Shown here piece after piece: positions 1-64,000 of a stretch of 64,000 nt of DNA. Made by a program: the position numbers and the translations under genes. Source of the stretch: Sinomonas gamaensis (GTDB lineage Bacteria; Actinomycetota; Actinomycetes; Actinomycetales; Micrococcaceae); contig NZ_SSCL01000006.1 of assembly GCF_005876955.1 (NCBI RefSeq), positions 62,001-126,000 on the forward strand, in the 5' to 3' direction. The notes under the pieces are model-generated. The model was not told the origin of the DNA, made no database searches, and saw nothing but the letters and a program-made list of their open reading frames with translations. Numbering within the stretch: the first letter of the stretch is position 1; each line of letters opens with the position of its first letter.

Positions 1-1583
1 GTGGCCTGCGCCGCCGAGACGACAGCGAACGGGAGCCAGCCGCCGACGGCGATCTTCCATGCGGGGGCATTCGAGGCGAGGGCCCGCTTGGTCACGGGAC
101 GCATGGCCTGGGTCAGCATGAAGATGCCGACCCACATTGCGAGCGCGAGGAAGTACGGTGCGAGGCCTGCCCCGTACGTCGCGGCCTTCGCCTGCGAGAC
201 GCTGTTCACGGCGACCGGATCTGCGATGACCCGCGAGACGTTGCCCTTCTGGGCGTCGGTCGGGTTCGGGACCTTGCCCGCGCCCGTGGCGAGGCCGTCC
301 GCGAGCTGGGCCGCGCCGTCATGCGCCTGTGCCGCGCCGGAGGCGAGGGCCTGCGCGCCGTCGTCTGCCTTAGCCGCGCCGTCTGAGAGCTGAGCCGCGC
401 CGGCGGCGGCGCTCTGCTCCCCGGCGGCGAGCTGGGAGGCTCCGGACGCTACCTGGTGGGCTCCGCCGTCGGCCTGGCTGATGCCCGAAGCGAGGGCTGG
501 CATGCCGTTCGCGAGCTGCCGCGCGCCGTCGGCCACCTGCTGGGAACCGGCGGCGAGCTGGGCGACCTGCCCCGCCGCGGAGGTGAGCTGGGCCGTTGCG
601 CTCTGGCCGGAAGGTGACTGTCCGGCGGCGGTGAGCGCTGCGCCGACCTGCTGCGCCTGCGCGGGGGTCAGGGTTCCGTTGGCCACGAGCTGGGCGAGTG
701 CCCCTCTGGTCTGCTGCTGGAGCTGCGCCTGGGCGGCGTCCCCTGCGGCGACCGCCCCTTGGACCTTCTGATTCAGGAGCTGGTTGCCGGCGGCGACCTG
801 CGCCGCGCCGTCCGCGAGCTTCTGGGTGTCAGCCGGGAGCGACGCCGTCTTCTGCTCGAGTGTGTCGAGCCCCGTGGCGAGCTGGGACGCGCCGTCGCGC
901 ACCTGAGCTGAGCCGGCGACGAGCTGCTGCTGGCCGTCCGCAAGCTGGGCGGCGCCGGTGCGCAGCTGGGCCGTGCCCGTGGCGAGCTGGCTTGCGCCCT
1001 CGGACACCTGGCCTACGCCGTCGCGCAGCTGCCCCGCGGCGTCGGCGGCCTGGACCATCTGCGTATGGATCGTTCCGTAGCCCGTGAGGAGCTGGTTCGC
1101 GGTCTCGACGCCAACCTCCTTGGCGACCGAATCGTGGACGGCCTTCGTGGCCTTGTCCACGATCGTGGACAGGAGGTAGTTGTTCGCGTCGTTCGTGGTG
1201 ACGTCGAGCATCGCCTGCCGTGCGGCGTCGAAGGTCGAGGGGGAGGCGAGGTTGGCCGAGAAATCCGCGGGGATGCGCAGCGCGAACGAGTAAGTGCCGT
1301 TCCGCACGCCAGCCTCGGCGGTCTGCTGGTCGGGGACGCGCTGCCAGTCGAAGACGTGGCCGTCCACGAGACTGCTCGCGACCTTGCCGCCCACCTCGCC
1401 CCGGTCCTCGACGACGAGCGCGGCCTTGAGATGGTTGGTGTTCGAATAAGGATCCCAGTTCGCGTAGAGGTACACCGCGCCGTAGAGCAGCGGCACCATC
1501 GTGAGCGCGAGGATTGCGAGCTTCGGCAGGAGGCCGGAGGTCATGCGCTGGAGTTCCGAGCGGGCGAGGCGCAGCACGGTCAT
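1..1583 (-). CDS. YhgE/Pip-family membrane protein, 3' end cut by window
   Basis: The ATG at 1583 begins MTVLRLARSELQRM, followed by a membrane segment near residues 19-38 and then a long extracellular stretch. From about residue 185 this is a regular series of short repeats of the form G-A-x-Q-L-A-x-G, typical of the coiled, Ala/Gly/Gln-rich middle of YhgE/Pip proteins. The frame is still open at base 1 with more membrane-like sequence, so the C-terminal transmembrane domain (ABC-2-permease-like in this family) lies outside. The start overlaps the stop of the upstream ATPase-like gene by 4 bases (ATGA), so the two are translationally coupled. The family includes phage-infection and secretion-associated proteins; the substrate is unknown. 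Confidence 0.85.
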   Translation of the reverse strand, partial: MTVLRLARSELQRMTSGLLPKLAILALTMVPLLYGAVYLYANWDPYSNTNHLKAALVVEDRGEVGGKVASSLVDGHVFDWQRVPDQQTAEAGVRNGTYSFALRIPADFSANLASPSTFDAARQAMLDVTTNDANNYLLSTIVDKATKAVHDSVAKEVGVETANQLLTGYGTIHTQMVQAADAAGQLRDGVGQVSEGASQLATGTAQLRTGAAQLADGQQQLVAGSAQVRDGASQLATGLDTLEQKTASLPADTQKLADGAAQVAAGNQLLNQKVQGAVAAGDAAQAQLQQQTRGALAQLVANGTLTPAQAQQVGAALTAAGQSPSGQSATAQLTSAAGQVAQLAAGSQQVADGARQLANGMPALASGISQADGGAHQVASGASQLAAGEQSAAAGAAQLSDGAAKADDGAQALASGAAQAHDGAAQLADGLATGAGKVPNPTDAQKGNVSRVIADPVAVNSVSQAKAATYGAGLAPYFLALAMWVGIFMLTQAMRPVTKRALASNAPAWKIAVGGWLPFAVVSAAQA

Positions 1584-2242
1584 GCGCGCACCTCCTCGAG
1601 GGGTTGGGTCTGGGAATTGCCGACGACGGCGGTCCCGGCTTCCCAGCCGAGCGGCACCTCTCCGACGATGGCGACGACGGCGAGCGGCCTCCCCGGCTCC
1701 GTCGCGAGCCGCTCGAGGCGCGGGAGCCAATCCTCGGCGCGATCGGAATGTCGGTCGGGGGAGTCGACCACGAGGAGGCGCACGGCCGGATCGGAGAGCG
1801 CGAGGTCGGCGAGGAGCTCCACCCGGCGCCGGGCGGGAAGCTCGTCGACCCATTGGGAAGCAACGTCCTCGAACGCATGCACGGTCAGCCAGGCCTCGGG
1901 GGTTCCGAACGCGCGGTGACGCCGGGGCAGGAGCGAGAGGTCTTCGCCGACGAGGCCGAGCACGCTCAGGTGCCGCTCGGCCTCGTTGATCCCGGGCGAG
2001 TCGACGAGGGCACTCGCGCGGCGGAGGGTCTTGAGGTTCTTCTTGGGGCCTGCCTCTGCGCCCCAGAGCGCCGTTCCCCCGTCCGGGAAGTAGCGGCCGC
2101 TCGCCGCGAGGGCGAGTGCGGTGCGCGTGTCCTGGCCGTCGGCCTGGACAAGGGTGAGCGCCCCGATCGGGGCTTCGAAGGAAGTGGGGGCCACGAGGTC
2201 GCCGTGGCGCCCCTGCACGCGGAGCTCACGAACTGAAAGCAT
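1580..2242 (-). CDS. Degenerate ABC-type ATPase-like protein coupled to YhgE
   Basis: This 220-residue protein is the size of an ABC nucleotide-binding subunit and sits where one would be expected, directly upstream of and overlapping the YhgE-type membrane gene. The fold pattern is recognisable: a beta-strand followed by the expected P-loop region (VQADGQDTRTALALA), a signature-helix-like stretch (LPARRRVELLADLALSD) and a Walker-B-like strand (VRLLVVDSPD). The P-loop lacks the GxxGxGK pattern and its lysine, the signature lacks LSGG, and Walker B lacks the catalytic glutamate. ATP hydrolysis is therefore doubtful; it may be a structural or regulatory partner. A perfect palindrome lies 17 bases upstream of its start. 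Confidence 0.75.
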   Translation of the reverse strand: MLSVRELRVQGRHGDLVAPTSFEAPIGALTLVQADGQDTRTALALAASGRYFPDGGTALWGAEAGPKKNLKTLRRASALVDSPGINEAERHLSVLGLVGEDLSLLPRRHRAFGTPEAWLTVHAFEDVASQWVDELPARRRVELLADLALSDPAVRLLVVDSPDRHSDRAEDWLPRLERLATEPGRPLAVVAIVGEVPLGWEAGTAVVGNSQTQPLEEVRA

Positions 2243-2258
2243 GGTCCCAGTTTAGTGA

Positions 2259-2274
2259 AACTGACCGGTCAGTT
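2259..2274. promoter_or_regulatory. Perfect 16-bp palindrome, TetR-type operator candidate
   Basis: AACTGACCGGTCAGTT is a perfect 16-base inverted repeat just upstream of the ABC-like/YhgE pair, touching the last base of the upstream XRE gene. Its length and symmetry fit the operators of TetR-family repressors. No TetR gene is visible in the window, so the repressor would lie beyond base 1 or elsewhere. Confidence 0.6.
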
Positions 2275-3149
2275 CAAATTGTCTCGTCGAGCGCCCGCGC
2301 TGTGGCCGGCTTCGGCTCCTGCGCCCCGAAGCTGCCGAGCATCGCGAGGGAATCCGCCGAGGGCGAGCCGGGCTTGGCGGTGAACACGCGCAGCGTCAGG
2401 TCCGGATCGTGCCGGGGCGCGAGATCCTCGAAGTTCAGTTCGAGGTCTCCGACCACCGGATGCCGCATCCGCAGGACCCCTGCGTGTTCGGTCACCACTC
2501 GATGGCCAGCCCACCATTTGCGGAAGTGCTCGCTGTGCACCGCGAGCTCGCCCACGAGCTGGTTCGCCTCGGGATCGTTGGGGTGACGGCCGACGTCGAC
2601 CCTCAGCGCTCCCGTGGCCTCCGCGGCCACCGTCTTCCAATCGGTGAACAGCTCCTTGGCCCTGGGATCCAGGATGATCCACCGTGTGAGGTTCCGCTCC
2701 TGCAGCGGCATGCTCGGGAAGTCGGCGAGCAGGAGGAAGGCGAGCGGGTTCCCGGCGAGGACTTCGGTGCGGCGGCCGAGCACGAGGGCTGGGACATTCC
2801 CGACGGCGTCGACCAGCTGGCGCAGCGCCGGTCGCGCGGTCTGCGGGGGCAGCGGGCGTTTCGAGTTCGCGCAGTGCTCGAGCAGGTTGATCATGTGGGC
2901 CCGCTCGCCGTCGTCCAGCTGGAGGGCCCGCGCGACGGAATCGAGCACCGAGCGCGACGGGTGGATGTTCCGACCCTGCTCGAGGCGCGTGTAGTAGTCC
3001 GTGCTCACGCCGGCCAGATACGCGATCTCCTCGCGACGGAGGCCGGGCACGCGCCGACCACTCGACGTCGCAGCGATGCCCGCCTGCTCTGGTGCGAGGC
3101 GAGACCGCATGGCCTTGAGGAATCGGCCGAATTCAGCGCTTTGACCCAT
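2274..3149 (-). CDS. XRE-family regulator with MmyB-like ligand-binding domain
   Basis: 291 residues. An N-terminal helix-turn-helix (about residues 38-61, LRREEIAYLAGVSTDYYTRL, then EQGRN) is followed by a C-terminal MmyB/PAS-like region with the typical ALVLGRRTEVLAGNPLA and NLTRWIILDPRAKELFTDW stretches. This two-domain layout is common among actinobacterial regulators of redox or efflux genes. It is transcribed away from the aldo/keto reductase region and lies 62 bases downstream of the MFS exporter on the same strand, so it probably regulates the exporter and itself. The inducer is unknown. Start is the ATG at 3149. Confidence 0.85.
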   Translation of the reverse strand: MGQSAEFGRFLKAMRSRLAPEQAGIAATSSGRRVPGLRREEIAYLAGVSTDYYTRLEQGRNIHPSRSVLDSVARALQLDDGERAHMINLLEHCANSKRPLPPQTARPALRQLVDAVGNVPALVLGRRTEVLAGNPLAFLLLADFPSMPLQERNLTRWIILDPRAKELFTDWKTVAAEATGALRVDVGRHPNDPEANQLVGELAVHSEHFRKWWAGHRVVTEHAGVLRMRHPVVGDLELNFEDLAPRHDPDLTLRVFTAKPGSPSADSLAMLGSFGAQEPKPATARALDETI

Positions 3150-3211
3150 TGATCCATTCTTTCCGACGCATTCGAGGCTTTTCTACAGAGGTGCTAGGAC
3201 ACGGACTTTGC

Positions 3212-4660
3212 CTAGGACGCGGATTTTGCCGACGTCTCCTGGGCGGAGGCTTGGGCTGGCCGCTTGGCGGCCGGCATAGCGAGCACTGCGACGACGGTCA
3301 GCACGGTGACGACCAGAACCGCAAGGAAGACGGCCGCCGAGGCTTCGATGGTCGCGTGGGGATTCGAGGCGCCGTTGGGCGTGCCTGCGTACAGCGCGTT
3401 CGCGACCGCGCCGAAGACGGCGACGCCGAGCGCGCTGCCGATTGAACGCGCGAAGAGGTTGGTCCCGGTGACCACGCCCCGCTCGTTCCACTCGACGCTC
3501 GATTGCGCGGAGATCAGGGTCGGGGTCGCCACGAGGCCCATGCCGAGGCCGACGACGAAGCAGCTCACCGCGACGAGGAGCAGGGTGGGCGTGTGAGCGG
3601 TGAGCGCGAGAACGCTGGCCCCTGTGACGGAGATCAGGATGCCGATCACCGCGGTGTTCCGGAAGCCGATGCGCAGGTACAGGCGGCCGGACTGCGAGGC
3701 GCTGATGGGCCAGCCGATGGTCAGCGCGGCGAGGGCCAGACCCGCTAGCACGGGGGAGACCGAGAGCGATCCCTCGAGGTACGTCGGCACGTACGAGGTG
3801 AGCCCCAAGATGATGGCGCCCACGCCGAAGGAGACGAGCGTCGTGGTCAGCAGCAGCCTGCGGGAGACGACCCACAGGGGAAGGACCGGCTCAGAGGCTC
3901 GCCGCTCGGCGAGGACGAAGAGGACGAGCAGGACGGCCCCGATACCGAAAACGGCGATGCTCACGGGGGAGTTCCAAGCCCAGGCCTGCCCGCCCTCTAG
4001 CGCTCCGAGTATGAGGAGGGTCATGGCACCCGTGAGGAGAGCCGAACCGAGGTAGTCGATCCGATGCCGGGCGCGCTCGATGTTCTCGTGGAACGTCCGG
4101 ATGAGCATCCATCCGGCGAGGATGCACAGCGGGATGTTGATGAAGAAGATGCCGCGCCAGATCCCGAGAGACGCGAACACCCCGCCCAGCGTCGGGCCGA
4201 CGACGGACGAGATGGCCCACACGCTGGCGAGGTAGCCCTGGACCTTCGCGCGTTCGGTCAACGAGTAGATGTCGCCGGCGATCGTGATTGCCATCGGCTG
4301 GACGGCACCGGCTCCCAGCCCTTGCAGCACGCGGAAGGCGATGAGCGCGGGCATGGTCAGCGCGAAGCCGCAGAGAATCGAGCCGAGCAGGAAGAGCCCA
4401 ATGCCGGCCAGGACGATGGGCTTGCGGCCCACCATGTCGGAGAGCTTCGCGTACACCGGCACCGAGACGGCCTGCGCGAGCATGTAGGCAGAGAAGAGCC
4501 ACGGGAACGACGAGAAGCCGCCGATGTCGTGCACGATGGAGGGGACCGCGGTGGCGACGATCGTCGAATCGATCGCTACGAGCCCGGTCGTCAGCATCAG
4601 CGCGATGAGAATTGGTCCTCTTTCGGACCGGAAGCCTACAGCGTCGGTGTTCGTCGTCAT
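3212..4660 (-). CDS. MFS drug:H+ antiporter, DHA2/EmrB-type
   Basis: 482 residues with about 14 hydrophobic segments, the number typical of the DHA2 (EmrB/QacA) group. The first helix contains LMLTTGLVAIDSTIVATAVP, where the Asp and the downstream motif-A-like DMVGRKPIVL are hallmarks. The motif C region RVLQGLGAGAVQPM marks an antiporter. It probably exports hydrophobic compounds using the proton gradient. The XRE regulator gene follows on the same strand. The start ATG at 4660 is the first in the frame. The substrate cannot be predicted. Confidence 0.9.
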   Translation of the reverse strand: MTTNTDAVGFRSERGPILIALMLTTGLVAIDSTIVATAVPSIVHDIGGFSSFPWLFSAYMLAQAVSVPVYAKLSDMVGRKPIVLAGIGLFLLGSILCGFALTMPALIAFRVLQGLGAGAVQPMAITIAGDIYSLTERAKVQGYLASVWAISSVVGPTLGGVFASLGIWRGIFFINIPLCILAGWMLIRTFHENIERARHRIDYLGSALLTGAMTLLILGALEGGQAWAWNSPVSIAVFGIGAVLLVLFVLAERRASEPVLPLWVVSRRLLLTTTLVSFGVGAIILGLTSYVPTYLEGSLSVSPVLAGLALAALTIGWPISASQSGRLYLRIGFRNTAVIGILISVTGASVLALTAHTPTLLLVAVSCFVVGLGMGLVATPTLISAQSSVEWNERGVVTGTNLFARSIGSALGVAVFGAVANALYAGTPNGASNPHATIEASAAVFLAVLVVTVLTVVAVLAMPAAKRPAQASAQETSAKSAS

Positions 4661-4817
4661 ATTTAAGGTAAACCCCGGGCTGCCGGAATTTAGTCCCCGC
4701 GAGCACCGCCGAAGGTAGGACTCTCACTCCTAGGAAGAGAAGAGCGCGGCTGCCGACCTGACAGGGATACCGGTTTCTGAGTAGCGTTGAAACGTATTCC
4801 CGCACAGAAGAAGGACC

Positions 4818-5015
4818 ATGGACAACACCGCGCTGATCTCCCTCGCGCTCATCATCCCGTCACAGCTTGCAGAGAGCCAGAGCGCGCTTCCGAGCGCGCC
4901 CGTGGTGGACGACGGCGGAGCTGGGCACCCCGCGCGGGCCGCCTTGGTCCGAGCGCGGCTTGCGACAACGCTCCACCGGCTCGCGTGGGCAATCGAACCG
5001 AAAGAGGGGTTCTAA
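4818..5015 (+). CDS. Small protein of unknown function
   Basis: 65 codons starting at an ATG preceded by AGAAGGACC, a fair ribosome-binding site, and ending 3 bases before the start of the aldo/keto reductase remnant. The N-terminus is mildly hydrophobic (TALISLALIIP) and the C-terminus is Arg/Ala/Leu-rich (LVRARLATTLHRLAWAIE), perhaps an amphipathic helix. The tight spacing suggests a bicistronic message with the next gene. I do not recognise the family; its reality rests on the start signal and position only. Confidence 0.45.
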   Translation: MDNTALISLALIIPSQLAESQSALPSAPVVDDGGAGHPARAALVRARLATTLHRLAWAIEPKEGF

Positions 5016-5731
<716 letters not shown>

Positions 5732-5745
5732 CACCAGGAGAATTC

Positions 5746-6786
5746 ATGCCTACCGCACGCGCCTACGCCGCTCCATCCGCCACTGAACCCCTCGTCCCGA
5801 CGACGATCGAGCGCCGCGAGCCCGGCCCCCACGAGGTCCTCATCGCCATCAAGTACGCGGGCATCTGCCATTCCGACATCCACACTGCCCGCGGCGACTG
5901 GGGCGCGATCTCCTACCCGATCGTCACCGGCCACGAGATCGCCGGCGTCGTGGAGGCGATCGGCAGCGAGGTGACGAAGTACGCCGTCGGCGACCGGGTC
6001 GGCGTCGGCTGCTTCGTGGACTCGTGCCGGGAATGCGTCAATTGCCGCGCTGGCGAGGAGCAGTACTGCCTGAAGGGCGAGATTGGCACCTACAACGCGA
6101 TCGGCCGCGACGGGAAGCCGACCGCCGGCGGGTACAGGACGCACATCACCGTCGAGGAGGATTACGTCCTCCGCATCCCCGACGCGCTCGATCTCGACGT
6201 CGCCGCCCCGCTCCTGTGCGCCGGGATCACCCTGTACTCGCCGCTGAAGACCTGGGAGGCCGGCCCCGGCAAGCAGGTCGCGATCGTCGGGATGGGCGGA
6301 CTCGGGCACATGGGCGTGAAGATCGCCCACGCGCTCGGCGCCGAGGTCACGGTCATCAGCCAGTCGCTGAAGAAGCAGGACGACGCCTTCCGTCTCGGCG
6401 CCGACCACTACTACGCGAGCTCGGACGAGAGCACCTTCGAGGATCTCAAGGGGCGCTTCGACCTCGTCGTGAGCACCGTCTCCGCGGATCTCGACCTCAA
6501 CGCGTACCTGGGCCTGCTCGCCCTCGACGGGACCTTCGTCGCCGCGGGCCTGCCGGAGAACGCGATGAGCTTCAGCCCCGGCTCGCTCGTCGGGTTCCGG
6601 CGGCGACTGGCGGGGACGAAGAACGGCGGCATCCGGCAGACCCAGGAGATGCTCGACTTCTGCGCCGAACACGGGCTCGGAGCGGAGATCGAGGTCATCC
6701 CGGCCGAGAAGATCAACGAGGCGTGGGAGCGGGTCGTGGCCAGCGACGTCCGCTACCGCTTCGTCATCGACACATCGACCCTCTGA
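5746..6786 (+). CDS. Zinc-dependent NAD(P)-alcohol dehydrogenase, YahK/CAD-type
   Basis: 346 residues starting at the ATG after CAGGAGAATTC. Catalytic zinc ligands are visible as C41 (GICHSDIH) and H63 (TGHEIAG). The structural zinc cluster C-x2-C-x2-C-x7-C is in [16 protein letters not shown]. The nucleotide-binding loop is [10 protein letters not shown]. It belongs to the medium-chain dehydrogenases that reduce aldehydes such as cinnamaldehyde-type substrates with NADPH. The gene follows the aldo/keto reductase remnant by 14 bases, so the pair was probably an aldehyde-reduction operon. The exact substrate is open. Confidence 0.9.
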
Positions 6787-6795
6787 CCGCAGCGC

Positions 6796-8208
6796 TCAGA
6801 GGCCGTAGGCCTCGAGGAAGCGCAGCCAGACTTCGCTCACCGTGGGGAAGGCTGGGATCGCGTGCCAGAGGCGCTCGAGCGTGACTTCGCCGGTGATCGC
6901 GATCGTCGCGGACTGCAGCAGCTCCGCGACGTCCGGCCCGGCGAAGCACGCGCCCACCAGCGTCTGCCGGTCCTCGTCCACGAGGAAGCGCGCCCACCCC
7001 TCGTAGTCGACGGCGTGCTGCCATGCGCCGGCCACGGAGATCGGAAGGTCGACGGCCCGGACGCGGATCCCATGCTCCCAGGCTTCTTCTTCCGTTAGCC
7101 CGACCATCGCGGCCTCGGGATCGGTGAACATGACCCGTGGGACGGCGAGCTCGTCTGCGGTGCGCGCGTGTCGGCTCCAACGTGACGGCCGCCCGTCGAG
7201 CTCGCCACGCACGCGGGCAACGACCACGTCGCCCGTAATCCGCGCCTGGTACTTGCCCTGGTGCGTGAGCATGGCCCGACCGCAGCAGTCGCCGACCGCG
7301 TAGAGCCACGAGTTCCCGACGACGAGCCCCGTCTCGTCGACTCGCAGCGAGGCAGGTTCGATGCCGAAGGCAGGCAGCCCCAGCCCATCGAGGGCCGGCC
7401 GCCGGCCGGCGGCGACCATCACCTTGGCGACCCCGAGCGTTCGCCCGTCGGGAAGCGCGAGGTGGGCTCCGCCGTCGTCCGTTGGCTCGACGAGCTCCGG
7501 CGAGGTTCCTTCGAGGATCTCCACCCCGTCGCCGGTCAGGCCTGCGCGCACGAGTTCCCGCGCGTCCTCGGGGAACGCGCTCAGGAATGTGCCCCGCGCG
7601 AGCAGCGTGACCTGCGAACCCAGCCGTGCGAACGCCTGCGCGAGCTCCGAGCCGGCGACGCCCGCGCCGAGGATCGCGAGGCTTTCGGGGACCTCGCGGG
7701 TGCTCGTGGCGTCCGCCGTCGTCCAGTAGGGCACCCGGTCGAGCCCGGGAACCTTGGGGACCGAGGGGGTGGAGCCGGTGGCGAGGACGACGGCGTGGCG
7801 CGCCGCGAGCGCGAAGTGGTTGCCGGAGGGGTCGGCGACACTCACGCGCTTCGCCCCCGTGAGACGAGCGCGCCCCCGGACGAGGGCGATGCCGGTGCCG
7901 TCGACCCACTCGACCTGGGATTCGTCGTTCCAGCTGTTGACGGCGTCGGTGCGGTGGTCGAGGACGGCCTGGACGTCGAGGTCGCCGGTGACCGCCTGGC
8001 GCGAGCCGGGAACCCGCCGGGCCGCGTGCAGCGCAGTCCCTGGGCGCAGGAGCGCCTTCGAGGGTTCGCAGGCCCAATAGGAACAGGCGCCGCCGACGAG
8101 ATCGCTTTCGATGAGGGCCGCTGTGAGGCCGCCCTTCACGATGCGGTCTGCTGCGTTCTCGCCGGCCGCACCTGCGCCGATCACAATGACGTCGTACTCG
8201 CTCTCCAC
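6796..8208 (-). CDS. FAD/NAD(P) disulfide-type oxidoreductase
   Basis: 470 residues beginning at a GTG. The FAD-binding motif GAGAAGENAA and the NAD(P) motif ILGAGVAGSELAQAF are intact. The redox disulfide is C42-x4-C47 within ACSYWACEPSK, the usual spacing for lipoamide/mercuric-reductase relatives. The C-terminal active-site region reads IPAFPTVSE where dihydrolipoamide dehydrogenases have HPTxxE, so the catalytic His seems replaced by Phe. It is likely a flavoprotein disulfide reductase with an atypical substrate or transhydrogenase-like action. It is convergent with the alcohol dehydrogenase, with a 9-base gap. Confidence 0.85.
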   Translation of the reverse strand: MESEYDVIVIGAGAAGENAADRIVKGGLTAALIESDLVGGACSYWACEPSKALLRPGTALHAARRVPGSRQAVTGDLDVQAVLDHRTDAVNSWNDESQVEWVDGTGIALVRGRARLTGAKRVSVADPSGNHFALAARHAVVLATGSTPSVPKVPGLDRVPYWTTADATSTREVPESLAILGAGVAGSELAQAFARLGSQVTLLARGTFLSAFPEDARELVRAGLTGDGVEILEGTSPELVEPTDDGGAHLALPDGRTLGVAKVMVAAGRRPALDGLGLPAFGIEPASLRVDETGLVVGNSWLYAVGDCCGRAMLTHQGKYQARITGDVVVARVRGELDGRPSRWSRHARTADELAVPRVMFTDPEAAMVGLTEEEAWEHGIRVRAVDLPISVAGAWQHAVDYEGWARFLVDEDRQTLVGACFAGPDVAELLQSATIAITGEVTLERLWHAIPAFPTVSEVWLRFLEAYGL

Positions 8209-8232
8209 CCCACCGATGCTACGGGAGCGTAG

Positions 8233-8355
8233 TTAGCCTTGCCGGGCCTTGAGACGCGGGTTCTTCTTGTTGATGACGAAGATCCTGCCCCGCCGCCTGA
8301 CCAGCTGGGACCCCGGCTGGTTCTTGAGGGATCGGATCGATGCGCGCACCTTCAT
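8233..8355 (-). CDS. rpmJ: 50S ribosomal protein L36, zinc-free (C-) paralogue
   Basis: This is a 40-residue gene starting [11 protein letters not shown] and ending NPRLKARQG. It contains no cysteine, unlike ordinary 37-residue L36, which carries a zinc ribbon. It is the C- form that replaces the zinc-containing protein in ribosomes during zinc starvation. A Zur-like box lies 20 bases upstream of the start and is shared with the divergent COG0523-like gene. The start ATG at 8355 is preceded by AAAGGAGC. Confidence 0.92.
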
Positions 8356-8374
8356 GCGGTGCTCCTTTCATTAT

Positions 8375-8389
8375 TGGGAACCATTCTCT
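8375..8389. promoter_or_regulatory. Zur-like operator between rpmJ and COG0523-like gene
   Basis: On the minus strand the sequence is AGAGAATGGTTCCCA, close to the actinobacterial Zur consensus TGANAATNRTTNTCA. It sits 20 bases before the L36 start and 48 bases before the divergent start at 8438. A -10-like TAAGAT (8391-8396) for the plus-strand gene adjoins it. Zur-zinc would repress both genes; zinc shortage would release them. The match is by eye. Confidence 0.7.
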
Positions 8390-8437
8390 TTAAGATACAG
8401 TGGCCACCGGATATTCCCGATCTCGGAAGGTGCAGGT

Positions 8438-9427
8438 GTGGTCAAGGTCGTCGGAATCGTAGGGGTCTGCGCCCAGGAGCGCCGTAGGTACACGCGCCGG
8501 CTGGCGGGCGGGCACCGCTGGCCTATCGTCGAGGCACTGCGTTCCGTCCCGCCCTCCCGCCTCGGGGAAAGCCTGAGTGCTGCGGTTGCCGGGGGAGCGC
8601 TTGCTCCGACGCTCCTCTTCGACGCAGGTGACCGGTGGGATGCGCCCGAACTCATCGGCGCGCTGGGCGAAGGAGCGACGGCCGACGACGGCGCTGCTCG
8701 CCTTGCCCAGCTTGTCGCCGTCGTGGACGTGGCGCACCTCTTCGACGATCTCGAGGCGGCGGCGTGCGGCGAGCGGCTGGTCCAGGACGTCGAGTTCGCC
8801 TCGACCGTTGTGCTCGTGAATTGGCAGCCCCTGGCGACTTCCGACCTCTCGATGGTCATGGCACTCGTCAATCATCTGGCCCCCCGTGCCCGGCTGCGGC
8901 TGGACCAGCCGGCAGCGAATCTCGACCTCGACCTGGGTGTCGTCAGACGCGAGCAGGACGGAGCCGGGTGGACGAGGCTCATCAACGGCGAGTTCACGCC
9001 GTACATGACCGACGCGCGGGTGAGCGGCTTCGTGTACGAGAACGTTCGACCCTTCCACGCGGGACGGCTCGCGGACGCGCTCGAAGGCGACATCGGCCAC
9101 GGGCGGTACGGCCGCCTCGTCCGCTCAGCGGGCTTCTGTGCGCTGGCTTCACGCCCTGGACGGGTGGCCCAGTGGTCTCAGGTGGGCTCCGTCGTGGGCA
9201 TCGAGCCGCTGCCCCTGCCCGATGTCTCGCCCCTCCGCGCATCGCCGCCGCTCGCCGTCGGGCAGGAGCTTGCGGTGATCGGCCTGGACCTCGACCGGCC
9301 GGGCCTGACGCGGGCCCTCGATGCGTGCGTGCTCACGGACGGCGAGCTCGCCGAGGGGCCGCTGGCGTGGATGGCCTACCGGGACCCGCTTCCCGAATGG
9401 GACCGCGCCGAGGTGCGGCGCGAGTAG
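8438..9427 (+). CDS. COG0523/CobW-like protein lacking P-loop (Mrf-like candidate)
   Basis: 329 residues from a GTG seven bases after GGAAGG. The C-terminal half matches the CobW/COG0523 C-terminal domain: VSGFVYENVRPFHAGRLAD, RLVRSAGFCALASRPG and VAQWSQVGS. The N-terminus has the expected first strand (VKVVGIVGV) but then CAQERRRYTRRLA instead of a GxxGxGK P-loop, so it is probably not a GTPase. In mycobacteria a COG0523-derived protein encoded with the C- ribosomal proteins (Mrf) helps install the hibernation factor on zinc-starved ribosomes. The neighbouring C- L36 and shared Zur-like box point the same way. That role is inferred, and a metal chaperone is the alternative. Confidence 0.8.
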   Translation: MVKVVGIVGVCAQERRRYTRRLAGGHRWPIVEALRSVPPSRLGESLSAAVAGGALAPTLLFDAGDRWDAPELIGALGEGATADDGAARLAQLVAVVDVAHLFDDLEAAACGERLVQDVEFASTVVLVNWQPLATSDLSMVMALVNHLAPRARLRLDQPAANLDLDLGVVRREQDGAGWTRLINGEFTPYMTDARVSGFVYENVRPFHAGRLADALEGDIGHGRYGRLVRSAGFCALASRPGRVAQWSQVGSVVGIEPLPLPDVSPLRASPPLAVGQELAVIGLDLDRPGLTRALDACVLTDGELAEGPLAWMAYRDPLPEWDRAEVRRE

Positions 9428-9446
9428 CGCCCGGCCCGTTGCCTCG

Positions 9447-11621
9447 TCAGACGGCGGCGCCACTCGTGTGGGGGGCGGGGTCGTGGCGCAGGTACTCGCG
9501 TCGGAAGCGGCCCGTGCCGGCGGTCAGAGCGCGCAGCTCGACGGCGTAGCGAATGAGCTCGACGTCCGGCACCTCCGCGTTGATCTCCGACGTCCCCTCG
9601 CCGGCGGAGGTGGTCCCCGTGACCCGCCCGCGCCTCGAGGAGAGATCGCTCAGCACGGTGCCCACGTAGTCGTCCGGAACCTCGATCGTCACCGACGAGA
9701 CAGGTTCGAGGAGCTGGATCTTCGTTGCAGCGGCAGCCTCCCGCAGCGCCAGGGCGCCCGCGGACTGGAACGCCGCGTCGGAGGAATCCACGCTGTGGGC
9801 CTTGCCGCCCACGAGGGTCACACGGATGTCCACCACGGGGAAGCCCGCGGAGACCCCCTTCTGCATCTGAGCCCGCACGCCCTTCTCGATCGAGGGGATG
9901 AAAGTGTTGGGAATGACGCCGCCCACGGTCTTGTCGACGAATTCGAAGCCTGCGCCGCGCTCGAGCGGCTCGACCTCGATGTCGCAGATCGCGTACTGCC
10001 CGTGGCCGCCGGACTGCTTGACGTATCGGCCGTGCCCGGACGCCGGCGCGGCGAAGGTCTCCCGGAGAGGGGTGATCACTTCGACGGTCTGGAGCTTGGT
10101 CCCCTGCTCCCGGAGGCGCTCGAGCACCACGTCCGCGTGGGCTTCGCCCATGCACCACAGCACGAGCTGGTGCGTCTCGGGATTCCGCTCGACCCGCAGA
10201 GTTGGATCGCCCGCCGCGACGCGGGCGAGGTTCTTCGCGAGCGCGTCCTCGTCGCCGTGCGACGCCGCTTCGACGGCCACAGGCATGAGCGGCTCGGGCA
10301 TGTCCCAGGGGCCAACGAGGAGGGGTTGATCCTTCGAGGAAATGGTGTCGCCGGTCTCGGCCGCCGCGAGCTTGGCGACGGCGCAGATGTCGCCGGCGAC
10401 GGCGGCGGGCACCGCGCGAAGGGTCGAGCCGAACGGGGAGTACAGGCGGGCCACCCGCTCGTCGCTGTCGTGGTCAGGGTGGCCGCGGTCGGCGAGCCCG
10501 TGACCGCCCACATGGACCGCGGTGTCGTCCCTGAGCGTCCCGGAGAAGATCCGCACCAGGCACACGCGGCCGAGGAACGGGTCGACGGTAGTGCGGACCA
10601 CCTCGCCGACGAGGGGGCCGTCCGGGTCGCACTTCAGCTTCTTGACGGGCTCACCGTTGAGGTCCGTGACGGGTGGCACCGCGTGCTCTGCCGGCGACGG
10701 GAAGCCCCGCGTGAGCACCTCGAGCAGCTCGGCTGTGCCCACCCCGGTCGTGGCCGCCGTCGGCACCACCGGGAAGAAGGAGCCGCGCGCAACAGCCTTC
10801 TCGAGGTCGTTGATCACCACGTCGAGGCTGATGTCTTCCCCGCCGAGATAGCGATCCATGAGGGTCTCGTCCTCGCTCTCGGCGATGATCCCCTCGAGGA
10901 GTTCGCCGCGGGCAGTCTCCCAGTCGGCCAGCTCTTCTGGGGCGCCGGGCCGCACCGTCGGCTGCAGCTCGCCCTCGGAGTACTCCGAGACATTGCCGGA
11001 GAGGAGCCCGAGGAGGCCCTTGAGGCCGCCCTCGCCGACCGAGGGAACGTAGAGCGGAAGCACCGACTCGCCGAAGGCGCTCTGGCACTGGGCGAGCACT
11101 CCGCTGTAGTCGGCTCGCGGGTGGTCAAGTCGGCTGATGACGACGGCGCGGGGCATCCCCACGCGCTCGCACTCCTCCCAGAGCGCCGTGGTGGCGGCAT
11201 CAACGCCGTCGACCGCGGAGACCACGAACAGCGCGCCGTCCGCGGCCCGCAGCCCCGCCCGCAGCTCGCCCACGAAGTCCGCGTAGCCTGGGGTGTCGAG
11301 GAGGTTCACCTTGATCTCGCCGACGACGACGGGCGCCACCGAGAGCGCGACGGAGCGCTGCTGATGCACCGCGGCGGGATCGGAGTCGCCGACCGTGGTG
11401 CCGTCCGCGATGGACCCCATGCGGTTGATCGCCCCGGTCGAAGCGAGGACGGCCTCGAGCAGCATCGTCTTGCCGGCTCCCGAGTGGCCCACGAGCACCA
11501 CGTTGCGGATGAGCTCGGAGCGGTCCACGGTGGGCGCGGGGCTCGCGGCGTCGGCTCGTTTGACCTCAGATCCTGAGCGCGCCGCGCTCTTCGCCGAGCC
11601 GTTCGTACTTTTGACCGACAT
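9447..11621 (-). CDS. Elongation factor G-like GTPase (EF-G2 type)
   Basis: 724 residues. The chosen ATG at 11621 follows GGAGGTGGTT; an upstream in-frame start has no such signal. Motifs: G1 VGHSGAGKT, G3 DTPGYADF, and G4 reads SRLD instead of NKxD. The switch-I region RSVALSVAPV lacks the canonical RGITI threonine. Domains III-V are complete (GGHGQYAICDIEVEPL, GGVIPNTFIPSIEKG and a final beta-rich domain). This matches the second EF-G-like protein of Actinobacteria rather than the housekeeping FusA, which is normally next to rpsL/tuf. Its role is unproven; ribosome recycling or stress translation are possible. Four 17-base repeats lie upstream. Confidence 0.88.
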   Translation of the reverse strand: MSVKSTNGSAKSAARSGSEVKRADAASPAPTVDRSELIRNVVLVGHSGAGKTMLLEAVLASTGAINRMGSIADGTTVGDSDPAAVHQQRSVALSVAPVVVGEIKVNLLDTPGYADFVGELRAGLRAADGALFVVSAVDGVDAATTALWEECERVGMPRAVVISRLDHPRADYSGVLAQCQSAFGESVLPLYVPSVGEGGLKGLLGLLSGNVSEYSEGELQPTVRPGAPEELADWETARGELLEGIIAESEDETLMDRYLGGEDISLDVVINDLEKAVARGSFFPVVPTAATTGVGTAELLEVLTRGFPSPAEHAVPPVTDLNGEPVKKLKCDPDGPLVGEVVRTTVDPFLGRVCLVRIFSGTLRDDTAVHVGGHGLADRGHPDHDSDERVARLYSPFGSTLRAVPAAVAGDICAVAKLAAAETGDTISSKDQPLLVGPWDMPEPLMPVAVEAASHGDEDALAKNLARVAAGDPTLRVERNPETHQLVLWCMGEAHADVVLERLREQGTKLQTVEVITPLRETFAAPASGHGRYVKQSGGHGQYAICDIEVEPLERGAGFEFVDKTVGGVIPNTFIPSIEKGVRAQMQKGVSAGFPVVDIRVTLVGGKAHSVDSSDAAFQSAGALALREAAAATKIQLLEPVSSVTIEVPDDYVGTVLSDLSSRRGRVTGTTSAGEGTSEINAEVPDVELIRYAVELRALTAGTGRFRREYLRHDPAPHTSGAAV

Positions 11622-11651
11622 AACCACCTCCAGGTCGCGAACGTCCACAGC

Positions 11652-11719
11652 TGAATCTGGCCCTGAGGTGAATTCGGCGCCGAGATGAATTCGGCGCTGC
11701 TGTGAATTCGGCCACAGGC
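11652..11719. repeat. Four tandem 17-bp repeats upstream of EF-G2
   Basis: Units begin at 11652, 11669, 11686 and 11703, each starting TGAAT(T/C)(C/T)GG. They are TGAATCTGGCCCTGAGG, TGAATTCGGCGCCGAGA, TGAATTCGGCGCTGCTG and TGAATTCGGCCACAGGC. The array fills the space between the EF-G2 start and the stop of the IclR gene, where the EF-G2 promoter or leader must lie. It may be a set of protein-binding sites or a slippage-prone tract. Confidence 0.8.
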
Positions 11720-11722
11720 GAT

Positions 11723-12538
11723 TCAGGCCTTAATACTGTCCCCTCCACCCCCGCTGCGGCGAGCAGTGACGCCTTCGAGCTTGGTACTGATCCTGTGGGC
11801 CTCCTCCATGAGCAGGCGCCCGAGGAAGGGCTGCCGCTCGGGCCGGAACCTCGGTTCGATCCCCGTCAGCGACACGGCGCCGACCGCATTGCCTCGCCCG
11901 TCGAAGACGGCGGCGCCCATGCCCCAGCTCCCCTCGAGGACCAGCCCCGGGTTGACCGAATAGCCCCGCAGCTTGGTTTCCTCAAGTTGGCGCCGAACCC
12001 TGGCCTCGGTGTGTCCCGCCGCGAATTCCCCGGCGTGCTCGTCCCACCGGTCCAAGAGATTGTCCTTCTGACCTTCCGGCAGGAAGGCGAGGATCGCGGT
12101 GCCGGCAGACGCCACGCCGAGCGGAAAGCGGACGCCTTCTCGGAGCACGAAGGAGCGGACGGGGAAGCTGCCCTCCTCGCGGAGCACGCAGACGGTTTCG
12201 TTGCCTCGCAGCACGCTGTAGAAGGCGCTCTCCCCGGATTCCTGCGCGAGCCGTCGGAGGCTCGGGCGGGCGAGCTCCTCGAATGGGAAGCGGGCGGCGG
12301 CGGCCGAGCCGAGAAGGAACAGCTCGGTTCCCAAGACCCAGTTGCCGAAGGAGTCGACGTCCAGGAGGCCCTCCGCGGCGAGGGAGGAGAGGATCCGGTG
12401 CGCGGTGGGCCGCGTGAGGCCGGACTCGCGGACGACCCGCGCCGTCGACGCGCCAGCCGGTCTGCTCCCGACGATCCGCAGGACGCGCGCCACGCGTCCC
12501 ACCAGCTGGGCACCTTGGACGGCTTTGGGTTCGGCCAC
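11723..12538 (-). CDS. IclR-family transcriptional regulator
   Basis: 271 residues when started at the GTG at 12538, which has AAAGGA six bases before it. The ATG further upstream would put the protein start inside the operator region. The N-terminal winged helix (VGRVARVLRIVGSRPAG, SGLTRPTAHRILSSL) is followed by the IclR effector domain (SAFYSVLRGNETVCVLREEG, GVASAGTAILAFLP). It is divergent from the CoA-transferase/thiolase operon and separated by three TCCACA-type sites. It probably controls that operon in response to a beta-ketoadipate-pathway or acetoacetate-type ligand. Activator versus repressor cannot be told. Confidence 0.88.
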   Translation of the reverse strand: MAEPKAVQGAQLVGRVARVLRIVGSRPAGASTARVVRESGLTRPTAHRILSSLAAEGLLDVDSFGNWVLGTELFLLGSAAAARFPFEELARPSLRRLAQESGESAFYSVLRGNETVCVLREEGSFPVRSFVLREGVRFPLGVASAGTAILAFLPEGQKDNLLDRWDEHAGEFAAGHTEARVRRQLEETKLRGYSVNPGLVLEGSWGMGAAVFDGRGNAVGAVSLTGIEPRFRPERQPFLGRLLMEEAHRISTKLEGVTARRSGGGGDSIKA

Positions 12539-12582
12539 GCTGTGTCCTTTCTGCGAAATAGCTTCCCTTCCTGCGAAATCTC

Positions 12583-12705
12583 TCCACATTGTGGACAGCC
12601 TGCACCGGCTTGTCCACAGTGTGCCTCTGGGCGGACGCTGGGTATTGCCACCAATGCCCGCAATTCCTAGCCTCGTTCAAGAACGAGCCGTGTCCACAAA
12701 GTGGT
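12583..12705. promoter_or_regulatory. Three TCCACA-N-TGTGGA-type operator copies
   Basis: TCCACATTGTGGA at 12583-12595 is a perfect inverted repeat. TCCACAGTGTGCC (12613-12625) and TCCACAAAGTGGT (12693-12705) are weaker copies. The last ends 18 bases before the first CoA-transferase start. The spacing covers the divergent promoter region, as expected for an IclR-family regulator controlling its own and the adjacent operon. Confidence 0.65.
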
Positions 12706-12723
12706 GACAGGGAAAGGTGAAAC

Positions 12724-13452
12724 ATGGGCAAGCTGAAGGACGGCGCTGGAGCAACTCTGGCCGAGGTGCTGGCGGGAGTGCTGCACGACGGTGCCACGCT
12801 GGCGGTCGGCGGTTTCGGGCTCAGTGGGATACCGGCGGATCTGATCGAGGCCGTGCGGGAAACAGGCGCGCGGAATCTGACCGTGGTCTCGAACAACATG
12901 GGCGTCGACGGGAAGGGCCTGGGGATCCTGCTCGAGTCGGGGCAGGTCCGCAAGGTGATCGCCTCCTATGTTGGGGAGAACAAGCTGTTCGCCCAGCAGT
13001 ACCTCGCCGGGGAGCTCGAGGTCGAGTTCGTCCCGCAGGGCACTTTGGCCGAGCGACTCCGTGCGGGCGGCGCGGGGATTCCGGCCTTCTACACCCGCAC
13101 CGGGGTCGGGACGGTCGTGGCCGAGGGGAAGCCCCATGAGGAGTTTGACGGCGAGCTGTACGTGCAGGAGCGCGGGATCGTGGCGGACGTGTCCCTCGTC
13201 CACGCCCATACCGCCGATACCGAGGGCAATCTCGTCTACCGGCACACCGCCCGGAACTTCAACCCGGTGGTCGCAACGGCGGGCCGGGTGACGATCGCCG
13301 AGGCCGAAGTGATAGTGGGCCCCGGCGAGATCGACCCCAACCACGTCATCACGCCGGGGGTGTTCGTCCAGCATCTCGTGCAGGCGCGGCCCCGCGTGAA
13401 GGACATCGAGCAGCGGACCGTCCGGCCCCGCCCGGAAGCGGCAGTGGTCTAG
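12724..13452 (+). CDS. 3-oxoacid CoA-transferase subunit A
   Basis: 242 residues from the ATG after GGAAAGGTGAAAC. It has the subunit-A hallmarks: [19 protein letters not shown] near the N-terminus, the [20 protein letters not shown] region and [14 protein letters not shown] with the C-terminal [15 protein letters not shown]. With subunit B it transfers CoA from succinyl-CoA to acetoacetate or 3-oxoadipate in the cytoplasm. The thiolase downstream would then cleave the 3-oxoacyl-CoA. Sequence alone does not separate ScoA (ketone bodies) from PcaI/CatI (3-oxoadipate); the IclR neighbour slightly favours the aromatic pathway. Confidence 0.88.
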
Positions 13453-13479
13453 CCCCTTCCGGTGGTCTGGCCCCTTCCG

Positions 13480-13529
13480 TTGCGCCGTCACGTCTGCAGG
13501 GTGTGGACCCTGCGGACGTGACGGCGCAA
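13480..13529. repeat. Dispersed 23-bp palindromic repeat, copy 1 (hairpin)
   Basis: Two 23-base arms (13480-13502 and 13507-13529) starting TTGCGCCGTCACGTC form a stem with one G-T pair and a 4-base loop. It lies in the 112-base gap between the two CoA-transferase subunit genes, which are normally adjacent. Other copies are at 39245 and 48917. There is no T-run after it, so it need not terminate transcription. Confidence 0.85.
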
Positions 13530-13564
13530 GCAGAAACGAGAAAACGACTTGGAGGAGGATCCCG

Positions 13565-14260
13565 ATGGCGTGGACCAGGGATGAGATGGCCGCGATCGCG
13601 GCCGAGGAACTGAACGACGGCGACTACGTGAACCTGGGGATCGGCATCCCCACGTTGGTCGCGAACAACCTGCCCGAGGGCGTGCGCGTGACCCTGCAGA
13701 GCGAGAACGGACTGCTCGGCATGGGCCCGTTCCCGTACGAGGGCGAGGAGGACGCCGACCTCATCAACGCGGGCAAGCAGACCGTGACTATCCTGCCGGG
13801 CGGGAGCATCTTCGACTCGAGCGAGTCGTTCGCGATGATCCGCGGTGGGCACGTGAAGGTCGCCGTTCTTGGCGCGATGCAGGTCTCCGCCGAGGGCGAC
13901 CTCGCGAACTGGCAGATCCCCGGGAAGATGGTCAAGGGCATGGGCGGGGCGATGGACCTCGTCGCGGGGACGCCTCGCATCGTCGTCCTCACCGAGCACG
14001 TCGCGAAGGACGGCTCACCCAAGATCGTCGAGAAGTGCACGCTTCCGCTCACTGGGCGGCGGGTGGTGGACCGCATCGTGACGGACCTGGCGGTCTTCGA
14101 CGTGGTCCCCCCGGAACCAAGGCACGACGACGGCGGCAGCCGCCTCGTGCTGCACCGCCTCGCACCCGGGGTGGGCCTTGACGAGGTGAGGGAGAAGACA
14201 GGGGCGCCCTTCGCCGTCGTTCTCGAAGAGGAAGAAGCACAGGAAGGGGCGCTCGCGTGA
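13565..14260 (+). CDS. 3-oxoacid CoA-transferase subunit B
   Basis: 231 residues with an ATG after GGAGGAGGATCCCG. The N-terminus [20 protein letters not shown] and [17 protein letters not shown] is typical. The catalytic Glu of the family is in [12 protein letters not shown], which forms the glutamyl-CoA thioester. The tail is about 15 residues longer than usual and acidic. It overlaps the thiolase start by 4 bases (GTGA). The palindromic repeat upstream separates it from subunit A, but the same strand and matched function argue for one operon. Confidence 0.9.
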
Positions 14261-15444
14261 GCCTCAAGGAACAGTTCGGCAAGGATGTCCTGATCACCGG
14301 GTGGGGGCACAGCCGGTTCGGGAAGCTCGGCGAGGAGACGCTCGAGTCCCTGATCGTGCAGGTCGCGGGGGAGGCCCTGGCGCACGCCGGGCTCGAGCCG
14401 GGCGAGGTCGACGAGGTCTACGTCGGCCAGTTCAATGCCGGCATGATGCCGCTCGCGTTCCCGTCCTCGCTGGCACTCCAGCTCTCCCCGGACCTGCTCG
14501 GCGTGCCGGCGACACGGGTCGAGAACGCGTGCGCCTCGGGGTCGGCGGCGGTGCAGCAGGGGGTGAAGGCGCTCCTGGCCGGGACGGCACGGAACGTCCT
14601 GGTGGTCGGGGCCGAGATGATGACCCCGGCCGGGGCGGAGAAGGTCGGTGCGGCCCTGCTCGGTGCGGATTACGACATGGCCGGCCAACCGTCGTCGGCC
14701 GGGTTCACCGCGCTGTTCGCCGAAGTCGCCAAGCACTACGAGAAGCGCTACGGCCCTGTCGCTGACGTGCTCGGGAGCATTGCGGCGAAGAACCACCGCA
14801 ACGGCGTCGACAACCCCTACGCCCAGCTGCGCAAGGACCTCGGCGAGGAGTTCTGCCGCACTGTGTCGGAGAAGAACCCGATCGTCGCCGACCCGCTGCG
14901 CCGCACCGACTGCTCGCCCGTCTCTGACGGTGCGGCCGCCGTCGTCCTCTCCCTCGCCCCGCGCTCCGGCGCGAAGACGGGCCCGGTGCGGCTCGCCGGC
15001 TTCGGACACGCGAACGACTTCCTGCCCCCCGAGAAGCGCGACCCGACCGCTTTTGCGGGGACCCGTCTCTCCTGGGAGCGGGCGTTCGCGATGGCCGGGC
15101 TCGGGCTTGAGGACCTGGACTTCGCGGAAGTGCACGACTGCTTCACGATCGCCGAGCTCGTCATCTACGAGACGATGGGCCTCACGCCCGTCGGCCAGGG
15201 GCGGCGCGCGATCGAGGAGGGCTGGGTCTTCAAGGACGGCAGGCTCCCGGTCAACGTCTCCGGCGGGCTCAAAGCCAAGGGCCATCCAGTCGGCGCGACT
15301 GGCGTCTCCCAGCACGTGCTGGCCGCGATGCAGCTCACGGGCACGGCTGGTGCCATGCAGCTTCCCAACCCCCGCCGCGCGGCGGTGCAGAACATGGGCG
15401 GAGTCGGTATCGCCAACTACGTGAGCGTCCTCGAGGCGGTGTAG
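14257..15444 (+). CDS. Thiolase-family acyltransferase (3-oxoacyl-CoA thiolase-like)
   Basis: 395 residues starting at the GTG that overlaps the preceding stop. The nucleophile Cys is in [15 protein letters not shown], the second active-site region is [11 protein letters not shown], and the glycine-rich end is [20 protein letters not shown] rather than the classical NEAF and the early ACASG place it with SCP-x/acetyl-CoA acetyltransferase-like thiolases. It most likely cleaves the 3-oxoacyl-CoA made by the CoA-transferase into acetyl-CoA and a shorter acyl-CoA. A biosynthetic direction cannot be excluded. Confidence 0.87.
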
Positions 15445-15471
15445 GGGCCCTCTTACCCTCGCCGGCGCAAG

Positions 15472-17133
15472 CTACCCGAGGGCTTCTCCCGTCGCGGGGT
15501 GGTCGATCTCCTCGAATTCGAACTCATCCTCGGCGACGGCTGCCTCGATGTCCTCGGGCTTCATCGCCAGACCCACCGCGTAGTAGAAGATGATCAGGCT
15601 GTACCCCACCACGAAGAGGATGTCGATCCATTCCGGGAGCACGTTGAGTGAGCCCGTCCCGTAGCGGCCGAGCAGTCCCAAGACGAGAAGTCCGATGAGC
15701 CACGGCCAGATCCACGACGCTGCCCGCCAGTCGAGGTCACGGCGCTCGCGGAGGGACTTCGACCGGCGCAGGGCGATCTCGAAGATGATCCGCCCAATGA
15801 GAATCGCTGTCAGGAGCTTCCAGATTGCCTCGAAACCGGACCAGTAGATGACCAGGTTGGCGGCAACGAAGCCAAACGGCGTGAGGACCTGGGGCCATGG
15901 GACCCGGTAGGGATGCTCGCGCCGCTCGTGCTGGCGGATGAGGGCCTCAAGCGAGACCGGCGCGAACGCGTACATGATGGCTGTCGCATCAGTCACGAGC
16001 CCGACGAGCGACTGCCAGCTCGGGAACGGGAGCAGCGCGATGAGCCCGATGACGAAGGCGAGCACGAGGGAGGCCCAGGGCACGCCGCGCCGGCTGACGC
16101 GGGTGAGGGCTGAGGGGAGGGCGTCGTCCTCGCCGAGGGCGTACGAGATGCGGGCTGACGTGCCGACGTACACGAGTCCGGTTCCCGCGGGAGAGACCAC
16201 GGCGTCGATCAGGAGGATGGTCGCGAGCCAGCCAGCGCCGGCGGCGATCGCGAGGTCGTAGTACGGCCCGTACGCGCCCGCTCCGAGCGGGTTGTCCCAG
16301 CCTTTCGCGATGTTCGCCGGGTCGAGAGCCCCGATGAATGCGACCTCGAGCAGGATGTAGATGGCGGCGCCGAGGAACATGGCGATGATGATCGCTCGCG
16401 CAACGTCCTTCTTCGGATTGCGCGCCTCGCCTGCCATCTGCGCGGCTTGCTCGAAGCCCTGCAGGGCGAACACGACGCCGAGCGGGAGCGCGGCGAAGAT
16501 GCCGTGGATGCCGTTCGGGGCGAAGCCGCCACCGCCCTGGCCGAAGTTGCCCGGGTGGAACCTGAGCGCGATGATCACGACGATTGCCAGGATGGGGACG
16601 GCGGTCTTCCAGATGACGAGGACGACGTTGCTGTCCGAGAGCCATTTGGCGCCCATGAGGTTGATGACCAAGAAGAGAGCAAGGGCGAGGGCCGCGATGA
16701 GCAGGCCGATCGGCGTGAGGGTGGAGTCTGGGTTGACCATCTGGAGTCCCGAGGCCCACGGGGCGCTCTCGAGATACGTGATGCTGCCCTCGACTTCGAT
16801 CGGCGCGATGGTGACGGCTTGGAGGTAGCCGGCCCACCCCGCGGTGAAGCCGGCAAGAGCCCCGAACGCATAGTGCGGATAACGGGCCGTGCCCCCAGCA
16901 ACCGGATACGCGGCGCCGAGATCGGCGTGGATGAGGGCAAGGACCACGAGCAGGATCGCGGCGAGGATCCACGAGATCAGCGACGCCGGGCCAGCCGACT
17001 TCGCAGCCCCGAGGGCCCCGAGGAGCCAGCCCGAGCCGATGATCGACCCCAGCGAGACGAACAGCAGGCCCCAGAATCCGACCACGCGCTTGAGTGCGTG
17101 ACCGCGATGGGCATGGACTAGGTCTTGGGTCAT
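15472..17133 (-). CDS. APC-superfamily amino acid permease
   Basis: 553 residues from the ATG at 17133 (preceded by GAGGAGTGGTGAC), with about 12-14 membrane segments. The first helix holds the substrate-binding glycine motif FVSLGSIIGSGWLLG, typical of the amino acid/polyamine/organocation superfamily. Later stretches such as FALQGFEQAAQMAGEARNPK match the conserved E-A-x-N-P loop. The C-terminal tail is acidic. It imports an amino acid or amine by proton coupling; the substrate is not predictable. It converges with the thiolase gene, with a 27-base gap. Confidence 0.88.
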   Translation of the reverse strand: MTQDLVHAHRGHALKRVVGFWGLLFVSLGSIIGSGWLLGALGAAKSAGPASLISWILAAILLVVLALIHADLGAAYPVAGGTARYPHYAFGALAGFTAGWAGYLQAVTIAPIEVEGSITYLESAPWASGLQMVNPDSTLTPIGLLIAALALALFLVINLMGAKWLSDSNVVLVIWKTAVPILAIVVIIALRFHPGNFGQGGGGFAPNGIHGIFAALPLGVVFALQGFEQAAQMAGEARNPKKDVARAIIIAMFLGAAIYILLEVAFIGALDPANIAKGWDNPLGAGAYGPYYDLAIAAGAGWLATILLIDAVVSPAGTGLVYVGTSARISYALGEDDALPSALTRVSRRGVPWASLVLAFVIGLIALLPFPSWQSLVGLVTDATAIMYAFAPVSLEALIRQHERREHPYRVPWPQVLTPFGFVAANLVIYWSGFEAIWKLLTAILIGRIIFEIALRRSKSLRERRDLDWRAASWIWPWLIGLLVLGLLGRYGTGSLNVLPEWIDILFVVGYSLIIFYYAVGLAMKPEDIEAAVAEDEFEFEEIDHPATGEALG

Positions 17134-17244
17134 GTCACCACTCCTCACGCCCGGCCACTGACCGACGTCACAACCTGCCCCCCAAGGAGACCGCAGTCGG
17201 GTCTTGCAGGCAAGGTCTGCCGCGCAGCAAAGACGAAAACACAA

Positions 17245-17280
17245 AAGACGCCCCCGATCCTCTAGGATCGGGGGCGTCTT
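17245..17280 (-). terminator. Intrinsic terminator of tRNA-Arg
   Basis: A perfect 16-base stem (17245-17260 with 17265-17280) and a 4-base loop are followed on the minus strand by TTTTGTGTTTT. It lies directly after the 3' end of tRNA-Arg. Confidence 0.9.
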
Positions 17281-17288
17281 CTTATGCG

Positions 17289-17362
<74 letters not shown>

Positions 17363-17471
17363 ATCACTGTGGCCTACGCTGTTCTCAGCGCCGCGGCCTC
17401 GAATTACTTTACGCGAAGACGAACGGACTTCCAAATCAGGCTGCGCCCACCCCTGCGACTATACCGGTCTA

Positions 17472-17487
17472 TGTGACCTTCATCACA
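17472..17487. promoter_or_regulatory. CRP/GlxR-type site upstream of pckG
   Basis: TGTGACCTTCATCACA is a perfect TGTGA-N6-TCACA site, the consensus shared by E. coli CRP and actinobacterial GlxR/Crp. It lies about 145 bases before the PEP carboxykinase start, in the 270-base leader between tRNA-Arg and pckG. It suggests cAMP-dependent control of gluconeogenesis; the promoter itself was not identified. Confidence 0.75.
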
Positions 17488-17632
17488 CAAAACGGGGGTG
17501 AAAAGACCAAAATCCCCCAGAATCTCGGTTTTTGAGTGTTAACCTCTCGTTTCGTCGGTCTCACTGGCGCCGGTGGTACAGACCACCTTCCCTACCATTG
17601 AGGGACACGCCGACCAGCCGAAGGAGGAAGAC

Positions 17633-19456
17633 ATGGGCGCAACTCGTCTCAGGCTTCTCGAAGGAGCCCCCACCACCTACGAGCCCCTGCTGTCCTGGGT
17701 TGAGGAAGTCGCGGAACTGACTCAGCCGGACCGGATCCACTGGGTGGACGGTTCCGAGGCGGAATACCGCAAGCTGACGGACGAGCTGGTTGCCGCTGGC
17801 ACCCTCACGCGGCTCAACCCCGAACTCTTCCCGAATTCGTTCGCTGCCTTCTCAGATCCCGCGGACGTGGCCCGCGTCGAGGAGCAGACGTTCATCTGCT
17901 CGCAGAACGAGCGCGACGCCGGCTTCACCAACAACTGGATGGAACCGGACCAGATGAAGGCCAAGCTTCAGGGCCTCTTCGCCGGCTCCATGCGCGGCCG
18001 CACCATGTACGTCATCCCGTTCGTCATGGGCCACCTTGACGCGGAGGACCCGAAGTTCGGCGTGGAGATCAGCGACTCGGCCTACGTCGTCGCCTCGATG
18101 CGCATCATGGCCCGCATCGGCACCGACGTCCTCAAGAAGATCGAGCAGACCGGCGCGTTCTTCGTCCCGGCACTCCACTCCGTCGGTGCCCCGCTCGAGC
18201 CGGGCCAGGCCGACGTGCCGTGGCCGTGCAACCCCGAGAAGTGGATCGTGCACTTCCCGGAGGAGCGCTCCATCTGGTCGTACGGTTCGGGCTACGGCGG
18301 CAACGCCCTGCTCGGCAAGAAGTGCTACGCCCTGCGCATCGCCTCGGTCATGGCCCGCGACGAGGGCTGGCTCGCCGAGCACATGCTCATCCTCAAGCTC
18401 ACCAGCCCCGAGAACAAGGTCTACAACGTTGCGGCCGCGTTCCCGTCGGCGTGCGGCAAGACCAACCTTGCGCTGCTCGACCCCACGATCGAGGGCTGGA
18501 AGGTTGAGACCCTCGGCGACGACATCACGTGGATGCGCTTCGGCAAGGAGGGCGAGCTTCGCGCCGTCAACCCCGAGGCGGGCCTCTTCGGTGTGGCCCC
18601 CGGCACCGGCTGGGGCACCAACCCCAACGCGATGCGCGCCATCGCGAAGGGCAACAGCATCTTCACGAACGTCGCGCTCACGGACGACGGCGGCGTGTGG
18701 TGGGAGGGCATGACCGAAGAGGTCCCCGCCCACCTCACCGACTGGCAGGGCAACGACTGGACGCCCGAGGCCGGCCGTCCCGCGGCCCACCCGAACTCGC
18801 GCTTCTGCACGCCGATCGACCAGATCGACATGCTCGCACCCGAGTACTTCGCGCCGAACGGCGTCGAGGTCCACGCGATCCTGTTCGGCGGCCGCCGCAA
18901 GACGACGATCCCGCTCGTGACGCAGTCCCGCGACTGGGCACAGGGCATCTTCTACGGCGCCACCCTCTCCTCGGAGACGACGGCGGCCGCAGCTGGCGCC
19001 GTCGGCGTGGTGCGCCGCGATCCGATGGCCATGCTGCCGTTCATCGGCTACGACGCAGGCGACTACCTCAACCACTGGGTCACCCTGTCCGCGAAGGGCA
19101 ACCCCGCGCGGCTGCCGAAGATCTTCCTCGTGAACTGGTTCCGCCGCACGCGGGACGGCGGCTTCGCGTGGCCCGGCTTCGGCGACAACTCGCGCGTCCT
19201 GAAGTGGGCGATCGAGCGGATCGAAGGTGCGGCGGACGCCGTCGAGACCCCGATCGGGTTCATCCCGACCCCGCAGAGCCTCGACCTCGCTGGCCTCGAC
19301 ATGACGGCCGACGACGTCCAGGAGGCCGTGCGCTTCGACGCCGACGAGTGGCGTGCCGAGGTTCCGAGCCTCGAGGAGTGGTTCGACCGCTTCGGCGGCT
19401 CGCTTCCGCGCAGCATCACCCGCGAGCTCGAGGGCCTCAAGAAGCGCCTGGGCTGA
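17633..19456 (+). CDS. pckG: Phosphoenolpyruvate carboxykinase (GTP)
   Basis: 607 residues, the family length. The ATG at 17633 follows AAGGAGGAAGAC, so the longer upstream frame is not used. The kinase loop with the essential Cys is [17 protein letters not shown], the metal/substrate region is [20 protein letters not shown], and the NPNAMRAI stretch is present. It converts oxaloacetate and GTP to PEP and CO2 in the cytoplasm, the first step of gluconeogenesis. A CRP/GlxR-type site upstream and a strong terminator downstream make it a single-gene unit. Confidence 0.97.
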
Positions 19457-19505
19457 GGAGCTCGAATAAGACTCCGGCGAACTGAACGGCGCCGGATCCC
19501 CTAGG

Positions 19506-19537
19506 AGGGCCGCCCCGATTGCACACGGGGCGGCCCT
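19506..19537 (+). terminator. Intrinsic terminator after pckG
   Basis: A 12-base perfect GC-rich stem (19506-19517 with 19526-19537) and 8-base loop are followed by TCTGCATTGTCT. It begins 49 bases after the pckG stop. Confidence 0.85.
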
Positions 19538-19573
19538 TCTGCATTGTCTGGGGGCACCAGTAACGTGTGCCTC

Positions 19574-21991
19574 ATGGACGACGACGGAGGGTCCCCACCG
19601 CTCGTACCGCTCGCCTTGCTGCGCGCGGCCGACCTGCCCATCGCGGGAGGCAAGGGCGCGAACCTCGGCGAGCTCGTCGCCGCTGGCCTGCCCGTGCCAG
19701 ATGGTTTCGTGGTGACGACGGCGGCCTACCGCGCTCATGCGGAGGCGGCCGGGCTCGATCCGGAGCGGGCCGCCGCGGACCCTTCTGGCGCGCGCATTGC
19801 CCTCGAAGCCGCGCCCCTCGACCCCCAGCTCCGGCACGAGGTGGCCGGCGCCGTCGAGCATCTCGGAGCCGCGAGGGTGGCCGTCAGGTCCAGCGCAACG
19901 GCGGAGGACCTCCCCGGCGCAGCTTTCGCCGGTCAGCAGGACACCTTCCTGAACGTCGAAGGGCCCGAGGCAGTGACCGAGGCGATCCGGAAGTGCTGGG
20001 CCTCACTCTGGACCGACCGCGCCGTCGAGTACCGGAAGCGGCAGGGCATCGAGCCCTCGGACGTCGCGATTGCCGTCGTCGTCCAGCGGATGGTCGACGC
20101 CGAAGCCGCCGGCGTGCTCTTCACGGCCAACCCGCTGACCGGGCGCCAGTCCGAGCTCGTGGTGGACGCGGCGCCGGGCCTCGGCGAGGCGGTCGTCTCG
20201 GGAGAGGTCACTCCCGAGCACCTCGTCCTCGACCGCGACGGCCGAGTCCTGGAACGGACGGCGGGCCAAGGCGGCGGCCAGGTCCTCTCTGACACGGCGG
20301 CCCGCGAACTCGCGGCCCTCGCGGTCCGCGTCGAGAGGCACTTCGGGGTTCCCCAGGACATCGAGTGGGCGCTCGACGGCGGCCGGGTGGTCCTGCTGCA
20401 GGCTCGCCCCATGACGGCGCTGCCGCTGGAGCCGCCCGAGCTGAGCCGGATCCAGCGGCTCGTCGCGCCGTTCTTCCTTGAGATGTTCACCGTGCGCCCG
20501 TACCCGCTGGACGTCACGGGCTGGCTTGAGCCCGGCGTCCTGCGCATGCTGCACCTCATGGCCGGCAGCGTCGGCGTGCGATTTCCGCCGCTCGCCGAGG
20601 TCCTTCGGGAGCGGGACGGGGTGGCCCTCCAGCTCGTTCCACCCCGTCCGCGGCCGACTCTCCTCACCATCGGCGCGCCCTTAGCCCTGGCCCGACGGAT
20701 CCGCCGGTACCGGTCGCAACGCTGGCAGGAGGACCCGCGCGTGAGGGAGTTCGAGGCTTCGGTCGCTTCGCTCGCCGCAGAGGACCCCGGCGCGCTGTCC
20801 TGGAATGAACTTCTCGCACGGGTCGACCGATGCAATTCCGCGATGGTGACGATTGGGCTCCTGCGCGCCGCGTACCTGCCGGGAGCGCTTCTGCCGGTTC
20901 TCCCGCTGCGGGCCGTCCTCGCCGTCCTGGGCCGGGGCCGCCTGGCTGCGTCCCTCGTTGCGGGCGCGCCGACCACGACCCGCGCTGGCAACGACGCACT
21001 CGAAAGCCTCGCCGAGACCGTCCGGGCTGACCCCGCCCTCCGCGAGGCCGCACGCGAGCTGGATGCTGCGGCGTTCCTCGAGGCTGTTCGTACGCGGCCG
21101 GAGTTCGCGCGATTCCATGCCGACCTGAACGCGTTCCTCGCCGAGTACGGGCACCGCGAATCGGTGAGCGTCGTCGTGGCCACGGCCCCTTCGTGGCGCG
21201 ATGACCCCGCTCCGGTCGTCGCGATCGTCCAATCGCTCGCCGCGGCGCCCCAGCGGCTGCGCTCCGACAACCCCGGAGAAACCGCCCTGCGCGAGCTTCT
21301 CGCGCATCCCCTCCTTCGCGTCCCGTGGGCCAAGGAGAGGGCGGAGGGGCTGGTCGAGCTCGCCCGCCGCGGTCTCGCGTTCCGGGAGGATTCGCACGCC
21401 CTCGCCGTCAAGCTCATGCCGCCGCTGCGCGCGGCATTCGTCGAGCTGGGGCGGCGGCTCGTTGCCGCGGGGACGCTCGCCCAGCCCGAGGACGTGTTCC
21501 ACCTCCGACTCGAGGAGCTCCGGGCGCTGCCGGCCCCCGAGGCGATGAACGACGCGGAGCGCTCCCGGGTGCGCGAGCTGGCCGCTCGTCGTGCGGCAAT
21601 CCGTCGCGAGTACGCCGGCGTGCCCCTGCTGGACCTCGCCGCCGTGCTGCCGCCACCGCCGGACGACGGCGACGCGCTCCTGACCGGGACGGCGGCGAGC
21701 GGTGGGGTGGCCGAGGGGCCGGTGCGCGTCATTCACGGGCCGGAAGAGTTCGGCCAGCTGCGCGCGGGAGACGTCCTGGTGTGCCCGAACACCAACCCGT
21801 CGTGGACGCCGCTCTTCGCGCGGGCGTCCGCCATCGTCGTCGATACGGGCGGGCTCGGCTCGCACGCGGCGATCGTGGCGCGGGAGTACGGCGTGCCCGC
21901 GGTCATGGGGACGCAGCGCGGAACGTCGGTGCTCAGGGAGGGCCAGCGGGTGCGAGTCGACGGCAGCAGGGGAAGGGTGGAGGCGGCATGA
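19574..21991 (+). CDS. PEP-synthase-like phosphotransferase (Rph-like architecture)
   Basis: 805 residues. The N-terminal ATP-grasp domain begins GGKGANLGELVAAGLPVPDG and includes VRSSATAEDLPGAAFAGQQ and the DIEWALDGGRVVLLQARPM end. A long middle region has no clear family signature. The C-terminal swivelling domain carries the phospho-His in GGLGSHAAIVAREYGVPAV (about residue 764). This three-part layout is shared by PEP synthase fragments and rifampin phosphotransferase (Rph). The classical PEP/pyruvate-binding C-terminal barrel of PpsA is absent, so a small-molecule phosphotransferase is likelier than PEP synthesis. Its stop overlaps the next gene (ATGA). The start (ATG 19574 or GTG 19565) is uncertain. 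Confidence 0.8.
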   Translation: MDDDGGSPPLVPLALLRAADLPIAGGKGANLGELVAAGLPVPDGFVVTTAAYRAHAEAAGLDPERAAADPSGARIALEAAPLDPQLRHEVAGAVEHLGAARVAVRSSATAEDLPGAAFAGQQDTFLNVEGPEAVTEAIRKCWASLWTDRAVEYRKRQGIEPSDVAIAVVVQRMVDAEAAGVLFTANPLTGRQSELVVDAAPGLGEAVVSGEVTPEHLVLDRDGRVLERTAGQGGGQVLSDTAARELAALAVRVERHFGVPQDIEWALDGGRVVLLQARPMTALPLEPPELSRIQRLVAPFFLEMFTVRPYPLDVTGWLEPGVLRMLHLMAGSVGVRFPPLAEVLRERDGVALQLVPPRPRPTLLTIGAPLALARRIRRYRSQRWQEDPRVREFEASVASLAAEDPGALSWNELLARVDRCNSAMVTIGLLRAAYLPGALLPVLPLRAVLAVLGRGRLAASLVAGAPTTTRAGNDALESLAETVRADPALREAARELDAAAFLEAVRTRPEFARFHADLNAFLAEYGHRESVSVVVATAPSWRDDPAPVVAIVQSLAAAPQRLRSDNPGETALRELLAHPLLRVPWAKERAEGLVELARRGLAFREDSHALAVKLMPPLRAAFVELGRRLVAAGTLAQPEDVFHLRLEELRALPAPEAMNDAERSRVRELAARRAAIRREYAGVPLLDLAAVLPPPPDDGDALLTGTAASGGVAEGPVRVIHGPEEFGQLRAGDVLVCPNTNPSWTPLFARASAIVVDTGGLGSHAAIVAREYGVPAVMGTQRGTSVLREGQRVRVDGSRGRVEAA

Positions 21992-23202
21992 CTGTGCCAC
22001 CGGGGACAGAGCGGGTCGGTGTTGTCGGCGGAGGAATCGTGGGCCTCGCCATCGCCAGGGCACTTGCGCTGGCCGGTGATTTCGACGTCGTGGTCCTCGA
22101 GAAGGAGCGACGCGTCGCCGCACATCAGACCGGACACAACTCTGGAGTGGTGCACGCCGGGCTGTACTACCAGCCGGGATCGCTCAAGGCACTGCTGTGC
22201 GCACGGGGGCGGGAGCTGACGAGGGACTATTGCCAGGAACGGGGACTTCCGTACCGCGAACTTGGCAAGCTTGTCGTCGCGGTGGCCCCGGACGAGGTGC
22301 CCAGGCTCGACGACATCGAGCACCGCGCGCGGGCCAACGGTGTGCCGGACCTCGCACGGATCGGGCCCGAGCGGATGCGGGAGCTCGAGCCGCACGTCGC
22401 AGGTGTCGCGGCCGTGCACTCGCCGCACACCGCCGTCGTCGACTATGCGGCCATCGCCGAGGCCATGGCCGACGACGTCCGCCGCGCGGGCGGCCGCGTC
22501 CTCCTGAGCACCGAAGTCACCGGAGTGCGGACGGGGGAGCGGACGACGACGGTCGCGACCTCGGCGGGAAGCCACACTTTCGATCGGCTCATCGTCTGCG
22601 CCGGCCTGCAGTCGGATCTGCTGGCCCGGATGGTCGGGGCGTCGCCGTCGCCCAGGATCCTGCCATTCCGTGGGGAGTACTGGACGCTCGCGCCCTCGCG
22701 GTCCCAACTGGTGCGCGGCATGATCTACCCGGTGCCGGACCCGCGCTTTCCGTTCCTCGGGGTGCACTTCACGCGCGGCGTGTACGACGACGTGCACGTG
22801 GGCCCCAACGCTGTGCCTGCCCTCGCCCGCGAGGGATACGGCTGGAGTGATGTGTCGCTGCGGGACACGCTGGGGTCTTTGGCGTGGCCCGGGGCCGCGC
22901 CGCTGTTCCGGCAGCACTGGCGCATGGGCGTCCGGGAGATTTCGGCCTCGCTCCTGAAGCCGCTGTATTTTCGGCAGGCGCGGGCGTTCGTGCCGGAGCT
23001 TCGGCCCTCGGATCTGGCGCACAAGGCGGCCGCCGGGGTCCGTGCCCAGGCATGGGGCGCCGACGGGTCGCTGCTCGACGACTTCGCTGTTGATCAGGTG
23101 GGGTCGGTGACTCTTCTGCGGAACGCGCCATCGCCCGCGGCGACGTCCTCGATGGCGATCGCGGAGCACGTGCTGCGGGAGCACCTCGGGGTCCCGGTCT
23201 GA
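21988..23202 (+). CDS. lhgO: L-2-hydroxyglutarate oxidase-like FAD enzyme
   Basis: 404 residues, DAO-type fold with the FAD motif VGVVGGGIVGLAIARAL. The LhgO signature segments HNSGVVHAGLYYQPGS, LPYRELGKLVVA and PFRGEYWTLAP follow, then FPFLGVHFTRGVYDDVHVGPNA near the substrate site and an SSMAIAEHV tail. The enzyme oxidises L-2-hydroxyglutarate to 2-oxoglutarate, passing electrons to the quinone pool. It is translationally coupled to the PEP-synthase-like gene by a 4-base overlap, an unusual pairing. Confidence 0.87.
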   Translation: MTVPPGTERVGVVGGGIVGLAIARALALAGDFDVVVLEKERRVAAHQTGHNSGVVHAGLYYQPGSLKALLCARGRELTRDYCQERGLPYRELGKLVVAVAPDEVPRLDDIEHRARANGVPDLARIGPERMRELEPHVAGVAAVHSPHTAVVDYAAIAEAMADDVRRAGGRVLLSTEVTGVRTGERTTTVATSAGSHTFDRLIVCAGLQSDLLARMVGASPSPRILPFRGEYWTLAPSRSQLVRGMIYPVPDPRFPFLGVHFTRGVYDDVHVGPNAVPALAREGYGWSDVSLRDTLGSLAWPGAAPLFRQHWRMGVREISASLLKPLYFRQARAFVPELRPSDLAHKAAAGVRAQAWGADGSLLDDFAVDQVGSVTLLRNAPSPAATSSMAIAEHVLREHLGVPV

Positions 23203-23234
23203 CCCGCCGAAACCCCGGTAACCACCGTAACCAC

Positions 23235-23302
23235 CGAAACCCCTGTAAACCGCCGAAACCCCCGGCTTGACCCGGGGGTTTCGAGGGGTTTCAGGGGTTT
23301 CG
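23235..23302. terminator. Nested GAAACCCC-type hairpins, bidirectional terminator
   Basis: The convergent gap holds repeated GAAACCCC/GGGGTTTC motifs. An inner 11-base stem (23255-23265 with 23272-23282) sits inside a second perfect 11-base stem (23235-23245 with 23292-23302). The outer arm ends 3 bases before the stop of the Clp gene. Related ACCACCGTAACCACCG repeats precede it. It probably ends transcription from both sides. Confidence 0.7.
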
Positions 23303-23305
23303 CGA

Positions 23306-25918
<2,613 letters not shown>

Positions 25919-25933
25919 ACCATCCTCCAGAAA

Positions 25934-25954
25934 GTTGAGTGACTTTCGCTCAAG
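25934..25954. promoter_or_regulatory. HAIR-like (HspR) inverted repeat
   Basis: GTTGAGT-GACTTTC-GCTCAAG differs from the HAIR consensus CTTGAGT-N7-ACTCAAG at one base in each arm. It lies 15 bases upstream of the Clp start, in the 107-base divergent gap with the pyruvate oxidase gene. It implies heat-shock repression by HspR of the Clp gene and possibly of the divergent gene. Confidence 0.75.
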
Positions 25955-26025
25955 TTCAACGCTCGGTTCCCCAAGATATTCCCGAAGGGTTCCGGCCTTA
26001 CACTCACCCGGGCTAGCGTGGCGGA

Positions 26026-27750
26026 ATGACGACCATCGCGAAGAACATCGTCGACACCCTCGCCGCCAACGGAATCCGCCGCGTCTATGGAGTCCCAGGA
26101 GACTCCCTCAACGGCTTCACCGATGCCCTCCGGGAGACCCCCAGCATCGAATGGGTCCATGTCCGCCATGAGGAAGCGGGTGCCTTTGCTGCAGCCGCCG
26201 AGGCAGCGCTCACCGGGGAGGTCGCCGTCTGCGCAGGCTCCGCCGGCCCCGGAAACCTGCACCTCATCAACGGCCTCTACGACGCGAACCGGTCCCGCGT
26301 CCCAGTTCTCGCGATCGCCGCCCACATTCCCAGCGGCGAGATCGGGTCGAATTATTTCCAGGAGACACATCCGCAGGAGGTCTTCCGCGAGTGCAGCGTC
26401 TACGCGGAGCAGGTCACGGATGCCGCCCAGATGCCGCGCATCATCGAGATCGCGCTGCGGACGGCGATCGAGAAGCGGGGGGTCGCCGTCGTCGTCCTCT
26501 CGGGCGACGTCGCGCTGTCCTCCGTGGAGTCTGAGCGGATCGCGCTTGTGCGCCGCACGGAGCCGCATGTCGTCCCGAGTGAGGCCGAGCTCCTAGAGGC
26601 GGCGGGGATCCTCAATGGCGCGGACAAGGTCACGATCCTCGCCGGCGCCGGGGTGGAGGGCGCGCACGACGAGGTCATCGCGCTCGCGGATGCGCTCGGG
26701 GCGCCGATCGTCCATGCGTTCCGGGGCAAGGAATTCATCGAGTACGACAACCCCTTCGACGTCGGCATGACCGGCCTCCTCGGATTCGCCTCGGGCTACC
26801 GGGCCATGGAGGACTGCGACGCGCTCCTCATGCTCGGCACCGACTTCCCCTATCAGCAGTTCTATCCCGACCACGCAAAGATCATTCAGGTGGACATTCG
26901 CGGCGAACAGCTGGGACGGCGTGTGAAGCTGGACCTCGGGCTCGTCGGCGACGTCAAGGACACCGCGACCGCGCTCCTGCCGCTCATTGTCCGGAAACGG
27001 CGCCGCACGCATCTCGAATCCTCGCTCAAGCACTACGCCAAAACACGCACCAAGCTCGACGACCTTGCCACCCCCACCAAGAAGGGCCAGGCGCTCCACC
27101 CGCAGTACATCACCCGGGTCTTGGACCAGCTCGCCGACGACGACGTCGTCTTCACCGCCGACGTCGGCACCCCCGTCATCTGGGCCGCGCGCTATCTCAC
27201 CATGAACGGACGACGGCGGTTGGTCGGCTCGTTCACCCACGGCTCCATGGCGAACGCCCTGCCTCATGCGATCGGGGCACAAGCTGCCTTCCCGGGGCGG
27301 CAGGTTGTCGCGCTGGCGGGCGACGGCGGCCTTGCCATGCTCATGGGCGAGCTGCTCACGATCGTGCAGAACCAGCTGCCCGTCAAGCTCGTGGTCTTCA
27401 ACAACGCGTCCCTGAACTTCATTGAGCTCGAGATGAAGTCCGCTGGGTTCGTGAACTACGGCACCGGGCTCGACAACCCGAACTTCGCCGCTGTGGCCGA
27501 GGCGCTCGGCATCAAGGGCGTGCGCGTCAACGAGTCATCCGAGCTCGAGCAGGGCCTCAAGGAGGCGCTCGCGCACGACGGGCCCGCCCTCGTCGACGTA
27601 GCCACCATCCGGCAGGAGCTTGCGATGCCGCCGACGATCACGGCCCAGCAGGCCGGGGGCTTCACGCTCTACGCGCTCCGGACCGTGCTGTCGGGTCGCG
27701 GGGACGAGGTGCTCGACCTCGCGAAGACCAACTGGCGGCGGGTGTTCTAG
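26026..27750 (+). CDS. poxB: Pyruvate dehydrogenase (quinone)/pyruvate oxidase
   Basis: 574 residues of the TPP-dependent POX/AHAS family. The N-terminal NGIRRVYGVPGDSLNGF and catalytic Glu in VHVRHEEAGAFA are followed by the FAD/central domain and the TPP motif LAGDGGLAMLMGELLT. The C-terminus FTLYALRTVLSGRGDEVLDL is the amphipathic membrane-binding region of PoxB-type enzymes. It oxidatively decarboxylates pyruvate to acetate and passes electrons to quinones at the membrane. It is divergent from the Clp gene. A pyruvate oxidase making acetyl phosphate is the alternative. Confidence 0.9.
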   Translation: MTTIAKNIVDTLAANGIRRVYGVPGDSLNGFTDALRETPSIEWVHVRHEEAGAFAAAAEAALTGEVAVCAGSAGPGNLHLINGLYDANRSRVPVLAIAAHIPSGEIGSNYFQETHPQEVFRECSVYAEQVTDAAQMPRIIEIALRTAIEKRGVAVVVLSGDVALSSVESERIALVRRTEPHVVPSEAELLEAAGILNGADKVTILAGAGVEGAHDEVIALADALGAPIVHAFRGKEFIEYDNPFDVGMTGLLGFASGYRAMEDCDALLMLGTDFPYQQFYPDHAKIIQVDIRGEQLGRRVKLDLGLVGDVKDTATALLPLIVRKRRRTHLESSLKHYAKTRTKLDDLATPTKKGQALHPQYITRVLDQLADDDVVFTADVGTPVIWAARYLTMNGRRRLVGSFTHGSMANALPHAIGAQAAFPGRQVVALAGDGGLAMLMGELLTIVQNQLPVKLVVFNNASLNFIELEMKSAGFVNYGTGLDNPNFAAVAEALGIKGVRVNESSELEQGLKEALAHDGPALVDVATIRQELAMPPTITAQQAGGFTLYALRTVLSGRGDEVLDLAKTNWRRVF

Positions 27751-27798
27751 CCGGGTCTTCCTGCCCGGGTTCCGCTTGCCGGGTTCGACGGCGCAAGG

Positions 27799-28164
27799 TT
27801 AGACGGTCGCGTCGAAGGCGTCCCGGGCCTGGAGGATGTTCCCTGCGTGGCTCTCGGCCCAGGCGCGAACGGCGTCGAGCGGGCCGAGGAGGCTCTCGCC
27901 GAGAGCGGTGAGGCGGTACTCGACGCGGACGGGGACCTCGGCGAACACGGTTCTCTCGACGAGCCCGTCGCGCTCGAGGGTGCGCAGCGTCTGGGTCAGC
28001 ACCTTCGGCGTGATGCCGCCGACGGCGACGCGCAGTTCGCTGAACCGGAGGGTGCCGTCCTTGAGGGCGTGGACGATGAGGGGCGTCCACTTGTCCCCGA
28101 TCCGCTGGAGCACCACGCGCGAGGGGCAGTCGGGGTCCATGACGTCGAAGGGGATGCTTTCCAC
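27799..28164 (-). CDS. HxlR-family transcriptional regulator
   Basis: 121 residues from a GTG at 28164; an internal ATG at 28140 is an alternative start. The core [21 protein letters not shown] and [20 protein letters not shown] is the HxlR winged helix. A conserved Cys near the N-terminus (DPDCPSR) may be redox-sensitive as in other HxlR regulators. It is divergent from the NAD(P)-binding protein gene. An AGTATC-N5-GATACT repeat lies between them, so it probably represses both. Confidence 0.88.
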
Positions 28165-28192
28165 CGAGTAACCATAGCACTTTGAAGTACTT

Positions 28193-28209
28193 AGTATCTA
28201 TTGGATACT
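28193..28209. promoter_or_regulatory. Inverted repeat between hxlR-type gene and target
   Basis: AGTATC-TATTG-GATACT is a perfect 6-base-arm repeat, preceded by the palindrome AAGTACTT (28185-28192). The TACT/AGTA half-sites resemble those bound by HxlR regulators. It is 28 bases from the regulator start and 42 from the divergent gene start. Confidence 0.6.
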
Positions 28210-28251
28210 CTCGGTGCTGTTGCCCCGAACAGGATCGAACAAGGAGTAGGC

Positions 28252-28863
28252 ATGAAGATCGCCGTCTATGGAGCCACCGGCATGGTGGGAAGCCAGATCG
28301 TCGCAGAGGCTGCCCGCCGTGGTCACGAGGTGACTGCCCTGAGCCGAAAGGGAAGTGCCGTGGAGGGAGCCGCCGTCGTCCGCGCGGCTGACCTGGCCGA
28401 CCTCAAGACGTATCGTTCCGTTGCCGAGGCGAATGACGCCGTCGTGCTCGCCACGTCGCCCGACCGCACGGGCGGCTCCCGGGAGCCCTACCTCGAAGCC
28501 CATCGTGCGATCGCCGAGGTCCCCACTGAGGCGCGCCTCTACCTCGTGGCCGGCTTCGGGAACCTGCAGGGCCCGGATGGGACGCGCATCAAGGACCTCC
28601 CCGATTTCCCGGCCGAGTACAAGGCCGAATCGGACGTTGTGCTTGCCGCCTACGAGGCCCTCCGTGATTCCGACGCCAGCCTCGACGTGACCGCGCACGC
28701 CCCGGCCGCCGTGATCCAGCCGGGAGAGCGCACGGGCAAGTACACGACCGCCGTCGGCGTCCCGGCCGGTGACTTCATCTCAGCCCAGGACTACGCCGTC
28801 GCCGCGATCGACGAGCTCGAGAAGCCGCAGTTCCAAGGGAAGATCTTCTCAGCCGCCAACTAG
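28252..28863 (+). CDS. NAD(P)-binding atypical SDR (NmrA/YwnB-like)
   Basis: 203 residues after AAGGAGTAGGC. The N-terminal Rossmann motif KIAVYGATGMVGSQIVAEA is intact, but the classical YxxxK motif is absent, as in atypical SDRs of the NmrA/YwnB group. Such proteins reduce quinones or sense NAD(P)H. Divergence from an HxlR regulator is a common arrangement for electrophile or quinone-stress genes. The function is inferred from that context only. Confidence 0.82.
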   Translation: MKIAVYGATGMVGSQIVAEAARRGHEVTALSRKGSAVEGAAVVRAADLADLKTYRSVAEANDAVVLATSPDRTGGSREPYLEAHRAIAEVPTEARLYLVAGFGNLQGPDGTRIKDLPDFPAEYKAESDVVLAAYEALRDSDASLDVTAHAPAAVIQPGERTGKYTTAVGVPAGDFISAQDYAVAAIDELEKPQFQGKIFSAAN

Positions 28864-28865
28864 CG

Positions 28866-28922
28866 CCCATCCCCGAGGGGGGCAACTGCCGGATGACGGC
28901 ACGTTACCCCCTTCGGGATGGG
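28866..28922. terminator. Long imperfect hairpin between convergent genes
   Basis: The outer arms CCCATCCC (28866-28873) and GGGATGGG (28915-28922) and the inner TGCCG-GATGA-CGGCA form a long interrupted stem, starting 2 bases after the stop at 28863. There is no strong T-run. It may be a bidirectional terminator. Confidence 0.55.
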
Positions 28923-28959
28923 AAAGGCTGCGACTTTTCGGGCCAGTTGGCGAAATCGA

Positions 28960-30153
28960 TCAGTTGGCGGACGCGAGCCAGAGGTCCGGGCCGAAAACCT
29001 CGTAATGGATCTTCTGGGCCGGGATGCCGAGGGCGATCGCCTCGGAGCGGATCTTCTGCATGAACGGCAGCGGGCCACAGAGGTAGAGGTTCGCGTCCCG
29101 CGGCAGGTCGACGTCGGAGAGGCTCATGTAGCCCTCGCGGGCTTCTGTGGCCCGCTCCACCGGCTCGGCGGCCGGGGTTTGAAGCCAGAGATGCAGTGCG
29201 GCATCGTCGATCCGCTCGACGTCGTCCAGCATCTGGCCGCTCAGCGCCCACGCCTCGAGACTGCGCTCGGCGTGGAGCACGAGGACCTCGCGGTCGGACC
29301 CTGCGTCCGCGAGCGACCGCAGGATCGATGCGCTCGGGGTGCAGCCGATGCCGGCCGACGCGAGGACAAGGGGGCCGTCGCCGTCGTCGAGCGTCACGTC
29401 GCCGTACGGGTTGGAGAGTTCGACGACGTCACCCGCCTGGACCTTTTCGTGCAGCATGGGCGAGACTTCGCCGCCGTCGTTGTACTTTGCGGTGAAGACG
29501 CGCCGTTCCGTGGATTCGGCGTCCGCAGACAGCGAGTACTGACGGGCTTGGAGGAGGCCGTCCTCGACCGGGATCCGAACGCTCACGAACTGCCCGGGCC
29601 GTCCGGGGGTCACGGGCGTTTCGTCGGCGGGCTCGAGGACGAACGTGACAGTGCTCGCGCTCGCGCCCTTCTTCTCGACAACCCGCCACGGGGCCCACAT
29701 CACGTTGTTGGCCTGCCTCCCGTAGAGCCCCTTCTCGATCTTGATGAGCGCGTCCGCCATGAGCCAGTACACCTCGGTCCACGCGGCGGCCACCTCGGCG
29801 GTGACTGCTTCGCCGAGGTCCTCCGCGATGGCCTCGAAGAGGTACTTGTAGACGATCTGGTACTGGTCCTCGGAGATGCCGAGCGAGGCGTGCTTGTGGG
29901 CGATCCGGCTCAGGACGGCCTCGGGGAGCGTCCCGGGATTCTGGACGAGGTGCGTCGCGAAGGCCGCGATCGCGCCCGCGAGCGCCTTGCGCTGCTCGCC
30001 GTTCGCCTGATTGGCGCGGCTGAAGACGCCGTTCAGCAGCTCCGGGTGGGCTGCGAACATCTTCTGGTAGAAGAGCGGCGTGATCTCGCCGATGCGGCTC
30101 CCGACCAGGGGAAGGGTGGCTTCGATGACGGGGCGGGCGCTTTCCGAGAGCAT
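28960..30153 (-). CDS. hmp: Flavohaemoglobin, nitric oxide dioxygenase
   Basis: 397 residues, full length. The globin domain (about 1-137) has the B10-type Tyr in LFYQKMF, an E7-type Gln in NQANGEQ and the proximal His in AHKHASLG. The FAD domain has RQYSLS and the NAD domain GIGCTPSASILRSL and YLCGPLPFM. It converts NO to nitrate with O2 and NAD(P)H. ATG follows CAGGAGTCCCC. The NsrR-like gene lies 115 bases upstream on the same strand, with two inverted repeats between. Confidence 0.95.
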   Translation of the reverse strand: MLSESARPVIEATLPLVGSRIGEITPLFYQKMFAAHPELLNGVFSRANQANGEQRKALAGAIAAFATHLVQNPGTLPEAVLSRIAHKHASLGISEDQYQIVYKYLFEAIAEDLGEAVTAEVAAAWTEVYWLMADALIKIEKGLYGRQANNVMWAPWRVVEKKGASASTVTFVLEPADETPVTPGRPGQFVSVRIPVEDGLLQARQYSLSADAESTERRVFTAKYNDGGEVSPMLHEKVQAGDVVELSNPYGDVTLDDGDGPLVLASAGIGCTPSASILRSLADAGSDREVLVLHAERSLEAWALSGQMLDDVERIDDAALHLWLQTPAAEPVERATEAREGYMSLSDVDLPRDANLYLCGPLPFMQKIRSEAIALGIPAQKIHYEVFGPDLWLASAN

Positions 30154-30175
30154 GGGGACTCCTGACGTGGAAGGT

Positions 30176-30229
30176 AATTCAGCATCATCCGTACTGAATT
30201 AACCCCAACTTTTCTACGCCTCGTAGAAA
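30176..30229. promoter_or_regulatory. Two inverted repeats in the hmp promoter region
   Basis: AATTCAG-N11-CTGAATT occupies 30176-30200 and TTTCTACG-CCT-CGTAGAAA, a perfect 8-base-arm palindrome, occupies 30211-30229. Both lie 23-76 bases upstream of hmp. One or both are likely binding sites of the neighbouring Rrf2/NsrR-like regulator. Confidence 0.65.
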
Positions 30230-30268
30230 TCCACAAGTTGGGTCGGCCCGTTTGGTGTGTGGCGTTCG

Positions 30269-30820
30269 CTACACGGCGTCGGGCTCGCGAAGGAGGGCCG
30301 CGGCGGCCTCGAAGAATGCGCTTCCCTCGCTGCTTTCGCCAGAGGCCGTATTTGCCGTTTCGCCTTCGCTTCCGAATCCCGGCCGCAGCCCGATCTGGAC
30401 CAGGACCGGCTCCATCTGGCGGGCGTGGGGGAGCGAGCTCACCCTGACCGTGTCGAGCTCGCGGTAGAAGGCCTCGCGCGCTCGGCGCAGGGCTCCGCGG
30501 AGGCCGCAGTCGTGGTTGAGGGGGCAGTCGCCGTTGGGCGACTCGCAGTCTGGAAGGTCGTTCCGCGTGTCGAGAGCCCTCAGCACTCCGCCAACCGTCG
30601 CGCGCCGCCCTGCGGCGCTGAGCTGGACGCCTCCGGCCCGCCCTCGGGTCGACTCCACGAGGCCGAGCTCGCGCAGCTTGAGGACCGCCTTGCTCACGTG
30701 GTTGTACGGCGTGCCCACTCCCTCGGCGATGGCACGCGTGGCGAGCGGCTCGGAGCCGTCCACGGCGCTGAGGAGCATGAGTGCTCGCAGGCTGACGTCC
30801 TCGAAGGCGGTCATGCGCAT
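30269..30820 (-). CDS. Rrf2-family regulator, NsrR-like
   Basis: 183 residues from the ATG at 30820 (alternatives 30829 and 30814). The winged-helix start MTAFEDVSLRALMLLSAV and the recognition region GVGTPYNHVSKAVLKL are Rrf2-type. Three cysteines in PDCESPNGDCPLNHDCGL (spacings x6 and x5) fit the Fe-S ligand set of NsrR. It is located directly upstream of hmp. It should sense NO through the cluster and derepress hmp. It is 10 bases from the LysR stop upstream. Confidence 0.9.
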   Translation of the reverse strand: MRMTAFEDVSLRALMLLSAVDGSEPLATRAIAEGVGTPYNHVSKAVLKLRELGLVESTRGRAGGVQLSAAGRRATVGGVLRALDTRNDLPDCESPNGDCPLNHDCGLRGALRRAREAFYRELDTVRVSSLPHARQMEPVLVQIGLRPGFGSEGETANTASGESSEGSAFFEAAAALLREPDAV

Positions 30821-30830
30821 GCCGAGCATT

Positions 30831-31754
30831 CTACGCTGACAAACCCAAACATCCGTGCAGAGAATTTGCGGCATCGTGAAGGAGCCGTACCACGAGCCGA
30901 ATGCCCGGACTCGCTGCCATCGTGCGGCGGTACGCTGCGGACACGAGGCGCGTGGGAACCTCACCCGCGAGCGGCCGCGCGACCACCCCTTCCGGGAGCG
31001 GAGGTCTGCCGAGCCTGGGCACGAGGGCGAGCGCGGCGCCGTCGTCCGCCAAGGCGACATGGGTCGCGAAATCCGGGTCCGTGAAGGCAATCCGCGGCAC
31101 GGTCCCCTCCGCGGAGAAGAGGCGCATGAGGGCCTCGTGGCAGATGGCGCCCTTGGGCGTCGCGCACCAGACCTCGTCGAGGAGATCGCGGCGCTCGAGC
31201 TGGGCGCGTGCGGCGAGCGGGTGCTCCCGCGGCAGGATGACGTCGGCGACATCCTCGCATAGGGGCTCGCGGACGACGTGGCCGGGCACCTCGAGCGGCA
31301 CGGAATTCCAGTTGTGCACGACCGCGAGCTCGGCGTCTCCGTGCGCCACGAGGGCCACTGCCTCGACGGGATCGACGCTCGAGACTTCGAGGCGCAGCTC
31401 CGGCGCCTCCTTCGCCAAGGCGCCGGCGACGTGCCCGAACAGTGCTCGGGTCGCGGTCGAGAACGAGGCGACCGTGAACGTCCCCTGAGGCGTGTCGTCG
31501 GCCGAGAGCATCGACTCAACGCGTTCGATGTCTGCGAGGAGTCGCACGCCATGCTCCACGAGCGCCCGTCCGCGCTCGGTCAGGAGGACGCCCCTCCCTT
31601 GCCGTTCCAAGAGGGCACTCCGTGACTGGCGCTCGAGCTTCTTGATCTGCTGGGACACCGCCGACGGGCTGAATCCGAGCACCTCGGCCGCCGCCACGAC
31701 GGACCCATGACGCTCGACCGCCGCGAGGGAGCGGAGGGCCTGAAGATCGATCAT
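30831..31754 (-). CDS. LysR-family transcriptional regulator
   Basis: 307 residues. The N-terminal helix-turn-helix LRSLAAVERHGSVVAAAEVL and FSPSAVSQQIKKLERQ is standard LysR, followed by the periplasmic-binding-like effector domain (GTFTVASFSTATRALFGHV). It is divergent from the EamA transporter across 74 bases and probably controls it. The stop is 10 bases before the NsrR-like gene, so read-through into that gene is possible. Confidence 0.9.
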   Translation of the reverse strand: MIDLQALRSLAAVERHGSVVAAAEVLGFSPSAVSQQIKKLERQSRSALLERQGRGVLLTERGRALVEHGVRLLADIERVESMLSADDTPQGTFTVASFSTATRALFGHVAGALAKEAPELRLEVSSVDPVEAVALVAHGDAELAVVHNWNSVPLEVPGHVVREPLCEDVADVILPREHPLAARAQLERRDLLDEVWCATPKGAICHEALMRLFSAEGTVPRIAFTDPDFATHVALADDGAALALVPRLGRPPLPEGVVARPLAGEVPTRLVSAAYRRTMAASPGIRLVVRLLHDAANSLHGCLGLSA

Positions 31755-31828
31755 GAAGAAATCGTAGATGGTCAGCCGCAGAAATCAACGCTGGTGCTTC
31801 ACGATACGCGCAGGGGAGGATGGGAGGC

Positions 31829-32869
31829 GTGAAACCGCAGCACAGCGCTCTCGCCGTCCTCGTCGCCGTCATCTGGGGCGCCAACTTCGTGGCCATCGAG
31901 CTCGGCCTGCGCGAGGTCCCGCCGCTCGTGTTCGTCGCAATGCGGTTCGCACTCGTGGCCGTGCCGGCCATGTTCTTCGTCCCCAAGCCCGCCGTCCCGT
32001 GGCGCGTGCTCGCAGGCATCGGCATCTTCATGAGCGCCGGCCAGTTCGGCCTCGTCTACCTTGCAATGCACTGGGGGATGCCCGCGGGCCTGGCGCCACT
32101 CGTGCTGCAGAGCCAGATGTTCTTCACGATCCTCCTCGCCGCCGCCGTGCTGAGGGAGCGGCCGACGACGGCGCAGCTCGCCGGAGTCGGTGCGGGAGGG
32201 GTGGGCCTCGTGCTGGTCGCGCTGGGCCGCGGGGCCGTCGCGCCCCTCGGCCCGCTGCTGCTCGTGGTGCTTGCAGGCCTCTCGTGGGGGATCGGCAACA
32301 CGATCTCGCGGGCCGCGAAGGGCGCGTCCGGTCTCGGCATCGTCGTGTGGTCCGCCGCGGTGGTACCGGTGCCGATGCTCGCTCTGGCGGCCCTCGTGGA
32401 AGGTCCAGCCGCCGTCGTCGGTTCGCTCGCGCACCTCACTCTGCCCGCTTGGCTGAGCACCCTCTTCACGGTCGTGCTCGCCTCGCTCGTGGGCTACTCC
32501 GTCTGGAACTCGCTGCTCGGGCGTTACCCCGCCGCCGCCGTCGTGCCCTACACGCTCCTCGTGCCGCCCGTGGGGATGCTCGCCGCGTGGATCGCGTTCG
32601 GGGAAGTGCCGCAGCCGCTCGAAATCGCTGGCGGCGCGCTGCTGCTCGCCGGAGTCACGACGACGCTCCTCGGCCGACGGCAGCACAGGTCAGTCGATGA
32701 AGACGAGCGCCTCATGCCCGTCGGCCTCGACGTCTCCGTAGACGTACCCCGTGGCGGTCATCTCGTAGGGGAGGATGGCCGCCATGAGGCCTCCGGTCCG
32801 GTGCTCGGCGGCCGCGTGGATGCCGTCGGAACCGTGCTCGGGAAGGGTCACATCGCTCGCGATCGCTAG
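31829..32869 (+). CDS. EamA/DMT-family exporter with antisense 3' extension
   Basis: About 10 membrane segments in two EamA repeats (VAVIWGANFVAIELGL; GLSWGIGNTISRAA) ending near ALLLAGVTTTLLGRR at about 32682. GTG 31829 is eight bases after GGGGAGGA, so it is preferred to ATG 31820. The frame then runs on for 60 codons that are exactly antisense to the next gene and look non-transporter-like. A one-base shift around 32697 would give an immediate TGA, so a lost stop or a sequencing indel is likely. Substrate unknown; amino acids or metabolites in this family. Confidence 0.85.
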   Translation: MKPQHSALAVLVAVIWGANFVAIELGLREVPPLVFVAMRFALVAVPAMFFVPKPAVPWRVLAGIGIFMSAGQFGLVYLAMHWGMPAGLAPLVLQSQMFFTILLAAAVLRERPTTAQLAGVGAGGVGLVLVALGRGAVAPLGPLLLVVLAGLSWGIGNTISRAAKGASGLGIVVWSAAVVPVPMLALAALVEGPAAVVGSLAHLTLPAWLSTLFTVVLASLVGYSVWNSLLGRYPAAAVVPYTLLVPPVGMLAAWIAFGEVPQPLEIAGGALLLAGVTTTLLGRRQHRSVDEDERLMPVGLDVSVDVPRGGHLVGEDGRHEASGPVLGGRVDAVGTVLGKGHIARDR

Positions 32870-33169
32870 AGCGCGGATGTCCTCGCGCCCCTGCCGCAGC
32901 AGTTCAACGAGGTCGTCGAGCATCGCTTCGGCGTCGTAATCGCCGTCGAGCCCGTCGCCGTCGAACTCGTCGCCCTCGCCGGCGCCGGCTGCCGGCTCCG
33001 GCGGGGTGACGAGCACGAGCCGCAGCTCGCCGTCGTCCGCAAGCGTGACGCCGAACGGGAGGAAGCCGCCGTTCTGCTCAAGATGCTCCTGGGCCATGCC
33101 GAGTGCGGTGCCGAGGACGTCGTGCAGCTCGCGCAGGACGCTGTCTGCGGCGGGAGACTCGCCGCTCAC
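32690..33169 (-). CDS. Conserved protein of unknown function after phosphomannomutase
   Basis: 159 residues when started at the GTG that overlaps the phosphomannomutase stop (GTGA). It is soluble and acidic, with a poly-acidic linker (EFDGDGLDGDYDAEAM) between two more conserved parts (SVLRELHDVLGTALGMAQEH and GLMAAILPYEMTATGYVYGD). I do not recognise a family. Coupling to the sugar mutase suggests a related or housekeeping role. The 3' 180 bases overlap the EamA frame on the other strand. Confidence 0.75.
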   Translation of the reverse strand: MSGESPAADSVLRELHDVLGTALGMAQEHLEQNGGFLPFGVTLADDGELRLVLVTPPEPAAGAGEGDEFDGDGLDGDYDAEAMLDDLVELLRQGREDIRALAIASDVTLPEHGSDGIHAAAEHRTGGLMAAILPYEMTATGYVYGDVEADGHEALVFID

Positions 33170-34602
33170 GCGCGCACGATCTCGAGGACGCTGTCCCGGA
33201 CCGACTCGAGGGTCTCCCGGTCCTTGGCCTCGCCGTTGAAGCGGAGGTATGGCTCGGTGTTCGAGGGGCGAAGGTTGAACCACCAAGAGCCGTCGGCTGC
33301 GGAGAAGGTGGTGCCGTCGAGCTCGTCGATCGCCACGTCCGGGCCCTCGTACGCCTCCCGCACCCGAGCGACGGCCGCAGCCTTGTCCTCGATCTCCGAG
33401 TTGATTTCGCCCGAGGAGACGTAGGGCTCATACTCGGCCCCGAGCTCGGACAGCGGACGGTCCTGCTCGCCGAGCGCCGCGAGGACGTGCATCGCCGCGA
33501 GCATGCCCGTGTCGGCGTTCCAGAAGTCGCGGAAGTAGTAGTGGGCGGAGTGCTCGCCGCCGAACACCGCGCCCTGCTCGGCCATCACGGCCTTGATGAA
33601 CGAGTGGCCCACGCGCGTGCGGACGGGGCGGCCGCCGTCGTGCTCCACGAGCTCAGGGACCGCACGCGAGGTGATGAGGTTGTGGATGATGATCGGATGC
33701 GGCTCTCCGGCGGCCTTGGCCCGCGCAATCTCGCGGCGGGCCACGAGCCCGGTGATTGCCGAGGGAGAGACGGGATCGCCGTTCTCGTCGATCACGAAGC
33801 AGCGGTCGGCGTCGCCGTCGAATGCCAGGCCGATGTCCGCGCCGTGCTCGACGACGGCCTTCTGCAGGTCGCGGAGGTTCTCGGGCTCGAGCGGGTTGGC
33901 CGGGTGGTTCGGGAAGGTGCCGTCGAGTTCGAAGTACAGCGGGACGATTTCGAGGGGGAGCCCGGGCAGCAGCGTGTTCCCGAGGACCGCCGGCGTGGTC
34001 AGTCCGGCCATGCCGTTGCCCGCGTCCACCACGACCTTGAGGCGCCGGATGCCTGAGAGGTCCACGAGCTTGCGGAGGTGTGCGGCGTAATCGGCGAGGA
34101 CATCGCGCTCCGTGACGGTGCCCGTCTCAGCGACGGGCGCGATCTCCCCAGCCGCAAGGTACGCCTCGGCCGCAGCCTGGACCTCCTTGAGCCCGGACTC
34201 CGAGGAGACCGGCTGGGCGCCGGGCTTCGCGAGCTTGATGCCGTTGTACTGCGCCGGGTTGTGGCTCGCGGTGAACGTGGCGCCCGCTGCGTGGAAGGCG
34301 CCGCACGCGTAGTAGAGCTCGTCCGTGGAGATGAGCCCGATCTTCTCGACATTGCCCCCGCGGGCCGCAGCGCCGCGGCTGAAGGCGTCGATGAACTCGG
34401 GGGAGGACGGGCGCATGTCGCCGCCCACGAGCACGGTCTTCCCGGCCAGACCGAGGACGTCGACGAAGGCTGCCCCCACGGCCTCGACGATCCGGGCGTC
34501 GATCGACTCACCCACGATGCCGCGCACGTCGTACGCCTTGAACGCTGCGGAGAGGTCGATCTGGGGAGCCTGGCCTGCAGGACTGCTCACGTTGCTCGTC
34601 AC
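33166..34602 (-). CDS. manB: Phosphomannomutase/phosphoglucomutase
   Basis: 478 residues from a GTG. The phospho-serine loop is FTASHNPAQYNGIKL, the metal loop is LAFDGDADRCFVID, the sugar-binding loop is FGGEHSAHYYFRD and the phosphate-binding end is RPSNTEPYLRFN. It interconverts hexose 6- and 1-phosphates, feeding GDP-mannose or UDP-glucose for cell-wall glycans. The N-terminus begins with a short Ser/Pro-rich extension before DLSAAFKAYDVRGIVG. It is followed by the coupled unknown gene. Confidence 0.93.
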   Translation of the reverse strand: MTSNVSSPAGQAPQIDLSAAFKAYDVRGIVGESIDARIVEAVGAAFVDVLGLAGKTVLVGGDMRPSSPEFIDAFSRGAAARGGNVEKIGLISTDELYYACGAFHAAGATFTASHNPAQYNGIKLAKPGAQPVSSESGLKEVQAAAEAYLAAGEIAPVAETGTVTERDVLADYAAHLRKLVDLSGIRRLKVVVDAGNGMAGLTTPAVLGNTLLPGLPLEIVPLYFELDGTFPNHPANPLEPENLRDLQKAVVEHGADIGLAFDGDADRCFVIDENGDPVSPSAITGLVARREIARAKAAGEPHPIIIHNLITSRAVPELVEHDGGRPVRTRVGHSFIKAVMAEQGAVFGGEHSAHYYFRDFWNADTGMLAAMHVLAALGEQDRPLSELGAEYEPYVSSGEINSEIEDKAAAVARVREAYEGPDVAIDELDGTTFSAADGSWWFNLRPSNTEPYLRFNGEAKDRETLESVRDSVLEIVRA

Positions 34603-34680
34603 CCGACGATTCTACTGAAGGCGACCGACACGGTTGGCTCGGGGTTCCGCAACCCGCGCCGTGCCCGTAGCTTTACGGGC

Positions 34681-35109
34681 ATGGACTGGACTCTCGAAGT
34701 TGTCATCCTGCCCGTCTCCGACATCGACCGTTCCATCGAGTTCTATCGGGACAAGGTCGGATTCCACCTCGACCACAACACCCAGAACGAGCACATGCAC
34801 GTCGTCCAGTTCACCCCGGAGGGGTCGGGTTGTTCGATCGTGTTCGGCGACCTCCCGCCGCAGCGCGAGATGGAGCCGGGGTCGATGAAGGGCCTCCAGC
34901 TCGTCGTGGCGGATGCCGAGGCCGCTCGCGCCGAGCTCGTGGGGCGCAGCGTCGAGTGCTCGGAGCTGATGGTCTTTTCGCCCGATGACGGCGGCACGTT
35001 CTTCGGCTTCGCCGATCCGGACGGCAATACGTGGGCCGTCCAACAGATCAAGGCCCGGGCCCAGAAGCCGCTCATCCCTGTCGAGCATCGGGGCCGCTTC
35101 GGCGCGTAG
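34681..35109 (+). CDS. VOC/glyoxalase-fold protein
   Basis: 142 residues of a single VOC domain: EVVILPVSDIDRSIEFYRDK, VVQFTPEGSGCSIVFGD and FFGFADPDGNTWAVQQIK, the last holding the usual Asp-Pro-Asp-Gly-Asn turn. It is related to glyoxalase/bleomycin-resistance proteins; the substrate is unknown. It is a single-gene unit divergent from phosphomannomutase and ending at a terminator. Confidence 0.85.
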   Translation: MDWTLEVVILPVSDIDRSIEFYRDKVGFHLDHNTQNEHMHVVQFTPEGSGCSIVFGDLPPQREMEPGSMKGLQLVVADAEAARAELVGRSVECSELMVFSPDDGGTFFGFADPDGNTWAVQQIKARAQKPLIPVEHRGRFGA

Positions 35110-35128
35110 CTCGCCGAGCTTCAAGGAC

Positions 35129-35167
35129 GACGACGGCGGGCCCCTGGGTGGGAGACCCGCCGTCGTC
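35129..35167. terminator. Hairpin between convergent genes
   Basis: GACGACGGCGGG (35129-35140) and CCCGCCGTCGTC (35156-35167) form a perfect 12-base stem between the VOC gene and the TPP enzyme on the opposite strand. There is no long T-run on either side. Confidence 0.6.
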
Positions 35168-35181
35168 CGTCGTCGTGCGGG

Positions 35182-36891
35182 TCAGTAGGCTTTGACCCGC
35201 TGTTCGACGATGAGGTGGATGAGGGCGAAAGTCCCGTCCTCGTCGATGGCGCGCAGGGCTGCCTCAAGGGCGGCGGGAACGTCGGCGTCCCGTTCGACGC
35301 GGACCCCAAAGCCGCCGAAGGCCTGGGCCATGAGCGCGAAGTCCGGGTTCTTCAGCTGGGTGCCGGAGATGCGGTGGGGGTACTGGCGCTCCTGATGGGA
35401 GCGGATGGTGCCGTACTCCTGGTTGTCCATGACGATCACGAGCGGGGTCGCCCCGTACTGGGCGGCGGTGGCGAGCTCCTGGCCGTTCATGAGGAACTCG
35501 CCGTCGCCGGCGATGGTGACGACGCGGCGGCCGGGGTTGGCGAGGGAGGCCGCGATCGCCGACGGCACGGAGTAGCCCATGGAGCCGTTGCGGGCGCTGA
35601 TCATTGAGGCGTAGCGCTGGGTAGGGAAGTAGCGGTGGGCCCAGTTGGTGTGCTCGCCGGCGCCGAGGGTGACCATGGCGTCCTCGGGCAGGGTCGGGAC
35701 GAGGTTGGCCATGAGGGTGTCCATCCGGGCCGGCCCGTCGGTGGGAGTGGCCGGAGGCAGCTCGGCGAACTTCTCCTGCTGCTCGCGCATCCGCTCCGTC
35801 CAGGCGGTCCATTCGGGCCGGACGGGCATGTTGATCATGACCAGGTCGCGGACGAACACGTCAGGCTTGGCCACGATCTGATAGGAGACCGGGCCGGAGC
35901 GCCCGCGCAGGGACGGGTCGATGGTGACCAGGAAGTTCTTCTTCGCCCAGTCCTGGCGGACGAGGAAGCCGTCGGTGATCACGTCCCCGGGGACGGTGCC
36001 GACGAAGATCAGCAGGTCCGTCTCCTCGAGCAGGTTGTAGGTGGGCTTGGGGCGGCCGTAGCCGATGGGGCCCACGTAGGAGGGGGAGTCGAAGGGGATG
36101 GTGCCCTCGCAGCGCCATTCGGCGGCGGCGGGGATGTTGTGCTCCTCGAGCCAGTTGGTCAGCGCGGTCGCGCCCTCCTGGGTCCAGTCGTTGCCGCCGA
36201 CGACGAAGAGCGGCTTCTCCGCGGCCAGCAGCGCGGACTTGAGGGCCTTCCAGTCGGTGACGGTCATCCCGCCGGTCGCGACGGGGATCTTCGGGTGGAT
36301 CGTGGCGTCGATCTCCTGCTGGATGACGTCCTCCGGGAGCCCGACGACCACGGGCCCGGGCCGGCCGTTCATGGCGGCGAACATCGCCTCGGCGACGATC
36401 TCGGAGGCCCGCTCGGCGTGGTCCAGGACCATCACGCGCTTGGCGCCGGTGTCGAACCAGGACTTGATGTCGAACTCCTGGAACGCCTCGCGGTCGCGGT
36501 GGGCGAAGGGGATCAGGCCCACGAACAAGACCATCGGCGTGGAGTCCTGCCACGCCGTGTGCAAGCCGACGTGGGCGTTGGCGGCGCCGGGGCCGCGGGT
36601 GACCATTGCGATGCCGGGGAGCTGGTTCATCTTCCCGTCGGCCTCGGCCATGTACGCTGCGCCGCCCTCGTGCCGGCACACGATGGTCTCGATCGGCGAA
36701 TCGTGCAGCCCGTCCAGCACATCCAGGAACGACTCGCCCGGCACCACGTATGAGCGCGTTACGCCGTGGGCCACGAGCGAATCCACGATCACATGCCCGG
36801 CCGACTTGCGGGCGGCGGCCGGACTCGTGGACTGGGGCAGGTTCGATTCGGAAGGGCTTGATTCGGACAGGGGCGGCGCCGTTGCCGTCAT
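35182..36891 (-). CDS. TPP-dependent enzyme, acetolactate-synthase-like
   Basis: 569 residues from the ATG at 36891 (AAGGAATCTCC before it). A Ser/Pro-rich start is followed by HGVTRSYVVPGESFLDVLDG and the catalytic Glu in VCRHEGGAAYMAEADGK. The TPP motif is IAGDGEFLMNGQELATAAQ with NQEYGTIRSHQE. It belongs to the AHAS/oxalyl-CoA/benzoylformate decarboxylase superfamily but has no regulatory-subunit gene or ilv neighbours, so valine/leucine synthesis is doubtful. It is one of three relatives in this window. It is divergent from recQ. Confidence 0.85.
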   Translation of the reverse strand: MTATAPPLSESSPSESNLPQSTSPAAARKSAGHVIVDSLVAHGVTRSYVVPGESFLDVLDGLHDSPIETIVCRHEGGAAYMAEADGKMNQLPGIAMVTRGPGAANAHVGLHTAWQDSTPMVLFVGLIPFAHRDREAFQEFDIKSWFDTGAKRVMVLDHAERASEIVAEAMFAAMNGRPGPVVVGLPEDVIQQEIDATIHPKIPVATGGMTVTDWKALKSALLAAEKPLFVVGGNDWTQEGATALTNWLEEHNIPAAAEWRCEGTIPFDSPSYVGPIGYGRPKPTYNLLEETDLLIFVGTVPGDVITDGFLVRQDWAKKNFLVTIDPSLRGRSGPVSYQIVAKPDVFVRDLVMINMPVRPEWTAWTERMREQQEKFAELPPATPTDGPARMDTLMANLVPTLPEDAMVTLGAGEHTNWAHRYFPTQRYASMISARNGSMGYSVPSAIAASLANPGRRVVTIAGDGEFLMNGQELATAAQYGATPLVIVMDNQEYGTIRSHQERQYPHRISGTQLKNPDFALMAQAFGGFGVRVERDADVPAALEAALRAIDEDGTFALIHLIVEQRVKAY

Positions 36892-37003
36892 GGAGATTCC
36901 TTCTGTTGGCACTGAGGATTTTGGCAGGTGTGGTTTTACGGTATCGGCCCCAGAGGCCAAGCGGCAGAGATAAGTGTCGGACGTCACGGGGATACTGGGA
37001 GGC

Positions 37004-39217
37004 ATGGTCCGGAACCCCAGATTGAGCAGCCCCGAGCTGGACTCTGTGACAAATTCTGACGTCGCTCAGTATGGTCGCGATGATGAGCGAGATCTCCGCG
37101 GAGCAGCCCTCGAGGTCCTGCGCCGTCTTGTCGGCCGCGCCGACGCCGACTTCCATGCCGGGCAGTTCGAGGCGATCGAAGCGCTCGTGGAGCACCGCCG
37201 TCGTACGCTCGTCGTGCAGCGCACGGGGTGGGGGAAATCCGCGGTGTACTTCGTCGCGTCGCTCCTCCTGAGGGCACGGGGGGCCGGTCCCACGCTCATC
37301 GTCTCGCCGCTGCTCGCCCTCATGCGGGACCAGGTTGAGGCAGCAGCGCGCGCCGGGGTTCGCGCCGTCGCCATCAACTCCGCCAACCGGCTCGAATGGG
37401 ACGAGGTCCACGCCGCGCTCGCGGCGGATGCGGCCGACGTCGTCCTCATCTCGCCCGAACGCCTCACCAACCCCGGGTTCCGCGAGGAGCATCTGCCCGA
37501 GCTGCTGGCGCGGACGGGCCTGCTCGTGATCGACGAGGCGCACTGCATCTCCGACTGGGGCCACGACTTCCGTCCTGACTACCGCCGCATCGCCGCCCTC
37601 ATCGACGAGCTGCCGCCGACCGTCCCGGTGCTGGCGACGACGGCGACGGCCAACGCGCGCGTCGTCGCCGACGTCGAGGAGCAGCTCGGGACGGACGTGC
37701 TCACCCTGCGCGGGCCCCTCGGCCGGGACTCCCTCCGCTTGGGCGTGCTGCAGTTGCCCGACTCGCGCTCCCGCCTCGCCTGGCTCCTCGAGCATCTGGG
37801 CGACCTGCCGGGGAGCGGCATCATCTACACCCTCACGGTTTCCGCGGCGGAGGACACAGCGCGGCTGCTGTCCGAGGCGGGGTACCGCGTTCTCGCCTAT
37901 ACCGGAAAGACCGACACGGGCGAGCGGGAGGAGGCCGAGCGCCTCCTGAAGGACAACGAGGTCAAGGCTCTCGTGGCCACCTCGGCGCTGGGGATGGGGT
38001 TCGACAAGCCGGACCTCGGCTTCGTGGTGCATCTGGGGGCGCCGTCGTCGCCGGTGGCGTACTACCAGCAGGTCGGGCGCGCAGGCCGCGGGGCAGCCCA
38101 TGCCGACGTCCTGCTTCTTCCCGGCGCCGAGGACCGCGAGATCTGGCGGTACTTCGCGACCGCGTCGATGCCCGACCGTGGCAAGGCCCACGCCGTCCTC
38201 GACGCCCTCGCCGCTGCTGGCGGACCACTCTCCACCGTTGCCCTCGAGGCGCAAGTCGAGCTCCGACGCACGCAGCTGGACCTGCTGCTCAAGGTGCTCG
38301 CCGTCGACGGTGCGGTCGAGCGAGTGGGCGGCGGCTGGCGTCCGACGGGCGCACCCTGGAAATACGACGACGAGCGGTACCGCCGCATTGCCACGGCCCG
38401 CGACGCGGAGCAGCGCGCGATGGTCGCGTACGAGGAGACGTCGGGTTGCCGAATGGAATTCGTCACGGCACAGCTGGACGATCCGACGGCGGCTCCCTGC
38501 GGCCGGTGCGACAACTGCGCCGGGCGATGGTTCCCCGCCGCCGTCGACCCTGCGCTGCTCGAGCGCGCCGGCGAGCAGCTCCAGCACGCGGGCGTTCCGA
38601 TCGAGCCACGCGCGCAGTGGCCAAGCGGTATGGACAAGCTCGGGGTTCCCGCCAAGGGGCGGATCCCGGCCGGCGAGCAGCTTTCGGAGGGGCGCGCCCT
38701 GGCTCGTCTGACGGATCTCGGGTACGGGGGCGCGCTTCGCGAGCTGTTCGCCCCGGCCGCCTCCGATGGTGAGGTGCCCGCTGGGTTGCGGCCCGCCGTC
38801 GTCGATCTGCTCGCGGGGTGGGCTCGCGGGGATGCTGCGGCCGGTGCCTGGAGCGGCGTAGGGAGGCCAGCCGGCGTTGTCGCGATGCCCTCGGCCACGC
38901 GGCCGCGGCTCGTGGATTCGCTGGCGCGCGGGATCGCCGAGGTCGGGCGGCTCCCGTATCTTGGCGCGCTCTCGCGGACTCCGGCCGCGCGCGCCGGTCA
39001 GGCGGGCGGCAACTCAGCCTTCCGGCTCGCGTCAGTGTGGTCCGCGTTCGACGTCGGCCCGGAGCTGCGGGCGGCCCTCGCCCCGCTCGATGGGGCGCCC
39101 GTGCTCCTCGTGGACGACCTCGTCGACAGCCGATGGTCGCTGACCGTGGCCGGGAGACTCCTGCGTCTCGCGGGCTCCGGGCCGGTGCTGCCCCTGGCGC
39201 TGGGGCAAGCCGGCTAG
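37004..39217 (+). CDS. RecQ-family DNA helicase with C-terminal PRTase-like domain
   Basis: 737 residues from the ATG at 37004; the start is uncertain because the region before the helicase core is poorly conserved. Helicase motifs: I VQRTGWGKSAVYF, II LLVIDEAHCISDWG, III LATTATA and VI QQVGRAGRG. The RecQ zinc site is CRMEF...CGRCDNC. The end contains PVLLVDDLVDSRWSLTVAGR, the PRPP-loop signature of type I phosphoribosyltransferases, so the two are fused. It unwinds DNA 3'-5' in repair. The PRTase part may be a nucleotide sensor. Confidence 0.9.
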   Translation: MVRNPRLSSPELDSVTNSDVAQYGRDDERDLRGAALEVLRRLVGRADADFHAGQFEAIEALVEHRRRTLVVQRTGWGKSAVYFVASLLLRARGAGPTLIVSPLLALMRDQVEAAARAGVRAVAINSANRLEWDEVHAALAADAADVVLISPERLTNPGFREEHLPELLARTGLLVIDEAHCISDWGHDFRPDYRRIAALIDELPPTVPVLATTATANARVVADVEEQLGTDVLTLRGPLGRDSLRLGVLQLPDSRSRLAWLLEHLGDLPGSGIIYTLTVSAAEDTARLLSEAGYRVLAYTGKTDTGEREEAERLLKDNEVKALVATSALGMGFDKPDLGFVVHLGAPSSPVAYYQQVGRAGRGAAHADVLLLPGAEDREIWRYFATASMPDRGKAHAVLDALAAAGGPLSTVALEAQVELRRTQLDLLLKVLAVDGAVERVGGGWRPTGAPWKYDDERYRRIATARDAEQRAMVAYEETSGCRMEFVTAQLDDPTAAPCGRCDNCAGRWFPAAVDPALLERAGEQLQHAGVPIEPRAQWPSGMDKLGVPAKGRIPAGEQLSEGRALARLTDLGYGGALRELFAPAASDGEVPAGLRPAVVDLLAGWARGDAAAGAWSGVGRPAGVVAMPSATRPRLVDSLARGIAEVGRLPYLGALSRTPAARAGQAGGNSAFRLASVWSAFDVGPELRAALAPLDGAPVLLVDDLVDSRWSLTVAGRLLRLAGSGPVLPLALGQAG

Positions 39218-39244
39218 CGCGCCCCACGGTTGCGCCCCCCACCG

Positions 39245-39267
39245 TTGCGCCGTCACGTCCGCAGGGT
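39245..39267. repeat. Dispersed palindromic repeat, copy 2 (single arm)
   Basis: TTGCGCCGTCACGTCCGCAG plus GGT matches one 23-base arm of the hairpin at 13480, but the complementary arm is missing. It lies between the recQ-like gene and tRNA-Ser. A short GGTTGCGCC repeat precedes it at 39228. Confidence 0.75.
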
Positions 39268-39329
39268 GTTCGGCCCGCTTTGCGTCCGTCCGGTCGTTCT
39301 AGGTACGCTTGGGGAGCTAGCGATAGCAA

Positions 39330-39418
39330 GGAGACGTGCCAGAGCGGCCGAATGGACTTCACTGCTAATGAAGGGTCCGGGGAAACTTGGACCGGGGGTT
39401 CAAATCCCCCCGTCTCCG
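39330..39418 (+). tRNA. tRNA-Ser(GCT)
   Basis: An 89-base class II tRNA: acceptor GGAGACG with CGTCTCC, discriminator G, long variable arm and T-arm GGTTCAAATCC. The anticodon stem CTTCA/TGAAG encloses CTGCTAA, so the anticodon is GCT (AGC/AGU codons). A terminator follows. Confidence 0.95.
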
Positions 39419-39424
39419 CGGCGT

Positions 39425-39456
39425 GAACGCCCCCAGTCTTCGGACCGGGGGCGTTC
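39425..39456 (+). terminator. Intrinsic terminator of tRNA-Ser(GCT)
   Basis: A 10-base stem GAACGCCCCC/GGGGGCGTTC with a 12-base loop is followed by TGTTTTTCT, directly after the tRNA. Confidence 0.9.
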
Positions 39457-39507
39457 TGTTTTTCTCTGGCCTTTCTCAGATCGCGCAGGCGTCAGCCTTC
39501 GCGGATG

Positions 39508-39585
39508 AGTTCACCTGTCGCCGAGAAGTACCCTTCTTTCCGGGATGCAGTTCGCCTATCGCAGGGAAGTTCACGGCACGTGAAC
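39508..39585. repeat. Imperfect direct repeat and GTTCAC palindrome beside tRNA-Ser
   Basis: A 23-base imperfect repeat starts at 39508 (AGTTCACCTGTCGCC...) and 39549 (AGTTCGCCTATCGCA...), with about 5 mismatches. A perfect palindrome GTTCACG-GCA-CGTGAAC lies at 39569-39585. The base composition is less GC-rich than the surroundings. No gene or integrase is seen, so the role is unknown. Confidence 0.55.
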
Positions 39586-39607
39586 TTGGGTGCGAGACGT
39601 GAACCAC

Positions 39608-40000
39608 CTAGGTGAACTGGACGAGGCCCAGCAGGTTGCCCTCGCTGTCTTTCAGCCACGCGGCTCGTCGACCGGGGAGGTCCACGATGCCGCCCACGGA
39701 CTTCAGCCCGGGAATGTCGTATTCCTCGAATTCCACTCCCCGCGCCCGCAGCTCGGCCGCGGTGGCGTCGAGGTCTTCGATGCGGAACCCGATCTGCGTG
39801 AATTCTCCGGTCGGTTTGCCTGCGGTCTCGAACACGAAGAATTGGCTTCCACCGGCCATCTCGTACAGGAGACCGCCGTTCGTTTCTTCGATCGGTTCGA
39901 GTCCGAGTTTGTCGCAGTAGAAGGCCCGGGCTCGGTCGAGATCCTGGGCGGGCAAGGTGGTGTGAACCGAGGCTGCACCGAGCCTCGTGCTGTGTCCCAT
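39608..40000 (-). CDS. VOC/glyoxalase-fold protein
   Basis: 130 residues from the ATG at 40000 (GGAAG 9-13 bases upstream). One VOC domain: HTTLPAQDLDRARAFYCDKL, GGSQFFVFETAGKPTGE and a LKDSEGNLLGLVQF end. Metal ligands cannot be assigned with confidence. It is the second of three VOC proteins in the window and stands alone between the repeat region and a frame-disrupted ORF. Confidence 0.85.
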   Translation of the reverse strand: MGHSTRLGAASVHTTLPAQDLDRARAFYCDKLGLEPIEETNGGLLYEMAGGSQFFVFETAGKPTGEFTQIGFRIEDLDATAAELRARGVEFEEYDIPGLKSVGGIVDLPGRRAAWLKDSEGNLLGLVQFT

Positions 40001-40102
40001 GGGGATCGCTTCCTTCGGCTAACCTCGAGCGGAACCTCCCCACAGCAGGCTAGGCCGCTGCACGCAGGGCGGCAACGGCCTAGATCGCTGAAGCCGCCTC
40101 GC

Positions 40103-40478
40103 TCAGTCCGAAAGCCACACGATCCAGCCGACCGTGTTGGTGAAGCGCTCCCCCTCGAGAGAAGGGTCGGCATAGTACTGGGCGAAGATACCCAAAGTCG
40201 CTTCTCCCGATATTCCCAGCGCCGAGCAATCGAACGAATATCGACGAAACCTCCAGCGCAGCGGGAGCCGCCACCGACGAAAGCTCGAGTGACAGTCGTT
40301 TGCCGCAAGCGATGGACCCGAACTTTGACGGGTCCTGAGAATTGTCGATCGCGAATGCGGGGAGTCCCGGAGCCTTCCAGTCCACGGCGGTGTGCGGAAT
40401 CAGTGACGGTCCGATTCTCAAGGCAGGTGGGGCTGCGTCTGCGCCCGGATGCTCATTCAGTTCCACTTGTGATTCCAC
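40103..40478 (-). pseudogene. Possible frameshifted ORF of unknown function
   Basis: The frame from GTG 40478 reads protein-like (HTAVDWKAPGLPAFAIDNSQ, LSSVAAPAALEVSSIFVRLL), then degrades. A shift to the next frame near 40200 continues ISGEATLGIFAQYYADPSLE and GERFTNTVGWIVWLSD to a TGA at 40103. Joining the two gives about 125 residues. The region is less GC-rich than the surrounding genes. I do not recognise it; it may be an eroded gene, a sequencing error or chance. This is all that fills 40001-40506. Confidence 0.35.
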
Positions 40479-40506
40479 CTCGGTCGGTTCGATTCGGACC
40501 TGACCC

Positions 40507-42606
40507 CTACGTGGTCAGCGCCCGCCACAGGAAGGTCTGACTCCTGGCCTGGAGCGACGCCGCCTGCCGGTTGTCGGACGCCCCGGCGTGACCGCCCTCA
40601 AGGGCCTCGTGGTACCAGACGTTCGGGATGCCCATGGCGAGCATGCGCGCTGCCATTTTCCGCGCCTGCACGGGGCCGACTCGGTCGTCAGACGTCGCGG
40701 TCCAGATGAACGTGTCGGGGTAGTCGACGCCGTCTCGCAGCAGGTGATACGGCGAGAACGACTTGATGTACCGCCATTGCTCGGGCACGTCGGGGTCGCC
40801 GTACTCGGCGATCCAGGAGGTCCCGGCGGAGAGCTTCGTGTACCGGCGCATATCGAGCAGCGGGACGCCGCACGAGATCGCGCCGAACAGTTCCGGATAC
40901 GTCACCAGCATGTTCCCGACGAGGAGGCCGCCGTTCGAGCCGCCGGTGCATCCGAGGTGCTCGGGCGAGGTCACGTCCCGGCGGATGAGGTCGCGGGCGA
41001 CCGCGGCGAAGTCCTCGTACGCGCGGTGCCGGTTCTCCTTGAGCGCCGCCTGGTGCCATGTGGGACCGTACTCGCCGCCGCCGCGGATGTTCGCGACCAC
41101 GTAGACGCCCCCGCGCTCGAGCCATGACCGCCCGGTGACGCCGCTGTACGCCGGCGTGCGCGAGACCTCGAAGCCGCCGTACCCGCTCAGCTGTGTGGGA
41201 TTCCCGCCGTCCAGCTCGAGGTCCTTGGGACCGATCTGGAAGTACGGAACCCGAGTACCGTCGTCGGACGTCGCAAAGTGCTGCTCGACGCTGAAGCGGC
41301 TTTCATCGAAGAACGACGGCGCCCGCTTGACGGGGGCGGATCCTTCGCCGATCCTGCCGCGCAGCACGGTGGTCGGAGTGAGGAACCCGGACGCGATGAG
41401 CCAGTAGTCATCGCCCGCGTCGGGGTCCTCGTCGTCGACCGCGTAGCTCTCCACAGTGTGGAGGGGCGGGCAGGCATCGAGCTCGGCGGCGACCCATTCG
41501 TCCGGACCATCTGGAGCGGGTGGCGTGAGCACGCGGATGTCCGAGGACACGTCGCGGAGCAGATTCACGAGGAGATAGTTCTTGGTCCAGCTCCAGGACT
41601 GAAGCGAGCTGTGCTCATCGGGCGCGAACAGCAGAGTGAGGTCGCGCGAACCGCCCATGAAGGCCTCGAAGTCGGCGGCGAGGAGGGAACCGGCCCGGTG
41701 CAGAGTGCCGTCGAGGTCCCAGTCCCGCTGGGGTCGGAAGAGGAGCCATTCGCGGTGCAGGTCGATATCCACGTCGGTCGGCACGGGAATCTGCTGCCAC
41801 TGCCCGCCCCGCCAGACCGAGTGCTGAACGTCGAAGAAGCTGATGCGGTCGCTCGCGAGAAGCCGCTCGAAACCGGGGGTGTCGTCGAAGCCCGCGCTGG
41901 CCATGAGGTGGTCCACCGGGACCTCGAAGATCACCTCGGCGTCCTCGAGCGCGGTCCCGCGCGGCAGCTTCCGCACGATCCGTGGATAGGACGATGACGT
42001 GACGGCGTCCTCTCCGAGGGTCGAGGAAATGATCAGGGTGTCCGCGTCGAGCCAGTCCGCGCCACCCTTGGCGGTCGGGAGCATGAAGCCGCCGTCCTCC
42101 GGCGCGATGAAGGCGCGGTCTTCGACGTCGTACTCGCGCAGCGTCGCCGCATCCCCGCCATCGGGGGAGAGCCGCACCATGCAGCGACGCCAAGACTTGC
42201 CGTCGGCGGGGCGAAGGAAACCTGCGCCGCCCCAGACCCACTCGACGCCTTCCTCGGCGGCGAGGGCATCGACGTCGAGCACGATCTCCCACTCTGGCGA
42301 GTCGGTCACATAGCTCTCCCAGCGGGTGCGCCGCCAGAGGCCCTTGGGGTTCGCGGCATCGCGCCAGAAGTTGTAATACCAATCACCGCGCTTGGTGACC
42401 ATCGGAATGCGGTCCTGCGAATCCATGACCTCGAGGATCCGCGATTCGAGCTCGGGGTAGTCGCCGGTTTCCAGCAGCTCTTCGGTTCGGGCATTCTGCT
42501 CGCGTACCCATTCGAGCTGTGCTTCGCCGCGAATGTCCTCGAGCCAGAGATTCTCGTCCACCGGCTCGTCGGGGACATGAGTGAGGGTCTGCGCGGCGTC
42601 CGTCAT
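40507..42606 (-). CDS. Prolyl oligopeptidase family protein (S9A)
   Basis: 699 residues from the ATG at 42606; a longer frame upstream has no start signal. The N-terminal part begins PVDENLWLEDIRGEAQLEWV, the S9A opening, followed by a beta-propeller. The catalytic domain has the Ser in GCTGGSNGGLLVGNML, the Asp in ATSDDRVGPVQARK and the His in LEGGHAGASDNRQ. NIRGGGEYGPTWHQA is typical. It cleaves short peptides after proline. No signal peptide is seen, so it is probably cytoplasmic. Confidence 0.92.
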   Translation of the reverse strand: MTDAAQTLTHVPDEPVDENLWLEDIRGEAQLEWVREQNARTEELLETGDYPELESRILEVMDSQDRIPMVTKRGDWYYNFWRDAANPKGLWRRTRWESYVTDSPEWEIVLDVDALAAEEGVEWVWGGAGFLRPADGKSWRRCMVRLSPDGGDAATLREYDVEDRAFIAPEDGGFMLPTAKGGADWLDADTLIISSTLGEDAVTSSSYPRIVRKLPRGTALEDAEVIFEVPVDHLMASAGFDDTPGFERLLASDRISFFDVQHSVWRGGQWQQIPVPTDVDIDLHREWLLFRPQRDWDLDGTLHRAGSLLAADFEAFMGGSRDLTLLFAPDEHSSLQSWSWTKNYLLVNLLRDVSSDIRVLTPPAPDGPDEWVAAELDACPPLHTVESYAVDDEDPDAGDDYWLIASGFLTPTTVLRGRIGEGSAPVKRAPSFFDESRFSVEQHFATSDDGTRVPYFQIGPKDLELDGGNPTQLSGYGGFEVSRTPAYSGVTGRSWLERGGVYVVANIRGGGEYGPTWHQAALKENRHRAYEDFAAVARDLIRRDVTSPEHLGCTGGSNGGLLVGNMLVTYPELFGAISCGVPLLDMRRYTKLSAGTSWIAEYGDPDVPEQWRYIKSFSPYHLLRDGVDYPDTFIWTATSDDRVGPVQARKMAARMLAMGIPNVWYHEALEGGHAGASDNRQAASLQARSQTFLWRALTT

Positions 42607-42689
42607 GGGCTCATCCTCGCATCCAGCACTGACAACCGCATCCGGCGCACGCAGCCCGTCAAGCACGGGCGTCCCGTTAAGCTCGAAAG

Positions 42690-44654
42690 ATGACTTCACG
42701 AGGAAGACGCGGCGTGCTGCGCGTCGCGGTGGTGGGCGGCGGGCCCCGCGGTGCCTCCGCCGTCGAGCGCCTCCTCGCGAATTGGGCTGCCCTCGGAGAC
42801 CGTGGCGATCCGCGGGAACTCGAGATCACGGTGTTCGATCCGTTCGAGCCGGGGCCGGGCAAGGTCTGGCGCACCGCGCAGCCGCGCGAATTCCTCATGA
42901 ACACGCCGAGCTGCTACCCCACCCTCATCCCCTCCGAGCCGGGGCTCGCAACGCCCCGTGCCGGCGGAAGCTTCGACGAATGGCGGGCGAAGCGCCAGCG
43001 CGAGCTCGACCAGGGACGCCCCGCAGGGCTCTCCCACGAGGAGTGTTCCGAGCTCGCCGTGCTCGGCTCCTCCGATTTCCCGCCCCGCGCCCTGTACGGG
43101 CGGTATCTCGCCGAGACGTTCGCCGACGTGCTCGGAGCGACGCCCGCGGGATGCCGCGTGACCCACGTCGGCGCCGAAGTCACCCGCCTCGGCCGAACCC
43201 CGCATGGCTGGGCCGTCACCACCGGCGACGGCCGCGCGCGGGAGGCCGACGCCGTCGTCCTCGCGGTGGGCCACGTGCCCGCCCGGCTCAGCCAGACCCA
43301 GCGCGAGCTCGCAGACGCCGCCGCGAGGCTCGGGCTGACCTACCTCCCGCCGGCCGCGCCAGCCGACGTCGACTGGGACGTCCTGCCGAGCGGGCAGACG
43401 GTCCTGGTCCGAGGGATGGGGTTGAACTTCTTCGACGTCATGGTCCGGCTGACCGAGGGCCGCGGAGGACGGTTCAAGGAGGGGCCAAACGGCGTGGTCG
43501 AGTACCTTCCCTCGGGACGCGAACCGCGGCTGGTCGCCGCCTCGCGCCGCGGCGTGCCGTATCGCGGCAAGGCGGAGCTGCCCGGCTACTACGCCGCCGG
43601 CGTGCGTCTGCGGTGGCTCACGCGCGCTGCCGCCCTCGCTCTTCGCACGGCCGGGGTCACGCCGTCGTTCGACACCGACCTCTGGCCGCTCCTCCACCGA
43701 GACACCCTCTGGGCGTACTACTCCACACTTGCCCGGACCGCTCCCGAGGCGCTGCCCCCAGGGTTCGTCGAGGAACTCGACGCGGCGCTGTCGGTGACGG
43801 ATCCGACGTGGGAGGAGATGGCCGACAAGGTCGTCTCCGCCTCGGTTCCCGCCCGGCATCGGCTCGACCTGCGCGGGCTCGGGGCGCCCCTCGGCGGGCG
43901 GCACTTCAAGCATCGCGCTGCCCTCGACGCGGACATCCTCGCTTATCTAGACGCTGACGCCGCCAGCTCGGCGCGCGGCGAGGATGACCCCCTCAAGATG
44001 GCCATCGCCGCGCTTCACCGCGGCCGGGCGGTGCTCAAGGAGGCAGTGGCCGACGGCGGCATCACCGAGGAGTCGTGGGTCGCCGGGCTGCGGGGCTGGT
44101 TCGAGGGGCTCGTCGAAGGCCTCGCGAGCGGGCCGCCGCCTCTTCGCATCCGGCAGCTCGCGGCCCTCATCCGGGCTGGGATCGTCGGCACGGTGGGACC
44201 GGAGCCGCGCTTTCGGGTGGACCGCGGCGCGGGCTGCTTCGTCGCCGAGTCGCCGTGGGTCCAGGGGCCGCCCGTGTACGCGGCGGCCCTCGTCGAGGCG
44301 CTCGCGCCGGCGAACGTCGTGGCTGCGGCGGATTCTCCGCTGCTTGAGGGCCTCCTCGCCGATGGCCTAGCGCGCCCCAAATACCTCGCCGGCGCCGACG
44401 GCGTGCCGCGCCCCGCGAGCGGGCTCGACGTCACCGCGCCGCCATACCGGCCGCTCGACGTCAACGGTCACCCCGTCACCGGTCTCTACGTCCTCGGGCT
44501 GCAGCTCTCCGCCGTCCAGTGGGGGACCGCGATCGCCGCCGAGGCGCACCCCTTCGCCGAGCCCGGGGAAGCGGCCGACGGCGCCCCCTACCCGAGCGCC
44601 CAGCGCACCCTTCGGGACGCGGACGCCGTGGCCCGTTCGATCCTCGGGCTCTGA
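42690..44654 (+). CDS. FAD/NAD(P)-binding protein, monooxygenase-like
   Basis: 654 residues. The FAD motif VAVVGGGPRGASAVERLL starts at about residue 12, followed by the FxPGxxW-like region FEPGPGKVWRTAQPREFLMN found in the FAD/NAD(P)-binding HI0933/lysine-N-monooxygenase-like group. A second Rossmann strand is in VLVRGMGLNFFDVMV. The C-terminal end (VTGLYVLGLQLSAVQWGTAI) closes the FAD fold. Proteins of this actinobacterial family are uncharacterised; an N- or C-oxygenase is possible. It is divergent from the peptidase gene across 83 bases. Confidence 0.78.
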   Translation: MTSRGRRGVLRVAVVGGGPRGASAVERLLANWAALGDRGDPRELEITVFDPFEPGPGKVWRTAQPREFLMNTPSCYPTLIPSEPGLATPRAGGSFDEWRAKRQRELDQGRPAGLSHEECSELAVLGSSDFPPRALYGRYLAETFADVLGATPAGCRVTHVGAEVTRLGRTPHGWAVTTGDGRAREADAVVLAVGHVPARLSQTQRELADAAARLGLTYLPPAAPADVDWDVLPSGQTVLVRGMGLNFFDVMVRLTEGRGGRFKEGPNGVVEYLPSGREPRLVAASRRGVPYRGKAELPGYYAAGVRLRWLTRAAALALRTAGVTPSFDTDLWPLLHRDTLWAYYSTLARTAPEALPPGFVEELDAALSVTDPTWEEMADKVVSASVPARHRLDLRGLGAPLGGRHFKHRAALDADILAYLDADAASSARGEDDPLKMAIAALHRGRAVLKEAVADGGITEESWVAGLRGWFEGLVEGLASGPPPLRIRQLAALIRAGIVGTVGPEPRFRVDRGAGCFVAESPWVQGPPVYAAALVEALAPANVVAAADSPLLEGLLADGLARPKYLAGADGVPRPASGLDVTAPPYRPLDVNGHPVTGLYVLGLQLSAVQWGTAIAAEAHPFAEPGEAADGAPYPSAQRTLRDADAVARSILGL

Positions 44655-44675
44655 GCGGGGCTGCCCCGACGCGCC

Positions 44676-45512
44676 TTACGGGATCGGCTGGACGCCGCCC
44701 GCAGTTTCGGTGCCGTTCCCGTCGGACGGTTGGCCCTGAGCAAGGTCCTGGTGGATGAGGAACACGGCGCCCATGGGGTCCGTGACTGTCGCGATGCGCC
44801 CGAACGGAGTGTCCTCGGCCGCCCGGACAACCTGGCCGCCGAGCCGCTGAACGGCCTCGACGGCGCGATCCGCGTTCTCCACTCCCCAGTAGATCTGCCA
44901 GTTCGACGGGATGCCCTCGGGCAGGAAGGAGTTCGCGTCCATGATCCCGGCCTTCGCCTCGGCACCTGAGCCGAGTGTCGTGTAGCGGAACTCGGGGGTG
45001 TCGCTCATGGTCTCGGTCTCCCAGCCGAGCGCCTCCTCGTAGAACTTCACAGTCTGCGGATAGGCGCGGGACATGACCTCGAACCATACCGGCGACCCGG
45101 GCTCCGCGAGCTTCCCGAAACCCGTATGACGCGTGGGCTGCCAGCTGCCGAATGCGGCACCGCCAGCGTCGCCGAACACGGCCATGTGGCCCTGCTCGGG
45201 GACCCCCATGGGAGGCATGAACACCTGGCCTCCGGACTCCTGGACCTTCATCGCGGTCCGCTGGATGTCATCCGTCTTCAGGTACACCGTCCAGGCGTCC
45301 GGCATGGCATCCTGCTCGGGGTCCTTCGGCATCAGGCCGGCCACCTGCTCGCCGTCCTTGAAGGCCGTGGTGTACCCGCCGTACTTCTCCTCGTCGCCGC
45401 CCTCGAAGGTCCAGCCGAAGAGCTCGCCGTAGAAGGCCTTCGCCTTCTCGAGATCGCTCGTCATGAGGTCGGCCCAGCAGGGTGCGCCAACGGTCAGCTC
45501 GGGCTTGGGCAT
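44676..45512 (-). CDS. Two-domain VOC/glyoxalase-fold protein
   Basis: 278 residues made of two tandem VOC domains: PCWADLMTSDLEKAKAFYGE with GQVFMPPMGVPEQGHMAVFG, then VWFEVMSRAYPQTVKFYEEA with RIATVTDPMGAVFLIHQ. This tandem form resembles the CFP-30B/hydroxylase-type glyoxalases of Actinobacteria. ATG follows GAGGAGCAGCT. It converges with the FAD/NAD(P) gene (21-base gap). The substrate is unknown. Confidence 0.87.
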   Translation of the reverse strand: MPKPELTVGAPCWADLMTSDLEKAKAFYGELFGWTFEGGDEEKYGGYTTAFKDGEQVAGLMPKDPEQDAMPDAWTVYLKTDDIQRTAMKVQESGGQVFMPPMGVPEQGHMAVFGDAGGAAFGSWQPTRHTGFGKLAEPGSPVWFEVMSRAYPQTVKFYEEALGWETETMSDTPEFRYTTLGSGAEAKAGIMDANSFLPEGIPSNWQIYWGVENADRAVEAVQRLGGQVVRAAEDTPFGRIATVTDPMGAVFLIHQDLAQGQPSDGNGTETAGGVQPIP

Positions 45513-45632
45513 AGCTGCTCCTCAGGTCGGTTGGTCTTCCTCGTGGTGTTCCCTCCCGACGCTATTAGCGCCCACCGACACTTTCAAGGCTGAGCCGCCG
45601 ACCGCCGTCGTCCGCTCCGTGCAACGAAAAAA

Positions 45633-45656
45633 CGCCCCGGTCCGAAGACCGGGGCG
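45633..45656 (-). terminator. Intrinsic terminator of tRNA-Ser(TGA)
   Basis: A 10-base stem CGCCCCGGTC/GACCGGGGCG (45633-45642 with 45647-45656) is followed on the minus strand by TTTTTTCG, directly after the tRNA. Confidence 0.9.
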
Positions 45657-45663
45657 CTCACAG

Positions 45664-45751
45664 CGGAAGGTAAGGGATTTGAACCCTTGGTACGGGGTTA
45701 CCGCACACTGGTTTTCAAGACCAGCTCCATCGGCCGCTCGGACAACCTTCC
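45664..45751 (-). tRNA. tRNA-Ser(TGA)
   Basis: An 88-base class II tRNA on the minus strand: acceptor GGAAGGT with ACCTTCC, discriminator G and a long variable arm. The anticodon stem CTGGT/ACCAG encloses CTTGAAA, so the anticodon is TGA (UCN codons). T-arm GGTTCAAATCC. A terminator follows. Confidence 0.95.
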
Positions 45752-45813
45752 TTGTGACTAGTAGTGTTTCATAGGCAGCAGACCTGACGAAACTTCGGGA
45801 GGAGCCCCCCAGC

Positions 45814-46797
45814 ATGAAGGCCGTCTACATCGTGGATCCCGGCGGCCCCGAAGCCCTGCAGGTCCGCGAGGTCGAGGACCCCGTGCCGGGGCCGGGAGAG
45901 GTGCTCATCGACGTTGTCGCGGCCGGGATCAATCGGGCGGACGTGCAGCAGCGGCGCGGCTTCTACCCACCGCCTCCCGGCGCCTCGGAAGTGCCGGGGC
46001 TCGAGGTCTCCGGCCGCATCTCGGGGTTCGGGCCCGACGTCGTCAAGCCCTTCGCGGCTGGCGACAAGGTGGTCGCGCTCCTGGCAGGCGGAGGCTACGC
46101 GCAGAAGGTCGCGGTGCCGGCGGAGCAGGTGCTCCGCGTCCCCGAGGGCGTTGACCTCGTGACCGCGGCGAGCCTCCCCGAGACAGCGGCAACGGTGTAC
46201 TCGAACCTGTTCATGACTGCGCAGCTGCAGCCCGGCGAACTCGTGCTCGTCCACGGCGCCACCGGCGGGATCGGCACCATGGCCGTTCAGATGGCGAAGG
46301 CCTTCGGCGCGCGCGTGGCCGCGACGGCGGGCACCGAGGAGAAGGTGAGCACGGCGCGGGCCTTCCTCGGCGTGGACATCGCCATCAACTATCGGGAGCA
46401 GGACTTCGTCGAGGCCGTGCGGGATGCCTCCGGTGGGCGGGGAGCGGACGTGATCCTCGACGTCGTCGGGGCGAAGTACCTCGACAAGAACGTCGAGGCG
46501 CTCGCCCCCTATGGGCGCCTCGTGATCATCGGCCTGCAAGGCGGTGCGAAGGGGGAGCTCAACATCGGGCTTCTGCTGAACAAGCGCGCTGCCATCATCG
46601 GAACAGCGCTCCGCCCCCGGCCTGTGGAGGAGAAAGGTGTGATCATGTCCGCGGTGCGCGAGCATGTGTGGCCGCTCGTGACGGATGGCAGCATCAAGGC
46701 GCTCGTGGACCGCACGTTCCCGCTCGCGGAGGTGCAGAAGGCCCACGAATACTTCGACTCGGGCGAGCATGTGGGCAAGGTCCTGCTGACCATGTGA
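45814..46797 (+). CDS. NAD(P)H-quinone oxidoreductase (QOR, zinc-independent MDR)
   Basis: 327 residues after GGGAGGAGCCCCCCAGC. MDR fold with PGPGEVLIDVVAAGINRADV, the NAD(P) loop VHGATGGIGTMAVQMAKAFG and RHF-like VDRTFPLAEVQKAHEYFDSG. No catalytic zinc ligands are present, as in quinone reductases of the PIG3/QOR group. It reduces quinones or enones with NADPH. Fourteen bases separate its stop from the proteasome activator gene start region, so an operon is possible. Confidence 0.88.
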   Translation: MKAVYIVDPGGPEALQVREVEDPVPGPGEVLIDVVAAGINRADVQQRRGFYPPPPGASEVPGLEVSGRISGFGPDVVKPFAAGDKVVALLAGGGYAQKVAVPAEQVLRVPEGVDLVTAASLPETAATVYSNLFMTAQLQPGELVLVHGATGGIGTMAVQMAKAFGARVAATAGTEEKVSTARAFLGVDIAINYREQDFVEAVRDASGGRGADVILDVVGAKYLDKNVEALAPYGRLVIIGLQGGAKGELNIGLLLNKRAAIIGTALRPRPVEEKGVIMSAVREHVWPLVTDGSIKALVDRTFPLAEVQKAHEYFDSGEHVGKVLLTM

Positions 46798-46820
46798 GAC
46801 CCCGTGAGAGGATGAACAGC

Positions 46821-47474
46821 ATGAGCGAAGCGCACTCAAGCACTGCGCCCGATGGGGATGGCGCCGGACACGACGAGCCCTTCGTGGGAACGGCCATCGA
46901 CGGCGCGGACGCCGCGGGCTCCGAGGCGGACGGGCCGGCTCACCGGGAAGAGCACCAGGAGCACCCCCGCCGGGCGTCCCTTCAGGAACTCGTCGACGAG
47001 CCGGCGAAGGTCATGCGGATCGGCACGATGATCCGTCAGCTCCTTGAGGAGGTGAAGGGCGCCCCGCTGGATGAGGCGGCCCGGAACCGGCTCGCCGAGA
47101 TCCACGAGCGCTCCATCGCCGAGCTCGAGGAGGGCCTCGCCCCCGAACTCGTGGATGAGCTGCACCGAATTTCGCTTCCCTTCTCGGACGAAGGGGTGCC
47201 CTCGGAGTCGGAGCTCCGCGTCGCACAGGCCCAGCTCGTGGGATGGCTCGAGGGGCTATTCCACGGGATCCAGACCGCCATCGCGGCCCAGCAGGCCGCT
47301 CACCAGCTTGCGGCCGCGCAGGTCCAGCTTCGGCAGCTTCCTCCGGGGACAATGATCGCTCCCGGCGTGGTGATCGGCGAGAACGGCGAACCCCAGAGGG
47401 CTGCCGGCCCCGGTCTCCAGCCGCGCGCCCACGCGCCCGGGGAACCCGACCACGGCCCCGGGCAGTACCTCTGA
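46821..47474 (+). CDS. bpa: Bacterial proteasome activator Bpa/PafE
   Basis: 217 residues. The ATG at 46821 is nine bases after GAGAGG; ATG 46812 is an alternative. A disordered acidic N-terminus precedes the DUF2587 helical domain (LQELVDEPAKVMRIGTMIRQ, ERSIAELEEGLAPELVDEL, QAQLVGWLEGLFHGIQTAIA). The last four residues are GQYL, the motif with which the dodecameric ring docks into and opens the 20S proteasome. It stimulates ATP-independent degradation. It implies that the organism has a proteasome, not seen here. The next gene starts 2 bases after its stop. Confidence 0.93.
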   Translation: MSEAHSSTAPDGDGAGHDEPFVGTAIDGADAAGSEADGPAHREEHQEHPRRASLQELVDEPAKVMRIGTMIRQLLEEVKGAPLDEAARNRLAEIHERSIAELEEGLAPELVDELHRISLPFSDEGVPSESELRVAQAQLVGWLEGLFHGIQTAIAAQQAAHQLAAAQVQLRQLPPGTMIAPGVVIGENGEPQRAAGPGLQPRAHAPGEPDHGPGQYL

Positions 47475-47476
47475 CT

Positions 47477-47923
47477 ATGCCGGTGGGACTCCTCGACAAC
47501 GTCCTGCGGGGGCGCCGCGACGACGCTGAGCTCGGCAAGGGGCTGTGGCGCCGCGCCCATGACCGTTTCCAGCGCGGCCTCGACCGGTATCACCAGGTCC
47601 TCGAAGGAGTCGAGGACGACGCTCTGTACTCCGAGCTCGTGGTGATCGCCGACGCGCTGGCAGAGCTTCTCCCTCGGGTCCGAGCCGTATGCGTGGAGTG
47701 TCAGCGGCTCGCCCCGAGCGAGGGCTTCGACGTTCCCGGCGACTTCGCAGGGGTCCACCGCGCGCTGTCCAAGGCTGGGAATGCGTTGGCGACGACGGCG
47801 GAGGCGGCCGCGATGCTGAGCCTCGCCGTGGGACCCGTTCCCGTGGGCGCGCTGTCCGTGCAGCGCCGGGCGGCCACGGTCCTTGAGCAGGTGGAGGCCG
47901 CCGAGGAGTCCGTTCCCCGCTAG
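47477..47923 (+). CDS. Unknown helical protein coupled to bpa
   Basis: 148 residues, ATG two bases after the bpa stop. Predicted mostly helical and soluble: LWRRAHDRFQRGLDRYHQVL, LVVIADALAELLPRVRAVCV and QRRAATVLEQVEAAEESVPR. No motif is recognised. Its tight coupling to bpa makes it a candidate partner of proteasome-related turnover, but this is inference from position alone. Confidence 0.75.
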   Translation: MPVGLLDNVLRGRRDDAELGKGLWRRAHDRFQRGLDRYHQVLEGVEDDALYSELVVIADALAELLPRVRAVCVECQRLAPSEGFDVPGDFAGVHRALSKAGNALATTAEAAAMLSLAVGPVPVGALSVQRRAATVLEQVEAAEESVPR

Positions 47924-48011
47924 TTATTCCCGATTTCGCGTTGGGCGAAGACGGACGGAAACATCTGACAACTCGCTGAATGCGGGCATGCCGGGGTGGA
48001 AGGATGGGCGC

Positions 48012-48866
48012 ATGACTTCTACCAATTCCCTGACTTCCCCTGTGCTCACTTTCCACGACGGCCTGAAGATCCCGCAGCTCGGCTACGGTGTCTGGCAGGT
48101 CGAGGATGAGGTCGCCGAGCGCGTGGTCGGCGAGGCGTTCGAGGTCGGCTACCGCCACATCGACACCGCTGCGATCTACGGCAACGAGGCTGGCGTGGGA
48201 CGCGCCATCGCCTCCTCCGGCCTCGCCCGCGAGGACCTCTTCATCACCACCAAGCTCTGGAACGCGGACCAGGGCGTTGGCAAGGTAGCGCCCGCCTTCG
48301 AGGCCTCGCTCGACAAGCTCGGCCTCGACTACGTGGACCTTTACCTCATTCACTGGCTCCAGCCGAAGCGCGGCCTGTACGTCGAGACGTGGGAGGAGCT
48401 CGTGAAGCTCCAGACCTCGGGGCGCGTCCGTTCCATCGGCGTCTCGAACTTCACCGTTGAGGCGATCCAGGAGATCGAGCGCGAGACCGGCGTGCTGCCC
48501 GTGATCAACCAGGTCGAGACGCACCCGTACTTCCCGCAGGCCGAGCTGCGCGCGTTCGAGTCCTCGAGCGGGATCCTCCACGAGTCGTGGTCGCCGCTGG
48601 GACAGGGCAAGGACCTCCTCGAGGATCCGGCGCTCAAGGCGATCGCCGACAAGCATGGCGTCTCCGTCCCGCAGGTCGTCATCGCGTGGCATCTCGCGCT
48701 CGGCAATGTGGTCATCCCGAAGTCGGTGACGAAGGAGCGCATCGCGCAGAACTGGGCCTCGCTCGGCGTGAGCCTCGATTCCGAGGACCTCGCCGCGATC
48801 GCGCAGCTCGACAAGGGCGCCGCCGGTCGCATCGGGGCGGACCCCGCTGTGAGCGATTTCGCCTGA
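48012..48866 (+). CDS. Aldo/keto reductase, 2,5-diketo-D-gluconate-reductase type
   Basis: 284 residues with the full catalytic tetrad: Asp and Tyr in YRHIDTAAIYGNEAGVG, Lys in FITTKLWN and His in LYLIHWLQP. The cofactor end IPKSVTKERIAQN is the NADPH-binding motif of this AKR group. It reduces aldehydes and ketones with NADPH. It is the intact relative of the decayed gene at 5019. A dispersed palindromic repeat follows 50 bases after its stop. Confidence 0.93.
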   Translation: MTSTNSLTSPVLTFHDGLKIPQLGYGVWQVEDEVAERVVGEAFEVGYRHIDTAAIYGNEAGVGRAIASSGLAREDLFITTKLWNADQGVGKVAPAFEASLDKLGLDYVDLYLIHWLQPKRGLYVETWEELVKLQTSGRVRSIGVSNFTVEAIQEIERETGVLPVINQVETHPYFPQAELRAFESSSGILHESWSPLGQGKDLLEDPALKAIADKHGVSVPQVVIAWHLALGNVVIPKSVTKERIAQNWASLGVSLDSEDLAAIAQLDKGAAGRIGADPAVSDFA

Positions 48867-48916
48867 GCCAAAGGCTCGCACCGTCGTCGGCCTCTCCCGG
48901 GGTCGTCGTCTCCCGC

Positions 48917-48964
48917 TTGCGCCGTCACGTCCGCTGGGTGAACCCTGCGGACGTGACGGCGCAA
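48917..48964. repeat. Dispersed 23-bp palindromic repeat, copy 3 (hairpin)
   Basis: Arms 48917-48939 (TTGCGCCGTCACGTCCGCTG plus GGT) and 48942-48964 form a 23-base stem with one mismatch and a 2-base loop. It is nearly identical to the copy at 13480 and lies between the aldo/keto reductase and vsr genes. Confidence 0.85.
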
Positions 48965-48993
48965 TGGGCTGGGGGCCGGCGTAGGCTGGCAGC

Positions 48994-49443
48994 GTGAGCG
49001 AGGAGCCCGACGTCGTTGCCTCCTGGGCGTCGACGCCCGCCATCCGCAAGACGATGCAGGGCAACCGCTCCCGCGACACCGCCCCGGAGCTGTTGGTCCG
49101 CCGCGCGGTCCACGCGATGGGCCTGCGCTACCGGGTCGCCGCGCGGCCCGAACCTGACCTGCGCCGCACCGCCGACCTGGTCTTCACCCGAGCCCGCATC
49201 GCCGTCTTCATCGACGGCTGCTACTGGCACGGGTGTCCTGAGCACTACATCGAGCCCAAGCGCAATGTGGACTATTGGCGCCCGAAGATTGCGCGGAACC
49301 GTGAGCGCGACGAGGAGACGACGGCGGCGCTCACCGCACGCGGGTGGCGCGTCCTGCGCTTCTGGAGCCACGAGGATCCGCTCGCGGTCGCCGAAGCCAT
49401 CAGCACGGCGGTCAACGGATCGACGGCCGCCACCGAACGGTGA
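48994..49443 (+). CDS. vsr: Very short patch repair endonuclease (Vsr)
   Basis: 149 residues from a GTG. The Vsr fold is clear: TPAIRKTMQGNRSRDTAPEL, the catalytic Asp in RRTADLVFTRARIAVFIDG, the zinc/aromatic CYWHGCPEHY and RDEETTAALTARGWRVLRFW. It nicks at T:G mismatches produced by 5-methylcytosine deamination. No Dcm-type methyltransferase is visible in the window, so its partner is elsewhere or lost. Confidence 0.93.
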   Translation: MSEEPDVVASWASTPAIRKTMQGNRSRDTAPELLVRRAVHAMGLRYRVAARPEPDLRRTADLVFTRARIAVFIDGCYWHGCPEHYIEPKRNVDYWRPKIARNRERDEETTAALTARGWRVLRFWSHEDPLAVAEAISTAVNGSTAATER

Positions 49444-49466
49444 TTGGCGCAGCCGAGGCGGGGTAC
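49442..49466 (+). promoter_or_regulatory. Sigma-B/F-type promoter candidate
   Basis: GATT, 15 bases, GGGTAC matches the actinobacterial stress-sigma pattern GNNT-N14-16-GGGTAY. It lies 37 bases before the start of the coiled-coil membrane protein gene. Confidence 0.6.
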
Positions 49467-49502
49467 TGAACGAGCAGTACGCAACCGAGGAGGGGCGCTG
49501 CC

Positions 49503-50081
49503 ATGGATGCTGGCCAGATCACGTGGCTGATCATTGCGATCGTCGTGTTCGTTCTGCTGATCGTGCTTGTGCTGTCGCTGGTTCGACGGCGCAGCGAGGG
49601 GCGCAGGGAGCACCTGCGCGAGCGGGCCGCCGAGCTCCGCTCCGAGGCGAAGCAGGACGAACTGGAAGTCCGAGAAAGGGAGGCGCGCAGCCTCGAGGCG
49701 AAGGCCAAGGCCGAGAGGGCCGAGGTCGAAGCCGCCAAGTTGCGGCGCGAAGCCGAAGAGGCTTCGAGCGTCGCCCGGGAGGGGCGCCAGCGGGTCGACG
49801 AGCAGTTGCGCAAGGCTGACGAGCTCGACCCGGACAAGCACGGCTCGGCCCGAGCGGACGACGACAGGCGAGCGGGCGACGACAGGCATGATGACGGATC
49901 ACCCGCGCGGGAACGCGGGCGTCACAGCAGCGAGGTGGGAACTGAAGATCCCGACGTCGAGGCTGGCCTCGACGACCGGCGCCGCGACCGGCGCGAGCGG
50001 GAGCCTGTCAACCAGCCCATCTCGCAGCAGCACGGAAACCGCAGCACCACGGAAACCGCAGCACCACGGAAACCGGAGTGA
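49503..50081 (+). CDS. Single-pass membrane protein with charged coiled coil
   Basis: 192 residues after GGAGGGGCGCTGCC. A single membrane helix (about residues 5-27, ITWLIIAIVVFVLLIVLVLS) is followed by a basic stop and a long Arg/Glu/Ala-rich coiled coil (AELRSEAKQDELEVREREAR), then a disordered charged tail. The final 16 codons are encoded by a 17-base tandem repeat read in shifting frames. It is probably a stress envelope protein, co-transcribed with the DUF2795 gene. The function is unknown. Confidence 0.78.
   Translation: MDAGQITWLIIAIVVFVLLIVLVLSLVRRRSEGRREHLRERAAELRSEAKQDELEVREREARSLEAKAKAERAEVEAAKLRREAEEASSVAREGRQRVDEQLRKADELDPDKHGSARADDDRRAGDDRHDDGSPARERGRHSSEVGTEDPDVEAGLDDRRRDRREREPVNQPISQQHGNRSTTETAAPRKPE
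50031..50076. repeat. 17-bp tandem repeat at the 3' end of the gene
   Basis: CACGGAAACCGCAGCAC is repeated at 50031 and 50048 and partly at 50065 (2.7 copies). Because 17 is not a multiple of three, each copy encodes different residues. The array may vary in number by slippage and so change the C-terminus. Confidence 0.85.
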
Positions 50082-50090
50082 AGGAAGGCC

Positions 50091-50405
50091 ATGACTGATA
50101 CCGTCAACCCGATCCAGATCCAGAAGTTCCTGCAGGGCGTCGACTATCCCGCTGACAAGGCCGCCTTGGTCTCGGCAGCGAAGGACAACGGCGCTGACAG
50201 CAACGTGGTGCGCGCCGTCGAGGGCATTCCGGAGCGCACGTACGAGAAGCCGACCGAGGTGAGCGAGGCGATCGTCGAGGCGGGCCGGCATCCGGAGAGC
50301 CACGGCAAGATCCAGAACAACCACGGCAACAATGTCGAGCCGGACGGCGTCCCCGGAGGCGACACGGACGACGAGGGGGACGGCGAGCGTTTCGACGCGG
50401 GGTGA
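50091..50405 (+). CDS. DUF2795-family protein
   Basis: 104 residues, ATG 9 bases after the previous stop, with GGAAGGCC before it. The DUF2795 core is PIQIQKFLQGVDYPADKAAL and VVRAVEGIPERTYEKPTEVS. The tail is acidic and disordered. Members are small actinobacterial proteins of unknown role, often linked with stress genes. It forms an operon with the coiled-coil protein behind a sigma-B-like promoter. Confidence 0.85.
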   Translation: MTDTVNPIQIQKFLQGVDYPADKAALVSAAKDNGADSNVVRAVEGIPERTYEKPTEVSEAIVEAGRHPESHGKIQNNHGNNVEPDGVPGGDTDDEGDGERFDAG

Positions 50406-50420
50406 GGGTACCCCAGCACG

Positions 50421-51536
50421 TCAGGCGACCCGGTACGGCTCCGCATCCGCGCTGCGGAAGGTGAGGCCGTTGCCGGGTCGTTCTGCGCTCGGGACCACGG
50501 CGCCACCGTCGGGCTCCAAGGTGCCGTCGAACAGCATGCGTTCGAGGCGGACGTGGTCGTGGAACCACTCAAGGTGGCGTAGGGCTGGTGCAGCGGCCGC
50601 GGGGGCGGCGGAGATCGCGGGCGCACAGTGCCCGGAGAAGCCGACGCCGTGGGATGCGGCAACAGTTGCCGCGCGCAGCCAGCCGGTGACGCCGCCGCAG
50701 CGCGTGACGTCGGCCTGGAGGCAGTCGACGGCCCCTGAAGCGCACAACCGCTCGAAGTCCACGAGCCGCGTGCCGTACTCGCCTGCAGCGACATCGGCGG
50801 CGACGGATTCCCGAACGAAGCGGAGCCCCGTCAGGTTCTCGCTGGAAACCGGCTCCTCGAACCAGGTGAACCCCGCCTCGCGGGCCGCCTGCGCGACCCG
50901 CACGGCCTGCTTGGGCGTGTAGGCGCCGTTGGCGTCGACGAACAGCTCGGCGTCCGGGCCGATGGCCTCGCGCGCGATGAGCATACGTTCGATGTCGCGC
51001 TCCTCGTCCGTGCCGCGGTCCTGGCCGATCTTGATCTTGGCCCGAGGGATGTGCTCGCCCAGGACCCAGCCCGTGAGCTGCTCGGTGAGCCGCTCGTAGG
51101 TGTACGTGGTGAACCCGCCGCTTCCGTAGACCGGCACCTCGTCCCGCGCGGCACCGAGGAGCTGATGGAGCGGGAGGTCCACGAGCCGAGCGGTCAGGTC
51201 CCAGAGAGCGCAGTCGACGGCGGACGCGGCGTACGCCCCAGCTCCCGCCTGACCAACGTTCCGGAGGGCCCGCGCCATCGCCTCGGCGCAGGCGGGCACC
51301 GCGAACGCGTCCCGACCGCCCACCGTGGGGGCCAGCAGGTCCGAGATGAGCCCGACCAGTGCGCTGGGGCCGTAGGTGTATCCGAGACCGGTGGTCCCCG
51401 CGGCTTCGGCCTGCACGACGACGATGGTCGTCGAGTCCCAGGCGAAGGTGCCGTCTCCCTCGGGTTCATCGGTCGGGATGGTGTACGCGGAGGCAGTGAC
51501 CGACGCGATGGGTGCAATGGGGGCAGGCTCGCTCAC
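50421..51536 (-). CDS. Enolase-superfamily enzyme, mandelate racemase/muconate-lactonizing type
   Basis: 371 residues from the GTG that overlaps the TPP-enzyme stop. The second-strand Lys pair is KIKIG. Metal ligands are the Asp in FVDANGAY, the Glu in WFEEPVS and the Glu in AGEYGT. The Asp-His dyad (LQADVTRCGGV and GHCAPAI) places it with the mandelate racemase subgroup, which abstracts protons next to carboxylates of sugar acids. It is probably a sugar-acid dehydratase or racemase. It is last in a four-gene operon with SDR and TPP enzyme genes. Confidence 0.87.
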   Translation of the reverse strand: MSEPAPIAPIASVTASAYTIPTDEPEGDGTFAWDSTTIVVVQAEAAGTTGLGYTYGPSALVGLISDLLAPTVGGRDAFAVPACAEAMARALRNVGQAGAGAYAASAVDCALWDLTARLVDLPLHQLLGAARDEVPVYGSGGFTTYTYERLTEQLTGWVLGEHIPRAKIKIGQDRGTDEERDIERMLIAREAIGPDAELFVDANGAYTPKQAVRVAQAAREAGFTWFEEPVSSENLTGLRFVRESVAADVAAGEYGTRLVDFERLCASGAVDCLQADVTRCGGVTGWLRAATVAASHGVGFSGHCAPAISAAPAAAAPALRHLEWFHDHVRLERMLFDGTLEPDGGAVVPSAERPGNGLTFRSADAEPYRVA

Positions 51537-53323
51537 TTCCGGTGCCCCGGGAGGAGCTCCTGGGCCTTCGTCTTGAGGCCCTCCTTGATGAAGTCCCACG
51601 CGTTGGGGTCGCCGCGGAGAGCGCTCTTGGCAGCGTTCATCGCCTGCTCCAGCGTCGCGTGCGGGGGAATCGGCGGGACGTTGGGATCCGTGCGGACGTC
51701 CAGGACAAACGGTCGGGTGGCAGTGAGCGCTTCGTCCCACGCGGATCCCAGGGCGTCGGGGCGGTCGACCGATACGGCGCCGAGCCCCAAGCCGGCGGCG
51801 AACGAGGCGTAGTCCACCTCCGGCAGCTCCTGGGTCATCGGGACGGTCGGCGAGCCGCTGAACGCCCGGAGCTCCCACGTGACCTGGTTGAGGTCGTTGT
51901 TGTGGAGCACCACGACGACCAGCCGGGGGTCTTCCCACTCCTGCCAGTAGCGCGCAACGGTGATGAGTTCGGCGAGGCCGTTCATCTGCATCGCCCCGTC
52001 GCCCTCAAAGGCGATGACCGGCCGGTCAGGATGCCCGAACTTGGCCCCGATCGCGTACGGGACGCCCGGCCCCATCGTGGCGAGATTGCCGGAGAGACTG
52101 CCGCGCACCCCCGAAGGGAACCGGAGCTGCCGCGCGTACCAGTTGGCGGCGCTGCCGGAATCCGCGGCGATGATGGCGCTCGCGGGCAGCCGGTCCGAGC
52201 ACTCGGCGAAGACCCGCAGCGGGTTCACCGGATCGGCCTCGACCATTGCTTCGGCCCGCATCGTCCCCCACCATCGGGACACCTTGCCCTCGATGTCCTC
52301 CCGCCAGCTCCGATCTTCCTTGCGCTCGAGGAGCGGGATGAGCGCACGGAGCGCCGCACCGCCGTCGGCCACGATGTTGACCTCGTAGGGGTAGCGCAGG
52401 CCGATCATGGTGGGATCGACGTCGATCTGCACTCCACGCGCCTTGCCGGGCTCCGGGAAGTAGTTCGCGTAGGGGAAGCTCGAGCCGACGGTGAGGAGCG
52501 TGTCGCAGTCCCGCATCATCTCGTAGCTGGGGCGCGTGCCGAGCAGCCCGATTGACCCGGTAACGAACGGGAGCGTGTCGGGGAGCGCGTCCTTGCCGAG
52601 GAGGGCCTTCGCGACACCGGCGCCGAGCAGCTCCGCGACCTCCTGCACCTCGGCCGGCGCGTGGCGGGCGCCCTGCCCAATCAGCATCGCGACTTTCTTG
52701 CCGCTGTTGAGCACGTCGGCCGCGCGCCGAATGGCATCCATGTCCGGCTGCACCTCGGGCCATGCCGCCCCGAGGCTCGAGGGCACCATCTTCATGGCGT
52801 GGGTGGGCGCCGAGTATTCGAGCTCCTGGACGTCGGAGGGGATGATGACGGCGGTCGGGGCCCGCCGAGCGTGCGCGATCCGGATGGCGCGATCGAGCAC
52901 GTTGGGCAGCTGTTCGGGAACCGTGACGAGCTGCACGTAGTCCGAGGCGACGTCCTTGAACAGGGCGGGGAGATCGACTTCCTGCTGGAAGGAGCCCCCG
53001 ATCGAGGTCCGTGCTGCCTGGCCCACGATGGCGACCACGGGCACGTGATCGAGCTTGGCGTCGTACAGCCCGTTGAGGAGGTGAATCGCGCCGGGCCCTG
53101 AGGTCGCCAGACACACACCGACCTGCCCGGTGAACTTCGCGTACCCGACGGCCTCGAAGGCGGCCATCTCCTCGTGCCGGGCCTGCACGAACCGCGGCCC
53201 GCCGCCCTTGCCCAGAGCGGTGACGATGCCGTTGATGCCGTCGCCCGGGTAGCCGAACACTGTCTTGACCTCCCACGCCTTGAGGCGCTCGAGGAGGAAT
53301 TCTGCGACGTTCTGTCCGGCCAT
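51533..53323 (-). CDS. TPP-dependent pyruvate oxidase-like enzyme
   Basis: 596 residues. The start KTVFGYPGDGINGIVTAL and the catalytic Glu in RHEEMAAFEAVGYAKFTG are followed by a FAD-like central domain (AMLIGQGARHAPAEV) and the TPP motif FEGDGAMQMNGLAELITV. The C-terminus lacks the membrane-binding tail of PoxB. This group is common in actinobacterial stress clusters and is annotated only as a thiamine-pyrophosphate-requiring protein. It is coupled to the enolase-family gene by a 4-base overlap. Confidence 0.87.
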   Translation of the reverse strand: MAGQNVAEFLLERLKAWEVKTVFGYPGDGINGIVTALGKGGGPRFVQARHEEMAAFEAVGYAKFTGQVGVCLATSGPGAIHLLNGLYDAKLDHVPVVAIVGQAARTSIGGSFQQEVDLPALFKDVASDYVQLVTVPEQLPNVLDRAIRIAHARRAPTAVIIPSDVQELEYSAPTHAMKMVPSSLGAAWPEVQPDMDAIRRAADVLNSGKKVAMLIGQGARHAPAEVQEVAELLGAGVAKALLGKDALPDTLPFVTGSIGLLGTRPSYEMMRDCDTLLTVGSSFPYANYFPEPGKARGVQIDVDPTMIGLRYPYEVNIVADGGAALRALIPLLERKEDRSWREDIEGKVSRWWGTMRAEAMVEADPVNPLRVFAECSDRLPASAIIAADSGSAANWYARQLRFPSGVRGSLSGNLATMGPGVPYAIGAKFGHPDRPVIAFEGDGAMQMNGLAELITVARYWQEWEDPRLVVVVLHNNDLNQVTWELRAFSGSPTVPMTQELPEVDYASFAAGLGLGAVSVDRPDALGSAWDEALTATRPFVLDVRTDPNVPPIPPHATLEQAMNAAKSALRGDPNAWDFIKEGLKTKAQELLPGHRK

Positions 53324-53350
53324 GTCAGCTCTCCTTGAGGTTTGAAGGGG

Positions 53351-53830
53351 TCATTGCTCGCGCCTCAGAACGGAGGCGAGAAGGCCCATCCCGCCCACGA
53401 GGGTCACGAGCAGCGGGGCAAAGAGGGGCGGGCCCATCTCGGCGTTGTAGCGGAACTCCTTGAAGCCGCCGGGGCGCTGCGCGATTCCCCGCACGTGCAG
53501 ATACGTTCCTTGGAGTCCATTCGCGATGATCGCGAGGCTCGCGAGCGGCAACGCAGTGTGCGCCATGCGGGCGCTCGCGACGCCGGCAATCCCCGCCGCT
53601 GCCCCGACCGGGCCAAGCGCGACGGGCACCCACATCCAAGGGTTCCCGAAGCTGGCCCGGTCGTGCTCGAGGTAGATCTCCGCGGCAGTGACGAGCGCCC
53701 CCGCTGCGGTGAGCCCGGACAGCGTCCGCTCGAACCGCCCCGTCTCCACGTCGCGCACAAGCCGCTGGATGCCCCGCGGGACGGGTGCCTGCTCGGCTGC
53801 CTTGCTCAGAGGGCTGCGCAAGGACTTCAT
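53351..53830 (-). CDS. Membrane protein of unknown function
   Basis: 159 residues with about four hydrophobic segments (LTAAGALVTAAEIYL, VPVALGPVGAAAGIAGVA, ALPLASLAIIANGL, LFAPLLVTLVGGMGLLASVL) after a basic N-terminus. It lies 27 bases before the TPP enzyme and 16 bases after the SDR gene, in the same operon. No family is recognised. Confidence 0.8.
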   Translation of the reverse strand: MKSLRSPLSKAAEQAPVPRGIQRLVRDVETGRFERTLSGLTAAGALVTAAEIYLEHDRASFGNPWMWVPVALGPVGAAAGIAGVASARMAHTALPLASLAIIANGLQGTYLHVRGIAQRPGGFKEFRYNAEMGPPLFAPLLVTLVGGMGLLASVLRREQ

Positions 53831-53846
53831 GTCTCTCCTCCCAAGG

Positions 53847-54731
53847 TCAGAAGGGCTTGCCTCCCGTCACCGGGACGACCGCGCCCGAGATGTAGGACCC
53901 CTCATCGGATGCGAGCAGAACGTAGGCGGGAGCGAGCTCGGCCGGTTGGGCGGCGCGCCCGAACGGGCTGTCCTTGCCGAACTCGGGGACGTGGTCCGGC
54001 CACCCCGTGGACGGAATGAGCGGCGTCCACACGGGCCCGGGGGCCACAGCGTTGATCCGAATGCCCTTCTCACCGAGATCTGGGGCGAGCGCCTTCACGA
54101 GAGCGACCTGGGCAGCCTTCGTCATCGCATAGTCGAAGAGGCCCGCCGAGGGCTGGGCCGCCTGGATCGAGCTCGTGATGATGATCGACGCTCCCGGCTT
54201 GAGATGCGGGACGGCGGCCCTCAGGATCCAGAACTGGCTGTAGAGATTCGTCTTGAGGACCCGATCGAACTCTTCGGTCGGTACAGAGTCGATGCCGTCG
54301 CGCGCCTGCTGGTACGCGGCATTGAGCACGAGGACATCCAGCCGGCCGAACTTGTCGATCACCTGCTGGGGGAGGGAAGCGGCGTAGTCCTCGTCGCGGA
54401 GGTCGCCGTTGACCGCCAGGACGTTCCTCCCGGCCTCGCGAAGCACCGCTTCGGTGGCCTCGGCGTCCTCTTGCTCGCGCTCTGTGTAGGTGAAGGCGAC
54501 ATCCGCGCCCTCTCGTGCGAACGCGATCGCCACCGCGCGGCCAATCCCGGAATCCCCGCCCGTGATGAGCGCGGCCCGCCCTTGCAGCCGGTTGTGGCCC
54601 TCGTAGGTCTCCTCGCCGTGATCCGGCGTCGGTTCTGTCTCCGTCGTCGTGCCCGGAGCGCCCTGATCCTGCGCCGGCGGCTCCATGCTGGAATGGGCGG
54701 TCTGGGGGTTGTCGGGTTCGTTCGTCGGCAT
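53847..54731 (-). CDS. SDR-family oxidoreductase, general-stress YhdF type
   Basis: 294 residues. A disordered leader of about 50 residues with many Pro/Glu/Thr is followed by GRAALITGGDSGIGRAVAIA, LNAAYQQARDGI and the catalytic set S-Y-K in TSSIQA/DYAMTKAAQVAL. The leader and core match the YhdF/YhxC group of stress-induced SDRs. Substrates are unknown, with sugars or aldehydes likely. It is first in a four-gene operon (SDR, membrane protein, TPP enzyme, enolase-type). Confidence 0.88.
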   Translation of the reverse strand: MPTNEPDNPQTAHSSMEPPAQDQGAPGTTTETEPTPDHGEETYEGHNRLQGRAALITGGDSGIGRAVAIAFAREGADVAFTYTEREQEDAEATEAVLREAGRNVLAVNGDLRDEDYAASLPQQVIDKFGRLDVLVLNAAYQQARDGIDSVPTEEFDRVLKTNLYSQFWILRAAVPHLKPGASIIITSSIQAAQPSAGLFDYAMTKAAQVALVKALAPDLGEKGIRINAVAPGPVWTPLIPSTGWPDHVPEFGKDSPFGRAAQPAELAPAYVLLASDEGSYISGAVVPVTGGKPF

Positions 54732-54843
54732 GTGCGGCCTCCACAGAAACGGGAGTCGGGATGGGGACCTCGGCTCGATCCACGGCTCACGATACGCGGG
54801 CTCGCCGGGCCGCGGAAGGCGTTGCGGGGGGTCCGCGGAAAGT

Positions 54844-54869
54844 GGTTGAACGGCTCAAAACCGGGGTAA
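54844..54869 (+). promoter_or_regulatory. Weak sigma-B/F-type promoter candidate
   Basis: GGTT, 16 bases, GGGTAA fits the stress-sigma pattern with one departure at the last base. Its end is 10 bases before the topoisomerase GTG, which would give an almost leaderless transcript. Confidence 0.4.
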
Positions 54870-54879
54870 TTCCGGCCTC

Positions 54880-55857
54880 GTGGCGCGCACTCACCGATCT
54901 CTCCGCAGCGGCTGGACGCGCCGACGCGCGGGCCGCGGCTTCACGTACCTGAACGAGAACGGGGAGCGTCTGCATCAGCCCGAAGAGCTTGAGCGGATCA
55001 AGTCACTGGCGATCCCGCCCGCTTGGCGGAATGTCAAAATTGCCGCCTCCCCGAAGGCGAAGCTTCAGGCAAAAGGCGTCGACGCGGCGGGCCGCCCGCA
55101 GTACCTCTACAACCCCGCTTGGCGGGCGCGGCAGGAAGCCCGCAAATTCGACCGGGCCCTCGCCCTCGCCGAGCGGCTCCCCGCCATCCGCCGCGCGGTC
55201 ACCCGCGATCTCCGCGGCCAGCGGGGGCCGCGGATCCAGGCGCTCGCCGCGGCGATCCGGCTCGTCGACCGATCCGCGGTGCGGGTGGGGAGCCGTCGCT
55301 ATGCGCGGGAGAACGGCACGTTCGGCGTCACGACGATCCAGCGCCGCCACGTGAAGGTGCTCGACGAGAACCGGGTCTCTTTCGACTTCCCTGGGAAGTC
55401 GGGCAGCCAGTGGCGCTTCGAGGTGCGTGACCGGGATCTTGTTCAGTATCTCGAGTCCCTTCCGCGGGGCCGCGCGAGCCGTCACGCGCTGGGGTACGAC
55501 GACGATGGCACCTTCCAGCCCATCGGCGCCTCCGCGGTGAACGGCTATTTGAAGGACATCGCGGGGATGGAGGCGAGCGCCAAGGATCTGCGCACGTGGC
55601 GGGGGACCGCCGTCGCCGCCGCTTCCCTCGCCGCGAGCCAGGCCAAGGGATTGAAGGCGGACGCGGCGTGGAAGCAGGCCATCGAAGACGCCTCGAACTG
55701 GCTCAACAACACCCCGGCGGTCGCCCGGAGCTCCTACGTCGACCCGCTGCTGCTCGAGGCCTACCGCGTGGGCAGGACGGCCACGACGGATGCCGCCGTG
55801 GTGGAGCTCCTCACCGAAATGCGACAGCGGAGCTCGACGATCGCGCAGCGCGCTTAG
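54880..55857 (+). CDS. DNA topoisomerase IB (bacterial type)
   Basis: 325 residues from a GTG. Catalytic residues: Arg in VGSRRYARENGTFGVTTI, Lys in RRHVKVLDENRVSFDFPGKS, Arg in LRTWRGTAVAAASL and the nucleophilic Tyr in VARSSYVDPLLLEAY. The N-terminal RAGRGFTYLNENGERL is the usual opening. It relaxes supercoils by a 3'-phosphotyrosine mechanism. It is a single gene in the stress region, followed by a long hairpin. Confidence 0.92.
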   Translation: MARTHRSLRSGWTRRRAGRGFTYLNENGERLHQPEELERIKSLAIPPAWRNVKIAASPKAKLQAKGVDAAGRPQYLYNPAWRARQEARKFDRALALAERLPAIRRAVTRDLRGQRGPRIQALAAAIRLVDRSAVRVGSRRYARENGTFGVTTIQRRHVKVLDENRVSFDFPGKSGSQWRFEVRDRDLVQYLESLPRGRASRHALGYDDDGTFQPIGASAVNGYLKDIAGMEASAKDLRTWRGTAVAAASLAASQAKGLKADAAWKQAIEDASNWLNNTPAVARSSYVDPLLLEAYRVGRTATTDAAVVELLTEMRQRSSTIAQRA

Positions 55858-55875
55858 GCATACGCGCTTGCGCCT

Positions 55876-55937
55876 GACCGTCGCTCGGCTTCATAACCGT
55901 TGGCGGTGCGGGGCGGTTATGAAGCCAGGGGACGGTC
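55876..55937. terminator. Long two-part hairpin after topoisomerase IB
   Basis: A perfect 13-base stem (GGCTTCATAACCG 55887-55899 with 55914-55926) is flanked by outer arms GACCGTC (55876-55882) and GACGGTC (55931-55937). There is no T-run, so it may terminate weakly or stabilise the 3' end. The rest of 55858-56047 shows nothing coding. Confidence 0.55.
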
Positions 55938-56047
55938 GAAGGCGAGGCGCGGGGCGCGAGCGCACGAAAAGGCGGCGGGACGGAGCCCCAGCCTCCGCCC
56001 GCCGCCAGTCTTCGTGCAGGAATGCTCCGGCGAATGCCGGCTAGCTC

Positions 56048-56389
56048 CTACTGATGGTCGGGAAAGTCATCCGTGGTGCCCTGCCCGGGATCGTCGTCCC
56101 GCGGCTCCAGATACCTTTCCCCGTCTTCGGTGGTCACCACCTCGTATTCCTCGGCGACCGCTTCCATGGCCGCCTGGTCTATGGGGCCCGGTTCCCGGAC
56201 TGGGCCGGGATGGGGCGTCCTTTCGGCATCGCCCCAGACCGCTCCAATACCCTGAGATGAAGGGGTCACTTCGTCGCGGCCGGGCACCTCGTCACCCGCG
56301 TTCCGCGGGACGGGCTTGCCGGGTTCCTCCGGCTCAAGCACGTCCTCGCCGCGTTCTTCGGGCTCGGGGATTCTGTCGCGATCGACCAC
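56048..56389 (-). CDS. Small acidic protein of unknown function
   Basis: 113 residues from a GTG one base after the stop of the GlsB gene, so it is translated from the same message. It is rich in Glu, Asp and Pro (EPEERGEDVLEPEEPGKPVP) and likely disordered. A conserved-looking end reads VAEEYEVVTTEDGERYLEPR. No family is recognised. Confidence 0.7.
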   Translation of the reverse strand: MVDRDRIPEPEERGEDVLEPEEPGKPVPRNAGDEVPGRDEVTPSSQGIGAVWGDAERTPHPGPVREPGPIDQAAMEAVAEEYEVVTTEDGERYLEPRDDDPGQGTTDDFPDHQ

Positions 56390-56390
56390 G

Positions 56391-56654
56391 TTAGGCCCTC
56401 CGACGTCCCATGATGGCGCCGTAGATGAGGAGGACGATCACCGATCCGACGATCGCAACAATCCACGTCTGCAGGCTCCAGAAGTTCTGGAGTCCAATTC
56501 CGAAGAGGACGCTTCCGAGCCAGCCGCCGAGGATTGCGCCGACGACTCCGAGAAGGAGCGTCACGAGCCATCCGCCGCCCTGCCGGCCAGGAATGATTGC
56601 CTTCGCAATGGCACCTGCGATCAAGCCGAGAATAAGAAATGCCAGAATTCCCAT
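56391..56654 (-). CDS. GlsB/YeaQ/YmgE-family stress membrane protein
   Basis: 87 residues with three membrane helices: ILAFLILGLIAGAIAKAIIP, the glycine-rich VTLLLGVVGAILGGWLGSVL and WIVAIVGSVIVLLIYGAIMG. The PGRQGGGW loop between the first two is the family signature. ATG follows GAGGTCA. It is a general stress inner-membrane protein of unknown mechanism. A sigma-B/F-like promoter ends 57 bases upstream. Confidence 0.92.
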   Translation of the reverse strand: MGILAFLILGLIAGAIAKAIIPGRQGGGWLVTLLLGVVGAILGGWLGSVLFGIGLQNFWSLQTWIVAIVGSVIVLLIYGAIMGRRRA

Positions 56655-56711
56655 TGACCTCACCTTTCCATTGGGGGACCGGACTGGGTTCCGGCCCTGC
56701 TGCGGGTTTGT

Positions 56712-56735
56712 TACCCGAGGGGTGGGGGCCAAAAC
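56712..56735 (-). promoter_or_regulatory. Sigma-B/F-type promoter of the GlsB gene
   Basis: On the minus strand GTTT, 15 bases, GGGTA matches the stress-sigma consensus GTTT-N15-17-GGGTA. The -10 end is 57 bases before the GlsB start. Confidence 0.65.
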
Positions 56736-56783
56736 GCACTCTTCCGGCTCGACCCCGGCATGACAGGCGGACTGCTGGGGGCG

Positions 56784-56808
56784 GATTGACTGGGGCAGGG
56801 TTGGGTAA
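56784..56808 (+). promoter_or_regulatory. Sigma-B/F-type promoter candidate before degenerate SDR
   Basis: GATT, 15 bases, GGGTAA on the plus strand, 126 bases upstream of the degenerate SDR gene, in the 280-base divergent gap with GlsB. The rest of this gap shows an AT-rich stretch around 56848-56880 but no other recognisable signal. Confidence 0.5.
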
Positions 56809-56934
56809 CAGCCATGCGACCGCCACGTGGAGGAGCACTTAATCGCGGCTTGCAAATGATTGAATTGATTGTTCTGTGTTGAGCAGACGACCCTGACCAC
56901 AGCCTTTTGGCTGCTGACTGACGGAGTTCGTTCG

Positions 56935-57636
56935 ATGTCTGTTGCTGCGCGGCTCGAAGGCCAGCGCGTACTTGTCACGGGGGAGGACCGGGATCTCGGC
57001 GAACGGATCGCGAGAGTCCTCCGCCGCAATGGTGCGGTCGTGGATATCGACAGCGCTCCGGACGACGACGGCACGGGAGTCGCACGCAGGGCAGCACGGA
57101 AGCTGGGCGGACTCGACGTCCTCATCAACACCGGCCCCACGGCGATCCCGGAGATCGGGGCAAACCTGCGGGCGATCCGCCGGGGGGTGGAGCGAGCTCT
57201 CCAACGCTCGATGGCCCTTCTCGTGACCACCACCGAGGCTGCGCTCGATGCGATGCCCAAGGGCGCGAGCATCATCAACACCGTGACCCTCTCGGCGCCC
57301 GGCCTCGAGCTGACGCGTGCCCAGGAGGCCCTCGCGACCGCCGTGCTCGAGACCACTCAAGGGTGGGCGCAGACCCTCGCGCCCCGCGGGGTGCGGGTGA
57401 ACGCCGTCGTCGGCGGTCCCCGCTGGGACCCAGCTCTTGAGGGTCCGACGCTCGAAGCAGTGGACCCGAACCAGGACCTCGGCAAGGGCCTGAGCGACGA
57501 GGAAGCGAACGACCTCGAGGAGCTCGACGCCTTCGTCTACCTCGCTTCGGGCGAGTCCCGCCACATCTCGGGCTCGGTCATCGCCGTGGCCCGTCCGCTG
57601 CGGCCAGAGGAAGTGGGTTCCCCGGCCGTCCTCTGA
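56935..57636 (+). CDS. Degenerate SDR-family protein (pseudoenzyme)
   Basis: 233 residues after GGAGTTCGTTCG. The SDR fold is recognisable (LEGQRVLVTGEDRDLGERIA, SESRHISGSV-like end), but key residues are lost. The cofactor loop reads TGEDRDLG instead of TGxxxGxG, NNAG is replaced by NTGPT, and the catalytic YxxxK position reads LTRAQ in SAPGLELTRAQEALATAVLE. It is probably a cofactor sensor or scaffold rather than a dehydrogenase. Its 3' end overlaps the GT4 gene on the other strand by 100 bases. Confidence 0.8.
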   Translation: MSVAARLEGQRVLVTGEDRDLGERIARVLRRNGAVVDIDSAPDDDGTGVARRAARKLGGLDVLINTGPTAIPEIGANLRAIRRGVERALQRSMALLVTTTEAALDAMPKGASIINTVTLSAPGLELTRAQEALATAVLETTQGWAQTLAPRGVRVNAVVGGPRWDPALEGPTLEAVDPNQDLGKGLSDEEANDLEELDAFVYLASGESRHISGSVIAVARPLRPEEVGSPAVL

Positions 57637-58739
57637 GTGCGGAGCGCGTCTGCGACCGCCGCTGCCGTCGCGGCCCAGGTGGGCAGGGCAGGCCGTGCGG
57701 CCCGTGCGGCAGCCCGCAGCGTGGCCTGTTCCTCGGGGTCGGTGAGCCAGGCGCGCAGCATTCCCGCGAGCACGCCCGGATCGCGGAGCCTCCCGGCCGC
57801 GCCGGCCACCCCGGCTCCGCCCGCGAGGGACAGCCCGAGCGCCTCCTCCGCCCCAGTCCCCGCAGGTACGAACGCGGGGACGCCGTGGGCCAGCGACTCG
57901 GCGACGGCCATCCCGAAAGTCTCGTGGGCGCTCGGCAGCACGCTCAGGTCCGCCGCCTCCCAAGCGGAAAGCAGCTCGCCCCCGCTCAGCTCGCCTGTGA
58001 GGCGCACTCGATCGGCGAGCCGTGGCGAGGAGCAGGCCTGTCGCACCGCCCGGGCGTACGAGCGGTCGGCCTGGTCCGATCCGACGAGGGCAGCCGTCCA
58101 GGGGAGATCGGCGAGGGCGTCGAGCGCCTCGAGGAGCACGAGCTGGCCCTTCGCGGGGAGCAGTGCGGCGACGCACACGAGATGCGGTGGCCTCGATCCC
58201 TTGGCTTGAGGCGCGGGGTCGATCCCGGGATGGGCGACGACGGCCTCGACGCCATAGCGTTCGACGAGCGTCCGCGCTGCGAACCGGCTCGGGGCGATGG
58301 CGCCCGAACAGGCCTCGAGCGCCGCGCGCTCGAGGCCCGCGAGCCGAGCCGCCTCGGACGCCGGGACGGAGTGGGTGCCGAGGGCGAGGTCGGCGAGGGA
58401 GACGTGGACCAGGAGCCAGACCGCGACCCCCGCCCGTCGAGCCTGCGCGATCTCGTCGGGGCATCCGAGGCCCACGAGGCCGTCCACGATGACCGCACGG
58501 ATCCCGTCGCTCGCGAGGCCGAGCAGGAGGCTCGCTAGCCGCTCGCGGTCCGCGGCGCTGCCCTCCGGCCAGTCGCCGGCGAGGCTGTGCGCGCGGACCG
58601 AGACGCCCTTCTGACGGAGGGCCTCGGCGAGCCGTTCGTTGTAGACGCTGCCGCCCGATCGCCACCCGAGAGGAGCGGCCGCAATCAGATCGATCCGTTC
58701 CCCAGCGTCAATCCGTTCCCCAGAGGCGGACGCAGTCAC
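57537..58739 (-). CDS. Glycosyltransferase family 4
   Basis: 400 residues from the GTG that overlaps the PTPS-like stop (GTGA). It has the GT-B layout with PLGWRSGGSVYNERL near the start, VCVAALLPAKGQLVLLEAL in the donor domain and the E-x7-E motif in SAHETFGMAVAESLAHGVP. It transfers a sugar from a nucleotide donor in the cytoplasm. The last 33 codons are antisense to the end of the SDR-like gene, so the true C-terminus may have extended recently. It is last in a four-gene operon. Confidence 0.87.
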   Translation of the reverse strand: MTASASGERIDAGERIDLIAAAPLGWRSGGSVYNERLAEALRQKGVSVRAHSLAGDWPEGSAADRERLASLLLGLASDGIRAVIVDGLVGLGCPDEIAQARRAGVAVWLLVHVSLADLALGTHSVPASEAARLAGLERAALEACSGAIAPSRFAARTLVERYGVEAVVAHPGIDPAPQAKGSRPPHLVCVAALLPAKGQLVLLEALDALADLPWTAALVGSDQADRSYARAVRQACSSPRLADRVRLTGELSGGELLSAWEAADLSVLPSAHETFGMAVAESLAHGVPAFVPAGTGAEEALGLSLAGGAGVAGAAGRLRDPGVLAGMLRAWLTDPEEQATLRAAARAARPALPTWAATAAAVADALRTQRTAGEPTSSGRSGRATAMTEPEMWRDSPEAR

Positions 58740-59125
58740 GGCAGATCCAGGCTGTATCCCGCCCACGCGTCCGGGTTCTCCCGCAGCACCACGGAGAGCC
58801 CCACGAGGCGTTCGTCCTCGGACTGCGACAATCGCGCCGCCACGTCCTCCGCGATGTGACGGGCGAGCGCCTCCGTCGTCGTGAGCCTGCCCTCGAAGGC
58901 GGGGTGCTCGTCGAGGTTGCGGTAGCGGAGCTCCTCGAGCGCGCCGCCGAGGACCCCCGAGAGGGCGCCGATGTCCATGACGGTCGCGTTCTCGTCGAGC
59001 TCCAGGGCCCGGATGGAGAGCTCGACCACGAACGTGGCCCCGTGCAGACCCTGCGCCGGCCCGAAGGCGGGCCGCGGAAGGCTGTGGGCGATCATGATGT
59101 TGTCACGGACGGTCAGCGTGTACAT
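58736..59125 (-). CDS. PTPS/QueD-like protein with incomplete active site
   Basis: 129 residues. The 6-pyruvoyltetrahydropterin synthase fold is recognisable: MIAHSLPRPAFGPAQGLHGATF, LDENATVMDIGALSGVL, LTTTEALARHIAEDVAARL and the substrate Glu in VLRENPDAWAGY. Two zinc-ligand histidines remain (AHS and LHG), the third is Ala (HGA instead of HGH), and no cysteine is present where QueD and PTPS have the catalytic Cys. It may act on a different pterin-like substrate or be inactive. It lies between an MDR protein and a GT4. Confidence 0.8.
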   Translation of the reverse strand: MYTLTVRDNIMIAHSLPRPAFGPAQGLHGATFVVELSIRALELDENATVMDIGALSGVLGGALEELRYRNLDEHPAFEGRLTTTEALARHIAEDVAARLSQSEDERLVGLSVVLRENPDAWAGYSLDLP

Positions 59126-59157
59126 GGGCTCCCTCGGCTGGGCTGATCATCGGGCGG

Positions 59158-60165
59158 TCACGCGGCGGGAAAGTCCTCGGCACCCGGATACCGGATCACG
59201 TGGCATAGGCCTCCCGCCCCTGACGAGGCTAGCGCCTCGACGGCGGCGGGCAGCTGCTCGAAGTCGGTCGGGCCTCCGAGGAACGCGTCGAACGCGGGAT
59301 CCTCGAGCAGGTCGAGCGCGAGGCGGAGGCGGTCCGTCGTCGTGCGCCGGTGCCTGCGGGCCAAAGCCACCTCGCCCACCTGGCTTGCCCTGATCGAGAG
59401 GCGGCGCGCGTGGAAGTCCGCGCCCAGCGGTACGCTCACGGCCTGCTCGCCGTACCAGGACATCTCGATGATCTCGCCGTCGTCGCCGACGAGCTCGAGG
59501 CAGCGCGCGAGGCCTTCCGCGGTCGCGGAACAGTGGATCACGACGTCGCAGTCGCCGTGTGCGGCGTCTGGCGTCACAAAGGTGATCCCGAGTGCGTCAG
59601 AGAGTCCCGTCCTGCCCGGGTCGCTGTCCACGGCCTCGAGCCGTGACAGCGGGAAGCGCCGCAGGAGCGCGAGCACGGCGCCGCCCACGAGGCCGCAGCC
59701 GACGACGGCGACCCGGTCGCCGATCCGGGGCGCGGCGTCCCAGAGGGCGTTGACCGCGGTCTCGACCGCTCCGGCGAGCACGGCGCGCGCCGGCGGAACG
59801 GAATCGGGCACCACGACCAGCTCGTCCGCACGGACCACGTAGCGATCCTGGTGCGGGAAGAGGCAGAACACGGTGCGCCCGAGCAGCTCGGCCGGGCCGT
59901 CCTCCACGACTCCGACCGACAGGTACCCATATTTCACGGGGCACGGGAAGGAGCCCTGCTGATGGGGGGCCTGCATGAGCGCGGCGACGCGCTCGGGAAC
60001 GCGGTTGGCGTAGACAAGGCGCTCGGTTCCGCGGCTGAAGCCCGTGTAGAGCGTGCGGACCAGGGCCTCGCCCTCGCCCGGTGCGGTGAGGGCTTCCTGG
60101 CGCAGTTCGCCTTGCCGCGGCCCGACCGTCCAGTACGCGGTCGCGGTGATGCTGTTGATGGTCAC
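59158..60165 (-). CDS. MDR-family dehydrogenase-like protein without zinc ligands
   Basis: 335 residues from a GTG after GGGAAGGCA. MDR fold with EGEALVRTLYTGFSRGTERL at the catalytic site, where zinc enzymes have Cys, and a Rossmann loop VGCGLVGGAVLALLRRF. YSVGVVEDG-type and CDVVIHCSATAEGL strands are present. The lack of zinc ligands suggests a reductase or dehydratase-like reaction. It sits 20 bases after the GT9 gene and 32 bases before the PTPS-like gene in one operon. Confidence 0.82.
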   Translation of the reverse strand: MTINSITATAYWTVGPRQGELRQEALTAPGEGEALVRTLYTGFSRGTERLVYANRVPERVAALMQAPHQQGSFPCPVKYGYLSVGVVEDGPAELLGRTVFCLFPHQDRYVVRADELVVVPDSVPPARAVLAGAVETAVNALWDAAPRIGDRVAVVGCGLVGGAVLALLRRFPLSRLEAVDSDPGRTGLSDALGITFVTPDAAHGDCDVVIHCSATAEGLARCLELVGDDGEIIEMSWYGEQAVSVPLGADFHARRLSIRASQVGEVALARRHRRTTTDRLRLALDLLEDPAFDAFLGGPTDFEQLPAAVEALASSGAGGLCHVIRYPGAEDFPAA

Positions 60166-60185
60166 TGCCTTCCCTCGGTCCCCGC

Positions 60186-61160
60186 TCAGAAGATCGTCGC
60201 CTGCTCGGACGCCGACGACTGCCCTCCCACTTCGAGCCTAGCGACCGCGTCCAGCACATGTCCCGGCCAGACCGCGAGCATCGCCGGATCGGGGGTCGAG
60301 GCGAAGGGGTCGCCCCGGCGGACGCTCGCTTCGGTGAGCACGGCGTGCGGGCCGTCGGCCGGCGGTCCCCACTGCTCCGGGGTGGCCGGCCCGAAGATCA
60401 CGACTGAGGGAGTTCCGTACGCAGTCGCGAGGTGCCCGGCGGACGTGTCCACCGTGACGACGAGCCGCGCCGCCGCGATGCCCGCCGCGAACTCGGCGAG
60501 GTTCCAGCGGCCGGCCACGACGGCGGCTTCTGAGAGCCCGGCCGCGCGCGCGACGTCTGCCGCGCGCTCGAAGTCCTCGGGACCCCCCGTCACCAGGATG
60601 TCGTGTCCCTGCCGGCTGAGCTCGCGGGCGACGGCGGCAAACCGCTCGGTGGGCCAGCGGCGGCTGCCGTAGGCGGCACCGACGTGGACGAGCGTCGCGC
60701 CCTCTGCGGGGGCAGCGACCTCCGGCGGGAGGAGCCGGAAGTCGTCCCGCCGGCCAGGGAGGCCGTGCCAGTTCAGGAGCCGGACCCAGCGCTCCCGTTC
60801 GTGGAGTGTGTCATCCCACTCGGGGCCGGGCCACCCGGGGGCGCTATGGCCGATCCGGTGATCGGGCAGAAGCTCCTCGAGCCGGAGCCTGCTCTCGGGC
60901 CCCTTGCCATGGAAGTTGACGGCGACGTTGACGTGTCCGTCGAAGGGGATCGGATCGTCCAGCCCCGGCGTCGGCAGGTGCCGGTTGATCCCTCCAATGA
61001 GCGGAATGATCGGGGAGAGCCACTTCGGCGCCGCAAGCACCATCTCGTGGTCAGGGAATCCCGAGCGCAGGCCCCGGAGACCGGGGACGGCGACCAGCAG
61101 GTCGCCCAGCTTGAGCGCTCGCAGGACCAGCAGGACAGGACGGTCAGAGCCCGCGTTCAC
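60186..61160 (-). CDS. Glycosyltransferase family 9 (heptosyltransferase-like)
   Basis: 324 residues. The GTG at 61160, six bases after GGAGG, is preferred to a longer frame. GT9 features: LRALKLGDLLVAVPGLRGLR, VHVGAAYGSRRWPTERFAAV and the donor-site VVTVDTSAGHLATAYGTPSV with FGPATPEQWGP. In Gram-negatives this family adds heptose to LPS; here a heptose or other sugar on a cell-wall glycan is plausible. It is first in a four-gene operon, divergent from the GmhB-like gene across 177 bases holding a purine-rich tract (61261-61285). Confidence 0.88.
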   Translation of the reverse strand: MNAGSDRPVLLVLRALKLGDLLVAVPGLRGLRSGFPDHEMVLAAPKWLSPIIPLIGGINRHLPTPGLDDPIPFDGHVNVAVNFHGKGPESRLRLEELLPDHRIGHSAPGWPGPEWDDTLHERERWVRLLNWHGLPGRRDDFRLLPPEVAAPAEGATLVHVGAAYGSRRWPTERFAAVARELSRQGHDILVTGGPEDFERAADVARAAGLSEAAVVAGRWNLAEFAAGIAAARLVVTVDTSAGHLATAYGTPSVVIFGPATPEQWGPPADGPHAVLTEASVRRGDPFASTPDPAMLAVWPGHVLDAVARLEVGGQSSASEQATIF

Positions 61161-61337
61161 GTACAGCCTCCATTTAGTACTGAAGATCCGATGAGTGCTG
61201 GAGAGACTCGATCCCCAGAGGAGTGACGGTGCCCATGGCTTGAGCATGGCGGCTTCTCGGCCCTGAGAAGAAGGAGGAGGAGAAGCTGCAGGAAAACAGA
61301 AAGTTTATTGTAGCTTCTCGGCGGGCAGTTCCCGGGC

Positions 61338-61928
61338 ATGGAACCCGACCGTCTGGACCAGCAACGGCACGCACCGCCCGCGGCTGTGCTCTTCGACCGC
61401 GACGGAACGCTCGTGCATGACGTCCCCTATAACCGCGACCCGCACAAGGTCCGGCCCGTGGACGGCGCGCGCGAAGCGCTCGACAGCCTGCGCGCGGCCG
61501 GGGTGCGGATCGGCGTGGTCACGAACCAGTCGGGCGTAGGCCGGGGAACGATGGGCTCGGTGGACGTCTACCGCGTCAACCGCCGCGTCGAAGAGCTCTT
61601 GGGACCGTTCGACGTGTGGCGGGTCTGCCCGCACCATCCCGATCAGGGTTGCCGCTGCCGCAAGCCCAAGCCCGGACTCATCCTCTCCGCGTGCCGGGCC
61701 CTGGGCGTGCCGCCCTCGAGCGTCGTCGTCATCGGCGACATCGGCTCGGACATGGAGGCGGCCCAGCGCGCTGGCGCCCGCGGCATCCTCGTGCCCACCG
61801 AAGTGACGCTGCCGGAGGAGGTCGAGGCGGCGCCCGCCGTCGCGCGCGACCTGCGCTCCGCCGTCGCCCTCGCCCTCGGCGAGCTTGCGCCTGAGGATCT
61901 GCCGGCCGTCGCGGGGAGCAGGACGTGA
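61338..61928 (+). CDS. GmhB-like heptose bisphosphate phosphatase (HAD)
   Basis: 196 residues. HAD motifs are complete: LFDRDGTL, TNQSGVGRGT, RKPKPG and VIGDIGSDMEAAQRAG. A zinc-loop-type cluster CPHHPDQGCRCRKPKPG is typical of GmhB phosphatases that make heptose 1-phosphate. A histidinol-phosphatase-like role is the alternative. The stop overlaps the following GT9 start by 4 bases (GTGA). It suggests heptose chemistry in this Gram-positive, consistent with GT9 genes on both sides. Confidence 0.87.
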   Translation: MEPDRLDQQRHAPPAAVLFDRDGTLVHDVPYNRDPHKVRPVDGAREALDSLRAAGVRIGVVTNQSGVGRGTMGSVDVYRVNRRVEELLGPFDVWRVCPHHPDQGCRCRKPKPGLILSACRALGVPPSSVVVIGDIGSDMEAAQRAGARGILVPTEVTLPEEVEAAPAVARDLRSAVALALGELAPEDLPAVAGSRT

Positions 61929-62950
61929 GGCGAGTCCTCGTCGCCCGGCTGGACAGCCTCGGCGACGTCGTCTTGGCTGGGCCCGCCATCAGGGCGGTCG
62001 CGGCGCACGCCGAAGTCGTCCTGCTGACGGGGCCGCGCGGCGCCGGGGTCGCCGGGATGCTCCCGGGCGTCACCGACCGGATGGTGTGGGACGCGCCGTG
62101 GATCGCGAACCCCGCCCCCGAGGCCACCCCGCGCCACGTCCGACGCCTCGAGCGGCTCCTGGACCATGCCGCCGTGGACGAGGCGGTCATCCTGACGTCC
62201 TTCCATCAGTCGTCGCTTCCGCTCGCCGTCGAGCTCCGCCTGTGCGGGGTCTCCCGCATTACCGCGCTCTCCGAGGACTACCCTGGGAGCCTCCTCGACG
62301 TCCGGCTCACGAGCCGCGACCTCCCGTGGGAGCTGCACGAGGTCGAGCGGGCGCTCGGCATCGTGGCCGCCGCCGGCTTCGCGCTTCCTGCGGACGACGA
62401 CGGACTGCCGGCCCTCCTGCCGCAGGCGCGGTCGTCGCTGCGCCCGGCTGGCGAGTACGTGGTGGTCCACCCGGGTGCCGACGCTCCGGCCCGCATGTGG
62501 CCGGCCGAGCATTCGGCGCGGCTCGTGACCATGCTCGCCTCGGCGGGCTTCGGTGTGCTCGTGACGGGCACCGCCGCCGAGCGGGAGCTCACCGCGGCCG
62601 TCGCGGGGGACCGCGGGATCGACCTCGGCGGAGCGACCGACCTGCGCGGACTGGTGGACCTGCTCTCGGGGGCGAGCGCCGTCGTCGCCGGCAACACAGG
62701 ACCCGCGCACATAACCGCTGCGGTCCGGACCCCGGTGGTGAGCCTTTTCTCGCCCGTCGTCTCGCCCGGGACCTGGGCGCCGCGGGGTGCACCCGTCGTC
62801 GTCCTCGGGGACCAGGCCGCAGCGTGCGCCGGCAGCCGCGCCCGGACGTGTCCGGTGCCGGGGCACCCATGCCTCGCGCAGGTCACGCCCGAGGCGGCGT
62901 TCCACGCCGTGGAACAGCTGCTCGGCGTCCACCCGAAGGCGGTGGCCTGA
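61925..62950 (+). CDS. Glycosyltransferase family 9 (second copy)
   Basis: 341 residues from the GTG overlapping the phosphatase stop. It has LVARLDSLGDVVLAGPAIRA, VHPGADAPARMWPAEHSARL and VAGNTGPAHITAAVRTPVVS, the GT9 donor-site pattern. It differs markedly from the GT9 at 60186, so it probably adds a different residue or acceptor. Its stop shares one base with the next start (TGATG), showing a tightly coupled three-gene unit. Confidence 0.88.
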   Translation: MRRVLVARLDSLGDVVLAGPAIRAVAAHAEVVLLTGPRGAGVAGMLPGVTDRMVWDAPWIANPAPEATPRHVRRLERLLDHAAVDEAVILTSFHQSSLPLAVELRLCGVSRITALSEDYPGSLLDVRLTSRDLPWELHEVERALGIVAAAGFALPADDDGLPALLPQARSSLRPAGEYVVVHPGADAPARMWPAEHSARLVTMLASAGFGVLVTGTAAERELTAAVAGDRGIDLGGATDLRGLVDLLSGASAVVAGNTGPAHITAAVRTPVVSLFSPVVSPGTWAPRGAPVVVLGDQAAACAGSRARTCPVPGHPCLAQVTPEAAFHAVEQLLGVHPKAVA

Positions 62951-63948
62951 TGCGCGTCCTCCTCTGGCACGTCCACGGCGGCTGGACCGATGCGTTCGTC
63001 CGCGGCAATCACGAATACCTCCTGCCCGTGGACGAGGGCCGCACCGGATGGGGCCTCGGCACGGGCGGGCGCGACTGGCCGTCCGCCGTCGAAGTCCCCG
63101 TCGAGGAGCTCGCGGGGCTAGCGGGGACCATCGACGCCGTCGTGCTCCAGCGCACCGACGAGGTGGACCGGGTCGCCGAGCTCACCGGGCTGAGGCCCGG
63201 ACAGGACGTTCCCGCAGTATTCGTGGAGCACAACACGCCCAAGGGCAGCGTCCCCGACACGCGGCACCCGCTCGCGGACCAGACCCAGATCCCGATCGTC
63301 CATGTGACGCACTTCAACGCCCTCATGTGGGACAGCGGCCAGGCCCCCGTTCACATCGTGGAGCACGGGGTCCGGGACCCGGGGCTCTGCTACACGGGCG
63401 AGCTCGAGCGGTTCGCCGTGGTGGTCAACGAGCCGGTGCGCCGGGGGAGGACTGCGGGGACGGATCTCCTCCCGCGGTTCGCCGACGTGGCGCCGCTCGA
63501 CGTGTTCGGCATGGGCGGCAGCGGTCTGCACGAGGCCACCGGAATCGGGCCGGACCGGCTCGAGTGGGTGGGCGACATCCCCACCGCCCGGCTCCACGCC
63601 GAGCTCGCCCGCCGTCGCGCCTATCTGCACCCCTTCCGGTGGACCTCGCTGGGTCTTGCGCTCATCGAGGCAATGCACGCGGGGCTCCCGGTGCTGGCGC
63701 TCGGCTCAACCGAGGCCTGGCGAGCGGTCCCGCAGGACGCCGGATGCGTGAGCACGAACCTCGACGATCTCATCGCGGCCGCCCGGCGGTTCGCCCGGAG
63801 CCCCGAGGCGGCCCGCGAGGCCGGGCTTGCCGCCCGCGAGGCGGCCTTGGCCCGCTACAGCCTGGGGCGCTTCCTCAGGGATTGGGACGACGTCCTGTCC
63901 GACGTCCGCGGGGGAGTGGTCTCCGCGGAGGTCTCCGGACACACATGA
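62950..63948 (+). CDS. GT4-like glycosyltransferase
   Basis: 332 residues starting MRVLLWHVHGGWTDAFVRGN. The donor-binding region HPFRWTSLGLALIEAMHAGL matches the GT4 E-x7-E motif except that the first Glu is replaced (WTSLG), leaving one Glu. The family is inferred from this and the overall GT-B form. It is the third gene of the GmhB-GT9 unit. Bases 63949-64000 hold no further feature I can support, and the cluster may continue past the window. Confidence 0.8.
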   Translation: MRVLLWHVHGGWTDAFVRGNHEYLLPVDEGRTGWGLGTGGRDWPSAVEVPVEELAGLAGTIDAVVLQRTDEVDRVAELTGLRPGQDVPAVFVEHNTPKGSVPDTRHPLADQTQIPIVHVTHFNALMWDSGQAPVHIVEHGVRDPGLCYTGELERFAVVVNEPVRRGRTAGTDLLPRFADVAPLDVFGMGGSGLHEATGIGPDRLEWVGDIPTARLHAELARRRAYLHPFRWTSLGLALIEAMHAGLPVLALGSTEAWRAVPQDAGCVSTNLDDLIAAARRFARSPEAAREAGLAAREAALARYSLGRFLRDWDDVLSDVRGGVVSAEVSGHT

Positions 63949-64000
63949 CACCCAGCCGCTAGCCCGCCCGACTCGACCTGAGGCTCCGACCTTCCGTGAG

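Follow-up and report, generated by a model that had tools for sequence, protein, structure and literature searches.

Mrf directs a hibernation factor to ribosomes of the zinc-free kind, and in COG0523 proteins metal transfer is driven by the CxCC motif and the P-loop. Among the species discussed below, L. xyli is a member of the Micrococcales. In other Actinobacteria, genes for alternative ribosomal proteins are reported to be repressed by Zn-Zur and derepressed when zinc is lost, the alternative form then replacing the zinc-binding one (PMC2823685, PMC6103462), and the Zur regulons given for Mycobacterium, P. acnes, S. coelicolor and L. xyli include ribosomal protein paralogues, with RpmJ among those listed (PMC2823685). 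The published M. smegmatis table assigns a box of its own to each of rpmB (MSMEG_6068) and the Mrf gene (MSMEG_6069; PMC7174638). We found that these two boxes contain one identical 21-mer on opposite strands, which scores 27.4 bits with the other-genera matrix described below, and the zinc-free ribosomal protein gene and the COG0523-like gene of M. smegmatis appear to use one common site. Rv0106 is described as having lost the GTPase motifs while keeping CxSC (PMC2770081).

Here we analyzed a 64-kb stretch of Sinomonas gamaensis DNA (the window) in which a gene for a zinc-free L36 (L36B) lies divergent from a gene for a COG0523-like protein without GTPase motifs (the partner). Like the mycobacterial C- genes with Mrf (MSMEG_6065-6070 / Rv0106), this locus joins a COG0523-like protein and a zinc-free ribosomal protein at one two-way Zur box, and because MSMEG_6068/6069 have the divergent layout around one site, that layout is not new. 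Zur-regulated zinc-free ribosomal proteins, COG0523 partners and a GTPase-less partner are likewise already known. What differs from mycobacteria is which ribosomal protein switches and the sequence family of the partner: the Mrf system has induced second copies of S18, S14, L33, L28 and L31, whereas here it is L36 alone, and the Sinomonas partner, unlike Mrf, lacks a CxxC and by score is nearer to ZigA than to MRF. The Zur-regulated alternative L36 known as rpmJ2 / YkgO is similar in that a Cys-free type B L36 has a box and the C+ L36 does not, but at our locus L36B is divergent from a degenerate COG0523 protein and the other five ribosomal proteins tested exist only as zinc-free types. A linear plasmid of Streptomyces clavifer (L160, 3467-4819) carries a Cys-free L32 gene (rpmF) with a ZigA-type COG0523 gene immediately downstream; this unit also sets a Cys-free ribosomal protein beside a COG0523 gene, but with L32 rather than L36, on the same strand and with P-loop and CxCC intact. 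Among the matches listed from titles and the opening parts of abstracts, we found no description of an L36-only recurrent unit with its own GTPase-less family in a zinc-free background.

Two divergent genes around a Zur-type box

The features of the locus, in window coordinates, are these:

8233-8355, minus strand: rpmJ2 / L36B, zinc-free (C-) ribosomal protein L36, 40 aa, with PF00444 and NF002021 matches
8372-8392, no strand: Zur-type palindrome, 21 bp, common to both genes, best site in the 64-kb window under both the consensus and the matrix, and aligned in two congeners
8374-8379, plus strand: candidate -35 (TTGGGA) of the rightward promoter, inside the box, read by eye
8396-8401, plus strand: candidate -10 (TACAGT) of the rightward promoter, read by eye
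8438-9427, plus strand: COG0523-like protein without GTPase motifs, 329 aa, GTG start, with its CobW_C domain (PF07683) at residues 195-298

The preliminary description had proposed a cysteine-less L36 gene that shares a Zur-like box with a divergent COG0523-like gene, and each of these elements was borne out. The 40 codons of L36B specify no Cys, and the protein matches PF00444 at 66 bits (cut-off 26.1) and the NCBIfam type B L36 model NF002021 at 76.4 bits (cut-off 70). As the window genome also encodes a C+ L36 with three Cys and one His (at G000:C23:329787), both marks of a type B (C-) L36 are present, namely a score above the NF002021 cut-off and a lack of zinc-binding Cys alongside a C+ paralogue. 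The divergent gene scores 46.4 bits against PF07683 (cut-off 22). An ORF of 392 aa that begins at 8249 on its strand overruns L36B; the likely start is instead the GTG at 8438, which is aligned in two congeners. A chance origin of the L36B ORF was considered and dropped. Among three Sinomonas, NG86 dN/dS is 0.06-0.16 for L36B and 0.19-0.25 for the partner, the latter indicating purifying selection, and on account of these values neither gene looks like a pseudogene. On the far side of L36B lies a flavin disulfide reductase gene (6796-8208, minus strand) whose best NCBIfam score, to MerA, is below cut-off; it adjoins L36B in S. albida as well (L005) and was not found at the locus of Sinomonas sp. 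ASV322 (L004, L008). The partner gene converges on that of an EF-G-like protein, EF-G2 (9447-11648, minus strand; NF009377, 1161.7 bits), for which we know of no link to zinc.

The promoter region of the divergon contains a 21-bp palindrome of the 10-1-10 form described for the actinobacterial Zur operon. It matches the published 24-nt Zur consensus, which is mycobacterial (PMC7174638), at 20/24 positions, and is the only site in the window to reach at least 20. To avoid circularity, we built a symmetric matrix from other genera only, training it on 27 boxes that score at least 18 among 29 non-window order-level loci (2 were dropped). With this matrix the palindrome at 8372-8392 scores 26.9 bits and the second-best site of the window 6.7, while 20 block-shuffled windows reach at most 13.6. 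Chance was considered as an explanation of the box and dropped. The -10 candidate reads TACAGT or TACACT in three Sinomonas. A consensus promoter scan found no promoter at its thresholds, so both promoter elements are by-eye inferences; with the candidate -35 lying within the box, Zur would cover it.

Across the genus, the matrix scores 14.1-30.9 bits at 13/13 Sinomonas L36B loci and at most -0.4 at the 15 C+ L36 loci, where no box was found (0/15). The lowest of the L36B values, at L028, is barely over the shuffle maximum. When scored with the published consensus, 11 of these 13 L36B loci have a site of at least 18/24 positioned 15-19 bp from the L36B start; at the other two, the palindrome lies further upstream (G006) or the box is upstream of a COG0523-L36B pair (G008).

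The window genome contains two Fur-family genes. One of them, L118, lies tail to tail with a znuA-znuC-znuB operon, whose end it overlaps, and the site before znuA (21/24 of the consensus, 17.0 bits) is the top site of its 7.5-kb stretch. NCBIfam assigns L118 to general Fur-family models, Zur being among those below cut-off. Compared with the Fur gene that lies near the divergon elsewhere (4 loci compared), L118 shows 41-44% identity and 99-126 bits, and the second Fur gene of the genome, listed at 91 aa, scores 23-31 bits. We call L118 Zur because it sits beside znuACB and is close to the Fur genes found near the divergon elsewhere. The suggestion that the locus is a Zur divergon acting in zinc-starvation remodelling is well supported at the level of sequence, by conservation of the box across genera, by boxes at every Sinomonas L36B locus and at none of the C+ L36 loci, and by the Zur-like gene next to a box-bearing znuACB operon.

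L36 as the switchable ribosomal protein of Sinomonas

Six ribosomal proteins known in both zinc-binding and zinc-free forms were considered, and we searched for the five other than L36 in the same genomes. L28, L31, L33, S14 and S18 are each present above cut-off as a single copy in 15/15 Sinomonas, and these sole copies are zinc-free types throughout: Cys is absent from those of L33, S14, L31 and S18 (for L31, from the sequence after its first few residues), and that of L28 has one. The L33 and S14 genes are in the same cluster as L28. At 45 L28, L31 and S18 loci the matrix reaches at most 9.0 bits (the S18 locus of G012, 20/24 by the consensus; the others score 7.7 or less), which is below the minimum of 14.1 bits at L36B loci. 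That C- paralogues had been missed was considered and dropped, the five families having been searched in all 15 genomes; three S14 matches that fell below cut-off, in G001, G004 and G014, were taken as chance.

Of the six, only L36 keeps both forms here (13/15 genomes), and judging from these counts L36 would be the last switch among the tested ribosomal proteins in Sinomonas. The preliminary description had called the module reduced to two genes and had proposed a search for C- paralogues of L28, L33 and S14. Such a search turns up no second copies, and the characterization as a reduced module was right, because L28, L31, L33, S14 and S18 exist only as zinc-free types.

The genus offers several variants of the locus. 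L36B is present in 13/15 Sinomonas and a CobW_C protein in 4/15, the partner being the only CobW_C match in the window genome. Three Sinomonas have the L36B-partner divergon and 12/15 have no partner, and in 9/15 a box-bearing L36B occurs without any CobW_C protein, so that the L36 swap cannot need the partner. G013 and the divergon genomes have an L36B whose sequence differs from that of the other Sinomonas. Two genomes, G007 (L022) and G014 (L025), have the zinc-binding L36 only, without L36B, and their other five tested proteins are zinc-free types. G008 (L006) encodes a 370-aa Mrf-like COG0523 protein (742-1854) followed on the same strand by L36B (1901-2020), behind one box of 27.2 bits. 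In G013 (L151; 2109-3044 and 3697-3717), one of the nine genomes that have L36B but no CobW_C protein, L36B is divergent from a znuACB operon; a Zur-type site of 30.9 bits precedes L36B and another of 18.6 bits precedes znuA. G012 has a second, canonical COG0523 gene (L155) with P-loop, CVCC and NKCD and an upstream Zur-like site (20/24, 20.7 bits), and since L155 keeps all three motifs, this congener carries both the canonical and the GTPase-less COG0523 types.

A recurrent partner family without GTPase motifs

A scan of the genome contigs of close relatives with the single partner protein found nothing; repeated with an alignment of three sequences, it gave four loci, the two known congeners among them. 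Using a five-partner alignment to search 396 genomes of the order, we obtained matches at E <= 1e-20 in 32 genomes, representing 8/109 genera. Thirty loci of 34 matches were compared, the window included and genomes G244 and G139 left out, and L36B is divergent from the partner in 30/30 of these Micrococcales loci. A box of at least 18/24 is present in 28/30 (the exceptions are L042 at 17 and L067 at 16) and one of at least 20 in 20/30; in control 280-bp intragenic stretches, mostly 2-4 times longer, the corresponding counts are 8/30 and 1/30. When compared with shuffles of their own spacers, 25/30 boxes score better at p <= 0.01, the remainder being L042, L043, L045, L066 and L067. Because one genus, g19, accounts for 21/30 loci and 22/32 positive genomes, the loci are not independent events. 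A zur homologue lies in the 1.5-kb flank at 17/30 order-level loci, 16 of these 17 in g19. Adding the two congeners, L36B adjoins the partner in 32/34 genomes. The exceptions are Kocuria tytonis, which has a box of 29.8 bits before the partner homologue, and Leucobacter tardus, in which the homologue lies among znuABC genes with a box of 25.5 bits; no L36B was found in the flanks examined in either.

Of the features that mark COG0523 / G3E GTPases, the partner retains CobW_C and is devoid of P-loop, CxCC and NKxD. The loss is common to the family: GxxxxGK[ST], NKxD and CxCC are each found in 0/32 members (28 of the 30 order-level loci, the two congeners, Kocuria and Leucobacter; two loci with fragmented matches were left out), and all three occur in L155, the canonical control. 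The cobW GTPase domain PF02492 has no match in the window partner. Among 25 scanned members, CobW_C is found in all 25 and PF02492 faintly in one (E 0.012). A CxxC of any kind is present in 5/32 members and absent from the window protein.

With all three motifs gone and most Sinomonas lacking the gene, the partner could be viewed as a vestige, a decaying COG0523 GTPase kept only through the promoter it has in common with L36B, and the partner matches that fall in two pieces (G295 and G210) or cover only model positions 197-334 (G244) would suit such decay. Against this reading, the partner is under purifying selection among the three Sinomonas and the family has 25 invariant positions over 25 sequences, and we regard it as highly improbable.

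Known relatives of the partner point in two directions. Its best NCBIfam score is to ZigA (NF038288, 98.4 bits, below the equivalog cut-off of 600), and a tblastn search against plasmids gave, among the best 20 of 768 records, ZigA and 'GTP-binding proteins' at 32-37% identity over partner residues ~81-322. While the partner thus shares CobW_C and this level of identity with the zinc metallochaperone GTPases ZigA / YciC, it differs from them in its missing motifs and is ~55-60 residues shorter than three plasmid homologues; set against ZigA-type GTPases from Gordonia, Streptomyces and Tsukamurella, it lacks the switch I/CxCC segment and has a conserved G-x-C-x-x-E-R stretch near the expected P-loop position. 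These similarities would fit a partner that, within the same Zur divergon, serves as a zinc-handling scaffold or chaperone without nucleotide and without ribosome contact, its pairing with L36B being mere co-regulation. A cysteine in the first loop, C11, is conserved across at least 90% of 25 family members, and the Leucobacter homologue in its znuABC cluster fits zinc handling better. Yet the CxCC and P-loop are absent in 32/32 members and all 30 order-level loci compared are tied to L36B, which leaves the zinc-handling role unlikely.

The second direction is Mrf. The preliminary description had called the divergent gene an Mrf-type hibernation helper, and this holds only in part. As in Rv0106 (PMC2770081), the GTPase motifs are lost, and the gene is laid out as in M. 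smegmatis, divergent from a zinc-free ribosomal protein gene around one Zur box; all eight members scanned also match the MRF profile weakly, at 47.6-84.8 bits. However, the window partner is at the lower end of that range, far under the equivalog cut-off of 375 bits for MRF (NF047431), ZigA scores higher in seven of the eight, and the window protein lacks a CxxC where Rv0106 keeps CxSC. Moreover, it is the 370-aa protein of G008, in line with L36B rather than divergent from it, that is the more Mrf-like within Sinomonas (83 bits to MRF, no P-loop, CxxC kept). That the partner is a true Mrf orthologue, which would recruit an HPF/MPY-type hibernation factor to zinc-free ribosomes, is therefore somewhat more doubtful still than a role in zinc handling.

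Remote comparison and structure prediction were less informative. Aligned with hhalign, the partner family matches the Mrf-like G008 protein at 96% probability and one canonical COG0523 protein, L155, insignificantly (5%). A profile search of the PDB with the partner gave no meaningful match (best E 0.19). The AlphaFold2 model, made from five sequences, is poor (mean pLDDT 49), its first ~100 residues being fair (blocks of 66-82); Foldseek on this low-confidence model returned one match at E <= 0.001, to adenylate kinase, and placed E. coli YjiA at rank 33. The model thus gives a weak hint that the fold may be of the P-loop type. We base the homology of the partner to COG0523 proteins on PF07683, the NCBIfam models and tblastn. 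The two deepest forks of the partner protein tree are weak (67/87), for which reason the tree does not settle between descent and transfer.

A possible adaptor for L36 exchange

We consider the locus to be, with a probability of about 0.6, a Zur-controlled zinc-starvation divergon whose partner is an adaptor that works without nucleotide and is connected with the exchange of L36 on ribosomes. When zinc is present, Zn-Zur would sit on the palindrome at 8372-8392 and keep both genes off, and once zinc is exhausted, Zur would be released and both L36B and the partner would be made. L36B would then take the place of the zinc-binding L36 in 50S subunits, whether newly made or remodelled, so that each ribosome spares or frees one zinc. 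We infer Zur binding, derepression and the L36 swap at the divergon from comparison with the systems described above. The partner, as a COG0523 protein that would not bind GTP, would act at or near the ribosome, where it may help L36B in, help the C+ L36 out, or park the altered ribosome, as proposed for Mrf.

The biochemical role of the partner is the most uncertain part of this scheme. We favor a ribosome adaptor because the partner is tied to L36B far more than to transport genes, because the parts that drive metal transfer are lost, and because the layout and the motif loss are Mrf-like. The adaptor step is nevertheless the weakest, as nine congeners have L36B without the partner and the Leucobacter homologue is found with zinc uptake genes. 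A more specific version is also conceivable, though we hold it only tentatively: that a distinct and recurrent pseudo-GTPase family derived from COG0523 is dedicated to L36 and used only in zinc shortage, where it would drive or stabilize L36 exchange without nucleotide or a CxCC zinc site, in lineages whose last zinc-dependent ribosomal switch is L36.

Zinc-starvation remodelling is usually studied in systems in which several proteins switch at once, making the effects of a single switch or of a helper hard to separate. Sinomonas, a soil genus, has one ribosomal protein and one helper at one site, with natural variants that have the helper, lack the helper or lack L36B. If the helper acts on ribosomes, then a COG0523 scaffold would here, as in Mrf, have lost its GTPase and metal sites and yet been retained for work at the ribosome. 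Were this true, part of the large COG0523 family would be recast as adaptors rather than metal chaperones.
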